NCBI GenBank assembly: GCA_902595795.1 | Contig: CACJRK010000008.1 | Location: 1 to 48,703 of the forward strand | Direction of reading: 5' to 3' | DNA: 48,703 bases | From: an uncultured Pelagibacteraceae bacterium | Lineage (GTDB): Bacteria > Pseudomonadota > Alphaproteobacteria > Pelagibacterales > Pelagibacteraceae | Made by a program: the position numbers and the translations under genes | Notes under the pieces: model-generated | Seen by the model: only the letters and a program-made list of their open reading frames with translations | What the model was told of the DNA's origin: nothing | The model's database searches: none | Part shown: positions 1 through 48,703 of the stretch, one piece after another | How positions within the stretch are numbered: position 1 is the stretch's first letter | Layout of the letters: every line of letters begins with the position of its first letter

Positions 1-239
1 CTAATTTTATTTTATCTGAGATAGAAAAACCTAGTGATGATTTAATGTATGCATTAATATTAAAAAATCTTTCAGATCGTCAAATAGCAATAGATAAAAA
101 ACTTATTGATTTTATTATTAAGAGGATTGATAGAACTTATGGCAAAATATCTGATTTCATATATAAAATCGACGAAATAAGCTTAAAAAGAAAAAAACCG
201 ATCGACTTTAAAATTATTAAAGAAGCATTAGAGGATTAA
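1..239 (+). CDS. hdaA: Hda/DnaA-like protein, C-terminal part (5' end outside window)
   Basis: The reading frame is open from the left edge to a TAA at 237-239, so only about 79 C-terminal residues are visible. They resemble the lid part of an AAA+ DnaA homologue of the Hda type: a run ADRQ-like (LSDRQIAID), then LIDFIIKRIDRTY and a helix ending with an EALED tail. Hda lacks the DNA-binding domain IV of DnaA and stops at about this point, which fits the short end seen here. In the family it promotes ATP hydrolysis on DnaA and so limits re-initiation of replication. The Walker motifs lie outside the window, so a different AAA+ protein cannot be excluded. aspS follows immediately, with its TTG start one base after this stop, implying cotranscription. 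Confidence 0.7.
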   Translation, partial: NFILSEIEKPSDDLMYALILKNLSDRQIAIDKKLIDFIIKRIDRTYGKISDFIYKIDEISLKRKKPIDFKIIKEALED

Positions 240-2024
240 TTGAATAAATACAGAACACATAAGTGTAATGAATTAAGAAAAGAGGATGTAGATAAAAATA
301 TTTCTCTTTCTGGCTGGATAAATAAAAAAAGAGATCATGGTAATTTATTATTTATTGATTTAAGAGACAATTACGGAATTACTCAATGTATAATAAATAA
401 AGATAATAAATATTTTTTTGATTTAGAAAAAATTCAATTAGAAACAGTAATTAAAGTAGAGGGAAAAGTTGTTAATAGATCTAAAGAAACTATAAATAAA
501 GAGATTGATACAGGCGAAATAGAGATTGCTATAGAGAAATATCAAGTTTTGGGTACCTGTAAAGAGTTGCCCTTGCCAGTCTTTAGTGATCAAGAATATG
601 CAGAAGAAATAAGATTAAAATATAGATTTTTAGATTTAAGAAGAAAAAAAATTCATGAAAATATTATTTTAAGATCTAAAGTTATTTCATATATACGAAG
701 TGAAATGACTAAATTAGGTTTTTTAGAATTTCAAACACCAATTTTAACTTCATCTAGTCCTGAGGGTGCAAGAGATTTTTTAGTACCAAGTCGTTTAAAC
801 CCAGGAAAATTTTATGCATTACCTCAAGCTCCCCAGCAATTTAAACAACTAATAATGGTATCAGGTTTTGATAGATATTTTCAGATTGCTCCATGTTTTA
901 GAGATGAAGATGCAAGAGCAGATAGAAGTCCTGGAGAATTTTATCAATTAGATTTAGAGATGTCTTTTGTTGAACAAGAAGATGTATTTAATGTAGTTGA
1001 GAAATTAATGGTTAATACATTTAAAAATTTTTCTAAAAAAAAATTAATGTTTAGTAATTTTCCAAAAATTTCTTATTCTGAATCAATGCTTAAATATGGT
1101 ACCGATAAACCAGATTTAAGAAATCCACTTATAATTAATGATATCACTGAGATTTTCACTAGAGAAGATGTTTCATTTGAAATATTTAAAAAATTAGTAA
1201 AATCTGGATGTAAAGTAAGATGTATCGTTACAAAAAATACAAAGGATAAGCCAAGAAGTTTTTTTGATAATATTGATAAATGGGCAAAAGGAGAGGGTGC
1301 TTCTGGTTTAGCGTATTTTACTTTTGAAAAAGATAAAGAAATTTCAGCAAAAGGTCCTATAGGTAAATTCTTTTCTCAAGACGCATTATTAGAAATTATG
1401 AAAAAAACTAGTTGTGGAATAGGAGACAGTATTTTCATGGCTTGTGGTAAACAAGATGAATTAGAAAAAATTACTGCTTTAGCAAGAGATAAAATTGCAA
1501 AAGATCTTAATCTAATTGATGAAAATGTTTTCGCATTTTGTTGGATTGTAGATTATCCAATGTTTGAAAAAGATGAATTAACTAACAAGATTAAGTTCAG
1601 TCACAATCCATTTTCAATGCCACAGGGTGATTTTAGAGAAAAAGATATTGAAAATCCATTAGACATACTAGCGTATCAATACGACATAGTTTGTAATGGG
1701 ATAGAATTATCATCTGGAGCGATTAGAAATCATAAACCAGAACTTATGTATAAACTTTTCTCAATTGCAGGATATGATAAAAAACAAGTAGATGAGAAAT
1801 TTAGTGGAATGATTAATGCACTCAGTTATGGTGCACCACCACATGGAGGAATAGCACCTGGTATAGATAGAATAGTAATGTTACTAGCTAATGAAAAAAA
1901 TATTAGAGAAGTTACTATGTTTCCAATGAACCAGAATGCACAAGATTTAATGATGAACGCACCATCTGAGTTGAGTCCAGACCAATTGAAAGAATTAAAC
2001 CTTACGTTAAAAGTAAAAAAATAA
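240..2024 (+). CDS. aspS: aspartyl-tRNA synthetase, probably non-discriminating (Asp/Asn)
   Basis: This 594-residue class II synthetase of bacterial type charges tRNA with aspartate in the cytoplasm. An OB-fold anticodon-binding domain covers about residues 1-130. The catalytic core carries the FYALPQAPQQFKQL stretch (191-204), motif 2 FRDEDARADR (220-229) and motif 3 GIAPGIDRIVMLL (537-549). The GAD insertion domain lies roughly at 280-420. Length matches the family (about 590). The sequence KKRDHGN has histidine at position 33, where non-discriminating AspRS such as that of Pseudomonas aeruginosa has His and E. coli has Leu; I therefore infer that it also makes Asp-tRNA(Asn) for amidation by GatCAB. 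The start is TTG, with GAGG at 231-234 upstream, and lies directly after the hda-like gene. Confidence 0.97.
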   Translation: MNKYRTHKCNELRKEDVDKNISLSGWINKKRDHGNLLFIDLRDNYGITQCIINKDNKYFFDLEKIQLETVIKVEGKVVNRSKETINKEIDTGEIEIAIEKYQVLGTCKELPLPVFSDQEYAEEIRLKYRFLDLRRKKIHENIILRSKVISYIRSEMTKLGFLEFQTPILTSSSPEGARDFLVPSRLNPGKFYALPQAPQQFKQLIMVSGFDRYFQIAPCFRDEDARADRSPGEFYQLDLEMSFVEQEDVFNVVEKLMVNTFKNFSKKKLMFSNFPKISYSESMLKYGTDKPDLRNPLIINDITEIFTREDVSFEIFKKLVKSGCKVRCIVTKNTKDKPRSFFDNIDKWAKGEGASGLAYFTFEKDKEISAKGPIGKFFSQDALLEIMKKTSCGIGDSIFMACGKQDELEKITALARDKIAKDLNLIDENVFAFCWIVDYPMFEKDELTNKIKFSHNPFSMPQGDFREKDIENPLDILAYQYDIVCNGIELSSGAIRNHKPELMYKLFSIAGYDKKQVDEKFSGMINALSYGAPPHGGIAPGIDRIVMLLANEKNIREVTMFPMNQNAQDLMMNAPSELSPDQLKELNLTLKVKK

Positions 2025-2027
2025 AAC

Positions 2028-2852
2028 TTATTTTTTACCTTTTAAAGTTATTTTTACATCCGAAAGATCAACCAGATTTTTTTTATAGTTATTTCTTACA
2101 AAACCTTTGCTAGTGATATCTTTAACAATTTTTAATAATTGACTCTGATCTTCTGAGTTTTGATCTTCTGTGTTCATTATTTCATTTCCTCCAATTGCTG
2201 GGGTATGAGCTAGATCTTCTCTATTTTGGTATGAAATAGCTAACTCTCTGAAAATATAATCTAAAATTGATGTTGCACTTAGAATTCTATCATTACCATG
2301 TACTTTACCAGAGGGTTCAAATTTTGTACCAACAAATGCACTAATAAATTCATCTAGCGGAACACCATATTGAAGGCCGAGAGAAACAGCTATCGCAAAA
2401 TTATTCATTAAAGCTTTTACAAGTTCACCCTCTTTACTAGTATCAATAAATATTTCTCCAATTTTCCCATCTTCGTATTCACCTGTATGAAGATAGACTT
2501 TGTGATCACCAATGGTAGCTTTTTGAATATAGCCCTTTCTTCTGTCTGGCATACTAAATCTTTTATCAGATTTCTCGTTTACTTTATTTATATTGGTTAT
2601 TACAGTCTCTTTACTTATTGCACTGTTATTGTTTTTTTCAGTAACCATTTCTACTTTGTTACTTTCAATAACTTTGTTGTTTTTTGGGTCTAGGCTTTTA
2701 GTTTTTCTATTATCAAGCTTTACATCTAAAACTTCGAATTTTCCATCATCCCTTTTTTCTAAATTTTTTAATTCCGCTTCATTTATATCGTCTAAATAGT
2801 GATTTACTTTAAACGAACAAGTGTAATAAGTTTCAACAAGATATTTTGCCAT
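2028..2852 (-). CDS. stand-alone TSCPD-domain protein, NrdJb-like (C-terminal part of B12-dependent ribonucleotide reductase)
   Basis: About 274 residues. The segment from [15 protein letters not shown] through [34 protein letters not shown] and [20 protein letters not shown] matches the C-terminal TSCPD region of adenosylcobalamin-dependent (class II) ribonucleotide reductase NrdJ. No catalytic reductase barrel is present. Pseudomonas carries a comparable separate small gene, nrdJb, beside nrdJa; here there is no nrdJa neighbour. The middle (about residues 55-110) is polar and low in complexity. An upstream ATG at 2885 exists, but AAAGGAC sits just before the ATG at 2852, which gives the protein start [12 protein letters not shown], so I prefer that one. 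It converges with aspS, 3 bases apart. A role in nucleotide reduction is inference; it could be a regulatory relic. Confidence 0.8.
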
Positions 2853-2959
2853 TTGTCCTTTTTTTAAATTTGAATATTGAATCAATTAATTTATATACAT
2901 ATTCATATTTTAGTCTAATTTAAATTTTACAATTTTTAATTGAAAATAAAAAAAAAATT

Positions 2960-3319
2960 ATGTTGACACTTTTAAAAAAAATTTTCACTTGGTGGAATCA
3001 AGACACTTTTGGAACAAGATTAAAAACTATTTTTTTTGGAAAATTTGTTGGCGCTGATGAATTTGGAAATAAATACTATGAAAGTAAAAATGGAAAAAGA
3101 TGGGTTATTTATTCAGATACAATTGATGCATCAAAAATTCCTGTAGAATGGTATTCTTGGATTCATTTTACTCCTAACAAAATTGAAAAAAAACATAGCT
3201 TGGAAAAATACAATTGGCAAAAACCTCATCAAGAAAATTTAACCGGTTCAGATAAGGCATATTATCCAAATAAAAATAAAGATGGTACTAAAAAAAAATA
3301 CTCTAGTTGGAAAGAATAA
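2960..3319 (+). CDS. NDUFA12-family accessory subunit of NADH:ubiquinone oxidoreductase (complex I)
   Basis: This small protein of 119 residues carries the NDUFA12 pattern: an N-terminal IFTWWNQDTFGTRL, then VGADEFGNKYYES, KRWVIY and the conserved tail WIHFTPN with W-QKPHQENLTGS. The family is the bacterial counterpart of the 17.2 kDa mitochondrial complex I subunit and is found in alphaproteobacteria, where it binds the peripheral arm of the enzyme at the cytoplasmic membrane. It is soluble, with no signal peptide or membrane helix. The next gene (DUF2155) overlaps its end by 38 bases, so the two are translationally linked. The nuo operon itself is not in this window. Confidence 0.93.
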   Translation: MLTLLKKIFTWWNQDTFGTRLKTIFFGKFVGADEFGNKYYESKNGKRWVIYSDTIDASKIPVEWYSWIHFTPNKIEKKHSLEKYNWQKPHQENLTGSDKAYYPNKNKDGTKKKYSSWKE

Positions 3320-3689
3320 TTTTAAATTACTAGCATTAGTTTTTTTACTTTATTTTTTTTTTATAGTTCACTCAAATTCAAAAAATAATCTAGAGGGTGT
3401 TTTTACCGATATAAAAATTTTAGATAAAATAAGTTCTAAAAATACTTTGCTAAAATTAAAAAATGGTGAATTGAAACAATTTAAAGATTTGGTAATAAAA
3501 AGTCTTAAATGTAAAAATTCTAAGTTTGATGATAATCCAGAAATCACAGCATACATACAAGTTAGAGATTTAACCAATAAAAATAATGATGAAGTTTTTG
3601 TTTTTAATGGATGGATGTTTTCATCCAGCCCATCAATTACACCTTTTGATCATCCTGTTTATGATGTATGGTTAGTAAGCTGTTATTAA
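3282..3689 (+). CDS. DUF2155 domain-containing exported protein
   Basis: The protein has 135 residues with an N-terminal hydrophobic stretch (about 14-31, FKLLALVFLLYFFFIVHS), consistent with a signal peptide or membrane anchor. The C-terminal half holds the DUF2155 hallmark GWMFSSSPSITPFDHPVYDVWLV followed by a cysteine. A second cysteine (KSLKCKNSKF) could pair with it in the periplasm. The function of the family is unknown; it is conserved in alphaproteobacteria next to NDUFA12 and accBC, as here. The ATG start lies inside the NDUFA12 gene, and its stop overlaps the stop of accC on the other strand by 4 bases. Confidence 0.88.
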   Translation: MVLKKNTLVGKNNFKLLALVFLLYFFFIVHSNSKNNLEGVFTDIKILDKISSKNTLLKLKNGELKQFKDLVIKSLKCKNSKFDDNPEITAYIQVRDLTNKNNDEVFVFNGWMFSSSPSITPFDHPVYDVWLVSCY

Positions 3690-5023
3690 ACAATTGTATC
3701 TTTATCTAGCCAACTTACATTAAAATCTGAACTAATAAATTTTTTATGATTTAACAATTTTTTATGTAGTGGAATAGTTGTTATAATTCCTTCAATTACA
3801 AATTCGTCTAAAGATCTGTTCATTCTTTGAATTGCTTCAGTTCTATTTCTACCATGACAAATTAATTTACAAACCATACTATCATAATAAGGAGTAACTT
3901 TATAACCTTGGAATATTGCACCATCTACTCTAGTTCTAAAGCCTGAAGGTTGGTGACACATTGTAATAACTCCTGGAGAAGGTTGAAAATTTTTGCTTGC
4001 ATCTTCTGCATTTATTCTACATTCAATGGCATGACCTCTAGGATTTATATCACTTTGTTTTAAAGCCGTTTCCCCCGAAAAAGCAATCCAAATTTGTTCT
4101 TTGATTATATCAATCCCAGTAACCATTTCTGTAACAGGATGTTCAACCTGAATTCTTGTATTCATTTCAAGAAAGTAAAATTTTCCATCTTCATAAATAA
4201 ATTCAACAGTTCCAGCCCCCATATAACCAATCTTAGCAACCATATTCACTGTTTTATCGAATAAGTTTTTTCTTATTTCATCATTTAAAACTGGACTAGG
4301 AGTTTCTTCAATTAATTTTTGATGCCTTCTTTGAACTGAACAATCTCTTTCATGAAGATGAACCACTCTATTTTTTCCAGCTAATATTTGTACTTCAATA
4401 TGCCTAGGATTTTGGAAAAATTTTTCAATATAAACTTCATCATTTCCAAAGTATTTCTGCGCTTCTGATTTTGCAGTAGAAAACAAAGTTTCAAATTCTT
4501 CTTCTTTGTAAACAATCTTCATACCTTTACCTCCACCACCACCTGAAGCTTTAATTAAGATAGGAAAACCAATTTTTTTACAAAGCTCTTTTGCCTCTGA
4601 AACATCTTTGACACCACTTTCGGATCCTTCGATTACAGGCAATCCATTTTCTTTTGCTATTTTTTTTGCTTGAATTTTATCTCCCATCATTTCTATATGC
4701 TTTGAAGATGCACCAATAAAGTTAATTTTATTATCCTCCAAAATTTTTGCAAAATTTGCATTTTCAGAGAGAAAACCATATCCAGGGTGAACAGCATCAG
4801 CATTAGTAAGTTCTATAGCTGACATTAGAGCTGGAGTATTTAAATAACTATTTGAAGGTTGGTGCGAGCCTATGCATACACTTTCGTCAGCCATTTTTAC
4901 ATGCATACTTTCTCTGTCTACATCTGAATGAACCGCAACTGTCGAAATTCCCCACTCTTTACAAGCTCTAATTATTCTAACTGCAATTTCCCCACGGTTT
5001 GCAATTAAAATTTTTTTAAACAT
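3686..5023 (-). CDS. accC: acetyl-CoA carboxylase, biotin carboxylase subunit
   Basis: With 445 residues this is the normal AccC length. It carboxylates biotin on AccB using ATP and bicarbonate, the first half-reaction of malonyl-CoA formation for fatty acid synthesis. Visible features are the start FKKILIANRGEIAVRIIRAC, the glycine-rich ATP-grasp loop KASGGGGGKGMKIV, HIEVQILAG, HLHERDCSVQRRHQKLIEE, and EMNTRIQVEHPVTE with the catalytic region. It follows accB with a 3-base gap and aroQ before that, so aroQ-accB-accC form one transcription unit. No odd substitutions are evident. Confidence 0.98.
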   Translation of the reverse strand: MFKKILIANRGEIAVRIIRACKEWGISTVAVHSDVDRESMHVKMADESVCIGSHQPSNSYLNTPALMSAIELTNADAVHPGYGFLSENANFAKILEDNKINFIGASSKHIEMMGDKIQAKKIAKENGLPVIEGSESGVKDVSEAKELCKKIGFPILIKASGGGGGKGMKIVYKEEEFETLFSTAKSEAQKYFGNDEVYIEKFFQNPRHIEVQILAGKNRVVHLHERDCSVQRRHQKLIEETPSPVLNDEIRKNLFDKTVNMVAKIGYMGAGTVEFIYEDGKFYFLEMNTRIQVEHPVTEMVTGIDIIKEQIWIAFSGETALKQSDINPRGHAIECRINAEDASKNFQPSPGVITMCHQPSGFRTRVDGAIFQGYKVTPYYDSMVCKLICHGRNRTEAIQRMNRSLDEFVIEGIITTIPLHKKLLNHKKFISSDFNVSWLDKDTIV

Positions 5024-5026
5024 TTT

Positions 5027-5461
5027 TTACTCAAGGATAATAATAGTTTGACCAAATTCGACAGGTTGTCCGTCTTCTATACAAATTTCTTTTACCACAC
5101 CATCAGCTGTTGAGGGAACATGATTCATGGTTTTCATTGCTTCGACAATCATAATTGTATCACCTTTTTTTATTTTTTTTCCTATTTCCACAAATTTCTT
5201 TGCACCTGGTTCTGGAGCATGATACGCAGTACCAATTATAGGCGAGGTGATTTCAATACCTGATTTAATCTTTTGAGGTGGAGTAGATGCTAAACTTATT
5301 GCGCTAGGAGATGAGGAGTCTGCTTGAGGTTGATTACTTATAGATACATTTTTTTTTGAAACTTTAATTTTTGTATCTTTTTCTGTAATCTCTATCTCTG
5401 TAAGATTAAACTCTTTTAAATAATCACTTAACTCTTTAATTATTTTTTTATCTATTTTCAT
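5027..5461 (-). CDS. accB: acetyl-CoA carboxylase, biotin carboxyl carrier protein
   Basis: This is a 144-residue carrier. The N-terminal helical segment (1-25) is followed by a charged and then Ser/Pro/Ala-rich linker (about 40-65) and the biotinyl domain from about 68. The biotin site is EAMKTMN with the acceptor lysine at residue 110; Thr in place of the usual second Met is, to my knowledge, common in alphaproteobacteria. The carrier shuttles biotin between AccC and the AccAD transferase. Its ATG lies inside the end of aroQ (14-base overlap), and accC starts 3 bases downstream. Confidence 0.97.
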   Translation of the reverse strand: MKIDKKIIKELSDYLKEFNLTEIEITEKDTKIKVSKKNVSISNQPQADSSSPSAISLASTPPQKIKSGIEITSPIIGTAYHAPEPGAKKFVEIGKKIKKGDTIMIVEAMKTMNHVPSTADGVVKEICIEDGQPVEFGQTIIILE

Positions 5462-5897
5462 TTTGCAAGGTCTTTTGTAATGAAATTATGGCCAAAATAT
5501 ATCCCTCAGCTCCTAATCCAAAAATTCCTCCAGTTACAATACTACTAATTAGTGATTTGTGTCTAAATTCTTCTCTTTTATAAATATTTGATAGGTGAAG
5601 CTCAATTATTGGTTTTTTGAATAAATCGAGAGCATCTCTTATTGCAACAGAGGTATGAGTGAAACCAGCAGCATTTATAATCATACCATCAAATGTTTTC
5701 CTTGCATCTTGAATTATATTTACTAATTCTCCCTCTACATTAGATTGAACAAATTCTATATCAAGACCAATTTCCTGTCCTTTTTTAGAACAATTTTCTT
5801 TAAGTTGATCAAAAGTAGTTGATCCATATTGTGATTGTTCTCTTTCACCTAATAGATTAAGATTTGGACCATTAATAATAATTATTTTATTATTCAT
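5448..5897 (-). CDS. aroQ: type II 3-dehydroquinate dehydratase
   Basis: With 149 residues it has the usual length of the small dodecameric AroQ. It dehydrates 3-dehydroquinate in the shikimate pathway. The sequence shows INGPNLNLLGERE at the N-terminus, the catalytic loop with tyrosine in SQYGSTTF, GMIINAAGFTHTSVAIRDAL with the active-site Asn and His region, and HLSNIYKREEFRHKS. It is the first gene of aroQ-accB-accC, an order typical of alphaproteobacteria. Its start is only 16 bases from the divergent thiS start, so its promoter must overlap thiS or the short gap. Confidence 0.97.
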   Translation of the reverse strand: MNNKIIIINGPNLNLLGEREQSQYGSTTFDQLKENCSKKGQEIGLDIEFVQSNVEGELVNIIQDARKTFDGMIINAAGFTHTSVAIRDALDLFKKPIIELHLSNIYKREEFRHKSLISSIVTGGIFGLGAEGYILAIISLQKTLQNENR

Positions 5898-5913
5898 TCA
5901 GCATTTATATACG

Positions 5914-6132
5914 ATGAAAAAAATAAAAAAAATAAAAATTAAAATAAATGGTCGAATCAAATCTATAATTCAAGATTCTAATCTTTCTGAATTATTAAAA
6001 AATGTCAAAATACCATTAAATAAAGTAGCAATTGAGCTTAATGAAGAAATAGTAGATAAAAAAAAAATTAATAAAATAAAATTAAATAAAAATGATAAAA
6101 TTGAAATAGTCCATTTTATTGGAGGTGGTTAA
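5914..6132 (+). CDS. thiS: thiamine biosynthesis sulfur carrier ThiS
   Basis: This small beta-grasp (ubiquitin-like) protein has 72 residues, of lysine- and isoleucine-rich composition, and ends in IVHFIGGG with the glycine tail needed for adenylation and thiocarboxylation. The middle LSELLKNVKIPLNKVAIELNEEIV matches ThiS. It is slightly longer than the usual 65-66 residues because of a basic N-terminal stretch. It supplies sulfur for the thiazole ring made by ThiG, the next gene. No TPP riboswitch can fit in the 16 bases before the start. The codons for the terminal glycines form the Shine-Dalgarno of thiG. Confidence 0.92.
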   Translation: MKKIKKIKIKINGRIKSIIQDSNLSELLKNVKIPLNKVAIELNEEIVDKKKINKIKLNKNDKIEIVHFIGGG

Positions 6133-6136
6133 TTTG
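6121..6136 (+). promoter_or_regulatory. ribosome-binding site of thiG inside the ThiS glycine codons
   Basis: GGAGGT at 6121-6126 encodes two of the last three glycines of ThiS and is a near-perfect Shine-Dalgarno 7 bases before the TTG at 6134. It decides the thiG start and couples the two genes. Confidence 0.75.
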
Positions 6137-6907
6137 AAAAAAGATAGTCTGATTATTGCAAATAAAAAATTTAATTCCAGATTAATTGTTGGAACTGGTA
6201 AATATAAAAGTATGACTGAGTGTGCAAAAGCAATTACATTATCTGGAGCAGAAATTGTAACAGTTGCTGTAAGAAGAGTGAATATTTCTGATAAAAAAAA
6301 ACCTTTACTTATGGATTATATAGATCCAAAAAAAATTACATATCTGCCAAATACAGCAGGATGTTTTAATTCAAAGGAGGCCTTGAGAACACTAAGACTT
6401 GCTAGAGAAATAGGTGGTTGGAAATTAGTTAAATTAGAAGTTTTAGGAGATAAAAAAAATTTATTTCCTGATATGATTGAAACTTTAAAATCTACCGAGG
6501 TACTAGCTAAAGAAGGATTTAAAGTTATGGTTTATTGTAATGATGATCCTTTAATGGCTAAGCGTCTAGAAAATTCAGGCGCAGATGCTATTATGCCTTT
6601 AGCTGCTCCTATTGGGTCAGGATTAGGAATACAAAACAAAATTAATATTCAAATTATTAGAAAACAAACTAAACTTCCATTAATTATAGATGCCGGCTTA
6701 GGTCAAGCTTCTGATGCAACTATAGCAATGGAATTAGGATGTGATGGTGTACTTGTAAATACCGCAATTGCAAAAGCAAAAAAACCTTTTGAAATGGCAC
6801 TTGCTTTTAAAAATGCAGTTATTGCAGGTAGACAATCTTATAAATCTGGACGAATAGATAAAATTTTAATGGGCAATCAATCTTCTCCATCAAAAGGAAT
6901 TATTTAG
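6134..6907 (+). CDS. thiG: thiazole synthase
   Basis: The TIM-barrel ThiG has about 257 residues and joins deoxyxylulose phosphate, dehydroglycine and ThiS-thiocarboxylate into the thiazole phosphate of thiamine. Recognised stretches are SRLIVGTGKYKS, GAEIVTVAVRR, LPNTAGCFNSKEALRTLRLARE, WKLVKLEVLGD (Schiff-base lysine region), MPLAAPIGSG and IDAGLGQASDA. I place the start at TTG 6134, because GGAGGT (6121-6126) lies 7 bases before it; an in-frame TTG at 6119 precedes that site and has no evident ribosome-binding site. The gene converges on rne with an 8-base overlap. Confidence 0.95.
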   Translation: MKKDSLIIANKKFNSRLIVGTGKYKSMTECAKAITLSGAEIVTVAVRRVNISDKKKPLLMDYIDPKKITYLPNTAGCFNSKEALRTLRLAREIGGWKLVKLEVLGDKKNLFPDMIETLKSTEVLAKEGFKVMVYCNDDPLMAKRLENSGADAIMPLAAPIGSGLGIQNKINIQIIRKQTKLPLIIDAGLGQASDATIAMELGCDGVLVNTAIAKAKKPFEMALAFKNAVIAGRQSYKSGRIDKILMGNQSSPSKGII

Positions 6908-8717
6908 TTTTTTTATAATATTTTTTTTTCTTAAAAGTTTTTTTACTTATTTTTGGAATTCTTTTTTTTTCTACAAATTTATCTTCTTTATATTTAGTGT
7001 TTAAATTTTTTAACTTTTCATAATATTCTACTAACTCAATTGTTTTTTTTGTTTTATTTTTAATATCTATGATATACTCAGGTATAATTAAAGAATTGTC
7101 ACTTACAATATCTATAGTTATTTTGTTTTTTTTTTCAAAATAAGTTAAGTTATCAACAAAATTTTCTTTAAGGAAATCCGAAATTTTTTCACAAACTTTT
7201 AATTCAACAAACTTAGCTTTATTAATTACAGCTTTTAGCTCAACAATTTTTAGAAGTTTTTGAGCAAAAGATTCATCTGTTAAAGTAACTTTCCATTTAA
7301 TTGCACTCTCTCTAAGTCTTTGTCTAGACATTTCTAAAAGACCAAAGTTACTTATTCTACCAATTTGGATCCTTGCTCTATCTACCCTACATTTTTCTTT
7401 AAGTTTTCTCTCTACTAACCTTCTATTCCCGTAACTAAGCATGTCAATAAAATCTATAATAATTAAACCAGACAAATCTCTTATTTTTATTTGTCTTGCA
7501 ATTTCTTCAGCTGCTTCAATATTTGTATCTAATGCAGTGCTTTCAACATTTTTTCCTTTTATTGAACTTCCAGAATTTATATCAATTGACACCAAAGCCT
7601 CTGTAGGATTAATAACAAGATATCCACCTGATTTAAGTTTAATTTCAGAGTCAAAAATTTGATTTAATTTTTGTTCAATGTTTTCTTGTATAAATAGTGG
7701 AATTTTACCTCGATATTTTTTTACTTTTTTGACACTTGATGGCATCATAGTTTTCATAAAGGATTGCGCTTTTTTATATCCATCGTTTCCTTCTACAATT
7801 ATATTTTGAGTATTATCATCAAACATATCTCTTAGAGTCCTTTTAATTATTTCACTTTCTTGATGTATTAAAGAAGGAGCAATAGAGTTTATTGCATTTA
7901 CTTTTATTTGACCCCAAGTGTTAATCAAAGTTGTTAAATCATTTTTTATTTCATTTTTTGTTTTATTACTTCCAGCAGTTCTAACTATTAAACCCATCTC
8001 TTTAGGTATTTCTATTTCATTTAAAATCGCTCTGATTTTTTTTCTATCAGTTGGATTAAATATTTTTCTAGAAATACCACCCCCTTTAGGAGTATTAGGC
8101 ATTAAAACTATATATTTTCCTGCAATTGAAATAAAAGTGCTTAAAGCAGCACCTTTTTGACCTCTTTCATCTTTATTAACTTGTACAAGAATTACTTGAT
8201 TAGGTTTAATTACTTCCTGAATTTTATATCTTTTAAATTTAAACCTATGTTCCCTTTTTTTTTCTTTTTCATCTAATGAGGTTTCTTTAGAGATAGCATT
8301 TTCTTTGCCACTAGAGTCCTCATCTAATTGATCATTAATTTCTTTTTCAATAGGATCATCTATTTCTAATTTTCCTTCAGCAATATTTTCTTCCTCTTTG
8401 GCCTCAACTTCTTTGGAAAGTTCTTCTCTAGCTTTTTTTTCTTCCTCTTTTATTTTTTCTAAATCTGCTTTTGGAATTTGATAATAGTCTGACTGAATAT
8501 CATTAAATGATAGAAACCCATGTTTTTCTCTTCCAAAATCAACAAAAGCAGCCTGTAATGAAGGTTCAATTCTACTTACTTTGCCCAAATAGATATTATT
8601 TTTGATTAAGTTATTCTTTAAACCTTCGTATTCGTAATCTTCAATGTTTTCGCCTGATTTAAGAACAACTCTAGTTTCATTAGGATGCGATGCATCGATA
8701 TATAAATTTTTTTCCAT
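6900..8717 (-). CDS. rne: ribonuclease E/G family endoribonuclease, short form without zinc-link cysteines
   Basis: The protein has 605 residues. The S1 domain (about 35-200) is split by an acidic insertion at about 85-157, as in many alphaproteobacterial RNase E proteins. The 5'-sensor and DNase I-like catalytic parts follow: ALVSIDINSGSS with Asp379 and LIIIDFIDM with Asp422, spaced 43 residues like Asp303 and Asp346 of E. coli. GRISNFGLLEMSRQRLRES is present, but the CPRC zinc-link expected directly after it is missing; the segment IKWKVTLTDE stands there instead. The tail is short and strongly basic (ends KKKKYYKKTK), with no long degradosome scaffold. Expected roles are mRNA turnover and rRNA/tRNA processing. 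It converges with thiG. Confidence 0.95.
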   Translation of the reverse strand: MEKNLYIDASHPNETRVVLKSGENIEDYEYEGLKNNLIKNNIYLGKVSRIEPSLQAAFVDFGREKHGFLSFNDIQSDYYQIPKADLEKIKEEEKKAREELSKEVEAKEEENIAEGKLEIDDPIEKEINDQLDEDSSGKENAISKETSLDEKEKKREHRFKFKRYKIQEVIKPNQVILVQVNKDERGQKGAALSTFISIAGKYIVLMPNTPKGGGISRKIFNPTDRKKIRAILNEIEIPKEMGLIVRTAGSNKTKNEIKNDLTTLINTWGQIKVNAINSIAPSLIHQESEIIKRTLRDMFDDNTQNIIVEGNDGYKKAQSFMKTMMPSSVKKVKKYRGKIPLFIQENIEQKLNQIFDSEIKLKSGGYLVINPTEALVSIDINSGSSIKGKNVESTALDTNIEAAEEIARQIKIRDLSGLIIIDFIDMLSYGNRRLVERKLKEKCRVDRARIQIGRISNFGLLEMSRQRLRESAIKWKVTLTDESFAQKLLKIVELKAVINKAKFVELKVCEKISDFLKENFVDNLTYFEKKNKITIDIVSDNSLIIPEYIIDIKNKTKKTIELVEYYEKLKNLNTKYKEDKFVEKKRIPKISKKTFKKKKYYKKTK

Positions 8718-8816
8718 AGTTTTGTGATTTTTATTTTCATTAAGTATTTTTTTTATAAATTTTGTTTAATTCTTTTGCCATATCTTTAACAAATTCCAAG
8801 ATATAATGATATTAAA

Positions 8817-11153
8817 ATGAACAAATTTATTAAGAATATCTTTATTTTAGCCTCATCTTTTATTCTTTTATCAGGAGTTTTGATGTTTAGTGTGTTATGG
8901 GTATATTCAAATGACCTTCCTGATTATAAATTTTTAAAAAATTATAAACCCTCTGTTTCAAGCAAGGTTTACTCAGGTAATGGTGAATTAGTATCAGATT
9001 TTTCTCAACAAAAAAGAATTTTTGTTCCTTTCAATTCTATACCAAAAAATGTAATTAACGCTTTTTTATCTGCAGAAGATAAAAATTTTTTTTCACACCC
9101 AGGAGTAGATGCTAGAGGTGTTATTAGAGCAGTAATAAATAATATTTCAAATTTAATATCATCTAAAAGACTAGAAGGTGCATCTACTATTACACAACAA
9201 GTAGCTAAAAACTTTTTATTAACAAACGAAGTAAGCTTGAATAGAAAAATAAAGGAAGCAATTTTAGCCTTTAGAATTGAGAGAGCTTTATCCAAAGAGA
9301 GAATATTAGAGCTTTATCTTAATCAAATTTATTTAGGAAGTGGTGCTTATGGAGTTGCTGCTGCAAGCTTAGAATATTTTGATAAATCTATAAGAGATTT
9401 AAATTATTCAGAAGCTGCTTTATTAGCAGCTTTGCCAAAAGCACCAAGTAGATATAATCCTTATAAAGACAAAAAATTAGCTAAATTTAGAAGAAATTTG
9501 GTTTTAAAAAATTTATTAGATAATAATTATTTGACATCTGAATGGTATCAAAAACTTGAAAAAGAAGAAATAAAATTAAAAAAAACAAAAAAAATTTATT
9601 TAGAAGATGCTCAGTATTACATTGAAGATGTAAGAAAGGATGTAATTGAAACTTTGAGTTATGACAAAGTTTATAAACAAGGATTAAATATAAATACACC
9701 TATCGATTTGAATTTGCAAACAATAGCTACAAAATCTTTAAGAGATGGATTGATAGCATATGATAGAAGAAATGGATGGAGAGGTCCATTAACTAATAAA
9801 GTTTATAATTCTGAATGGAAAAAAGATTTAGATAAATATAAATTAGAAAATTCAATTAGATGGAAATTAGCAATAGTTAAAAAAATAAATAAATTTTCGG
9901 TAGAAATAGAGACTGAACAAAATGAAAAGGGCATTATAGAATACAAAAGTATATCTTGGACAAAGAAAGAATTTATAAATTTATTAAAAACTGGAGATAT
10001 AATCTATGTAAAAAAAGTTAAAGAAAATTTTTATAGTTTGCAACAATTGCCTAAAGTAAATGGTGGAATTGTTGTAATGGATCCATTTACAGGTAGAGTA
10101 TTAGCATTATCTGGTGGTTTTAGTTTTAAACAAAGTGAATTTAATAGAGCAACTCAAGCCAAAAGACAACCAGGATCAGCTTTTAAGCCATTTGTTTATG
10201 CGCTAGCTTTAGAAAATAATTTCTCACCTACCACTTTAGTTTTGGATGCTCCTTTAGTTTTAGATCAAGGGGAGGATTTAAAAATGTGGAAACCCGAAAA
10301 CTATGGAAAAAAATTTTATGGACCATCTACTTTAAGGGTAGGTTTAGAAAAATCTAGAAATTTAATGACAGTTAGGATTGCTAAAAAACTGGGTTTAGAA
10401 AAAATTATAAATTTTTCTAAACAACTTAAAATATATGAAAACCCTGAAGAACTTCTTTCTATTTCACTTGGCTCAGCCGAAACAACATTATTAAGACTTA
10501 CATCAGCATATTCAGTTTTTATAAATGGAGGAAAGCTAGTTGATCCTATATTGATAGATAGAATTCAAGACAGTGAAGGAAATACAATTTATAATAATGA
10601 TAAAAGAAAATGTATTAATTGTGATGAAATTTCATACTTGGGATCAGATTTTCCTGAAATCAAAAATAAATATAAGCAAATCTTTTCTGCTGAAACAGCT
10701 TATCAAATGACATCAATATTAGAGGGTGTTGTTAAAAGAGGAACAGCTAAAAAATTGAAAGATTTAAAACTAAACATAGCTGGTAAAACTGGAACAACAA
10801 ATAAAAATACTGATACTTGGTTTATTGGATTTACATCAAATCTTCTAGTGGGTGTTTATGTTGGTTCAGATAACCCAACTCCCCTAGGAAAATACGAAAC
10901 TGGTTCTAAAACAGCTTTACCAATTTTCAAAAGTTTTATTAAAGATTCTGTTAAAAAATATGATGCAAGACCGTTTAAAGCTGCCAAAGATACAATAATG
11001 ATGGTGGTTGATCCTTTAACTGGTCAAAAAGCAAAATTCACATCAAAAAATACAATTATTGAGGTATTTAAAAAAGAAAACTTAGTTAAAGGCAAAATTC
11101 TTTATTCAAATTCAGATAGATTAGATACAAATAATATATTAAAGTTTTATTAA
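8817..11153 (+). CDS. mrcA: penicillin-binding protein 1A (bifunctional peptidoglycan glycosyltransferase/transpeptidase)
   Basis: This is a class A PBP of 778 residues. One membrane helix lies at about 5-30. The GT51 domain follows with AEDKNFFSHPGVD (catalytic Glu87), GASTITQQVAKNF (121-133), RKIKEAILAFRIE and the motif LYLNQIYLGSGAYGV. The transpeptidase domain has SxxK as GSAFKPF (Ser454, Lys457), SxN as SRN near 513, and KTG as AGKTGTTN (Lys657). It polymerises lipid II and crosslinks peptidoglycan in the periplasm. Its stop TAA overlaps the prfB ATG (TAATG), so prfB is coupled to it, a gene order also known from other alphaproteobacteria. Confidence 0.97.
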   Translation: MNKFIKNIFILASSFILLSGVLMFSVLWVYSNDLPDYKFLKNYKPSVSSKVYSGNGELVSDFSQQKRIFVPFNSIPKNVINAFLSAEDKNFFSHPGVDARGVIRAVINNISNLISSKRLEGASTITQQVAKNFLLTNEVSLNRKIKEAILAFRIERALSKERILELYLNQIYLGSGAYGVAAASLEYFDKSIRDLNYSEAALLAALPKAPSRYNPYKDKKLAKFRRNLVLKNLLDNNYLTSEWYQKLEKEEIKLKKTKKIYLEDAQYYIEDVRKDVIETLSYDKVYKQGLNINTPIDLNLQTIATKSLRDGLIAYDRRNGWRGPLTNKVYNSEWKKDLDKYKLENSIRWKLAIVKKINKFSVEIETEQNEKGIIEYKSISWTKKEFINLLKTGDIIYVKKVKENFYSLQQLPKVNGGIVVMDPFTGRVLALSGGFSFKQSEFNRATQAKRQPGSAFKPFVYALALENNFSPTTLVLDAPLVLDQGEDLKMWKPENYGKKFYGPSTLRVGLEKSRNLMTVRIAKKLGLEKIINFSKQLKIYENPEELLSISLGSAETTLLRLTSAYSVFINGGKLVDPILIDRIQDSEGNTIYNNDKRKCINCDEISYLGSDFPEIKNKYKQIFSAETAYQMTSILEGVVKRGTAKKLKDLKLNIAGKTGTTNKNTDTWFIGFTSNLLVGVYVGSDNPTPLGKYETGSKTALPIFKSFIKDSVKKYDARPFKAAKDTIMMVVDPLTGQKAKFTSKNTIIEVFKKENLVKGKILYSNSDRLDTNNILKFY

Positions 11154-12248
11154 TGGATAATAGTTATCAAAATTTAAAAGATGAGGTGTTGAGAATAAAT
11201 CAAAGAATTAAGGAGTATCTTTGAAAAGAATAAAATTCAATCAAAACTAAAATCTTTAAATTCGCAAATGTTAGAAGCCAATTTTTGGCAAGACAAAAAT
11301 AATTCTCAAAAAGTAATTAAAGAAAAAAAATTTTACGACGATTTAGTTACTTCATTTAAAAATTCTGTTGAAAAACTAAAAGATTTAGACGATTTAACTG
11401 ATTTAGCTTTAGAGGAAGATAATTTATTAGTTCAAAAAGAAATATTACATAATATTAAGGATCTAAAGAATGAGGTTAAAAAAAATGAAATAAAATGTTT
11501 TTTGTCTAATGAAGCTGACTCATTAGATTGTTACATTGAAATTCATGCTGGAGCAGGTGGAACTGAAAGTCAGGATTGGGCAGATATGCTTAGAAGGATG
11601 TACTTAAAATGGTCAGATAAAAAAAATTTTAAATCAAGCTTAATTAGTGAGCACAGAGGAGATGAAGCGGGGATTAAATCCGCAACAATTAGAATAGATG
11701 GAGACTATGTATTTGGATGGCTTAATAAAGAATCCGGAATTCACAGACTTGTAAGAATATCTCCATTTGATTCAGGAGCAAGAAGACATACAAGTTTTGC
11801 AAGTGTTTGGGTATATCCGGTCGTTGATGAAAATATTAACATAGAGATTTTGGAAAAAGATTTGAGAATAGATACATATCGATCTAGTGGAGCAGGTGGA
11901 CAACATGTTAATACTACAGATAGTGCCGTAAGAATAACTCATATTCCTTCAAAAATTGTCGTCCAGTGTCAAAATGAAAGATCTCAACATAAAAATAAAG
12001 AAACATGTTTGAATATGCTAAAAGCAAGATTATATGATTTCGAAATTAAAAAAAGAGAACAAGAAAATCAAAATATTGAAAGTTCAAAATCAGAAATAGG
12101 ATGGGGTCATCAAATTAGATCATATATTTTACAACCATATCGACTTGTAAAAGATAATAGAACTAGTTTTGAAAGCACAAGTCCAGATAAAATATTAGAT
12201 GGCGATATCGATGAATTTTTGGAACAGTCACTTTATAAAATAAAATGA
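11153..12248 (+). CDS. prfB: peptide chain release factor 2, programmed +1 frameshift
   Basis: The gene is read in two frames. Codons 1-23 run from the ATG at 11153 to CTT at 11219-11221, followed by an in-frame TGA (11222-11224). A +1 shift on CTT-T continues at GAA (11223) to the stop at 12246-12248, giving about 364 residues, the E. coli RF2 length. RF2 releases peptides at TGA and TAA. The SPF anticodon-like tripeptide (ISPFDSGARRHTS) and the GGQ catalytic motif (SSGAGGQHVNTTDS) are both present. A reading that begins at the ATG at 11268 would omit 38 real residues. It overlaps mrcA by one base and the AsmA-like gene by four (ATGA). Confidence 0.96.
11210..11224 (+). promoter_or_regulatory. 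prfB programmed frameshift (recoding) site
   Basis: The sequence AAGGAG TAT CTT TGA puts a Shine-Dalgarno-like AGGAG three bases before the slippery CTT and a TGA stop after it, equivalent to the E. coli AGGGGG TAT CTT TGA site. Low RF2 lets the ribosome slip +1 and complete RF2, an autoregulatory loop. Confidence 0.95.
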
Positions 12249-14674
12249 AAAAAAATATTTTAAAATATTCTAGTTTACTTCTGTTATTATTGATTATTTT
12301 AATAGCATACCTTAGCTTAGTAGGTATAGAGACAGAAAGATTCAATAATCAAATTAAAAATAGAATTTCAGAAATAAATAAAAATATAGAGATAGATTTA
12401 AAAAAAATTAAATTCACTCTAGATCCTTTAAATTTTAAAATTTTTGCAAAAACAGTTGGCGCCACAGTCTATATTTCAAAAAAACCTTTAGCGTTAGAAA
12501 GTATAAAAACTCAAGTTTCACTTAATTCATTAATAATAAATAAGATTAGATCATCAAATATTGAAGTATCTACAAGATCTATAAAGTTAAATAATTTGAT
12601 TAAATTGATTCGAGTAACAAACAATAGACCTGAATTATTTATATTAGAAAAAATTATAAAAAAAGGTCATATTATTTTAGATTTAGGTTTGAATTTTGAC
12701 GAAAATGGAAAAATTAAAGATGATTATGAAATTAAAGGATTGATAAAGGATGCAAATATTAATTTTTTAAATAAGGCCAAATTCAACAACTTAAATTTTA
12801 ATTTCAACATTAAAAAAAATAATTTTTTATTAAATGAAATAAAATTTAAAGTAGAAAAAGTAAATTTTATCTCCAAAAAAATAAATATAAAAAAGAAAAA
12901 AAACAATTATATAATTGATGGTGTTGTTAAAAATAATCCATCAAATTTAAATTTAAATATATTAAAATTACTAAATTTAAATTTTAAAAATATAATTATC
13001 GATGATATTAAATTTAAAACAGACAATAAGTTTTCTTTCGAAATAGATAAAAAATTTAAAGTTAAAAATATTATTTTAAATTCCGATATAAATATTAATC
13101 AGCTAAAATATAAAAAAAAAGATATATTGCAAAATTATTTACAAGATATAAATGAATTTATTTTACTAAATAATCATAAACTAAATCTGAATTATAAAGA
13201 TTATAATTTATCAGTTAAAGGTGAAGGCGAAATTCAATTAATTGAAAATGAAGTAGATCAAATAAAATATTTAATAAATAAAAAAGATAAAGATTTTAGT
13301 ATTAATACAGAATTGTTTTTAAATAATATCAATTTAAAAACACAAGATTTTTTAAAAAATTTCTTTCCTAAAATAAACAAACAAATTAATTTTAATAATC
13401 AAAAATTAAAAATTAATTATAATAATAATATTTTATCTTTATTTGGTTCTGGAAAATTTAAAATTGATAAAGATTTTGAGGAAATAGACTATTTTTTTGA
13501 AAAAAAGAAAAAACAAATAATTTTTAACACAGAATTAAATATAAAAAATACAAAATTTAAAATTGATAATATTAATTATAACAAAAGAGATGATAGTAAA
13601 ATGAGCCTTCAAATTCAAGGAAACCTAAAAGATAATAAGAATTTAAATATAGAAAGTTTTATTATTAAAGAAAAAAACAATAATATTAAAATTAAAAATT
13701 TATCATTAAATGATTCCAACCAAATTATAAAAATAGATCAAGCAAATTTTAATTATGTTGATACTGAGAACAAAAAAAACAATTACAATATAAAAAAAGT
13801 AGGAGAGAACGATTATAAAATTTTTGGTAATTCTTTTAATGCAAATTCTTTAATTTCAAATTTACTAGATGCAGATGATGAAAAAGAAAAAAATTTTTTT
13901 GAAAATAACTTAATTGTAGACCTAAATTTTAAAGAAGTTTATATTGACAAGATATCCTTTGTTAAGGACCTAAAAGGCAGGTTAAAAATTAATAACAATA
14001 ATATAGTAGACGCAGATATTTTAGCCTTTTTTAATAATTCACAAAATATGAAATTTACAATTAGAACAAACAAGCAAGGTGAAAAAATTACAACTCTTTT
14101 TTCATCAAGGGCAAAACCTTTGGTAAATAGATATAAGTTCATTAAAGGTTTTAAGGATGGTAAAGAAGGATTGTTAGATTTCTATTCTTCAAAAAAAGAT
14201 GGAGTTTCAACATCTAAGTTAGTAATTGATAATTTTAAAGTTAAAGAAATTCCAGCTTTAGCCAAGCTACTAGCCCTTGCATCTCTTCAAGGAATAGCAG
14301 ACTTGCTTACAGGAGAGGGGATTAGATTTACAGATTTTGAAATGAATTTTACAAATCAAAATAAACTTATGAAAATTCAAGAGCTGTATGCAATTGGCCC
14401 AGCAATATCTATTTTATTAGAAGGATACCTTGAGAAGGATAAATTAATTAGCTTAAGGGGCACATTAGTTCCAGCTACAACAATCAATAGATCTATTGCC
14501 TCAATACCTTTGATAGGAGATTTATTGATTGGAAAGAAGGTGGGAGATGGTGTGTTTGGTGTTAGCTTTAAAATTAAAGGACCTCCTAAAAACTTAGAAA
14601 CAACGGTAAATCCTGTAAAAACTTTAACACCAAGATTTATTACTAGAACTTTAGAAAAATTAAAAAAAAACTAA
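12245..14674 (+). CDS. AsmA-like / YhdP-family envelope protein
   Basis: This large protein has 809 residues. A single N-terminal membrane helix (about 7-25, YSSLLLLLLIILIAYLSLV) is followed by a long periplasmic body rich in Lys, Asn, Ile and Phe with alternating beta-strand character. The end matches the AsmA-like C-terminal region of alphaproteobacteria: LTGEGIRFTDFEMNF, YAIGPAISILLEGYL, TINRSIASIPLIGDLLIGKKVGDGVFGVSFKIKG, and a tail with NPVKTLTPRF. AsmA/YhdP proteins are thought to bridge the inner and outer membranes and move phospholipids; that role here is inferred from the family. It overlaps prfB by four bases and converges on tyrS (4-base overlap). Its biased composition probably reflects A+T pressure on a weakly constrained repeat-like body. 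Confidence 0.85.
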   Translation: MKKNILKYSSLLLLLLIILIAYLSLVGIETERFNNQIKNRISEINKNIEIDLKKIKFTLDPLNFKIFAKTVGATVYISKKPLALESIKTQVSLNSLIINKIRSSNIEVSTRSIKLNNLIKLIRVTNNRPELFILEKIIKKGHIILDLGLNFDENGKIKDDYEIKGLIKDANINFLNKAKFNNLNFNFNIKKNNFLLNEIKFKVEKVNFISKKINIKKKKNNYIIDGVVKNNPSNLNLNILKLLNLNFKNIIIDDIKFKTDNKFSFEIDKKFKVKNIILNSDININQLKYKKKDILQNYLQDINEFILLNNHKLNLNYKDYNLSVKGEGEIQLIENEVDQIKYLINKKDKDFSINTELFLNNINLKTQDFLKNFFPKINKQINFNNQKLKINYNNNILSLFGSGKFKIDKDFEEIDYFFEKKKKQIIFNTELNIKNTKFKIDNINYNKRDDSKMSLQIQGNLKDNKNLNIESFIIKEKNNNIKIKNLSLNDSNQIIKIDQANFNYVDTENKKNNYNIKKVGENDYKIFGNSFNANSLISNLLDADDEKEKNFFENNLIVDLNFKEVYIDKISFVKDLKGRLKINNNNIVDADILAFFNNSQNMKFTIRTNKQGEKITTLFSSRAKPLVNRYKFIKGFKDGKEGLLDFYSSKKDGVSTSKLVIDNFKVKEIPALAKLLALASLQGIADLLTGEGIRFTDFEMNFTNQNKLMKIQELYAIGPAISILLEGYLEKDKLISLRGTLVPATTINRSIASIPLIGDLLIGKKVGDGVFGVSFKIKGPPKNLETTVNPVKTLTPRFITRTLEKLKKN

Positions 14675-15900
14675 TTTAATTCTATTTTAATATGCCTTTT
14701 TTTTCCAAGTGAAAGTTTAAGGTAATTTTCTTTAAACAAATTTTTAGCAATTTCAAATTTCTCATCAGAAACAATATTGTCATTTATTTTTATAGCATTG
14801 CCTTTAATAAGTCTTCTTATTTCACTTTTAGAGTTTTCTAATTTAGATAGCAAAACAAGATCTATAATATTTATTTTTTCTTCTATTTTTTTAGACTCAA
14901 TAATTACTTTTGGTAAGCTTGAACCCAATGTGTTCCCAGAAAAGGCTTCTTTTGCTGCTTTTTCAGAATTTTTAGCAGCATTTTTTCCATGTAGCATCTC
15001 CGTAGTTTTGTTAGCAAGAAGTATTTTTAATTCATTAATATTTTTATTTTGAATTGAATCTATTTCCTCAATTTCAATTTCAGTAAACATTTTTAAAAAT
15101 TTAATTACATCTCTATCATCAATATTTCTCCAAAACTGCCAATAATCGTAAGCCGATAAGTATTTTTCATCTAACCAGATAGCTCCATTTTCAGTTTTTC
15201 CCATCTTGGCACCAGTAGCCAATGTAATTAATGGTGTAGTCAAACCAAAGGTTTGATTATTAGAATATCTTTTAATAAGCTCCACACCATTAACAATATT
15301 TCCCCATTGATCTGAACCACCAATTTGTAAAACACAATTTTCTTTTTTATTTAATTCAAGAAAATCATATGCTTGCAAAATCATATAGTTGAACTCCATG
15401 TAGCTCAGAGATTGTTCTCTATCTAATCTTAATTTTACACTATCAAATGTCAGCATTCTATTTATTGTAAAGTGTTTTCCTATATCTCTTAAAAATGAAA
15501 TATAATTTAAATTTTTAAGCCAAGTATAATTATTTACAAATATTGGTTTTGTGTCTGGATCGTCGTTGTCTAAAAACTTTTTTAAAATATTTTTTATATT
15601 TTTAATATTTTTTTCAATTTCTTCTTCACTAAGTATTTTTCTAGTTTTATCTTTACCAGATGGATCTCCAATTCTTGTAGTTCCTCCACCAAGTAAAACT
15701 ATTGGTCGATGTCCATTTTTTTGAAGTAATCGTAAACACATTATTTGCAATAAGCTGCCGACATGCAAGCTTTCAGCTGTGCAGTCAAAACCTATATAAC
15801 CTTTAATTTTTTCTTTATCTAAATGTCTAGACAATTCTTCTTCACTGGTGCATTGATAGAAAAAACCTCTATCTTTAAATTCTTTTAAAAATTTATTCAT
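14671..15900 (-). CDS. tyrS: tyrosyl-tRNA synthetase
   Basis: This class I synthetase has 409 residues. The N-terminal Rossmann fold has YIGFDCTAESLHVGS with the HIGH-type motif HVGS (46-49); LGGGTTRIGDPSGK, QIGGSDQWGNI and the KMSKS-type loop as AKMGKTENG (near 230) follow. A C-terminal S4 RNA-binding domain covers about the last 65 residues (SKSEIRRLIKGNAIKIND). It charges tRNA-Tyr. Replacement of KMSKS by KMGKT occurs in many bacterial TyrRS. It diverges from anmK with a 45-base gap that must carry both promoters. Confidence 0.97.
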   Translation of the reverse strand: MNKFLKEFKDRGFFYQCTSEEELSRHLDKEKIKGYIGFDCTAESLHVGSLLQIMCLRLLQKNGHRPIVLLGGGTTRIGDPSGKDKTRKILSEEEIEKNIKNIKNILKKFLDNDDPDTKPIFVNNYTWLKNLNYISFLRDIGKHFTINRMLTFDSVKLRLDREQSLSYMEFNYMILQAYDFLELNKKENCVLQIGGSDQWGNIVNGVELIKRYSNNQTFGLTTPLITLATGAKMGKTENGAIWLDEKYLSAYDYWQFWRNIDDRDVIKFLKMFTEIEIEEIDSIQNKNINELKILLANKTTEMLHGKNAAKNSEKAAKEAFSGNTLGSSLPKVIIESKKIEEKINIIDLVLLSKLENSKSEIRRLIKGNAIKINDNIVSDEKFEIAKNLFKENYLKLSLGKKRHIKIELN

Positions 15901-15945
15901 AAGCTTATAGTCACAATATACAAATTTTTTTAAAAAAGCATATCA

Positions 15946-17088
15946 ATGAAAAAAAAATTATATATTGCAATTGGATTAATGAGTGGAACATCCATGGATG
16001 GCGTTGATTTATCTATAATTAGTTCTGATGGATATCAGGAGTTTTCAAACATATTTGATGATTATTATGAGTATGATAAAAAACTTCAGGATGAGTTAGT
16101 TAGATTAAGAGATTTAATCTTAACTAAGAACGATATTTTACAAAATTCAGAAAAAATAAGAGAATTAGAGCGAAATTTAACTCTTTTTCATGCAGATGCA
16201 GTTATCCAATCATTAAAAAAATATAGAGATCCAGTTGATCTTATAGGATTCCATGGTCAAACAATATTACATAAACCAAATGAAAAAATTACAAATCAAT
16301 TAGGAGATGGAAAATTATTATCTCAATTATTAAAAAAAAAAGTCATATATGATTTTAGACAAGCAGATATTCAAAATAATGGTCAAGGTGCACCATTAAC
16401 TCCAATTTTTCATTATATTTTATCAAAAAAAATATATCAAAATTATAATATTAAATTTCCCATAGGTTTCTTAAACATAGGAGGTATAGCTAATGCAACA
16501 AAAGTTATTAATTTTTCTGATAAAATTCAAAATGATCTTTCTGCTTTTGATATAGGTCCTGGAAATTGTTTAATAGATGAATGGGTAAGAAATAATTCCA
16601 ATAAAAAATTTGATAAAAATGGTGAAATAGCTAAAGCAGGTAAAGTTGATCATTTAATTTTAAATCAAGCAATAGATAATTTTAAAATCAAATCATATTC
16701 TCAGTCAATGGACATTAAAAATTTTGACGTATCTTTTGCAAGGGGTTTATCTTTAGAGGACGGTTGTGCTACAATAACAAATTTCACAGCATATTTGATC
16801 GCAAAAGGATTAGAACATATTAGTCCAAAAGAAAATACTTTATTTTTTGTTTGTGGTGGCGGTAGAAAAAATAGTAATTTAATTAAATTTATAAAAAATT
16901 ATTTATCAAGTGCTAATAAAATTAATTTAGAAAATATAGATAATTATAATTTAAAAGGTGACTACATAGAATCTCAAGCATTTGCATTTTTAGCTATAAG
17001 ATCATTTTTGAATTTACCAATTTCTTATAGTACAACAACTGGATGTAAAGGATTTACAGTTGGTGGAAAATTAGAAGAAAATTTTTAA
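15946..17088 (+). CDS. anmK: anhydro-N-acetylmuramic acid kinase
   Basis: This 380-residue sugar kinase has the ASKHA fold. The start IGLMSGTSMDGVDLSII is diagnostic; GFHGQTILHKP, LGDG, FRQADI, GQGAPLTPIFH, FLNIGGIANAT, DIGPGNCLIDEW and FVCGGGRKN follow in family order. AnmK hydrolyses and phosphorylates 1,6-anhydro-MurNAc to MurNAc-6-phosphate, allowing reuse of peptidoglycan sugars. Next to tyrS it sits as in many alphaproteobacteria. No murQ is nearby, so the further route is not visible. It converges on a hydrolase gene with a 4-base overlap. Confidence 0.97.
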   Translation: MKKKLYIAIGLMSGTSMDGVDLSIISSDGYQEFSNIFDDYYEYDKKLQDELVRLRDLILTKNDILQNSEKIRELERNLTLFHADAVIQSLKKYRDPVDLIGFHGQTILHKPNEKITNQLGDGKLLSQLLKKKVIYDFRQADIQNNGQGAPLTPIFHYILSKKIYQNYNIKFPIGFLNIGGIANATKVINFSDKIQNDLSAFDIGPGNCLIDEWVRNNSNKKFDKNGEIAKAGKVDHLILNQAIDNFKIKSYSQSMDIKNFDVSFARGLSLEDGCATITNFTAYLIAKGLEHISPKENTLFFVCGGGRKNSNLIKFIKNYLSSANKINLENIDNYNLKGDYIESQAFAFLAIRSFLNLPISYSTTTGCKGFTVGGKLEENF

Positions 17089-17741
17089 TATAGTGCAGTT
17101 TCTTTTTTAATATATTTATCAAGATTTTTAACTAAAGTCTCTTCAGTTTTAGAAAAAAAATGGTTTGCATCTGAAATTGATTGAAATTCTACTTTGATTC
17201 CTTTTTGTGCACTTAACCTTTTATTTAGTTCGGTTATATATTCTAAGGGAACCAACTCATCCTTTTTGCCATAAATCATTAAACCTGAAGTTGGACACGG
17301 TGATAGAAAAGAAAAATCATAAACATTTGGTTGAGGTGATATTGCTATAAATCTATTTATCTCTGGTCTTCTCATTAACAATTGCATAGCAATTAATGAT
17401 CCAAAAGAAAATCCAGATACCCAACATTGTGAATTATCAAAATTTTCTCTTTCTAACCAATCTAATGCTGCTGCTGCATCAGCAAGCTCACCTTGACCAT
17501 TATCAAATTCTCCATCGCTTTTACCAACTCCCCTAAAATTAACTCTGCATACTGAAAAATCATTATCCATAAAAGTATGAAAAGTATCTACTACTACTTT
17601 ATTATTCATAGTTCCTCCATATTGAGGATGTGGTTGCAATACTAAAGCAATTGGAGATGTATTTTTTTTACTTTTATAATATTTAGCCTCTAGTCTTCCC
17701 GCAGGACCAGGTATAAATATTTCTAAAATCTTATTATCCAT
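17085..17741 (-). CDS. alpha/beta hydrolase of the dienelactone hydrolase type
   Basis: The protein has 218 residues, cytoplasmic, with no signal peptide. It starts IFIPGPAGRLEAKYY, then LVLQPHPQYGGTMNNKVV, VNFRGVGKSDGEFDNGQGE, the nucleophile elbow GFSFGS (catalytic Ser), an aspartate in YGKKDELVP and a histidine in DANHFFS near the C-terminus. This is a complete catalytic triad. Close relatives are conserved next to Fe-S or cell-wall genes in alphaproteobacteria but have no assigned substrate. It is divergent from iscR, with 138 bases between the starts. Confidence 0.85.
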   Translation of the reverse strand: MDNKILEIFIPGPAGRLEAKYYKSKKNTSPIALVLQPHPQYGGTMNNKVVVDTFHTFMDNDFSVCRVNFRGVGKSDGEFDNGQGELADAAAALDWLERENFDNSQCWVSGFSFGSLIAMQLLMRRPEINRFIAISPQPNVYDFSFLSPCPTSGLMIYGKKDELVPLEYITELNKRLSAQKGIKVEFQSISDANHFFSKTEETLVKNLDKYIKKETALY

Positions 17742-17826
17742 AAAGCGATATTGATTATTATTCTCAAAAAAAATGTACGTTTATCACAAGTCAGCGACAA
17801 TATGTGAGTTTTTTTTTAAACTCTAA

Positions 17827-17856
17827 ACTTGACCATTTTGGTCAGGTATGTATAAA
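17827..17856 (+). promoter_or_regulatory. iscR-suf promoter with IscR-like operator
   Basis: TTGACC (17829-17834) and TATAAA (17851-17856), 16 bases apart, form a good promoter. It is overlapped by ACTTGACCATTTTGGTCAG plus GTAT (17827-17849), which resembles the type 1 IscR site of enterobacteria (TTGACTAnTTTnnTCAGGTAT). This implies autorepression by [2Fe-2S]-loaded IscR. AGGG at 17870-17873 serves as ribosome-binding site. Confidence 0.72.
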
Positions 17857-17879
17857 AACCCACAATTTTAGGGTAAAAT

Positions 17880-18305
17880 ATGAAACTTACATCAAAAGGC
17901 AGATATGCTGTAATGGCATTAGTGGATTTAGCTAGGTTTGACAATATCAATCCAGTATCACTAAGAGATATATCGTTAAGACAAGGTATATCTTTAGATT
18001 ACTTAGAACAAATTTTTTCTAAATTAAAAAAAAACGAAATTGTTAAAAGTATTAGAGGAACTCAAGGAGGATATGTTCTTAATAAAAACCCTAACGATAT
18101 TAAATTAACAAATATCTTTCATGCAGTAGATGAAAAAGTAAAAACTGTTCAATGCAAAAAAGAATCTAAAAAAGGATGCAACGGTAAAGCCACAAAGTGT
18201 ATTACTCATAATCTATGGGATGAATTAGAGATACACATAAATACATTCTTTGAAAATAAAAGCTTAAAAGATTTATTAAATAACAACAAAGATACAAGAG
18301 TTTAG
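17880..18305 (+). CDS. iscR: Rrf2-family Fe-S regulator, IscR-like
   Basis: This regulator has 141 residues. A winged helix starts [18 protein letters not shown], with the recognition region [31 protein letters not shown]. Three cysteines and a histidine, Cys92, Cys100, Cys107 and His110 (in TKCITHNLW), correspond to the [2Fe-2S] ligands of IscR, with slightly wider spacing (C-x7-C-x6-C-x2-H instead of x5, x5, x2). It is the first gene of the suf operon, and its own promoter carries an IscR-like site, so it should sense Fe-S status and control Fe-S assembly. sufB begins 2 bases after its stop codon. Confidence 0.92.
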
Positions 18306-18306
18306 A

Positions 18307-19749
18307 ATGGATAACAGACAAAAAGAAATAAATAATTTAAAAGACTATAAATATGGTTTTTCAACAGATATAGAAAATATTCAAGCCCCAAAAGGTTTGA
18401 ATGAAGATGTTATTAAATTTATTTCTAATATTAAAAAAGAACCTGCATGGATGCTTGAATTCAGATTAAAAGCTTTTGAAAGATTTAAAGTATTAAAAGA
18501 ACCAGATTGGCAGAAACCTAAATTTCCAAAAATAGACTATCAAGATTTATATTATTACTCTGCTCCCAAAAGTATGAAAGATAAGCCAAAGAGCTTAGAT
18601 GAATTGGATCCTAAACTTTTAGAAACTTATAAAAAACTTGGAATTCCTTTGCAAGAGCAAGCGAGATTAAATGGAATAGCTGTTGATGCTGTTTTTGATT
18701 CAGTTTCTGTAGCTACTACTTTTAAAGATGAATTAACGAAACAAGGAATTATATTTTGCCCAATATCAGAAGCAATTCAAAATCATCCCAAATTGGTTAA
18801 AAAATATTTGGGATCTGTAATTCCAACAAGTGATCATTTTTTTGCAACATTGAATTCAGCAGTTTTCACTGATGGATCTTTTGTTTACATACCAGAAGGT
18901 GTTAGATGTCCAATGGAATTATCAACATATTTTAGAATTAATGCGTCAAATACAGGTCAATTTGAAAGAACCTTAATTATAGCTGATAAAGGTAGTTACG
19001 TTAGTTATCTAGAAGGATGTACGGCTCCAATGAGAGACGAAAATCAATTACATGCTGCAAATGTGGAATTAGTAGCATTAGATGATGCAGAAATAAAATA
19101 TTCAACTGTTCAAAATTGGTATCCAGGGGACAAAGATGGAAAAGGTGGAATTTATAATTTTGTTACAAAAAGAGGATTATGCAAAGGAAAAAATTCAAAA
19201 ATTTCATGGACACAAGTTGAAACAGGTTCGGCAATAACCTGGAAGTATCCTAGTTGTATTCTTAAAGGAGATAATTCTGTTGGTGAGTTCTATTCAATAG
19301 CTATTACTAACAATTATCAAAAAGCTGACACAGGTACTAAAATGATCCATCTTGGTAAAAATACTAAAAGTAAAATAATTTCTAAAGGAATATCAGCTGG
19401 TAATTCAGATATGACTTATAGAGGTTTAGTTGATATTTCATCAAAAGCCAAAAATTCAACTAATTATACTCAGTGTGACTCTTTATTAATGGGCAACAAA
19501 TGTGGAGCTCACACTATTCCTTATATAAAAAATAAAAATTCGGAGTCCAATATTGCCCATGAGGCAACTACATCTAAGATTAGTGAAGAGCAGCTACACT
19601 ATTGTCAACAAAGAGGATTAAATCCAGAGGAAGCTGTTGGCCTGATTGTTAACGGTTTTTGTAAGGAAGTATTGCAACAATTGCCTATGGAATTTGCTGT
19701 AGAAGCTCAAAAACTTGTAGGTATCAGTCTTGAAGGAAGTGTAGGTTAA
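18307..19749 (+). CDS. sufB: Fe-S cluster assembly scaffold SufB
   Basis: With 480 residues this is a standard SufB. Typical stretches include [98 protein letters not shown], and the C-terminal [22 protein letters not shown]. It forms the SufBC2D complex, where Fe-S clusters are built from sulfur brought by SufS/SufU. The ATG is close behind iscR, and its stop overlaps the sufC start (TAATG). Confidence 0.98.
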
Positions 19750-20483
19750 TGCTCAAAATAAACAATTTAAATGCATCAATTGATAACAAGTCTATTTTAA
19801 ATGGATTTTCGTTAGACATAAATCCTGGTGAGGTTCATGCGATTATGGGTCCCAATGGATCTGGCAAAAGTACATTATCAAACATTCTGTCTGGAAAAAA
19901 AGGATATGAAGTATCAGGAGAAGTTCTCTTTGAAGAAAAAGATTTATTTGAACTTGAAACAGAAGAAAGAGCTCATAAAGGTATATTCTTAGCATTTCAA
20001 TATCCTTTAGAAATTCCAGGGGTTAATACTAATATATTTTTAAAAACTTCTTTGAATGCTGTGAGAAAAGCTAGAGGCGAGAAAGAACTTGATGCTATTG
20101 AATTCCTTAAATTGGTAAAAAGAAAATCCAAAGAATTAAAATTTGATGAGGAAAAATTAAATAGACAATTAAATGTTGGTTTTTCTGGAGGAGAAAAAAA
20201 GAAAAATGAAATTTTACAGATGTCGTTGCTAGCTCCAAAACTATCTATCTTAGACGAAACAGACTCAGGTTTAGATATTGACGCTTTAAAAATTGTTGCA
20301 GATGGAGTTAATACATTGAGAGATAAAAACAATTCATTTTTAATTATTACTCACTATCAAAGATTACTTGATTATATAAAACCTGACTTTGTTCACGTTT
20401 TGATGAATGGAAAAATTGTAAAATCTGGTGGTCCAGATTTAGCTTTAGAATTAGAAAAAAAAGGATATGGAAATTTTAATTAA
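19749..20483 (+). CDS. sufC: Fe-S assembly ATPase SufC
   Basis: An ABC-type ATPase of 244 residues without membrane partner. Walker A is GPNGSGKST, the Q-loop FLAFQYPLEIPGV, the signature NVGFSGGEKKKNEILQ, Walker B LSILDETDSGLDID, and the H-loop is in IITHYQRLL. SufC hydrolyses ATP within SufBC2D to open the scaffold for cluster assembly. It overlaps sufB by one base and is followed directly by sufD with no gap. Confidence 0.98.
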   Translation: MLKINNLNASIDNKSILNGFSLDINPGEVHAIMGPNGSGKSTLSNILSGKKGYEVSGEVLFEEKDLFELETEERAHKGIFLAFQYPLEIPGVNTNIFLKTSLNAVRKARGEKELDAIEFLKLVKRKSKELKFDEEKLNRQLNVGFSGGEKKKNEILQMSLLAPKLSILDETDSGLDIDALKIVADGVNTLRDKNNSFLIITHYQRLLDYIKPDFVHVLMNGKIVKSGGPDLALELEKKGYGNFN

Positions 20484-21731
20484 ATGAAAGAACAATTACA
20501 AAAAGATTTTGACAATAGTATAAAAAATTTAAGTTTATCTCAAAAAGATATCGAAATAAAAAAATTTTGTTTGGACAATTTTATAGTCAAAGGTTTTCCA
20601 AACAGAAAAGAAGAAGATTGGAAATTTTCAGATCTTAATCAAATAATAAAAAATAATATTGGAGAACTTAGTTTTTATAATGATCAAGCATCTACTAATA
20701 AAGTCGATACATCTGTATTTGTAGATGGATTAGAGCATAATAAAATAGTTTTTATAAATGGTAGAATTGAAAAAATTGATTTTGAATATGAGAAAAAAAA
20801 TCAAATAGAAATAATTGATCAATCAGAAACTATAAATGAATTTAAAAATAGCAATTCATTATCTGACTTGAATAATGCCTTTACTAATAAATGTTTTAAA
20901 ATATTGGTAAAAAAAGGTTATCAATTAGTAAAACCTCTTATTATCTATCATACAACAAATTCAAAAATTTGGTCTAAAAATATAAATTTGAGACTTAATT
21001 TTGAACTAGATAAAGATAGTTCGTTAAGATTAATTGATTTATTTAATGACACATCTGAAAAAAATTTTTTAAATATATTTTATAACTTTGAATTAAAGGA
21101 AAATGCAGTTTTAAAAAACTATAAAGTAGATAAATTTGATAATAAAAATATTAAATATTCTTTTAACAATATTGATCAAGATAAGAACAGTATTTCTGAA
21201 ACATTTATTTTATCCTCAGGATCAAATTTTTCAAAAAATGAGATAAATTGTAATTTAAATGGAGTTTATGCATCAGCTTTTGTAAATGGTGTTTTTTCAT
21301 TGAATAATGATAAACATCACGAAATCAGATCAATAATAAATCATCTAACTGAAAATACAAAAAGTTATCAACTAATTAAAAGTGTTTTAGATGAAAGTTC
21401 TAAAGCAGTGTATCAAGGAAAAATATTTGTAAATTCAGATGCTCAGAAAACTGATGGATACCAATTGAGCAAAGCAATATTATTAAATAAAGAATCGGAG
21501 TTTAATGCCAAGCCAGAACTAGAAATTTATGCAGATGACGTTAAATGTTCGCATGGTTCAGCTTCAGGTAGTTTAAATGATAACTCTATATTTTATTTAA
21601 TGTCTAGAGGTTTAAGTTATCAGCAATCAAGAGAATTATTAATAAATGGTTTCTTACTTGATGTTGTAGAAAAAATTACAGACTCGGAAATAAAAAACTT
21701 AATAAAAAATATGATTGGAATTAAAGAATGA
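20484..21731 (+). CDS. sufD: Fe-S cluster assembly protein SufD
   Basis: At 415 residues it is the SufD member of the SufB/SufD fold. The N-terminal helix has the NRKEEDWKFSDL motif; the beta-helix core is Asn/Lys-rich and less conserved; the C-terminal end is YQGKIFVNSDAQKTDGYQLSKAILL, NAKPELEIYADDVKCSHGSASGSL and YLMSRGLSYQQSRELLINGFL, which are diagnostic. The conserved histidine region (CSHG) is retained. It pairs with SufB in the SufBC2D scaffold and is needed for iron entry. It overlaps the sufS start by four bases. Confidence 0.97.
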   Translation: MKEQLQKDFDNSIKNLSLSQKDIEIKKFCLDNFIVKGFPNRKEEDWKFSDLNQIIKNNIGELSFYNDQASTNKVDTSVFVDGLEHNKIVFINGRIEKIDFEYEKKNQIEIIDQSETINEFKNSNSLSDLNNAFTNKCFKILVKKGYQLVKPLIIYHTTNSKIWSKNINLRLNFELDKDSSLRLIDLFNDTSEKNFLNIFYNFELKENAVLKNYKVDKFDNKNIKYSFNNIDQDKNSISETFILSSGSNFSKNEINCNLNGVYASAFVNGVFSLNNDKHHEIRSIINHLTENTKSYQLIKSVLDESSKAVYQGKIFVNSDAQKTDGYQLSKAILLNKESEFNAKPELEIYADDVKCSHGSASGSLNDNSIFYLMSRGLSYQQSRELLINGFLLDVVEKITDSEIKNLIKNMIGIKE

Positions 21732-22945
21732 ATATTGATCAGATAAAAAAAGAATTTCCAATTTTTGATGAAAAAATTCATAATAACGATTTAGTATATT
21801 TAGATAGTGCAAATTCATCACAAAAACCAAAGATAGTTGTAGATAGGATTAATGAATTTTATACTAAACAATTTTCTAACGTTGGAAGAAGTGTTCATTA
21901 TCTTGCGGTTGCTGCTACTAATTTATACGAAAATACAAGAACTTCTGTTCAAAAATATATTAACGCTAAAGATAAAAATGAAATTGTTTTTACAAAAGGT
22001 GCTACTGAGGCATTAAATTTAGTTGCTAATACATTGGGCCAAAGTTTTTTACAGGAAGGTGACGAAGTATTGATTACAGAACTTGAGCATCATTCAAATT
22101 ATGTGCCATGGCATTTTTTAAGAAAATCAAAAAATATAAAAATTAATTTTGCAGAAATAAACGAAGAAGGTGAGATTACTCTTGAAGAAATTGAAAAAAA
22201 AATAACCCCAAAAACAAAATTAATTTCAATTACTCATTTATCTAATGTAACAGGCGCAATTTTGCCTTTAAAAGAAATAACTCAGCTTGCACACTCAAAA
22301 GGCATAATTGTAGTAGTAGACGGATGTCAAGGAGCGCCACATTTAAAATTAGATATGCAAGATTTAGATTGCGATTTTTATGCTATTTCTTGTCACAAAA
22401 TGTACGGACCTACAGGTTTAGGAGTTTTGTACGGTAAGAAAAAGTGGTTAGAGGAATTGCCTCCATATCAAGGTGGAGGCGGAATGATAAGTGAAGTCAA
22501 AAAAGACAGAATTTCCTATGGTGAATTGCCCAATAAGTACGAGGCAGGGACTATGGCCACAGCTCAAGTAATTGCTTTTAATCAATCAATAAAATTTTTA
22601 GAAAGTATTGGTATCGAAAATGTTATGAAACATGAAGCTGACTTAGTTGAATATGGACAAGAGCTATTACAAAAAAATAATTCAGTCAAACTTATTGGAA
22701 ATCCAAAAAATAAAGGAGGAGTGTTATCATTCACTATAGAAGGAGTTCATCCGCATGATATAGCAACAATATTAGACGAAGATGGGGTTGCAATAAGAGC
22801 AGGACATCATTGCTGTCAAATTTTGCATGACAAATTAAATATTCCTGCAAGTGCAAGAGCATCTGTTGGTATTTATAACACAAAAGAAGATTTAGATCAG
22901 CTGAATGAATCGATAAATAACTGTAAAAAAATATTTAATTTATAA
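21728..22945 (+). CDS. sufS: cysteine desulfurase SufS (SufU-dependent type)
   Basis: A PLP enzyme of 405 residues that takes sulfur from cysteine as a persulfide. PLP-site features are ELEHHSNYVPWH, DGCQGAPHL and SCHKMYGPTGLG with the Schiff-base lysine. The active cysteine is Cys362 in RAGHHC. His343, exactly 19 residues before it (in HPHDIAT), matches His342 of Bacillus subtilis SufS, which accepts the SufU zinc exchange, whereas E. coli SufS has Tyr there. The neighbouring scaffold-like gene is sufU, not sufE, which agrees. The one-base overlap with sufU implies coupling. Confidence 0.97.
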   Translation: MNIDQIKKEFPIFDEKIHNNDLVYLDSANSSQKPKIVVDRINEFYTKQFSNVGRSVHYLAVAATNLYENTRTSVQKYINAKDKNEIVFTKGATEALNLVANTLGQSFLQEGDEVLITELEHHSNYVPWHFLRKSKNIKINFAEINEEGEITLEEIEKKITPKTKLISITHLSNVTGAILPLKEITQLAHSKGIIVVVDGCQGAPHLKLDMQDLDCDFYAISCHKMYGPTGLGVLYGKKKWLEELPPYQGGGGMISEVKKDRISYGELPNKYEAGTMATAQVIAFNQSIKFLESIGIENVMKHEADLVEYGQELLQKNNSVKLIGNPKNKGGVLSFTIEGVHPHDIATILDEDGVAIRAGHHCCQILHDKLNIPASARASVGIYNTKEDLDQLNESINNCKKIFNL

Positions 22946-23409
22946 TGAATTTAAAAGAACTTTATCAAGAAATTATATTAGAACACGGTAAAAACCCTAG
23001 AAATCTTAGAAAGACAGAAGATTTTAATAAAGATGCCAAAGGTAATAACCCTCTTTGTGGTGATAATGTTCATGTTTATTTAAAACTAAATGGTCAAAAA
23101 ATTGTAGAAGATGCATCGTTTGAAGGGAGCGGTTGTGCTATCTCAATGGCTTCAGCTTCTATAATGACTGATTTGATTAAAGGAAAAAATGAGCATGAGG
23201 CTAAAGAAATAGTTGAAGATTTTTTGGGTATGATTAAAGAAAATCCAGAATTAAAATCTAAGTATTTGAGCGAAGATGAAAAAACTAAACTAATGTGTTT
23301 GTCTGGTGTTAAGCAATACCCAATGAGAGTTAAATGCGCAACTTTATCTTGGCACACTATGGTTTCTGCTTTTGATGAAAAAAAAGAAGAGGTAAAAACA
23401 GAAAATTAA
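22945..23409 (+). CDS. sufU: SufU sulfur-relay protein
   Basis: An IscU-fold protein of 154 residues. It has the SufU features rather than IscU ones: start LKELYQEIILEHGKNPRN, the NPLCGD motif (Cys38, Asp40), FEGSGCAIS with Cys64, an insertion of about 20 residues before the last ligand, and MRVKCATL with Cys131. These match the zinc ligands Cys41, Asp43, Cys66 and Cys128 of B. subtilis SufU, which receives persulfide from SufS. No IscU-type conserved His is seen before the last Cys. It lies between sufS and sufT. Confidence 0.93.
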   Translation: MNLKELYQEIILEHGKNPRNLRKTEDFNKDAKGNNPLCGDNVHVYLKLNGQKIVEDASFEGSGCAISMASASIMTDLIKGKNEHEAKEIVEDFLGMIKENPELKSKYLSEDEKTKLMCLSGVKQYPMRVKCATLSWHTMVSAFDEKKEEVKTEN

Positions 23410-23412
23410 ATT

Positions 23413-23712
23413 ATGTCAAAAAAAGAACAGATAATTGAAGAAATTAGAAAAATTTATGACCCAGAGATACCTGTAAATATCTACGAATTAGGATTAATTT
23501 ATGATATTAAGGTTGAGAATGAAAAGTTTGCTAAAATTAAAATGACTTTAACAACACCAAATTGTCCAGTAGCAGAAAGTTTACCTAAAGAAGTGAAAGA
23601 TGGTATAATGCAAGTTGAGGGTATTGAGGATGTTGATCTTGAGTTAGTTTGGGATCCACCTTGGAACAAAGATATGATGTCGGAAGCAGCTAAATTGGAG
23701 TTAAATTTGTAA
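23413..23712 (+). CDS. sufT: SufT / MIP18-family (DUF59) Fe-S maturation protein
   Basis: A small protein of 99 residues with the DUF59 signature: IYDPEIPVNIYELGLIYDI at the start, then LTTPNCPVAESLP with the conserved cysteine, and the end VWDPPWNKDMMSEAAKLEL. Family members work as accessory factors in Fe-S protein maturation, and within suf operons are called SufT. It overlaps sufA by one base and follows sufU after 3 bases, so it belongs to the operon. Confidence 0.93.
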   Translation: MSKKEQIIEEIRKIYDPEIPVNIYELGLIYDIKVENEKFAKIKMTLTTPNCPVAESLPKEVKDGIMQVEGIEDVDLELVWDPPWNKDMMSEAAKLELNL

Positions 23713-24047
23713 TGAACCCAATAATTAGATTAAGTGATAACGCGGCCTCAAGAATAAAAGAGATAATGACTAATGCTGAAAAAGATTCTATTGGTGTTAG
23801 AGTATCAGTAAAATCTGGAGGTTGTGCAGGAATGTCTTATGTAATGGAGTATACAAAAGATTTAAACCCCAACGATGAGGTTATTGAAGACAAGGGTGTG
23901 AAAGTATTCGTTGATTCTGCTGCAATTATGTACCTGATAGGAACTGAAATGGATTATAAAAAAGAGGAATTATCATCATCATTTGTTTTTAATAATCCAA
24001 ATGAAACTGAACGTTGTGGATGTGGAGAGTCCTTTAAAACATCATAA
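23712..24047 (+). CDS. sufA: A-type Fe-S carrier (SufA/IscA family)
   Basis: This carrier has 111 residues. It starts with IRLSDNAASRIKEIM, then has VKSGGCAGMSYVMEY and the C-terminal pair CGCGESF. The three conserved cysteines of A-type carriers are present. Such proteins take clusters from SufBC2D and pass them to target enzymes. It is the last gene of iscR-sufBCDSUTA; I see no clear intrinsic terminator behind it before the small gene at 24114. Confidence 0.95.
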   Translation: MNPIIRLSDNAASRIKEIMTNAEKDSIGVRVSVKSGGCAGMSYVMEYTKDLNPNDEVIEDKGVKVFVDSAAIMYLIGTEMDYKKEELSSSFVFNNPNETERCGCGESFKTS

Positions 24048-24113
24048 GTTGTATTATCCCATTCACTGCATATCTGTATTGCATTTTATGCATATCTACT
24101 GTATAGATTCTTT

Positions 24114-24284
24114 ATGAATAAATTTGAATTTAAAAATCTAGTTAAAAACTTAAAAGACTCTTTAAAGGAAAAAACATTCTTTAAAGAACTACGTAAAGAA
24201 GTAGAAACCGGAGCTAATGGTACACAAGATTACGTAGTTAAAAAAGGTGTTAACAAAGATACAGTTGCAACAACTAGGCAGTAA
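24114..24284 (+). CDS. small hypothetical protein, 56 residues
   Basis: An ATG-started frame of 56 codons lies between sufA and the end of glnA. The protein starts MNKFEFKNLVKNLKDSLKEK, is rich in Lys, Glu and Phe, probably helical for its first half, and ends with VNKDTVATTRQ. It has no cysteines, signal peptide or membrane segment. I do not recognise it. Codon-like composition (fewer runs of A/T than the spacer before it) and the clean fit between neighbours speak for a real gene. Its stop is 9 bases before the glnA stop on the opposite strand. Homology search in other SAR11 genomes would settle it. Confidence 0.6.
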   Translation: MNKFEFKNLVKNLKDSLKEKTFFKELRKEVETGANGTQDYVVKKGVNKDTVATTRQ

Positions 24285-24293
24285 TAAAGTTTA

Positions 24294-25700
24294 TTAACTA
24301 CTGTAATACATCTCAAACTCTACAGGATGAGGTGCATGTTCAAATTTATGTATTTCCTCAAACTTTAGAGCAATGTAAGCATCAATCTGATCATCAGTAA
24401 ATACTCCACCTTGAGTTAAAAACTCTCTGTCTTTGTCTAAACTTTCCATTGCTTCTCTTAAAGAACCACAAACAGTTGGAATAGCTTTCACTTCTTCTGG
24501 CGGTAACTCATACAAGTCTTTGTCAAAAGATTCACCTGGATGAATTTTATTTTTAATTCCATCAAGACCCGCCATCAACATTGCAGCAAAAGTCAAATAT
24601 GGGTTTCCAGCAGCGTCAGGGAATCTGATTTCACATCTTGCACCTTTTTTGCTTAAAGTAATTGGTATTCTGCAAGAAGCAGATCTATTTCTTGCTGAAT
24701 ACGCAAGAAGAACTGGAGCCTCAAAACCTGGAATTAGTCTTTTATAACTATTTGTTGTTGAGTTAGCAAAAGCATTAATTGCTTTAGCGTGTTTTAAAAT
24801 TCCTCCAATATAATGTAAAGCAGTTTCACTTAAACCAGCATAAGCATCTCCTGAAAATACCGGAGTATCACCTTTCCAAATAGATTGGTGTATGTGCATA
24901 CCTGAGCCATTGTCACCAGCAACTGGTTTTGGCATAAATGTTGCAGTTTTTCCGAATGAATGTGTAACCATTTGCACAACATATTTATATAACTGAACGT
25001 TATCTGCTTGATTAACTAAAGTTCCAAAATACATACCAAGTTCATGCTGACTAGGAGCAACTTCATGGTGATGTTTTTCAACTTTAATACCAACTTCTTT
25101 TAAATTTTTTAGATATTCACCACGCATATCTTGTTCACTATCAACAGGTGGCACTGGAAAATAACCTCCTTTAATTTGAGGTCTGTGTCCCATATTTCCA
25201 TTTTCATATTCTTTACCTGAGTTGTAAGGACCTTCTTTACTATCAATTTTAAATCCACACTCATTCATTTCATTTTTAATTCTCACATCATCAAATACAA
25301 AAAATTCAGGTTCAGGTCCAAAAAATGCTTTATCACCAATACCTGAAGCTTTTAAATATTCTTCAGCTTTTTTTGCAACACCTCTTGGATCTCTTTCATA
25401 AGGGTCTTTTTTAATTGCATCTAGAATGTCACAAAACAAAACTACAGTATTATGAGACGTAAAAGGATCCATGAACATTCTTGCTGTATCAGGTTTTAAA
25501 ATCATGTCAGATTCATTAATTGCTTTCCATCCCGCAATAGATGAACCATCAAAAAAGACACCATCATTCAACATATCTTCATCTACTATTGATGCATCCA
25601 TTGTTAAATGTTGTAGTTTTCCTCTCGGATCAGTAAATCTTAAATCTACAAATTCTGCTTCTTTTTCTTTTATAAATTTTAAAACATTTGCTGCACTCAT
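24294..25700 (-). CDS. glnA: glutamine synthetase type I
   Basis: The bacterial GSI subunit, 468 residues, makes glutamine from glutamate and ammonia in the cytoplasm. Motifs are [27 protein letters not shown], the catalytic [23 protein letters not shown], and [10 protein letters not shown]. Tyr397 in [10 protein letters not shown] stands exactly at the adenylylation position of enterobacterial GSI, so control by GlnE is possible. GGAGAC lies 5 bases before the ATG. Ammonia assimilation through GS is the main nitrogen entry in oligotrophic marine bacteria. The 137 bases upstream are A+T-rich and I see no known riboswitch there. Confidence 0.99.
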
Positions 25701-25837
25701 TTTGTCTCCTATGTAATTTTGTAGGGCCTAATTATCAAAAAAATCCCTAAAAATATTGCTTATTTAATAAATAACACCTATGCAATTTTCACATAAGTAG
25801 TGTAATTAGTCACTAAAATAACTAATTTATTAAACTT

Positions 25838-26320
25838 GTGAATTCAATATTAAATAAAGAGCCAGTTATAAGAGCAGAAAAATCACTAAAACAATTTAAC
25901 TCAGATCTTAAGGTGATTGTTTTAAAGCAAACTGCCAGAACAGCTAATGAGGCAGCTGCAGCTTTAGGTTGCAAAGTAGGAGCAATTGTTAAAAGCTTAC
26001 TTTTTAAAGCAGGAGATAATTTTGTTTTATGTTTAGTTTCTGGAGACAAAAAATGTTCATTAAATAAATTAAAAAAAATTTTAGATGAGAAAGATGTTTC
26101 AATGGCCAGCCCGGATGATGTTAAAAAAATTACTGGATATACAATCGGTGGAGTATCCCCAACAGGACATTTAATAAAAATAAAAATTTTTATTGATGAA
26201 AACTTAAATAGATTTTCATCTATTTTTGCAGCTGCAGGGCATCCTAATGCAGTTTTTGAAATAAATTTTGAAAATTTAATCGCATTAACTTCTGGTGAAA
26301 TAAAAGAGCTAACGGAATGA
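25838..26320 (+). CDS. YbaK/ProX-type aminoacyl-tRNA deacylase
   Basis: A protein of 160 residues that corresponds to the whole stand-alone YbaK/EbsC domain. Seen are TARTANEAAAALGCKVGAIVKSLLF, VLCLVSGDKKCSLNKLKK, IGGVSPTGH and AAAGHPNAVFEI near the C-terminus. Family members clear mischarged tRNAs such as Ala-tRNA(Pro) or Cys-tRNA(Pro); the exact substrate cannot be read from the sequence. The start is GTG at 25838. Its TGA overlaps the ATG of the DMT transporter by four bases. Confidence 0.9.
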   Translation: MNSILNKEPVIRAEKSLKQFNSDLKVIVLKQTARTANEAAAALGCKVGAIVKSLLFKAGDNFVLCLVSGDKKCSLNKLKKILDEKDVSMASPDDVKKITGYTIGGVSPTGHLIKIKIFIDENLNRFSSIFAAAGHPNAVFEINFENLIALTSGEIKELTE

Positions 26321-27204
26321 GACAGCCAAAATTAATTGATTACTTTTTATTAACATTATTGTCTCTCATATGGGCTTCTGCATTTTTTAATATTAAAATA
26401 GCAACTTATTCTTTTGGTCCAGTTACAATTGCTTTCCTAAGAGTATTTTTTGGAGCAATTCCAGTATTACTTTTGTGCTATTTTAAAAATATTAAAGTTG
26501 AAGCTTTTTCTAAAGATTGGCATTGGTTTGCAATGATTGGGTTTATTAATTTAGTAGCACCATTTTTTTTAATCGCTTATGGTGTCAAATCTGTTCAAAG
26601 CAATTTAGCAGCAATATTAATGTCAACTACTCCTTTAAGCTCCACAGTGCTAGCTCATTTTTATACAAAAAATGAAAAATTCAATTTAGTAAAAACTATT
26701 GGAATTTTAATAGGATTTTCTGGAATCGTTTTTTTATTTTCTGATAATCTTTTAATAGATAAAAATAATTTTGTTTCAGCTTTATTGATATTACTTGGAT
26801 CTACTTGTTATGTAGTAGGAGGGGTGCTAACATTAAAAATAAGTAAGAAAAAAAATGAAAATGTAACTGGATCTATTTTAATTTGGGCAATAATTATTTT
26901 GTTACCATTAACATTTTTAATTGAACAGCCATTTCAAACTATGCCAAGAACAGATTCACTTATATCAGTGATTTATTTAGGAATTGTTCCCACTGGTATT
27001 GCTTGGTTGTTACGTTTTAGAATTTTGACTACAAATGGATTAATTTTTCAATCTCAAGTTTCTTATCTGATACCAATTTTTGGAACTATTTTAGGTTACA
27101 TATTTTTAAAAGAATTAATTACTACAAAAGTTTTAGTTTCTTTAATTGCAGTTTGCATTGGTATATACTTTGTTAAAAAAGGTGGAAACAAACAAACTAT
27201 TTAA
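26317..27204 (+). CDS. DMT-superfamily permease (EamA domains)
   Basis: An inner-membrane protein of 295 residues with about ten hydrophobic helices arranged as two EamA repeats (about 10-140 and 155-290). Features include SLIWASAFFNIKIA near the start, IAFLRVFFGAIPVLLL, and LGIVPTGIAWLLRFRIL with SYLIPIFGTILGYIFLKE in the second half. Members export metabolites or amino acids; the substrate is unknown. It is coupled to the YbaK-type gene and converges on bhmT with an 8-base overlap. Confidence 0.9.
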   Translation: MRQPKLIDYFLLTLLSLIWASAFFNIKIATYSFGPVTIAFLRVFFGAIPVLLLCYFKNIKVEAFSKDWHWFAMIGFINLVAPFFLIAYGVKSVQSNLAAILMSTTPLSSTVLAHFYTKNEKFNLVKTIGILIGFSGIVFLFSDNLLIDKNNFVSALLILLGSTCYVVGGVLTLKISKKKNENVTGSILIWAIIILLPLTFLIEQPFQTMPRTDSLISVIYLGIVPTGIAWLLRFRILTTNGLIFQSQVSYLIPIFGTILGYIFLKELITTKVLVSLIAVCIGIYFVKKGGNKQTI

Positions 27205-28102
27205 TTTTTGCCATTGCTTCTATATGCGATGGCCTAGTTTCACAACAACCACCAATAATTGTCGCCCCATGTTCTTTAAACTTATTTGCAATTTCATGAA
27301 TTCTTTCTGGTGTAAAATCCATACGGTGACCTAAAAACTCATTGGGGTTTCCTTTTGTTTTCAAATAATTTGCTGTATAACCATTTTTAGGCTTAGTGGT
27401 TTTAAATCCATTTAATTTAAATCCAAAAGGGACATCTAATTTTTTTAATTCTTCTAAATTTAACTCATAATTTTCTGGAGAAACACATGACAGCATTACA
27501 CCCAAAAGATTATCATCAAGTATATCTTTAATTTCTGAAATTTTTTCACCACTAGGTAACTTTGTTCCCTCAGAAATATGAATTCCAACTAAATAAGGCT
27601 TGTTAAATTCTTTGATTGCTTCGATACCACATTTAAATTCTTTAATACTGCTCCAGACATCAAAATAATAAAAATCTACGTATTCATCTAATAATTTAGC
27701 TTGTTCGTTAAAATCTTTAATGATTTCTTTTTCACTTCTTTTGTCCTCTTCATAAGTTAAATTTTGAGGAGGCAAACCCCCAGCAATCTTAATATTAGGG
27801 AATTCTTTTTTTACATTTACAGCAATTTCACCAGCTTTTTTATTAAGGTATTCAAATTTGTCCTCGATATTATTTTCTCTCAGTCTCTTTCTTCTAGTTG
27901 TGAAAGTAGTTGTAACAATTACCTCAGCTCCTGCTTTTACAAAATCCTTATGTGTATCTTCCAAAAGCTTGTGGTAATCAGAGTTTACTATTGCGTTTGC
28001 GCTCCATAAAGTTCCATTTGGTTTCATACCACGAGCTAAAAGCTCTTGGCCCATTCCACCATCTAATATTCTTGTTTCTTTAAAAAAATTAATGCTCATC
28101 AT
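27197..28102 (-). CDS. bhmT: betaine/homocysteine S-methyltransferase family enzyme
   Basis: A protein of 301 residues with the homocysteine methyltransferase barrel. It begins RILDGGMGQELLARGM; the zinc-ligand cysteines are Cys206 (MLSCVSPE) and Cys286/Cys287 in GGCCETRP near the end. It transfers a methyl group, probably from glycine betaine, to homocysteine to form methionine; SAR11 relies on this rather than on a B12-dependent enzyme, by established knowledge. GAGGA precedes the first of two adjacent ATG codons by 4 bases. The leader carries SAM-II-like and SAM-V-like elements, so SAM excess should shut it down. Confidence 0.94.
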   Translation of the reverse strand: MMSINFFKETRILDGGMGQELLARGMKPNGTLWSANAIVNSDYHKLLEDTHKDFVKAGAEVIVTTTFTTRRKRLRENNIEDKFEYLNKKAGEIAVNVKKEFPNIKIAGGLPPQNLTYEEDKRSEKEIIKDFNEQAKLLDEYVDFYYFDVWSSIKEFKCGIEAIKEFNKPYLVGIHISEGTKLPSGEKISEIKDILDDNLLGVMLSCVSPENYELNLEELKKLDVPFGFKLNGFKTTKPKNGYTANYLKTKGNPNEFLGHRMDFTPERIHEIANKFKEHGATIIGGCCETRPSHIEAMAKIK

Positions 28103-28103
28103 G

Positions 28104-28170
28104 TCCTCACTTTTTTAGTGCTTTAGCTTTATGCTAGGCGCACAATACAGTTCAACCACCTTGCTTATTT
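28104..28170 (-). ncRNA. SAM-V-like riboswitch, ribosome-binding-site proximal
   Basis: Read on the minus strand, this leader contains GGTGGTTGAAC, then CGCCTAGC and AAAGCTAAAGC, followed by the short hairpin CAC-TAAAAAA-GTG running into GAGGA, the bhmT ribosome-binding site. These are the elements of SAM-V described upstream of marine bacterial methionine genes. Position over the Shine-Dalgarno suggests translational control. The call rests on motif recall, not on a covariance search. Confidence 0.82.
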
Positions 28171-28185
28171 GATTATTTTGGGATT

Positions 28186-28228
28186 TCCATTTTAGCAGTT
28201 TATGCCCGCAATAGGATCAAATCGGCAA
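28186..28228 (-). ncRNA. SAM-II-like riboswitch, upstream element
   Basis: On the minus strand TGCC (28227-28224) pairs with GGCA (28206-28203), enclosing GATTTGATCCTATTGC, which aligns with the SAM-II loop GATTTAACCGTATTGC. The 3' part GCTAAAATGGA corresponds to GCTAAAAAGGG; the loop TCC can pair with GGA to form the pseudoknot. It lies directly upstream of the SAM-V-like element. Confidence 0.82.
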
Positions 28229-28261
28229 TTACCTTTTAAATGATAATTAAATATTTGTAAA

Positions 28262-28852
28262 CTATCTTTTTAAAATAATTTTAGCATTAAAAGAAAAAGA
28301 TCTTCTTTCAGCATTAATATTAAATGGATAAGCAGTATGCATTAAATAATTTGGAAAAATTATTAAGTCTCTTTCTTTAGGCACAATATTATAAATACTT
28401 CTGCTCAAAAAACCTCTTTGTCCGTTAATAAAATCAATTGTGCCATTAGTTTTATCTTTTTTGTTTTTTAAAAATTTATTTTTAGTCATATTTTTTGGTA
28501 CCTTTAAATAACCAACGCCAGATAAATCTCCATCATGATAATGGATAGGGTTATATTCATCTTTAAATTGACTAACTACCCATAAATTTAATATCTTTAT
28601 ATCTTTAACTTTTTTAATCTTTTCATTTTTAAGAAAATTTTTGATATTTTTTTTCATTTCTCTTTCTAAATTTTTTTTTATAAAATTATTTGAAATTTTA
28701 ATTTCTTTTTTAATCTGACTAGCTAATTTAGAACTATAATCATTATTTTTTGTTAAAACTTTATTATCAATCTCTTTATTTAAGATATCTAAAAATTTCT
28801 TTGAAATTTTCGTTTTTCCTATAGATGGACCAAAAGGCTTAATATTTTTCAT
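28262..28852 (-). CDS. putative 2-oxoglutarate/Fe(II) oxygenase
   Basis: A protein of 196 residues. The first 90 are helical and lysine-rich. The rest resembles small 2OG-Fe(II) oxygenases of the TIGR02466/2OG-FeII_Oxy_5 type: NPIHYHDGDLSGVGYLKVP with candidate metal ligands His104/His106, IFPNYLMHTAYPF with distal His172, and ERRSFSFNA with Arg184 for 2-oxoglutarate. Such proteins hydroxylate unknown substrates and are common in marine bacteria and phages. It stands alone between the bhmT leader and tauE on the same strand. The substrate cannot be told. Confidence 0.75.
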   Translation of the reverse strand: MKNIKPFGPSIGKTKISKKFLDILNKEIDNKVLTKNNDYSSKLASQIKKEIKISNNFIKKNLEREMKKNIKNFLKNEKIKKVKDIKILNLWVVSQFKDEYNPIHYHDGDLSGVGYLKVPKNMTKNKFLKNKKDKTNGTIDFINGQRGFLSRSIYNIVPKERDLIIFPNYLMHTAYPFNINAERRSFSFNAKIILKR

Positions 28853-28889
28853 AATTCTCTAAATATCTTAAAAGTAAATTTATTCAATA

Positions 28890-29636
28890 TTAAGCTATAA
28901 GTTTAATTCCCATTCTCATTGCGACAAAAATTACAAGAAAAGAAGTTAGTATAGCTAATATTTTGTTCGATAAAAATTTAATGTTTAATAAGCTACCAAT
29001 TTGTCCTCCAATAAGCACCGTTAAAAACAATGGCCAAAAGTTAGTAACCTGATCTAAAACCTGATCTTTTGTAAGCTGTCCAGCTATTCCAAAGATAGAA
29101 TTGATTAAAATAAACAAAGATGCACTACTAGTTATATGTATAGGATACCCAGCTTTCATTAAAAATAGAAGGGGGCTTAAAAAAATTCCTCCACCAATTC
29201 CTACTAACCCTGACATAAAGCCAATTATCGATCCAATAGAAATTGAGATTAATCTTGGTATTTGGTTAATTTTAATTTTCTCTTTATCAAAAGATTTACT
29301 CTCAATTAATAAAAAAATGCCTGCAACTAACAAAACACAAAATAATAAAATCTCAAATAAACTTTTTTCAATTGTTATTGATCCTCCAATAAATGCAAAT
29401 GGAATAGAGCCAATTAAATAAGGAAAAAGTAAATTAAAATTTATGTTTTTAGATCTTATAAAATTAATAGAATTACCAGATACAACAATAATATTACATA
29501 CAAGAGCTATAACGGGAAATATTGTGTAAGGTACACCCCAAATTAAAAGTATTGCAAGATATGTTGAGCCTCCCCCAAAACCAATACTTGAGTATATTAA
29601 TGCAGTTACAAAGAAAAGAATTGGTAATATAATCAT
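28890..29636 (-). CDS. TauE/SafE-family membrane permease (sulfite/organic anion exporter type)
   Basis: An integral membrane protein of 248 residues with about eight helices in two repeated halves. It starts ILFFVTALIYSSIGFGGGSTYLAIL, and the second repeat is IGFMSGLVGIGGGIFLSPLLFL, both with the glycine-rich TauE signature. Members export sulfite, sulfoacetate or similar anions, some are importers. The substrate is open; sulfur-related chemistry nearby (bhmT, MsrPQ) is only suggestive. Its start is 9 bases from the divergent moaB start. Confidence 0.9.
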   Translation of the reverse strand: MIILPILFFVTALIYSSIGFGGGSTYLAILLIWGVPYTIFPVIALVCNIIVVSGNSINFIRSKNINFNLLFPYLIGSIPFAFIGGSITIEKSLFEILLFCVLLVAGIFLLIESKSFDKEKIKINQIPRLISISIGSIIGFMSGLVGIGGGIFLSPLLFLMKAGYPIHITSSASLFILINSIFGIAGQLTKDQVLDQVTNFWPLFLTVLIGGQIGSLLNIKFLSNKILAILTSFLVIFVAMRMGIKLIA

Positions 29637-29645
29637 TTTAAAATT

Positions 29646-30146
29646 ATGGATGTAAATATAGCTTTATTAACTGTAACAGATACAAGAACATTTGATAATG
29701 ATAAATCTGGTGCAATCTTGGTTAAAAAAATTAAAGAGGCTAAGCATAAATTAATTGATAGAAAAATTTGTAAAGACAATAAAGAAGATATTGTAAAAAT
29801 TTTAAAAGAATGGACAAATAAAAAAGATATTGATGTCATTATTACGACTGGAGGAACAGGTCTTACTGGTAGAGATATAACTCCTGAAGCGATTGATGAA
29901 ATTGCAGACAAACACATACCTGGTTTTGGAGAGGTTTTTAGAACAATAAGTCTTAAAACAGTTGGAACATCGTCTATACAATCAAGAGCTTGCGCAGTTT
30001 TATCCAATGGAAAATATATATTTGCATTACCTGGATCTTCTGGGGGTGTTACTGATGCTTGGGATGGAATTTTAAAACACCAATTAGATATTAATCATAA
30101 ACCTTGTAATTTTGTTGAATTATTCCCAAGATTAAAAGAAAAATAA
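29646..30146 (+). CDS. moaB: molybdenum cofactor biosynthesis protein MoaB (MoaB/Mog family)
   Basis: A protein of 166 residues with the MPT-binding MogA/MoaB fold: ALLTVTDTRTFDND, the nucleotide loop ITTGGTGLTGRDITPEAI, GFGEVFRTISLK and ALPGSSGGVTDAWDGIL. It adenylylates molybdopterin before molybdenum insertion. Other moa genes lie 4 kb further right in an operon with the molybdoenzyme MsrP. The gene stands between divergent tauE and the convergent DUF1244 gene, with 9 bases of space upstream. Confidence 0.94.
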   Translation: MDVNIALLTVTDTRTFDNDKSGAILVKKIKEAKHKLIDRKICKDNKEDIVKILKEWTNKKDIDVIITTGGTGLTGRDITPEAIDEIADKHIPGFGEVFRTISLKTVGTSSIQSRACAVLSNGKYIFALPGSSGGVTDAWDGILKHQLDINHKPCNFVELFPRLKEK

Positions 30147-30392
30147 TTATTTTTGATATTTTTCTTTCCATTCAGAATAAGGCATTCCATAAACATGTTC
30201 TCTAGCTTCTAAGTCTGACATGCTTACTCCATTTTTTTCACCTTCTTCTCTAAACCATCTTGATAAACAATTTCTACAAAACCCAGCAAGGTTCATTAGA
30301 TCAATATTTTGAACATCTTTTCTTTCATCCAAATGTTTCAACAATCTTTCAAAAGCTGCTGATTGTAGTTCTTTTTTTTGATTTTCATTCAT
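30147..30392 (-). CDS. DUF1244 family protein
   Basis: A small protein of 81 residues if started at the ATG at 30392; an in-frame upstream ATG at 30425 would add 11 hydrophobic residues that do not match the family. The core AAFERLLKHLDERKDVQNIDLMNLAGFCRNCLSRWFREE and EHVYGMPYSEWKEKY are the DUF1244 hallmark, with the conserved pair of cysteines in FCRNCLSRW. The function is unknown. It abuts the moaB stop and faces the aldehyde dehydrogenase gene across 117 bases. Confidence 0.9.
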   Translation of the reverse strand: MNENQKKELQSAAFERLLKHLDERKDVQNIDLMNLAGFCRNCLSRWFREEGEKNGVSMSDLEAREHVYGMPYSEWKEKYQK

Positions 30393-30509
30393 AAACAAAT
30401 TATTAATCACAAAATAGATAAGCACAAGATATAGTAATAATACACTTAAAAGTAGAAAATTATATTATTTATAAATAGACTTAAAGTGAGTTTATTAGTT
30501 TAATTAAAA

Positions 30510-32249
30510 ATGGCTATTAAAAAAAAGAAAATAGCAAAACTAAAGACCAAGAAAAAAAAATCTAAATTGGTCAAACCTTCTAGAAAAAAAACAAGAACGA
30601 AAAAAAAAGTTGTTACCAAGAAGTCTGCGACTAAGAAGCGTTCTAAAAAGTCTAGAAAAAGTAATAAGCTAAAAAAAATAAATAATAAGAGAGAGGTTAA
30701 AAATATGAGTGCAGAAGCAATAAAAGTGTCTTCAGTACTAGATACATCTCACCTAAATGTTAAATTTCCATTCAAATCAAAATATGGAAATTACATCAAT
30801 GGAAAGTTTGTTGAGCCATTATCAGGCAAATATTTTGATAATCCGAGCCCAATTTCAAATGAGATAATCTGTTCTGTAGCACGATCAAATGAAAAAGATG
30901 TTGAGGCAGCATTAGATGCAGCACACGCAGCTTTTAAAGAATGGGGCAAAACTGATATAACAACAAGATCTAATATTTTGAATAAAATAGCTGACAAGAT
31001 TGAAGAAAATAAAGATATGTTGGCTGTAGCTGAATGTTTAGATAACGGTAAACCAATCAGAGAATGTATGGCTGCTGATTTAGCTCTTGTAATAGATCAT
31101 TGGAGATATTTTGCAGGTGTGATTAGAGCAGAAGAGGGATCGGTTGCTGAAATAAGTAACTCTCAATACTCTTATAATATTCCTGAGCCTCTAGGTGTTG
31201 TTGGTCAAATAGTTCCTTGGAACTTCCCTTTATTAATGGCAACTTGGAAATTAGCGCCAGCACTTGCAGCAGGTAATTGTTCAGTACTTAAACCGGCAGA
31301 ACAAACACCAGCTTCTATTATGGTAATGATGGAATTAATTGGTGATTTATTACCTCCTGGTGTCGTTAATATTGTAAGTGGTTTTGGATTAGAAGCCGGC
31401 AAACCATTAGCCTCTTCAAAAAGAGTTGCTAAAGTAGCTTTCACTGGTGAAACAACAACTGGAAGATTAATCATGCAGTATGCAGCACAAAACATAATTC
31501 CTATAACTTTGGAATTAGGCGGAAAATCTCCAAACATTTTCTTTGAAGACATTATGGATAAAGATGATGACTTTTTAGATAAATGCGTTGAAGGCTTTGT
31601 AATGTTTAATCTGAACCAAGGTGAAGTTTGTACTTGTCCTAGTAGAGCATTAGTTCAGGAATCTATTTACGATAAATTCATGGAAAAATGTATTGCTCGA
31701 ACAAAGGCAGTTGTGCAAGACAATCCTTTAAAAATGGAAACAATGATTGGAGCACAAGCTTCAGTAGAACAAATGGAAAAGATAAAATCTTTCTTAGATA
31801 TTGGAAAAAAAGAAGGTGCCAATGTTCTTGCTGGTGGTAATGTTGCTAAATTAAATAGTGGTTTGGAAAAAGGAAATTATATTGAACCTACTATTTTTGA
31901 AGCAAAAAATAGCATGAGAATTTCTCAAGAAGAGATTTTCGGCCCAGTTGTTTCTGTAATTAAATTTAAAGATGAGGCGGAAGCATTAGAAATTGCTAAC
32001 GACACTCTCTATGGTTTAGGTGCAGGTGTATGGACAAGAAATGGTAATATTGCTTACAGAATGGGTAGAGCAATACAAGCAGGAATAGTATGGACAAATT
32101 GTTACCATGCTTATCCAGCTCACTCACCGTTTGGAGGATACAAACAATCTGGAGTTGGAAGAGAAACTCATAAAATGATGCTTAATCATTACAGACAAAA
32201 TAAGAATCTTCATGTTTCTTATGCTGAGAAAAAATTAGGCTTCTTTTAA
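30510..32249 (+). CDS. exaC: NAD-dependent aldehyde dehydrogenase (ExaC/AldB type) with lysine-rich N-terminal extension
   Basis: The frame spans 579 codons. Residues 66-579 are a full aldehyde dehydrogenase of the acetaldehyde type: [35 protein letters not shown], catalytic Glu in [11 protein letters not shown], catalytic Cys in [31 protein letters not shown]. The first 65 residues are 34 Lys/Arg with one acidic residue, like a histone H1- or AlgP-type tail, and are not part of the enzyme family. An internal ATG at 30705 has GAGAGG 8 bases before it, so a normal-length enzyme may also be made. DUF779 follows, the usual partner of this enzyme class. It oxidises aldehydes (acetaldehyde-like) to acids. 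Confidence 0.93.
30691..30707 (+). promoter_or_regulatory. internal ribosome-binding site and ATG for the short aldehyde dehydrogenase form
   Basis: GAGAGG (30691-30696) and an ATG at 30705 with 8 bases spacing lie in frame inside the longer reading frame. This is stronger than anything before the ATG at 30510 and marks where the family-length enzyme starts. Confidence 0.6.
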
Positions 32250-32267
32250 TCAACAATAATATATACT

Positions 32268-32292
32268 GGCCCATGATTCTAAATCATGGGCC
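32268..32292. repeat. perfect 11-base inverted repeat between exaC and DUF779
   Basis: GGCCCATGATT and AATCATGGGCC are separated by CTA. It is G+C-rich for this genome and has no T run on either side, so it is not a standard intrinsic terminator. It may stabilise the exaC mRNA end, or act as an operator. It overlaps an ATG at 32286. Confidence 0.85.
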
Positions 32293-32303
32293 GGACATTG
32301 AAA

Positions 32304-32657
32304 ATGAAAGTATCTGCAACAAAATCAGCATTAAGTCTTCTATCTCAGCTCCAAGAAAGGTATGGAGAAAAATTAATGTTCCATCAGTCTGGAGGTTGTT
32401 GTGATGGAAGTGCGCCAATGTGTTTCCCAGAAGGTGAATTTCCACTTGGTGATAATGACGTTAAACTAGGTGAAATTGGTGGGGTTCCTTTTTATATGAA
32501 TGGGGATCAGTATGAAAAATGGAAACATACAGATCTTACAATAGATGCTGTTAATGGAATTGGAGGTATGTTTTCTTTAGATAACGGCACAGGCAAGAGA
32601 TTTTTAACAAAATCAGAAATATGTTTAGTTGTTGATAATGATCAAGACGCTAAATAG
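32304..32657 (+). CDS. DUF779 family protein, aldehyde dehydrogenase partner
   Basis: A protein of 117 residues if started at ATG 32304; an in-frame ATG at 32286 lies in the arm of the hairpin and would add six residues foreign to the family. It shows QERYGEKLMFHQSGGCCDGSAPMCFPEGEF with three clustered cysteines, and EKWKHTDLTIDAV. DUF779 genes regularly follow ExaC-type aldehyde dehydrogenases; the biochemical role is unknown, a metal or redox function being suggested by the CC motif. It converges on msrQ with 8 bases of overlap. Confidence 0.92.
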   Translation: MKVSATKSALSLLSQLQERYGEKLMFHQSGGCCDGSAPMCFPEGEFPLGDNDVKLGEIGGVPFYMNGDQYEKWKHTDLTIDAVNGIGGMFSLDNGTGKRFLTKSEICLVVDNDQDAK

Positions 32658-33222
32658 TTTTTTTAAATCTTATTCTTAAAAGTAATAATAATAAAATTAT
32701 TAATGAATATATTAATGGCTTAAAGAAAATTGTTTTAGATAACCAAATAAAATGAAGTGATCCAAAGATAGCAATGACATATATAAGTTTATGTAATTTA
32801 TTCCAATTTTTTTTTAATAAAATCATCATTCTTTGTGATGAGGTTAATACTAGTGGAACTAATAAAAGCCATGCGGTAAAACCTACAAAAATATATTTTT
32901 TTTTGACAACATCATCTATTATTTGACTCCAATCAAGTCTGTAATCAATAACAATATAAGTTAACAAGTGAAGTGTGGCATAAAAAAATACAAACAATCC
33001 CAATATCCTTCTAATTTTTATCCAAAATTTAAAATTAGTAAATCTTTTCAGTGGACTCATTGATAAAGTTAAACAAATAAAAATTAATGTCCATTCTCCA
33101 GTAAAATGGGTTATTTCTTTAACAGGTTCAGGTCCCAGCTTGTTTAAGAAAATTTTGTAAGTAATTATTATAAATGGAATTAAACTTAATGTGAAAATAC
33201 TAGGCTTTAAAAAGCTTTTCAT
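32650..33222 (-). CDS. msrQ: heme-binding membrane subunit MsrQ of the methionine sulfoxide reductase MsrPQ
   Basis: An integral membrane protein of 190 residues with about six helices. It has the ferric-reductase-like pattern: HFTGEWTLIFICLTLSMSPL, RRILGLFVFFYATLHLLTYI with heme-ligand-type His, and KLHKLIYVIAIFGSLHFIWLSK with two more. MsrQ passes electrons from the quinone pool to periplasmic MsrP. It starts one base within the msrP stop, as last gene of moaA-C-D-E-msrP-msrQ. Confidence 0.93.
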   Translation of the reverse strand: MKSFLKPSIFTLSLIPFIIITYKIFLNKLGPEPVKEITHFTGEWTLIFICLTLSMSPLKRFTNFKFWIKIRRILGLFVFFYATLHLLTYIVIDYRLDWSQIIDDVVKKKYIFVGFTAWLLLVPLVLTSSQRMMILLKKNWNKLHKLIYVIAIFGSLHFIWLSKTIFFKPLIYSLIILLLLLLRIRFKKTI

Positions 33223-34133
33223 TAAAAATATTTTTTTAAATCCATGCCAGTATATAAATTTGCTACCTCATCACCATAACCATTAAACATAGTTGTTGGA
33301 ATTCTTGGACTTATTATACCTTCACCAATAACTCTTTCAGTAGCTTGTGACCATCTAGGATGATCTACCTTTGGATTTACATTCGAATAAAAGCCATATT
33401 CCTTGGGAGAGGCTTTCATCCAAGAAGATGTTGGCATTTTTTCTACTAATTTTATATTTACAATTGCTTTAGAACTTTTGAATCCATATTTCCACGGAAC
33501 CATTAATCTTAAAGGAGCTCCATTTTGGTTAGGTAATTTTTTTCCATATAACCCAGTAACCAATATTGTTAAATCGTGCATAGCTTCATCAATTCTTAAA
33601 CCTTCCTTGTAAGGCCAATCTAAAATTGGAAATCTTTGTCCAATCATTTGCTCTGGATCTAGCACTGATGTAAATTTGACAAACTTTGCTTTATTTGTAG
33701 GTGAAACTTTTTTTAATATTTTACCTAATGGAAACCCATTCCATGGAATTACCATCGACCATCCTTCAACACATCTCAATTTATAAATTCTTTCCTCTGA
33801 TGGAAACATTTCAATAATTTCCTCCATTGAAATCGTAATTGGATTTTCTACTTCACCATCTATAGTAATATCCCAAGGTTTGGTTTTGAATTTTTGTGAT
33901 CTTTCGACTGGATCAGATTTACCAGTACCAAACTCGTAATAATTATTATAAGTTGTTATATATCTGTATTCAGTCAGTTTCTTATGTTCTTTTTTTGCAT
34001 TAGCATTCGCTGAGGTGATTAAATGTTGATTTAAAAGCATCGATCCTGTTGCAAGACCTAAATTTTTAATAAATTTTCGTCTATTTTTGTAAATATTTTC
34101 TGGGGTAATTTCTGAATATTTAAATTTTTTCAT
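33222..34133 (-). CDS. msrP: periplasmic protein-methionine sulfoxide reductase, molybdoenzyme MsrP
   Basis: A protein of 303 residues with a twin-arginine signal (NRRKFIKNLGLATG, Arg18-Arg19) and a likely cut after SANA near 44. The sulfite-oxidase-fold catalytic part shows KPWDITIDGEVENP, the molybdenum-ligand cysteine Cys121 in LRCVEGWSM, PWNGFPLG, and PLRLMVPWKYGFKSSK. It is exported folded with molybdopterin bound, and repairs oxidised methionine in the periplasm with electrons from MsrQ. It overlaps moaE by 14 bases, tying cofactor synthesis and enzyme production together. Confidence 0.96.
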   Translation of the reverse strand: MKKFKYSEITPENIYKNRRKFIKNLGLATGSMLLNQHLITSANANAKKEHKKLTEYRYITTYNNYYEFGTGKSDPVERSQKFKTKPWDITIDGEVENPITISMEEIIEMFPSEERIYKLRCVEGWSMVIPWNGFPLGKILKKVSPTNKAKFVKFTSVLDPEQMIGQRFPILDWPYKEGLRIDEAMHDLTILVTGLYGKKLPNQNGAPLRLMVPWKYGFKSSKAIVNIKLVEKMPTSSWMKASPKEYGFYSNVNPKVDHPRWSQATERVIGEGIISPRIPTTMFNGYGDEVANLYTGMDLKKYF

Positions 34134-34572
34134 TTACTAATGGGTTTCCTTTTAACCAATTACTTTGATTATTAGTGTAATGTTCTTTTTTCCAAATAGG
34201 AGATCTTTTCTTAATCTCTTCAATTATGTATCTAGATAATATGTACGCCTCATCTCTATGTTTACAGGCTACTGCTATAATTATGCTGATTTCTTTAAGA
34301 TTTAAGTAACCTTTTGCATGTTCAATAAAAACAGCTTTATTTTTAATATTAAGTTTTTTTTCAGTTTCATTGTAAATCTCATTAAAACTTTTTAAAACAA
34401 GAATATCATGACTATCATAAGTTATGCCAATAACATTTTTATCATTATTTTGATTTCTAACAGTTCCTGTAAAAAAAATTGATGCACCATAATTAGATGA
34501 TGAAATAAATTTTTCAGCATCATTAATTGATAATTTTTTTTTTTTAATATCTATTATATTTGTATGAAGCAT
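34120..34572 (-). CDS. moaE: molybdopterin synthase catalytic subunit
   Basis: With 150 residues it matches MoaE. Motifs are GASIFFTGTVRNQN, the HAKGYLNLKE segment, VACKHRDEAYILSRYIIEEIKKRSPIWKKEHY with the active lysines, and a C-terminal WLKGNP. It forms the heterotetramer with MoaD and converts precursor Z to molybdopterin by two sulfur transfers. The start is coupled to the moaD stop (TAATG), with the ribosome-binding site in the moaD glycine codons. Confidence 0.95.
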   Translation of the reverse strand: MLHTNIIDIKKKKLSINDAEKFISSSNYGASIFFTGTVRNQNNDKNVIGITYDSHDILVLKSFNEIYNETEKKLNIKNKAVFIEHAKGYLNLKEISIIIAVACKHRDEAYILSRYIIEEIKKRSPIWKKEHYTNNQSNWLKGNPLVNEKI

Positions 34573-34841
34573 TAACCTCCTCCGATAGGAGGTATAATAC
34601 CAATTTTTTCATTTTCTGTTATTCTATAATTGTCGCTAACAATGTTGTCTTTCTCTGAACAAAATGCAGAAGAATTAACAATTTTTATATAACTTTGATT
34701 TCCATGAAAATTTTTTTCAAGATAATTTATAATTTCATGTCTAATATCTTTTATTGTTGAATTATTATTAATATCTAATTCAATTATATTATTTTTGCTA
34801 AAATCTCTGCTTGCTCCAAAAAGTTCTACTTTAACTTTCAT
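34572..34841 (-). CDS. moaD: molybdopterin synthase sulfur carrier subunit
   Basis: A beta-grasp protein of 89 residues, N-terminal KVELFGASRDF and C-terminal IGIIPPIGGG, ending in the Gly-Gly that becomes the thiocarboxylate. It is cytoplasmic and donates sulfur to MoaE. Gap to moaC is one base; overlap with moaE is one base. The codons of the Pro-Pro-Ile-Gly-Gly-Gly end form both a small hairpin and the moaE Shine-Dalgarno. Confidence 0.94.
   Translation of the reverse strand: MKVKVELFGASRDFSKNNIIELDINNNSTIKDIRHEIINYLEKNFHGNQSYIKIVNSSAFCSEKDNIVSDNYRITENEKIGIIPPIGGG
34573..34592 (-). promoter_or_regulatory. moaE ribosome-binding site inside a hairpin formed by the moaD 3' end
   Basis: On the minus strand CCTCC (34592-34588) can pair with GGAGG (34583-34579) over a four-base loop; GGAGG and the following AGG lie 6 or fewer bases before the moaE ATG. 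Translation of moaD would open it, giving coupled MoaD/MoaE synthesis. Confidence 0.55.
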
Positions 34842-34842
34842 T

Positions 34843-35385
34843 TTAAAATAAATCTTTTAAGAATTCAGGGATGCCTTCTGGATTTTTCCATAAACCACTT
34901 TTTCCACCTTCTTTAATTAACAATCTTATATTATCAATTTTTAGATTCGGGTTTACTATTTTGCTTAAATCATAAATTGTAATTAGCGCTGCATTAACAC
35001 CCATTATAGCTTCCATTTCTACTCCAGTTTTAGAATAAGTAGACACAACACAAAATACTTCTAAGGAGTTATCCTCTTCATTCATTATTATTTTACTCGC
35101 AGTGTGGTCAATTGATAATGGGTGACATAAAGGAATTAATTCACTTGTTTTTTTTACCCCCAATACAGCCGCCACCTCAGCTAAAGATAAAGGGTCTCCT
35201 TTAGGCATTGTCTTATTTTTAATTAGGTTAAAAACTTCTTTCCCAACAAAAATTTTACCTGAAGCCAAAGCTCTTCTGAATGTTTCTTTTTTTGAAGAGA
35301 CATCAATCATATGAAAAGAATTATCTTTAAAAATTTCTTTAGCCCAATCTTTTAATAAATTTTGATTAATTACTTTTAATTTCAA
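34843..35385 (-). CDS. moaC: cyclic pyranopterin monophosphate synthase
   Basis: A protein of 180 residues, slightly longer than the common 160. It has MIDVSSKKETFRRA, KGDPLSLAEVAAVLGVKKTSELIPLCHPLSIDHT and VSTYSKTGVEMEAIMGVNAALITIYDL. With MoaA it makes precursor Z from GTP. The start is TTG at 35385, supported by GGAGGA (35395-35390) formed by the last two glycine codons of moaA. One base separates its stop from moaD. Confidence 0.96.
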   Translation of the reverse strand: MKLKVINQNLLKDWAKEIFKDNSFHMIDVSSKKETFRRALASGKIFVGKEVFNLIKNKTMPKGDPLSLAEVAAVLGVKKTSELIPLCHPLSIDHTASKIIMNEEDNSLEVFCVVSTYSKTGVEMEAIMGVNAALITIYDLSKIVNPNLKIDNIRLLIKEGGKSGLWKNPEGIPEFLKDLF

Positions 35386-35395
35386 TTTATCCTCC
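35386..35395 (-). promoter_or_regulatory. moaC ribosome-binding site inside the MoaA glycine codons
   Basis: The final codons GGA GGA of moaA, followed by TAA and A, form a Shine-Dalgarno 4 bases from the TTG start of moaC. It decides the uncommon TTG start. Confidence 0.75.
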
Positions 35396-36379
35396 AGTTT
35401 TTGATAAATTTGTTGTTGATCCAGTATTACCTAGCTCTAAATAATGAGATTCCTTTTTATACTGCATTTGTTTCGTTATTAAATCTTTTAATTCATTTAA
35501 CTGATCATCCCTTTGCAATAGATTTCTTAAATTAATTCCAGTATTTCCAAACAGACAAAGTCTTAAATCACCTCTTGATGTAATTCTTAGTCTGTTACAT
35601 GATTTACAAAAATCTTTTGAGTACGGAGCAATAATACCAAACTTACCTTGATATTTAGGGTTTATGTAATTTAAAGAAGGTCCTGCATCTTTGCCATATG
35701 TTTGGTAGATCCATTTATTTTCCTTTAAATATTCTTTAAAAATTTTTGACGAAATATGGTATTTTTTAAAATAATCTAAATTATCACCAGTCCTCATTAA
35801 TTCTATATATCTGACATCAACTTTATTTTTTTCTATATACTTAGCCCAAGTATTAAAATCTTTTATTGATGAATTTATTTCATTTAAAAGAACAGCATTA
35901 ATTTTAATATTTTCAAAACCTTTATTTTGTAAACTTTCTATACCATGTAAAATTTCTGATAATCTGTCATGACCAGTAATATTTCTAAATATTTCTTTAT
36001 TTAAACTATCTATACTTATGTTTATCCCGGTAAGCCCACTATTAACAAATTGTTCTGCTTTTTTATCTAATTTATAGCCATTAGTTGTAATAGATACATT
36101 TTGAATTCCTGTTTCAAATTTTAATACTTTTATAATATCAAAAAAATCTTTTCTTACTGTTGGCTCACCACCTGTAACTCTGATCTTATTTACGCCTAGC
36201 TCAGAAAAACATTTTGCAAGTCGTTTTATTTCATTTAAATGAAGAAATTTTCTACTATCGTTTTTGTCCACTTGATAACCATTAGGCAAACAATATCCAC
36301 ATTTAAAATTACACACATCAGAAATTGATAATCTAATGTATGGAAATTTTCTACCAAAACTATCTTTTAGAATATTCAT
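35387..36379 (-). CDS. moaA: GTP 3',8-cyclase (radical SAM)
   Basis: A protein of 330 residues with the radical SAM cluster CNFKCGYC (Cys23, Cys27, Cys30), RVTGGEPTVRKDF, SITTNGYKL, and the second cluster in the C-terminal part, FCKSCNRLRITSRGDLRLCLFG. It ends with Gly-Gly, a tail required for activity in the family. It catalyses the first step of molybdopterin synthesis. It is first in the moaACDE-msrPQ operon and diverges from a PhyH gene with 36 bases between the starts. Confidence 0.96.
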   Translation of the reverse strand: MNILKDSFGRKFPYIRLSISDVCNFKCGYCLPNGYQVDKNDSRKFLHLNEIKRLAKCFSELGVNKIRVTGGEPTVRKDFFDIIKVLKFETGIQNVSITTNGYKLDKKAEQFVNSGLTGINISIDSLNKEIFRNITGHDRLSEILHGIESLQNKGFENIKINAVLLNEINSSIKDFNTWAKYIEKNKVDVRYIELMRTGDNLDYFKKYHISSKIFKEYLKENKWIYQTYGKDAGPSLNYINPKYQGKFGIIAPYSKDFCKSCNRLRITSRGDLRLCLFGNTGINLRNLLQRDDQLNELKDLITKQMQYKKESHYLELGNTGSTTNLSKTGG

Positions 36380-36415
36380 AAGCGTTAATTTATATTATAT
36401 TCTTATATTAATAAT

Positions 36416-37252
36416 ATGAACAAAATTCTTACCCAAGATGAAGTGCAAAAATTTAGAGAGGAAGGTGCAGTTTTTCTCAAAAATAAATTTGATATACAGT
36501 GGATTAATAAACTTCAAAAAGGAATAGAAAGAGATATTGCGAATCCTAGCCCAAGATTTAAGTCCCACACTGTGAAAAAAGGTGTTCCTGCATATATAGA
36601 GGATTATTGGACATGGCATTTAGTGCCTGAATTTAAAGATTTTGTTTATAATTCTCCATATGCTCAAATAGCATCTGAGCTTATGTTAGCTAAAAAAATT
36701 AATTTAGTAATGGATAATTGGTTTCTTAGAGAAGCAGGATCTAAATCATCAACCCCATTTCATCATGATATAAGTTATTTTGATATGGAGGGAACAATGT
36801 GCGTTTTATGGCTACCTCTGCAACCTACTAAAAAAGATGAGGGAGTTGTTTGGGTTAAAGGATCACATTTATGGAATAAATTATTTTTAAGAGTTTTATT
36901 TAAGGATGGACATAAAATTGAAGGTGAGGAGTGTATTATAAATGGAAAAAAATATGAGCTACCTCCAAATATTTTAGATAATAAAAATAAATACGAATTT
37001 TTAGAATGGGATTGTGAGTTAGGTGATGCAGTTGTTTTTGATATGAGAACTCTGCATGGAAGTTTAGGAGAGACAATTCCTCAAAAAACTTTAAGTCGTT
37101 ATACCCTACGGGTAGCTAAAGAGAATTCAAAAATTAGTTATGATGGTGATTGGACTAGTTTCAATTATAGAAAAGCAATGCAAGAGGCAGGTTATAAAAA
37201 TGGCGACCCAGTTGAAGGAGAAATGTTTCCTACTTTGTACGAAGTAATTTAA
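36416..37252 (+). CDS. phytanoyl-CoA dioxygenase (PhyH) family protein
   Basis: A 2OG-Fe(II) dioxygenase of 278 residues. Metal ligands are the HxD pair His116/Asp118 (PFHHDIS) and distal His214 (RTLHGSLGE), with Arg228 in LSRYTLRV binding 2-oxoglutarate. The middle YFDMEGTMCVLWLPLQPTKKDEGVVWVKGSH is typical of the family. Marine members act on diverse small substrates, and the substrate here is unknown. It is the first gene of a probably accessory region and ends in an intrinsic terminator shared with the GYD gene. Confidence 0.9.
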   Translation: MNKILTQDEVQKFREEGAVFLKNKFDIQWINKLQKGIERDIANPSPRFKSHTVKKGVPAYIEDYWTWHLVPEFKDFVYNSPYAQIASELMLAKKINLVMDNWFLREAGSKSSTPFHHDISYFDMEGTMCVLWLPLQPTKKDEGVVWVKGSHLWNKLFLRVLFKDGHKIEGEECIINGKKYELPPNILDNKNKYEFLEWDCELGDAVVFDMRTLHGSLGETIPQKTLSRYTLRVAKENSKISYDGDWTSFNYRKAMQEAGYKNGDPVEGEMFPTLYEVI

Positions 37253-37277
37253 CTTCCATGGTCAGAATGGAAGTTTT
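37251..37277 (+). terminator. intrinsic terminator after the PhyH gene
   Basis: AACTTCCAT and ATGGAAGTT form a 9-base stem over GGTCAGA, followed by a short T run (37274-37277). The stem overlaps the PhyH stop codon and lies in the short convergent gap to the GYD gene; its U tail is short on the other strand. Confidence 0.7.
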
Positions 37278-37283
37278 AATAAA

Positions 37284-37601
37284 TTACTGTCCCGGTGCTT
37301 TATAACCAATTTTACTAGCTTTAGTTGTTGCATTAGTAAAATCAATGGCTTCTAATATTGTTAAATTTCTAACTGCACCAGATGACTCAACAACTAATTT
37401 GATTGCTGCAAAATCATCAAAACTTGGCATTTCAGCAACAACTATAAAGTCATAAGATCCTCTTACTATATCCATGCTGTGGAATGTACCACCCATAGCT
37501 TTTGTTAGTTGCTCTACAACAGCTTTTCTATCACTTGAAGGATCTTTTAAAAATCCTTGAAAAGCTTTTTCAGTATAGTTTCCCATTATATATGCTTTCA
37601 T
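37284..37601 (-). CDS. GYD domain-containing protein
   Basis: A small protein of 105 residues with ferredoxin-like fold, recognised by MKAYIMGNYTEKAFQGF, DIVRGSYDFIVVAEMPSFDDFAAIKLVVESSG and the ending GYKAPGQ. GYD proteins have no established role; the fold allows ligand binding and dimerisation. AAAGGAG is 7 bases before the ATG, a strong ribosome-binding site. It diverges from the aldehyde dehydrogenase gene (88 bases) and may belong to the same accessory unit. Confidence 0.9.
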   Translation of the reverse strand: MKAYIMGNYTEKAFQGFLKDPSSDRKAVVEQLTKAMGGTFHSMDIVRGSYDFIVVAEMPSFDDFAAIKLVVESSGAVRNLTILEAIDFTNATTKASKIGYKAPGQ

Positions 37602-37689
37602 ACTAAACTCCTTTCTATAAGGATAATGTTATCATTCATTCGGAAAAATTTAATGTGTAAAAATTACATACTAGACACTATCAAATGTA

Positions 37690-39147
37690 ATGATAGATTT
37701 AGAAATGTACGAAAAATTTGGTCAATTTATTGATGGACAATGGTCACCTTCTTACAAAAAAGAAACATATAAAGTAATTAATCCTGCTACAGAAGAAATT
37801 ATAGGTGAAGCATCAAAAGCATCACCTGAAGATGTTGAAAAAGCATTAAAGTCAGCTGAAAAAGGATTACAAATTTGGAAAAAAACTGCACCTTGGCAAA
37901 GAGCATACATCATAAGAAAAATTGCAGACAAGATGAGAGAAAAAACCGAAGTGCTTGCTAAGTGGATGACATTAGAAGTTGGAAAACCTTTGATAGAGGC
38001 TAAAGGTGAAATTGCTGGTGCAGCAGATATTTTTGAGTGGAATGCAGAAGAAACAAAAAGAATTTATGGTCAAACTGTTGAAAGTAGATTTGAAGACACT
38101 AGGGTGCATGTTTATTATCAACCTGTTGGAGTAGTAGCTGCATTAACACCATGGAATTTTCCAGCAGTATTATCTGCAAGAAAAATTTCAACAGCGTTAG
38201 CAGCGGGCTGTTCTGTTATTATAAAGCCAGATGTGATTACTCCAGGTGTTGTGATGGAAATGGTAGATATTTGTAGAGAATGTGGAGTCCCAGCAGGAGT
38301 AGTTAATCTTTTATCCGGTGATCCACCTAGTATTGCTCAACAATTGATTGCTTCTGATATTGTTAAAAAGATTTCTATAACAGGATCATCTAGAGTTGGA
38401 AAATTAATATTAAAACAAGCTGCAGATAAAGTTCAAAGAGTAACGATGGAACTTTCAGGTCATTCTCCTTTTATTGTTTTTGATGATGCTGATATTAAAA
38501 AAGCTGCTGACATAGCAATCGCTGCTAAATTTAGAAATAATGGTCAAGTTTGTATTTCACCTAATAGATTTTACATTCATGAAACTAAGAAAGATGAGTT
38601 TGTAAATTTATTTATAGATAAAACAAAAAAGTTAAAAATTGGAAATGGGATGGATTCAGAAACTCAATTAGGACCACTTACGACAGAAAAAAGATTGAAT
38701 GAAATTGAAGAATTAGTAGAAAAAACAAAACAAGAGGGAGCAAAAGTTTTATTAGGAGGTAAAAGACCTGCTGGTTTCAATAAAGGTTTTTTTTATGAAC
38801 CAACAGTATTTGATGAAGTAAAAGATGATTTTACTATAATGAAACAAGAACCCTTTGGCCCATTAGTACCTATGCTATCATTTAAATCTTTTGACGAAGT
38901 GGTCGAAAGAGCTAATAATCATGAACTTGGATTGTGTAGTTATGTTTGTACAAATTCAATGGAAACGGCACATTTAGCGTCCGAACAATTAGAGACTGGT
39001 TCAGTTGCTGTTAATACAGGAGTTGTTGCAATCGCAGAAGCACCATTTGGAGGAATTAAACAAAGTGGATATGGAAGAGAAGGTGGATCTAGCGCAATAA
39101 AAGATTACTTAAATGTTAAGTATACTCATTTAGGTATAAAAGGATAA
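37690..39147 (+). CDS. aldehyde dehydrogenase family protein, succinate-semialdehyde dehydrogenase-like
   Basis: A protein of 485 residues with all aldehyde dehydrogenase landmarks: LTPWNFPAVLSARKISTALAAGC, cofactor lysine in IIKPD (179), Glu254 in MELSGHSP, catalytic Cys288 in NNGQVCISPNR, and EPFGPLVP. It resembles NAD(P)-dependent semialdehyde dehydrogenases, with ELSG instead of the usual ELGG. The position before a sugar-acid cluster suggests that it oxidises a semialdehyde formed in that pathway, an inference. It converges on the dehydratase gene with a one-base gap. Confidence 0.92.
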   Translation: MIDLEMYEKFGQFIDGQWSPSYKKETYKVINPATEEIIGEASKASPEDVEKALKSAEKGLQIWKKTAPWQRAYIIRKIADKMREKTEVLAKWMTLEVGKPLIEAKGEIAGAADIFEWNAEETKRIYGQTVESRFEDTRVHVYYQPVGVVAALTPWNFPAVLSARKISTALAAGCSVIIKPDVITPGVVMEMVDICRECGVPAGVVNLLSGDPPSIAQQLIASDIVKKISITGSSRVGKLILKQAADKVQRVTMELSGHSPFIVFDDADIKKAADIAIAAKFRNNGQVCISPNRFYIHETKKDEFVNLFIDKTKKLKIGNGMDSETQLGPLTTEKRLNEIEELVEKTKQEGAKVLLGGKRPAGFNKGFFYEPTVFDEVKDDFTIMKQEPFGPLVPMLSFKSFDEVVERANNHELGLCSYVCTNSMETAHLASEQLETGSVAVNTGVVAIAEAPFGGIKQSGYGREGGSSAIKDYLNVKYTHLGIKG

Positions 39148-39148
39148 A

Positions 39149-40324
39149 TTATTCTAAAATTTTAAAGTCAGACTTATATTTATCTGTTAAGGATAAACCT
39201 AGTCCAGGTTTATTATCGTCTAAATCTATAAAACCATTCTCAGGAGCAGGATCTCCATCAAAAATATAATAGAAAAGTTCATTTCCTATCTCAACATCGT
39301 GTACTGGAAAAAATTCAGAAATAGGACAATTAAAATTAGACATCGTTAAATGATAATTATGCATTTGACCTGCATGAGGGATGACTGGAACTTGATAAGC
39401 TTCAGCCAATGCATTAATTTTTTGTGCAATTGTAAATCCACCAACTCTATTATTATCGTACTGGATATAACTCACAGCTTTTAAATCTAATAATTGTTTA
39501 AAACCAAATAAGTTAAATTCATGCTCCCCACCCGATATAGGTATCATTTTCATATTGTTTAATTCTGCGTATCCGTGAATATCATCTGCAACAACAGGTT
39601 CTTCTAACCACCTTGGATTAAATTTCATAAGTTTAGGAATCATTCTTTTTGTATAATCTAAATTCCATCCCATATAACATTCCATCATAAGATCGGTATC
39701 TTCACCAATTACCTCTCTTACTGCAGCAGCAAGTTCTATATTTTTTTTCATACCATCAGGTCCATCTTTAGGTCCCCAACCAAACCTCATTTTAAACATG
39801 TTAAAACCTTGGTTTAAATAATTTTCAGCTTCTTTCTGAAGATCTTTAATTGGTTGGCTGTAAAGTTTAGATGCATAAACGGGAATTTTTTGTTTTGTTC
39901 TTCCACCAAGTAATTTAAAAATAGGTTTTTTAGTGATTTTTCCCATTATATCCCATAACGCAATATCAATTGCAGAAATTGCAACCATACCAATTCCTCT
40001 TCTTCCCCAAGCATGAGTTCGTCTGTACATTTTTTCCCAAATATAAGCATAATCAAATGGGTCTTCTCCTATTACTAAAGGTTTTAAATATGTATCAATA
40101 ATTTTTTTAGTTACTTGTGGCGCTAAAGCTGCATTACCCAGTCCAATAGTTCCATTGTCGGTTTCAACTTCACAAATTAACCATTCGTGAAACCTAAAAG
40201 ATCCCATCGCATCAGATTTTTCGTACAAAAGATCAGAAGCATTTGTGCAAAAATTATTTTGTGGTGGAACTGTTTTTCCATTCCATTGATAAACTTTAGT
40301 CCTTATATTTTTAATTTTTGTCAT
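39149..40324 (-). CDS. enolase-superfamily sugar-acid dehydratase (L-rhamnonate dehydratase-like)
   Basis: A protein of 391 residues of the mandelate racemase/enolase fold. The second domain matches rhamnonate dehydratases: [42 protein letters not shown], and the His-bearing [10 protein letters not shown]. The three metal ligands are all Glu (first one in MECYM where E. coli RhmD has Asp). It should remove water from an acid sugar to give a 2-keto-3-deoxy acid; the sugar is unknown. It is divergent from tctC and overlaps the PdxA-like gene by one base. Confidence 0.88.
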
Positions 40325-41319
40325 TATTTATTTTTATTTTCAGCCATTGTTAATGCTATTTTAAAAGAATTTAAAGTAGGTTCTAAATTTGCCTCGTTTT
40401 TTCCTGCAATATCAAAAGCTGTTCCATGGGCTGGCGTAGTTATTGGCACTGGTAAACCACCTTGAACTGTTACACCTCTATCAAATCCAAAAGCTTTCAA
40501 ACCTGATTGAAGTGCATCATGATACATACCAACAATGCAATCATGATTTTTATTTTTATAAGCCGTAATAAAAGATGTATCACAGGGTAATGGTCCATCA
40601 GCATTTATTCCTTGTTTTTTTGCATCTTCAATAGCAGGTAATATTTCATCTTTTTCTTCAGTGCCAAACTCTCCATGAGGATTAAGAGCTTGAACAGCAA
40701 CTCTAGGTTTATCTATTCCATTTAATTTCATTGCTTCGTTTATTAATTTTATTGGTTTAATAATTTTTTCTTTTTTTATTTGGTTGGCTACCTCTCTAAT
40801 TGGTATGTGAGAAGTTACTCTTGCTGTCCAGAAATTATCAATTACATTAAATTCACAAAAAAAATTTTTTACATTTAACTTTTTAGCCATAAGATGTAAT
40901 TCATCCGAATATTTATTTCCCCCAAGTTTTAAACTTGTTTTATTAAATGGACCAAAATTAATAGCATGAATTTTATTTTCTTTGGCAAGTTCAAGTGCTA
41001 AATTTAGTGCAGAAAGAACACTTTCGCCTGACTCTTTTGAACATTCAGATAATTTATATTCGTGATTTTTTCCTTTCGAAATATCAAGAAAAAACTTATT
41101 ACCTTTTTCAAAATTAATATTTTTAAAATCTTCAACAAATATTAAATTTTGTGAACTACCAGATATTTTATTACCACTTTCTAATATTTTTTTTTCACCA
41201 ATTACAATTATGTTAGCTCTATTTGTAATATCCTCTTTTAACAATTTAGATACTAGTTCTGGCCCTATACCTGAAGGGTCGCCAAGTAGTATTGCGATAT
41301 TAATTTTTTTTTGGGACAT
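40324..41319 (-). CDS. PdxA family NAD-dependent dehydrogenase (4-hydroxythreonine-4-phosphate dehydrogenase or PdxA2-like)
   Basis: A protein of 331 residues with [15 protein letters not shown] at the start, [11 protein letters not shown], the metal-ligand region GMYHDALQ and the end [21 protein letters not shown]. PdxA makes vitamin B6 precursor; PdxA2 paralogues in sugar-acid clusters act on 4-phospho-threonate and erythronate. The company of a dehydratase, tripartite transporter, SDR and ROK kinase favours a catabolic role, but a biosynthetic one is not excluded. It sits 69 bases from tctC, divergent. Confidence 0.88.
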
Positions 41320-41353
41320 TTTTTTCTTTACGCTTTGTATCAGATTATGCTTA

Positions 41354-41359
41354 TATAAT
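41354..41359 (+). promoter_or_regulatory. possible -10 element of the tctC promoter
   Basis: TATAAT lies in the divergent 69-base gap between the PdxA-like gene and tctC, 30 bases before the ATG. No convincing -35 hexamer is seen at standard distance. GAGGG sits 6 bases before the tctC ATG. Confidence 0.4.
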
Positions 41360-41388
41360 TATTTATAAATTAACTAAAGAGGGAAATA

Positions 41389-42363
41389 ATGAAAAAAAGC
41401 TTTAAACTATTTTTAGCAGCTGCTTTCCTAGTAACTGAATTTTTTGTTGTAGCTCTTCCATTAATGATTACATCAGCCAAAGCTGATGGGCATCCAATTC
41501 AAGCAATTACTCACGCTGGTTTTGGTGGTGGAACTGACGTTACTACAAGAATGATGTTATTAAGAGCAAGAAGAGTCCTTAAGCAAGACATGCAATTAGT
41601 AAACAAAAAAGGTGGTGGTGGAGCAGCATCTATGGATTATATGATGTCTTTACCTGCTGATGGAAATCATACCTTAACTTGGACAACAGGTCATGCTGTT
41701 TCTATGGCTTTAGGTAAAACTAAAGTTAAGTTAAGTGATATGCAACCGCTTGCTAGAGGAACTGATGATCCTCAATTATTTGTTGTTAATTGTAAAGCAG
41801 ATATTAAAGATGCTAAAAAATTTATTAGCACACAAAAATCAAAATCACTAAAATATGGAACTACTCATACAGGTGGTATTGATGATGTTAGTGCAATTGC
41901 ATTTACAAAAAAAGGTGGATTAAAAGATCCAACTATCGTTGCTTACAAAGGTGTTGCACCAATTAAAACTAACCTAATCAAAGGAGATATTGATGTAGGT
42001 GTTTTAAACTTAGGTGAAGCATTAACTGAAATTAATGAGGGTAAACTTTGTGTTTCAGTTGTCTTAGCAAATAATAGAATGGCTAAAATTGGAGACTCAC
42101 CGACAGCTAAAGAATTGGGCATACCTGTTTCTTTATCTACGGTAAGAGGTTTCGTAACTAAAAAAGGTGCTCCAGCAGACAGAGTAAAACAATTAGAAGC
42201 TGGAATGATGAAAGCTATGAGCCACAACTACTACAAAAATTTCTTAACAGAAATTGGTCTTGATGAGACAAGTGTTGTAGGTGCAGATGAATGGGGTAAG
42301 CAAATGGAAGAAATGCTTACTGAGATGACTGCGCAGCTTAAAGCTTTAGGTTACATTAACTAA
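41389..42363 (+). CDS. tctC: tripartite tricarboxylate transporter substrate-binding protein
   Basis: A protein of 324 residues with an N-terminal signal peptide (about 1-31, ending SAKA before DGHP) and the Bug-family periplasmic fold: VTTRMMLLRARRVLKQDM, KKGGGGAASMDYM, TGGIDDVSA, ATPTAKEL-like SPTAKELG. It captures an organic acid in the periplasm and delivers it to TctA/TctB. The neighbouring dehydratase suggests a sugar acid. A terminator downstream separates its message from tctB, which implies higher expression of the binding protein. Confidence 0.93.
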   Translation: MKKSFKLFLAAAFLVTEFFVVALPLMITSAKADGHPIQAITHAGFGGGTDVTTRMMLLRARRVLKQDMQLVNKKGGGGAASMDYMMSLPADGNHTLTWTTGHAVSMALGKTKVKLSDMQPLARGTDDPQLFVVNCKADIKDAKKFISTQKSKSLKYGTTHTGGIDDVSAIAFTKKGGLKDPTIVAYKGVAPIKTNLIKGDIDVGVLNLGEALTEINEGKLCVSVVLANNRMAKIGDSPTAKELGIPVSLSTVRGFVTKKGAPADRVKQLEAGMMKAMSHNYYKNFLTEIGLDETSVVGADEWGKQMEEMLTEMTAQLKALGYIN

Positions 42364-42374
42364 TCTAATTAAAA

Positions 42375-42398
42375 GTACATTTGATATGAAAAATGTAC
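42375..42398 (+). promoter_or_regulatory. hairpin with the tctB start codon in its loop
   Basis: GTACATTT (42375-42382) and AAATGTAC (42391-42398) form a perfect 8-base stem; the loop GATATGAA holds the tctB ATG at 42386. It precedes the terminator hairpin directly, and may modulate tctB translation. Confidence 0.65.
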
Positions 42399-42892
42399 AA
42401 AAATCAAAAAGGGCAAACAAAAGTTTGCCCTTTTTTTTTAAAGATGAATTTAAAGTCTCGTTTGTTATCATTTTTGTATCAATAATTTTACTAATTACCA
42501 CTTTCACATTTGATGTTGTTCCTCCAATTTTAAATAGGGGAATTCAACCAGCAACATTTCCAAAAGCACTTTTAACTTTAATAATAGTTATGACCTTGTT
42601 AATTTATTATTTAGCAACTAAAAATCCTTGGAAGGTTCAAAAAAAATTACCAAAATCATTCATTTTAACACTTTCAAGTTTTGTGATTTTTTTAATTATT
42701 TCAAAGACTTTAGATTTCTTTTTAGCAATTTCTGCTTTATCTATTTTTGTTTCTTATTGTTGGGGAGAGAAAAGAATATTTTATTTATTACTTGTTGGAA
42801 TTATTTTTCCTGTAATTGTCTTTATTTTTTTTGAAACAATTCTTGGTTTAAGATTTCCACCTGGAATTATAACTAATATTTATTACAGCTAG
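42386..42892 (+). CDS. tctB: tripartite tricarboxylate transporter small membrane subunit
   Basis: A membrane protein of 168 residues with about four helices, characteristic TctB: IILLITTFTFDVVPPILNRGIQPATFP, then a second half with FFLAISALSIFVSYCWGEKR. It forms the permease with TctA. The start must be the ATG at 42386, since no ATG, GTG or TTG follows in frame until about residue 68; thus codons 9-18 encode a terminator hairpin. It directly abuts tctA. Confidence 0.9.
   Translation: MKNVQKSKRANKSLPFFFKDEFKVSFVIIFVSIILLITTFTFDVVPPILNRGIQPATFPKALLTLIIVMTLLIYYLATKNPWKVQKKLPKSFILTLSSFVIFLIISKTLDFFLAISALSIFVSYCWGEKRIFYLLLVGIIFPVIVFIFFETILGLRFPPGIITNIYYS
42411..42439 (+). terminator. intrinsic terminator within the first codons of tctB
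   Basis: GGGCAAAC and GTTTGCCC form an 8-base stem over AAAA, followed by nine T (42431-42439) and preceded by five A. It is a strong rho-independent terminator shape for tctC and lies inside the tctB coding frame, which points to partial read-through control. Confidence 0.85.
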
Positions 42893-44371
42893 ATGGACAA
42901 TTTATTATTAATGATGGCTCCTTTGTTTAGCTCAAAGCTATTGTTAGTTTTATTTTTTGGAACTTTATTTGGATTAATACTAGGAGTATTGCCTGGTTTA
43001 GGACCAACAACTGGTGGTGCATTAATTTTACCTTTTACAATGACACTTGATCCATTGTCTGCAATTGTATTATTAACTTCAATTTATTGTGCAGGAACAT
43101 ATGGTGGTGCAATAACTGCAGTTCTAATAAATACACCTGGAACACCAGCAGCTGCAGCAACCTGCTTAGATGGTTATCCTTTGGCACAAAAAGGAGAGGC
43201 TGGAAGAGCTTTGGGAATGGCTACTGTTTCTAGTACAGTAGGTGGTATTTTTAGCGTAATTATACTTGTTTTTTTTGCACCTATATTAGCACAACTTGCT
43301 TATGAATTTGGTCAACCTGAATATTTTGCATTAGCTATTTTTGGTTTAACGATGCTTGCATCAATTGGAGAGGGTAGCCCGATTAAGAATTTGATTGCAG
43401 GTGCATTTGGAATTTTAATTTCAACAGTCGGTAAAGATTTTATGACATCAATTGATCGATTTACATTTGGTATTAATGAATTAACAGAAGGAATTGGTTT
43501 TATTCCAGTTGTTGTTGGTTTATTTGCAATGAGTGAAATGTTAACTCAATCAACTTTAATTAATCAGGTATTTAACAGAATAGCTTTAAAGGCAATTAAA
43601 CTTCCAAGTAAAGATGATTACAAAAAAACTTGGAAAACAATTTTAAGATCTAGTGGTATTGGTTCTTTTATTGGAGTGTTGCCTGCTGAAGGTGGAACAG
43701 TTGCATCTTTAATTGGATATTCAGAAGCAAAAAGGTTTTCAAAAAAACCTGAAGAATTTGGAAAAGGTTCTATCGAAGGCATTGCGGGCGCAGAGGCTGC
43801 AAATAATGCAGCAACAGGTGGAGCAATGGTACCAACTCTTGCACTTGGAATTCCTGGTAGTGCAACGACAGCTGTTATCTTAACTGGTTTAATTATACAT
43901 GGGGTAAGACCTGGGCCAGATTTATTTAGAGAACAACCTGATTTTTTATATGGAATTTTTGGAGCAATGCTTATTGCCAATATTCTTTTTTTTATATTTG
44001 GTTTTTTTGGAGCAAAAATATTTGCAAGAATCACTTTGGTACCAAATAAAATTTTATGGCCAATGATTTTTGCAGTTTCAGTTTGTGGAACCTATTCATT
44101 AAACCAATCTATAATTGATGTTTGGATAATGTTATTTTTTGGTGTTCTAGGTTTCTTTATGAGAAGATATGGTTTCTCAGTTGTCCCAGTTATAATAGGG
44201 TTAATATTAGGTGAGTTGGTTGAGGGCACCTTAAGACAATCTTTAGTTATATTTGATGGAAATTGGCTAATGTTTTTCACAAGACCAATAGCCTTAACAT
44301 TCTTTATTTTGTCTTTAATTGCTCTAGCTTTTCCTTTAATAAGATCAAAAAAAATTAACAAGAAATTATGA
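42893..44371 (+). CDS. tctA: tripartite tricarboxylate transporter large permease
   Basis: A membrane protein of 492 residues with about eleven helices. It shows the TctA signatures GVLPGLGPTTGGALILPF near the start, YGGAITAVLINTPGTPAAAATCLDGYPLAQKG, and the repeated GVLPAEGGTVASLIGY and GAMVPTLALGIPGSATTAV. It carries out proton- or sodium-driven uptake of the ligand bound by TctC. It overlaps the SDR gene by four bases, binding transport and metabolism into one transcript. Confidence 0.95.
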   Translation: MDNLLLMMAPLFSSKLLLVLFFGTLFGLILGVLPGLGPTTGGALILPFTMTLDPLSAIVLLTSIYCAGTYGGAITAVLINTPGTPAAAATCLDGYPLAQKGEAGRALGMATVSSTVGGIFSVIILVFFAPILAQLAYEFGQPEYFALAIFGLTMLASIGEGSPIKNLIAGAFGILISTVGKDFMTSIDRFTFGINELTEGIGFIPVVVGLFAMSEMLTQSTLINQVFNRIALKAIKLPSKDDYKKTWKTILRSSGIGSFIGVLPAEGGTVASLIGYSEAKRFSKKPEEFGKGSIEGIAGAEAANNAATGGAMVPTLALGIPGSATTAVILTGLIIHGVRPGPDLFREQPDFLYGIFGAMLIANILFFIFGFFGAKIFARITLVPNKILWPMIFAVSVCGTYSLNQSIIDVWIMLFFGVLGFFMRRYGFSVVPVIIGLILGELVEGTLRQSLVIFDGNWLMFFTRPIALTFFILSLIALAFPLIRSKKINKKL

Positions 44372-45117
44372 TCAAGTTTGATTTAAATAATAGAGTAGCA
44401 GTTGTTACGGGTGGAGCTCAAGGATTTGGATTGGCAATAACTCAAAGATTTATTGAAGCTGGAGCCAAGGTAATAATATGGGATATCGATGAAGTAGCAA
44501 TTAAAGAAGCAATAGACAAAGTTAATTCACAAAATTTAAGTTTTAAAGTTGTTGATGTAAATAATTTTGAAAATATAAAAACAAGTTTATTAGAAATTGA
44601 AAATATCCATAAAAAAATTGATATTTTTATAAATAATGCAGGAATTACAGGAATCAATACTACAGTTACAGAATATCCGTTAGACGAATGGAAAAAAGTT
44701 ATTAATTTAAATTTAAATTCAGTATTTTATTGTTGCAAAGCTGTTGTACCAATTATGATAAAAAATAATTATGGAAGAATAGTTAATATTGCTTCTATTG
44801 CAGGAAAAGAAGGAAATCCAAATGCAAGTGCGTATAGTACTTCTAAGGCAGGTGTTATAGGTTTAACAAAATCTTTAGGTAAAGAACTTGCACAAAAAAA
44901 TATTGCTGTAAACTGTGTAACCCCAGCAGCTGCTAAGACTAGGATATTCGATCAAATGACAGAAGAGCATATTAATTACATGTTATCTAAAATTCCAAGA
45001 AATAAATTTGCAAAAGTTGAAGAATTAGCCTCTCTGGTTACATGGTTATCAAGTGAAGAAAACTCATTTTCGACTGCAGCTGTATTTGATTTAAGCGGAG
45101 GTAGAGCAACATATTAA
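44368..45117 (+). CDS. short-chain dehydrogenase/reductase
   Basis: A classical SDR of 249 residues. The cofactor loop is TGGAQGFG (14-21), NNAG (89-92), catalytic Ser143, Tyr156 and Lys160 (YSTSK), all present. The aspartate at the end of the second strand (WDID) suggests NAD preference. The substrate is unknown; the neighbours suggest a sugar or sugar acid oxidised to a keto acid. It begins inside the tctA stop (ATGA) and precedes the ROK kinase by 2 bases. Confidence 0.93.
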   Translation: MIKFDLNNRVAVVTGGAQGFGLAITQRFIEAGAKVIIWDIDEVAIKEAIDKVNSQNLSFKVVDVNNFENIKTSLLEIENIHKKIDIFINNAGITGINTTVTEYPLDEWKKVINLNLNSVFYCCKAVVPIMIKNNYGRIVNIASIAGKEGNPNASAYSTSKAGVIGLTKSLGKELAQKNIAVNCVTPAAAKTRIFDQMTEEHINYMLSKIPRNKFAKVEELASLVTWLSSEENSFSTAAVFDLSGGRATY

Positions 45118-45119
45118 TT

Positions 45120-46022
45120 ATGCAAGTAGGTATCGATGTAGGTGCAACAAAAATTGAGAGTGTAGTACTTGAAAGCGACGGGCAAGAAAAACATAGATCG
45201 AGAATACCATGCCCAAAAGATTATATTCATATTATAACTTCAATTAGAGATATACATAGAAGATTAGAACAAGATTTTAAACAAGAGCTTCCAATTGGAG
45301 TTTGTCATCCTGGAGTCCATTCTCCTCAAACTGGATTAGTAAAAAATGCACCTAACATAACTTGGTTAGAAAAAAAACCTTTTCAAAATGATTTACGTAA
45401 AGCACTTGGAAAAGAAGTATTTTGTGAAAATGATGCAAATTGTTTTGCTTTGTCAGAAGCTATTGATGGATCAGGCAAACATTACAAAATTGTTTATGGA
45501 ATTATTTTAGGTTCTGGGGTTGGAGGTGGCTTAGTAATTGATAAAAAAATAGTAAGTGGACCTAATGGTGTTGCGGGGGAATGGGGTCATAATCAAATTC
45601 CTTACTTTGCTGCAAAAAAGGAAAATTTTGATTCAAGCAATGCTAGAGAAGCAGAGATTGAAAGTTTTTTATCTGGATTAGGATTAGCTAAAAGATTTAA
45701 CAAACTTTATGGCAAAAATTTAAAAACAAATGAAATTTTTGAATTAAATAGAAAACATGATTTAGATGCCGAAAGATTCATCGATGACTTTAAGGTAAAT
45801 TTAGCAATGTCACTATCTAGCATAATAAATATTTTAGACCCTGATGCTTTTGTATTTGGAGGTGGTGTATCTAATGAAATAGATTTCTTAAACGAGATAG
45901 ATTCATTAGTTAGAAAATTTGTAATAGGTAGAGAGTACGAAGGAGTTTTTCTAAAACCAAAATATGGAGACGCAAGCGGTGTTAGAGGCGCAGCAAGACT
46001 GGGTAGAAGCGCGACATATTAA
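45120..46022 (+). CDS. ROK-family sugar kinase lacking the zinc-binding cysteines
   Basis: A protein of 300 residues of the ROK/fructokinase type: DVGATKIESVV for ATP, VCHPGVHSP, the catalytic aspartate in CENDANCFALSEA, LGSGVGGGLVIDKK and AGEWGHNQIP. The CxCGxxGCxE zinc motif that normally follows is replaced by SSNAREAEIESFLSG, so the zinc site is lost while the helix after it is kept. ROK kinases without this motif exist but are unusual. It likely phosphorylates a sugar or sugar-acid intermediate of the cluster. It ends the tct operon. Confidence 0.9.
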   Translation: MQVGIDVGATKIESVVLESDGQEKHRSRIPCPKDYIHIITSIRDIHRRLEQDFKQELPIGVCHPGVHSPQTGLVKNAPNITWLEKKPFQNDLRKALGKEVFCENDANCFALSEAIDGSGKHYKIVYGIILGSGVGGGLVIDKKIVSGPNGVAGEWGHNQIPYFAAKKENFDSSNAREAEIESFLSGLGLAKRFNKLYGKNLKTNEIFELNRKHDLDAERFIDDFKVNLAMSLSSIINILDPDAFVFGGGVSNEIDFLNEIDSLVRKFVIGREYEGVFLKPKYGDASGVRGAARLGRSATY

Positions 46023-46203
46023 AATAACAACTTTAAATTGAATTACAAAAAAAAATAATTTTCTAAAATTAAAAAAAAATCGAAAAATTTTAATTAAAAA
46101 TAAAATCAACCTATAATTGTATTTAATTTTTTAATTATCAATTGAAACTTAATCTACTTATAGTTTCAAATATAAAAAACTAGTTAACTAAAAAGAGGAA
46201 GAT
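46023..46203. other. 181-base A+T-rich intergenic region before the sugar ABC transporter
   Basis: The spacer holds runs of A and T with no gene. A TATAAT (46112-46117) may serve as -10, but its -35 is weak. A dyad (46142-46169) is listed separately, and AGAGGAAG at 46194-46201 is the ribosome-binding site of the binding-protein gene. Confidence 0.6.
46142..46169. promoter_or_regulatory. inverted repeat, possible operator of the sugar ABC operon
   Basis: TTGAAACT and AGTTTCAA, a perfect 8-base dyad with 12 bases between, lie 34 bases before the ATG of the binding-protein gene and downstream of a TATAAT. They could bind a dimeric regulator, or fold as a leader hairpin. Confidence 0.5.
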
Positions 46204-47460
46204 ATGAAAAAACTATTAATCGCTTTAATTACATTAGCGTTCACATCTACTTCATCAATAGCAGGACCAAAAATTGAAGTTTTGCATTGGTGGACATCAG
46301 GTGGTGAAGCTGCTGCACTTAAAGTTTTAAAAGATGATTTTGCTGCAAATGGTGGTGAATGGATGGACATGCCTGTAACAGGTGGTGGTGGAGACGCTGC
46401 TAACGTTGCATTAAAAGCAAGAATTGTAGCTGGAGACCCTCCTTCTGCATCACAAATCAAAGGTCCTACAATTCAAGAGTATGACCAAGAAGGCGTTGTA
46501 GCTCCATATAATATAGATGAAGTTGCTAAATCAGAAGGTTGGGACAATTTATTAGACCCAATGATTGCAGCTATTCATAAATGTGAAAATAACAGCGGAC
46601 CTTATTGTGCTGCTCCAGTAAATATTCACAGAATTGACTGGATGTGGGCAAACAAAGCTGTATTTGATGCAAACGGTATTTCAGTTCCAACTACTTGGGA
46701 TGAGTTAAATGCTGCAGCTGAAAAATTACAAGCTGCTGGAATAATTCCATTTGCACATGGCGGTCAAGCTTGGCAAGATGCTACAGTGTTTGAAGCAGTA
46801 GCTATGGGTATTGGTGGAAACAACTATTACAAAAACTGTTATGTAGATTTGAAAGAAAACTGTTTAAGAAGTGAAACGACAGTTAAAGTTTTTGATCAAA
46901 TGAGAAAACTACAAGGTTTTACTGATGAAGGTAGCCCAGGAAGAGACTGGAACGTTGCTACTGGTATGGTTATTGAAGGAAAAGCTGGTTTCCAAATTAT
47001 GGGTGACTGGGCAAAAGGTGAATTTACAGCTGCTGGAAAAGTTCCAGGTGTAGATTACTACTGTGCAGCAACTCCATCAAACAATGGATACTTATATAAC
47101 GTAGATAGTTTTATCTTTTACAAATCTAACGATCCAGATAAACAAGCTGGTCAAAAGTTATTAGCTAAGCTTATGATGGGTAAAAACTTTCAAAAAGTTT
47201 TTAACTTATACAAAGGTTCTATCCCAGCTCGTTTAGATGTATCAATGGATGAATTTGACAAATGTGCAAAAGCATCTAACGCAGACATCAAAACTGCTGG
47301 TGCAAGTGGTGGGTTAGTTCCAAGTTTTGCTCACGGTATGGCTCAAGGTAATACTATGAAAGCTGCCCTTCAAGATATCATAACAGAGCACTTTAACTCT
47401 GATATGTCATCTGTAGATGCTGCTAACGCTTTAGCTGACTCAGTTTTAGCTAATATGTAG
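46204..47460 (+). CDS. ABC transporter sugar-binding protein (family 1 extracellular, glucose/mannose type)
   Basis: A periplasmic protein of 418 residues with signal peptide (MKKLLIALITLAFTSTSSIA, cut before GPK). The mature start KIEVLHWWTSGGEAAALKVL is typical of glucose/mannose binding proteins (Thermus and Pseudomonas GtsA type), as are MPVTGGGGDAANVALKARI, AAPVNIHRIDWMW and GMVIEGKAGFQIMGDWAKGEF. Codons ending in C (AAC, TAC) are more frequent than in its neighbours, as for highly expressed genes. A terminator between it and the permease gene suggests binding protein excess. Confidence 0.94.
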   Translation: MKKLLIALITLAFTSTSSIAGPKIEVLHWWTSGGEAAALKVLKDDFAANGGEWMDMPVTGGGGDAANVALKARIVAGDPPSASQIKGPTIQEYDQEGVVAPYNIDEVAKSEGWDNLLDPMIAAIHKCENNSGPYCAAPVNIHRIDWMWANKAVFDANGISVPTTWDELNAAAEKLQAAGIIPFAHGGQAWQDATVFEAVAMGIGGNNYYKNCYVDLKENCLRSETTVKVFDQMRKLQGFTDEGSPGRDWNVATGMVIEGKAGFQIMGDWAKGEFTAAGKVPGVDYYCAATPSNNGYLYNVDSFIFYKSNDPDKQAGQKLLAKLMMGKNFQKVFNLYKGSIPARLDVSMDEFDKCAKASNADIKTAGASGGLVPSFAHGMAQGNTMKAALQDIITEHFNSDMSSVDAANALADSVLANM

Positions 47461-47474
47461 TATATAAAAATTAA

Positions 47475-47506
47475 AAGGCCACTTTTGATTAAGTGGCCTT
47501 TTTTTT
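47475..47506 (+). terminator. intrinsic terminator between the binding protein and permease genes
   Basis: AAGGCCACTT and AAGTGGCCTT form a perfect 10-base stem over TTGATT, followed by a T run to 47506. It should stop most transcripts after the binding protein gene. Confidence 0.92.
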
Positions 47507-47526
47507 GATCAAAAAAAATATTTATA

Positions 47527-48402
47527 ATGTTCAAGTGGTTAGAAAAAAATTTACCTAAAATTGTAATGGCACCTGCTGTTGGGTTAATAGGTTGGTTTGT
47601 ATATGGCTTTGTACTGTGGACTTTATATATATCTTTTACTAATTCTAAAATTTTACCCAAATATGAATTGTGGGGATTTGGACAGTATGAAAAGTTATGG
47701 GCATCTCGAAAATGGCTTATTTCAGTAGATAATTTACTTGTTTTCACAGCTTTATTTTTAATTTTTTGTATTGTGATTGGGATAATTTTAGCAATCTTTC
47801 TAGATCAAAAAATAAGGGCAGAGGGGGTTTTAAGAACAATCTACCTATACCCAATGGCTTTATCATTTATTGTAACAGGTACTGCTTGGAAATGGATTTT
47901 AAACCCAACTCTTGGAATTCAAAAGATGTTTATAGATTGGGGTTTTGAGAATTTTACCTTTGATTGGCTGGTTAACAGGGAAATGGCAATTTACACAATA
48001 GTCATAGCAGGTGTTTGGCAATCGGCAGGATTTGTCATGGCATTATTTTTAGCAGGATTAAGATCAGTTGAAGATGAAATCATCAAAGCTGCAAAAATTG
48101 ATGGCGCTGGTTTATTTACAGTTTATTGGAGAATATTGTTACCAATGATGAGACCAGTATTTTTTACAAGTTTTGTAATTTTAGTTCATATCTCAATTAA
48201 AAGTTATGATTTAATTGTTGCTTTGACTCAAGGTGGCCCGGGTATTTCTACAACGATGCCAGCTTTATTTATGACGCAAGCAGCATTTCACAAAAGTCAG
48301 GTTGGATTGTCTGCAGCGAGTGCGATGATGATGTTTATGGCTGTAGCAGCAGTCATTATTCCATATTTGTATTCAGAATTAAGGAGAGAAAATGCAAGAT
48401 AA
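47527..48402 (+). CDS. sugar ABC transporter permease, first subunit
   Basis: A membrane protein of 291 residues with about six helices. The EAA loop for contact with the ATPase is EDEIIKAAKIDGAGLFTVYWRILLPMMRPV, the MalF-type sequence. Near the N-terminus WFVYGFVLWTLYISFTNS is the first helix, and GPGISTTMPALFM follows the loop. It forms a heterodimer with the next gene product. It overlaps the second permease gene by 11 bases. Confidence 0.93.
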   Translation: MFKWLEKNLPKIVMAPAVGLIGWFVYGFVLWTLYISFTNSKILPKYELWGFGQYEKLWASRKWLISVDNLLVFTALFLIFCIVIGIILAIFLDQKIRAEGVLRTIYLYPMALSFIVTGTAWKWILNPTLGIQKMFIDWGFENFTFDWLVNREMAIYTIVIAGVWQSAGFVMALFLAGLRSVEDEIIKAAKIDGAGLFTVYWRILLPMMRPVFFTSFVILVHISIKSYDLIVALTQGGPGISTTMPALFMTQAAFHKSQVGLSAASAMMMFMAVAAVIIPYLYSELRRENAR

Positions 48403-48703
48403 TTTAAAATCATCTTCTTACCAACAGCTTGAGCAAAAATCGAAATATACAAACATGTTTTTAAGATGGTTTTTGTATTTTGTTTTAATTCTATTTGCTT
48501 CTTATTTTATTTTTCCATTATATGTAATGGTTGTCACTTCATTAAAAACGATGGAAGAAATACGTCAAGGAACACTTTTATCTTGGCCGAGTGGATTAAA
48601 TTTTGAGTCTTGGGCAGTTGCATGGGGAGGAAGAGGATATGGAGCAGGAGATACTTTTTTAAAACCTTATTTTTGGAATTCAATTAAGATGGTTGTACCT
48701 GCC
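48392..48703 (+). CDS. sugar ABC transporter permease, second subunit (truncated by window end)
   Basis: 104 codons are visible. The start MQDNLKSSSYQQLEQKS is cytoplasmic; the first helix LRWFLYFVLILFASYFIFPLY and the motif VMVVTSLKTMEEIRQGTLL are typical of MalG-type permeases, then SWPSGLNFESWAVAW. The EAA loop lies beyond the window. AAGGAGAG precedes the ATG. The ATPase gene is presumably further right. Confidence 0.9.
   Translation, partial: MQDNLKSSSYQQLEQKSKYTNMFLRWFLYFVLILFASYFIFPLYVMVVTSLKTMEEIRQGTLLSWPSGLNFESWAVAWGGRGYGAGDTFLKPYFWNSIKMVVPA

Follow-up and report, generated by a model that had tools for sequence, protein, structure and literature searches.

The RNase E of Pelagibacterales (SAR11) lacks the zinc-link and may assemble through a metal-free joint

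The stretch of DNA analyzed here (the window) comprises 48,703 nucleotides of a contig from an uncultured Pelagibacteraceae bacterium and carries, on its reverse strand, an rne gene encoding a ribonuclease of the RNase E/G family (Table 1). The catalytic domain of its product lies above the curated cut-offs of both Pfam RNase_E_G (PF10150; 3.4e-94, 315.7 bits; cut-off, 25.5) and NCBIfam TIGR00757 (462.5 bits; cut-off, 325.95), which places the protein in the Rne/Rng family, and the protein also matches E. coli RNase E in the PDB. The NCBIfam equivalog model for RNase E outscores that for RNase G (403.9 of 908 bits versus 275.2 of 594), both scores falling below the equivalog cut-off. The window rne is the sole RNase E/G match in the source genome, a 1.1-Mb assembly in 43 contigs that is 84% complete.

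The rne gene is convergent with a forward-strand ORF that we take to be thiG-like, its NCBIfam matches being weak, and the two overlap by 8 bases at window positions 6900-6907. The PBP1A and prfB genes are divergent from rne. Adjoining prfB is an 809-aa ORF (12245-14674, forward strand) for which we found no NCBIfam match at E<=0.001. A 285-aa ORF with a TTG start (2031-2885, reverse strand) covers positions 925-1133 of the 1222 in the model for vitamin B12-dependent ribonucleotide reductase, of which it is a free-standing C-terminal piece.

TABLE 1 Position of rne and of the features of its product in the window
Feature	Window position	Strand	Details
rne, RNase E/G family ribonuclease	6900..8717	-	605 aa; ATG start; stop codon 6900-6902
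Charged insert, S1/5'-sensor region, residues 81-163	8229..8477	-	28 acidic and 20 basic of 83 residues
DNase I-like domain, residues 356-470	7308..7652	-	Versus 6x2d: Z 20.5, rmsd 1.0, 109 residues aligned
Catalytic Asp379 (E. coli D303)	7581..7583	-	Present in 98/98 SAR11 proteins
Catalytic Asp422 (E. coli D346)	7452..7454	-	Present in 98/98 SAR11 proteins
Zinc-link scar, residues 468-480 (LRESAIKWKVTLT)	7278..7316	-	11 residues with CxxCxGxG absent
Trp475	7293..7295	-	Invariant, 98/98 Pelagibacterales proteins
Leu479	7281..7283	-	Invariant, 98/98 Pelagibacterales proteins
Small domain, residues 481-553, retained	7059..7277	-	PF20833, E 6.3e-5, 23.5 bits, below the cut-off of 26.8
Lys/Arg-rich tail, residues 566-605, replacing the degradosome scaffold	6903..7022	-	About 40 residues, 18 Lys/Arg

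A preliminary description of this locus had noted that the catalytic aspartates are spaced as in E. coli RNase E. Indeed, the two residues are 43 positions apart in both proteins and align with D303 and D346. In an alignment of 98 distinct SAR11 proteins, D379, N381, and D422 (E. coli Asp303, Asn305, and Asp346) were present throughout, as were the 5'-sensor residues V204, R246, and T247, the last two corresponding to E. coli R169 and T170. The S1 aromatics F58 and F68 were found in 96 of the 98, the other two having gaps. We take R169, T170, and the S1 aromatic residues to act as sensors of the 5' monophosphate. The DNase I-like domain, which holds the active site, is well conserved as judged from its structural match. 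According to excerpts from PMC4245959, Caulobacter RNase E also has an insert in S1.

The same description had reported that no cysteine pair stands at the zinc-link site, and we likewise found none; the residues that it quoted there, IKWKVTLTDE, are residues 473-482 of the window protein. Following the SRQR of the preceding helix, E. coli RNase E has 12 residues and then CPRCSGTGT, whereas the SAR11 sequence falls 11 residues short of this and contains no cysteine. The columns of E. coli C404, C407, G409, and G411 are gaps in 98/98 distinct SAR11 proteins, so that the zinc knuckle of the window protein is missing through a clean 11-residue deletion between two retained domains. We did not find CPxCxGxG between the large and small domains in the window protein or at any of 100 readable SAR11 sites. 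The preliminary description had allowed that a zinc-link might lie elsewhere in the protein. This was ruled out, because CxxC occurs nowhere in 100 SAR11 proteins (including 4 truncated by the end of a contig) and 10 full-length proteins contain no cysteine at all. Among the rest, 60 have two cysteines, 27 have one, and 3 have three; those of the window protein are Cys443 and Cys509, and Cys509 is present in 51/98. Judged from its sequence, the SAR11 RNase E is a member of the Rne/Rng family that lies outside the zinc-linked form.

At this site, a form with the tryptophan and leucine listed in Table 1 (W...L) was read in 100 of 101 Pelagibacterales loci. These 100 come from 62 genomes and 38 named records, two sources between which species may overlap, and represent each of the 10 genera and 2 families of the order that were sampled. 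The 101st locus (L042) has a frameshift, and W...L can still be read in its second piece. The alignment of RNase E/G across the order, which the preliminary description had proposed, places the deletion in all 98 distinct proteins. The site was read in 62 of the 180 Pelagibacterales genomes with an RNase E/G match. Alignment A1 comprises the window protein and 47 of 80 loci, and A2 comprises 39 of the 48 A1 rows. The alignment statistics leave out two frameshifted loci (L042 and L057) and identical proteins, and identical proteins are likewise left out of the cysteine counts and conservation figures. Seventeen Pelagibacterales genomes had no RNase E/G match, five of which (G111, G120, G123, G160, and G188) are at least 90% complete, and two more (G116 and G149) have stops inside the match; in these seven, the missing or interrupted gene reflects either assembly gaps or real loss.

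Outside the order, CxxC was present in 169 of 170 genomes read from the rest of the Alphaproteobacteria, which span 105 family codes, in 26/26 Pseudomonadota outside the Alphaproteobacteria, and in 40 of 41 named loci of other groups, the exception (L057) being frameshifted. The 170 class genomes comprise 154 loci, mostly better-scoring matches and small genomes, together with 16 from a second search, which also supplied the 26 other Pseudomonadota; the 170 do not represent a random sample of the 378 non-Pelagibacterales genomes that had a match. Seven loci of doubly fetched genomes were left out of the site counts and the CxxC scan. A stricter pattern, R-x12-CxxC-x-G/A, was found in 234 of 237 non-SAR11 loci, the exceptions being L054, which has CxxC without the glycine, and the two misses L057 and L263. 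The last of these (genome G532, family code f15) is the one case among the 170 that departs from CxxC: it reads S-P-Y-C at the zinc-link, with the first cysteine lost and no deletion, and is possibly an independent loss. Ten small alphaproteobacterial genomes (family codes f41, f122, and f9; 1.2 to 2.0 Mb) retain the motif, so that genome size alone does not explain the loss.

In a tree of 125 RNase E/G proteins built from 379 columns, none of them after residue 465 and hence none from the linker, the 28 SAR11 rows fell on one side of a single branch. The SH-aLRT value of this branch was 89, which is below 95 and was not starred, and the tree came from a fast search and has some long branches in other parts. 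Since SAR11 forms one clade on a tree that excludes the linker, the simplest account would be that the zinc-link was lost once, before the two Pelagibacterales families split. Chance is excluded as the source of the deletion, which is identical in 10 genera, whereas 169/170 other class genomes have CxxC.

The small domain that follows the scar is retained, and PF20833 matched 46 of the 48 members of A1 (SAR11 and others) at E<=0.001. When modelled alone, this domain reached a pLDDT of 88.5, and its best PDB match was E. coli RNase E (2vmk_A; Z 13.0, rmsd 4.5, 93 residues). The best eight matches were all E. coli RNase E (Z 11.0-13.0, 85-93 residues, rmsd 4.5-5.0), and the next one had a Z of 8.0. 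The lone-chain model of the whole protein matched E. coli chains spanning all domains with an rmsd near 15 A, because the domains are placed differently in the lone chain. Despite the retained fold, conserved residues have been lost. Of 94 other alphaproteobacteria, 87 share N453 with E. coli, 80 share K455, and 78 share R456, whereas 8/98 SAR11 proteins have N453; in SAR11, this residue is replaced by Glu in 62/98, K455 is replaced by Phe or Tyr in 77/98, and R456 is replaced by Val or Ile in 53/98. The contacts of the small domain in SAR11 may therefore be new rather than kept. The YLLNxKR stretch, highly conserved in other alphaproteobacteria (residues 515-521; window 7155-7175, reverse strand), is replaced in SAR11. 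Two duplex-groove residues are also changed, K433 to Ile or Leu in 52/98 and Y269 to Glu in 66/98, a weak comparison in that gaps cover the columns of R488 and R490 and the groove also varies among other alphaproteobacteria, of which 30/94 have Arg at the R488 position.

Beyond the last modelled strand (residue 565), only the basic tail listed in Table 1 remains, in agreement with the earlier remark that the C-terminal scaffold is nearly gone; the window protein does not have the long disordered scaffold with partner motifs that marks the degradosome type. The distance from SRQR to the end of the ORF has a median of 142 residues in SAR11, compared with 323 for loci from other alphaproteobacteria, a set in which the retrieved sequence often stops before the ORF does.

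Within residues 469-605, Trp475 and Leu479 are the only positions that are invariant in the 98 distinct SAR11 proteins, and over residues 480-560 these proteins have a mean pairwise identity of 49.6% and a minimum of 12.5%. Two invariant residues in so fast-changing a stretch point to selection. In the lone-chain model of the window protein (mean pLDDT, 78.6), the pLDDT drops below 50 at residues 475-477. An invariant tryptophan in a linker that is predicted to be disordered in the single chain suggests an interface, although the low pLDDT may reflect flexibility only.

According to excerpts from PMC2631609, the dimer interface of E. coli RNase E is dominated by its two DNase I subdomains, the zinc pair is located between the large domain and the small one, and enzymes with a mutated or deleted motif form no tetramers and have substantially lower activity. 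The zinc-link of E. coli serves mainly in tetramer formation, and earlier work reported in part of PMC12510024 found that a tetramer kept together artificially without the link is still active. The preliminary description held that the zinc-link holds the dimer together and that this enzyme must dimerize differently. It was right about the loss but overstated the consequence, since the E. coli dimer rests mainly on the DNase I domains. That domain is well conserved in the window protein, and the principal dimer can therefore form as usual. What must differ is the tie between the two halves at the scissor joint, and perhaps also the placement of the small domain.

As read from the alignments, the enzyme retains the active site, 5' sensor, S1 domain, and small domain, has no knuckle, and carries invariant Trp475 and Leu479. 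Because the catalytic and dimer-forming domain is intact, we infer that the SAR11 RNase E is most likely active and at least dimeric. We lean toward a model in which this active enzyme lost its knuckle in the stem lineage of the order and needs no zinc for assembly, which relies on the DNase I face and the small domain, with a Trp/Leu clasp. The knuckle would have been lost in the Pelagibacterales stem, most simply by one in-frame deletion of 11 residues, and the principal dimer would still form through the DNase I-DNase I face. Where the large and small domains meet, the shared zinc would give way to Trp475 and Leu479 of the short linker, packed there probably across the twofold axis, and a metal-free dimer or tetramer would be completed by the small domain that remains. 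The linker would thus be a hydrophobic clasp, probably doing the zinc's job of tying the joint, and the protein would be a minimal RNase E that, given the absent scaffold and zinc-link, assembles with neither zinc nor thiols. More tentative is the proposal that the whole order exchanged a shared-zinc joint for this metal-free clasp in one step. If true, a structural metal site in an oligomer interface would have been replaced in nature, and the contact between the small domain and the partner's RNase H domain may have been rewired, and with it the recognition of structured RNA.

The main rival is a dimer with its small domain in cis. Here no tetramer would form, the enzyme would be a DNase I-linked dimer or a monomer, and Trp475 and Leu479 would pin the small domain on its own large domain. 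We regard this as rather unlikely. Since loss of the motif blocks the tetramer and lowers activity in E. coli (excerpts from PMC2631609), the SAR11 enzyme could be weaker or dimeric. The SAR11 linker is also shorter by 11 residues, the small domain has lost conserved residues, and there are changes among the duplex-groove residues, which two chains contribute in E. coli. To go by the title of Caruthers 2006, a minimal RNase E peptide that has no tetramer domain reportedly keeps core catalysis. However, the small-domain fold is retained although its described role lies in oligomers, and the groove residues vary in other alphaproteobacteria too.

Neutral decay, in which the zinc-link became dispensable once the scaffold had gone and then eroded, leaving the tryptophan and leucine as leftovers, is improbable. 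It draws some support from Caulobacter RNase E, whose CxxC aids phase separation of the C-terminal part according to excerpts from PMC12510024, a part that SAR11 mostly lacks. Two residues that are invariant across 98 proteins in a fast-changing stretch indicate selection instead, and other short RNase E proteins (L217, ORF of 598 aa; L172, ORF of 610 aa) keep both cysteines, which also weakens the idea that zinc-link loss is a mere consequence of scaffold loss. Still less credible is that metal is bound elsewhere by other ligands, such as Cys443 and Cys509, histidines, or acidic residues; most SAR11 proteins do have one or two cysteines, but the 10 cysteine-free full-length proteins, the lack of CxxC in all 100, and the patchy occurrence of Cys509 argue against it. 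Sequencing error at the site, which the preliminary description had raised, assembly error, or a pseudogene is already refuted, because the in-frame form recurs in 100/101 loci from MAG, single-cell isolate, and single-contig genomes and nothing at the site itself speaks for an artifact, although a few genomes of the order have a broken copy (the frameshift in L042 and the stops in G116 and G149).

The SAR11 variant of the enzyme is apparently undescribed. CxxC is said to be well conserved across alphaproteobacteria in section 8 of PMC12510024, and the parts of the literature covered treat the zinc-link as a standard component of RNase E, needed in E. coli for the tetramer and for full activity. 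Among the matches listed in our literature search, which left most subscription papers outside, none describes an RNase E naturally without a zinc-link, the Rne/Rng family itself being known. SAR11 bacteria are very abundant in the ocean. An order of them without the zinc-link is a natural experiment on the need for metal and tetramer in RNase E, the Trp/Leu pair is a precise two-residue replacement that is open to mutation, and the loss may be relevant to the zinc or redox economy of streamlined bacteria. Among 21 genomes searched, RNase J (TIGR00649) was matched in 18, 10 above the cut-off and 8 just below it, so that RNase E is not the sole possible initiator of decay; PNPase scored above the cut-off in 18/21, and RNase Y was found in 0/21. 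In one genome (G000), an RNase J-type protein above the TIGR00649 cut-off (C2:95709-97322) occurs together with RNase E.

The SAR11 enzyme shares the catalytic aspartate pair and the 5'-sensor residues with the E. coli RNase E catalytic domain (PDB 2bx2 and 2vmk), from which it differs in having no CPxCxGxG, a linker shorter by 11 residues, an invariant tryptophan and leucine, no C-terminal scaffold, and an insert in the S1 region. With Caulobacter crescentus RNase E it has in common the S1 and 5'-sensor domains and the S1 insert (4oxp; Z 24.9, rmsd 2.1, 193 residues), but the Caulobacter protein reads CEHC at this position and carries a scaffold that is long and disordered, whereas SAR11 has neither cysteine. 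RNase G resembles the SAR11 enzyme in being short, without a scaffold, and without the duplex-groove residues of RNase E (excerpts from PMC9841416); unlike SAR11, two loci of RNase G length (L076 and L077; 489 and 496 aa) have CxxC. Cyanobacterial RNase E, like that of SAR11, naturally lacks one of the two oligomerization elements, and it is the mirror image of the SAR11 enzyme, with the zinc-link present and the small domain absent according to excerpts from PMC10989914.
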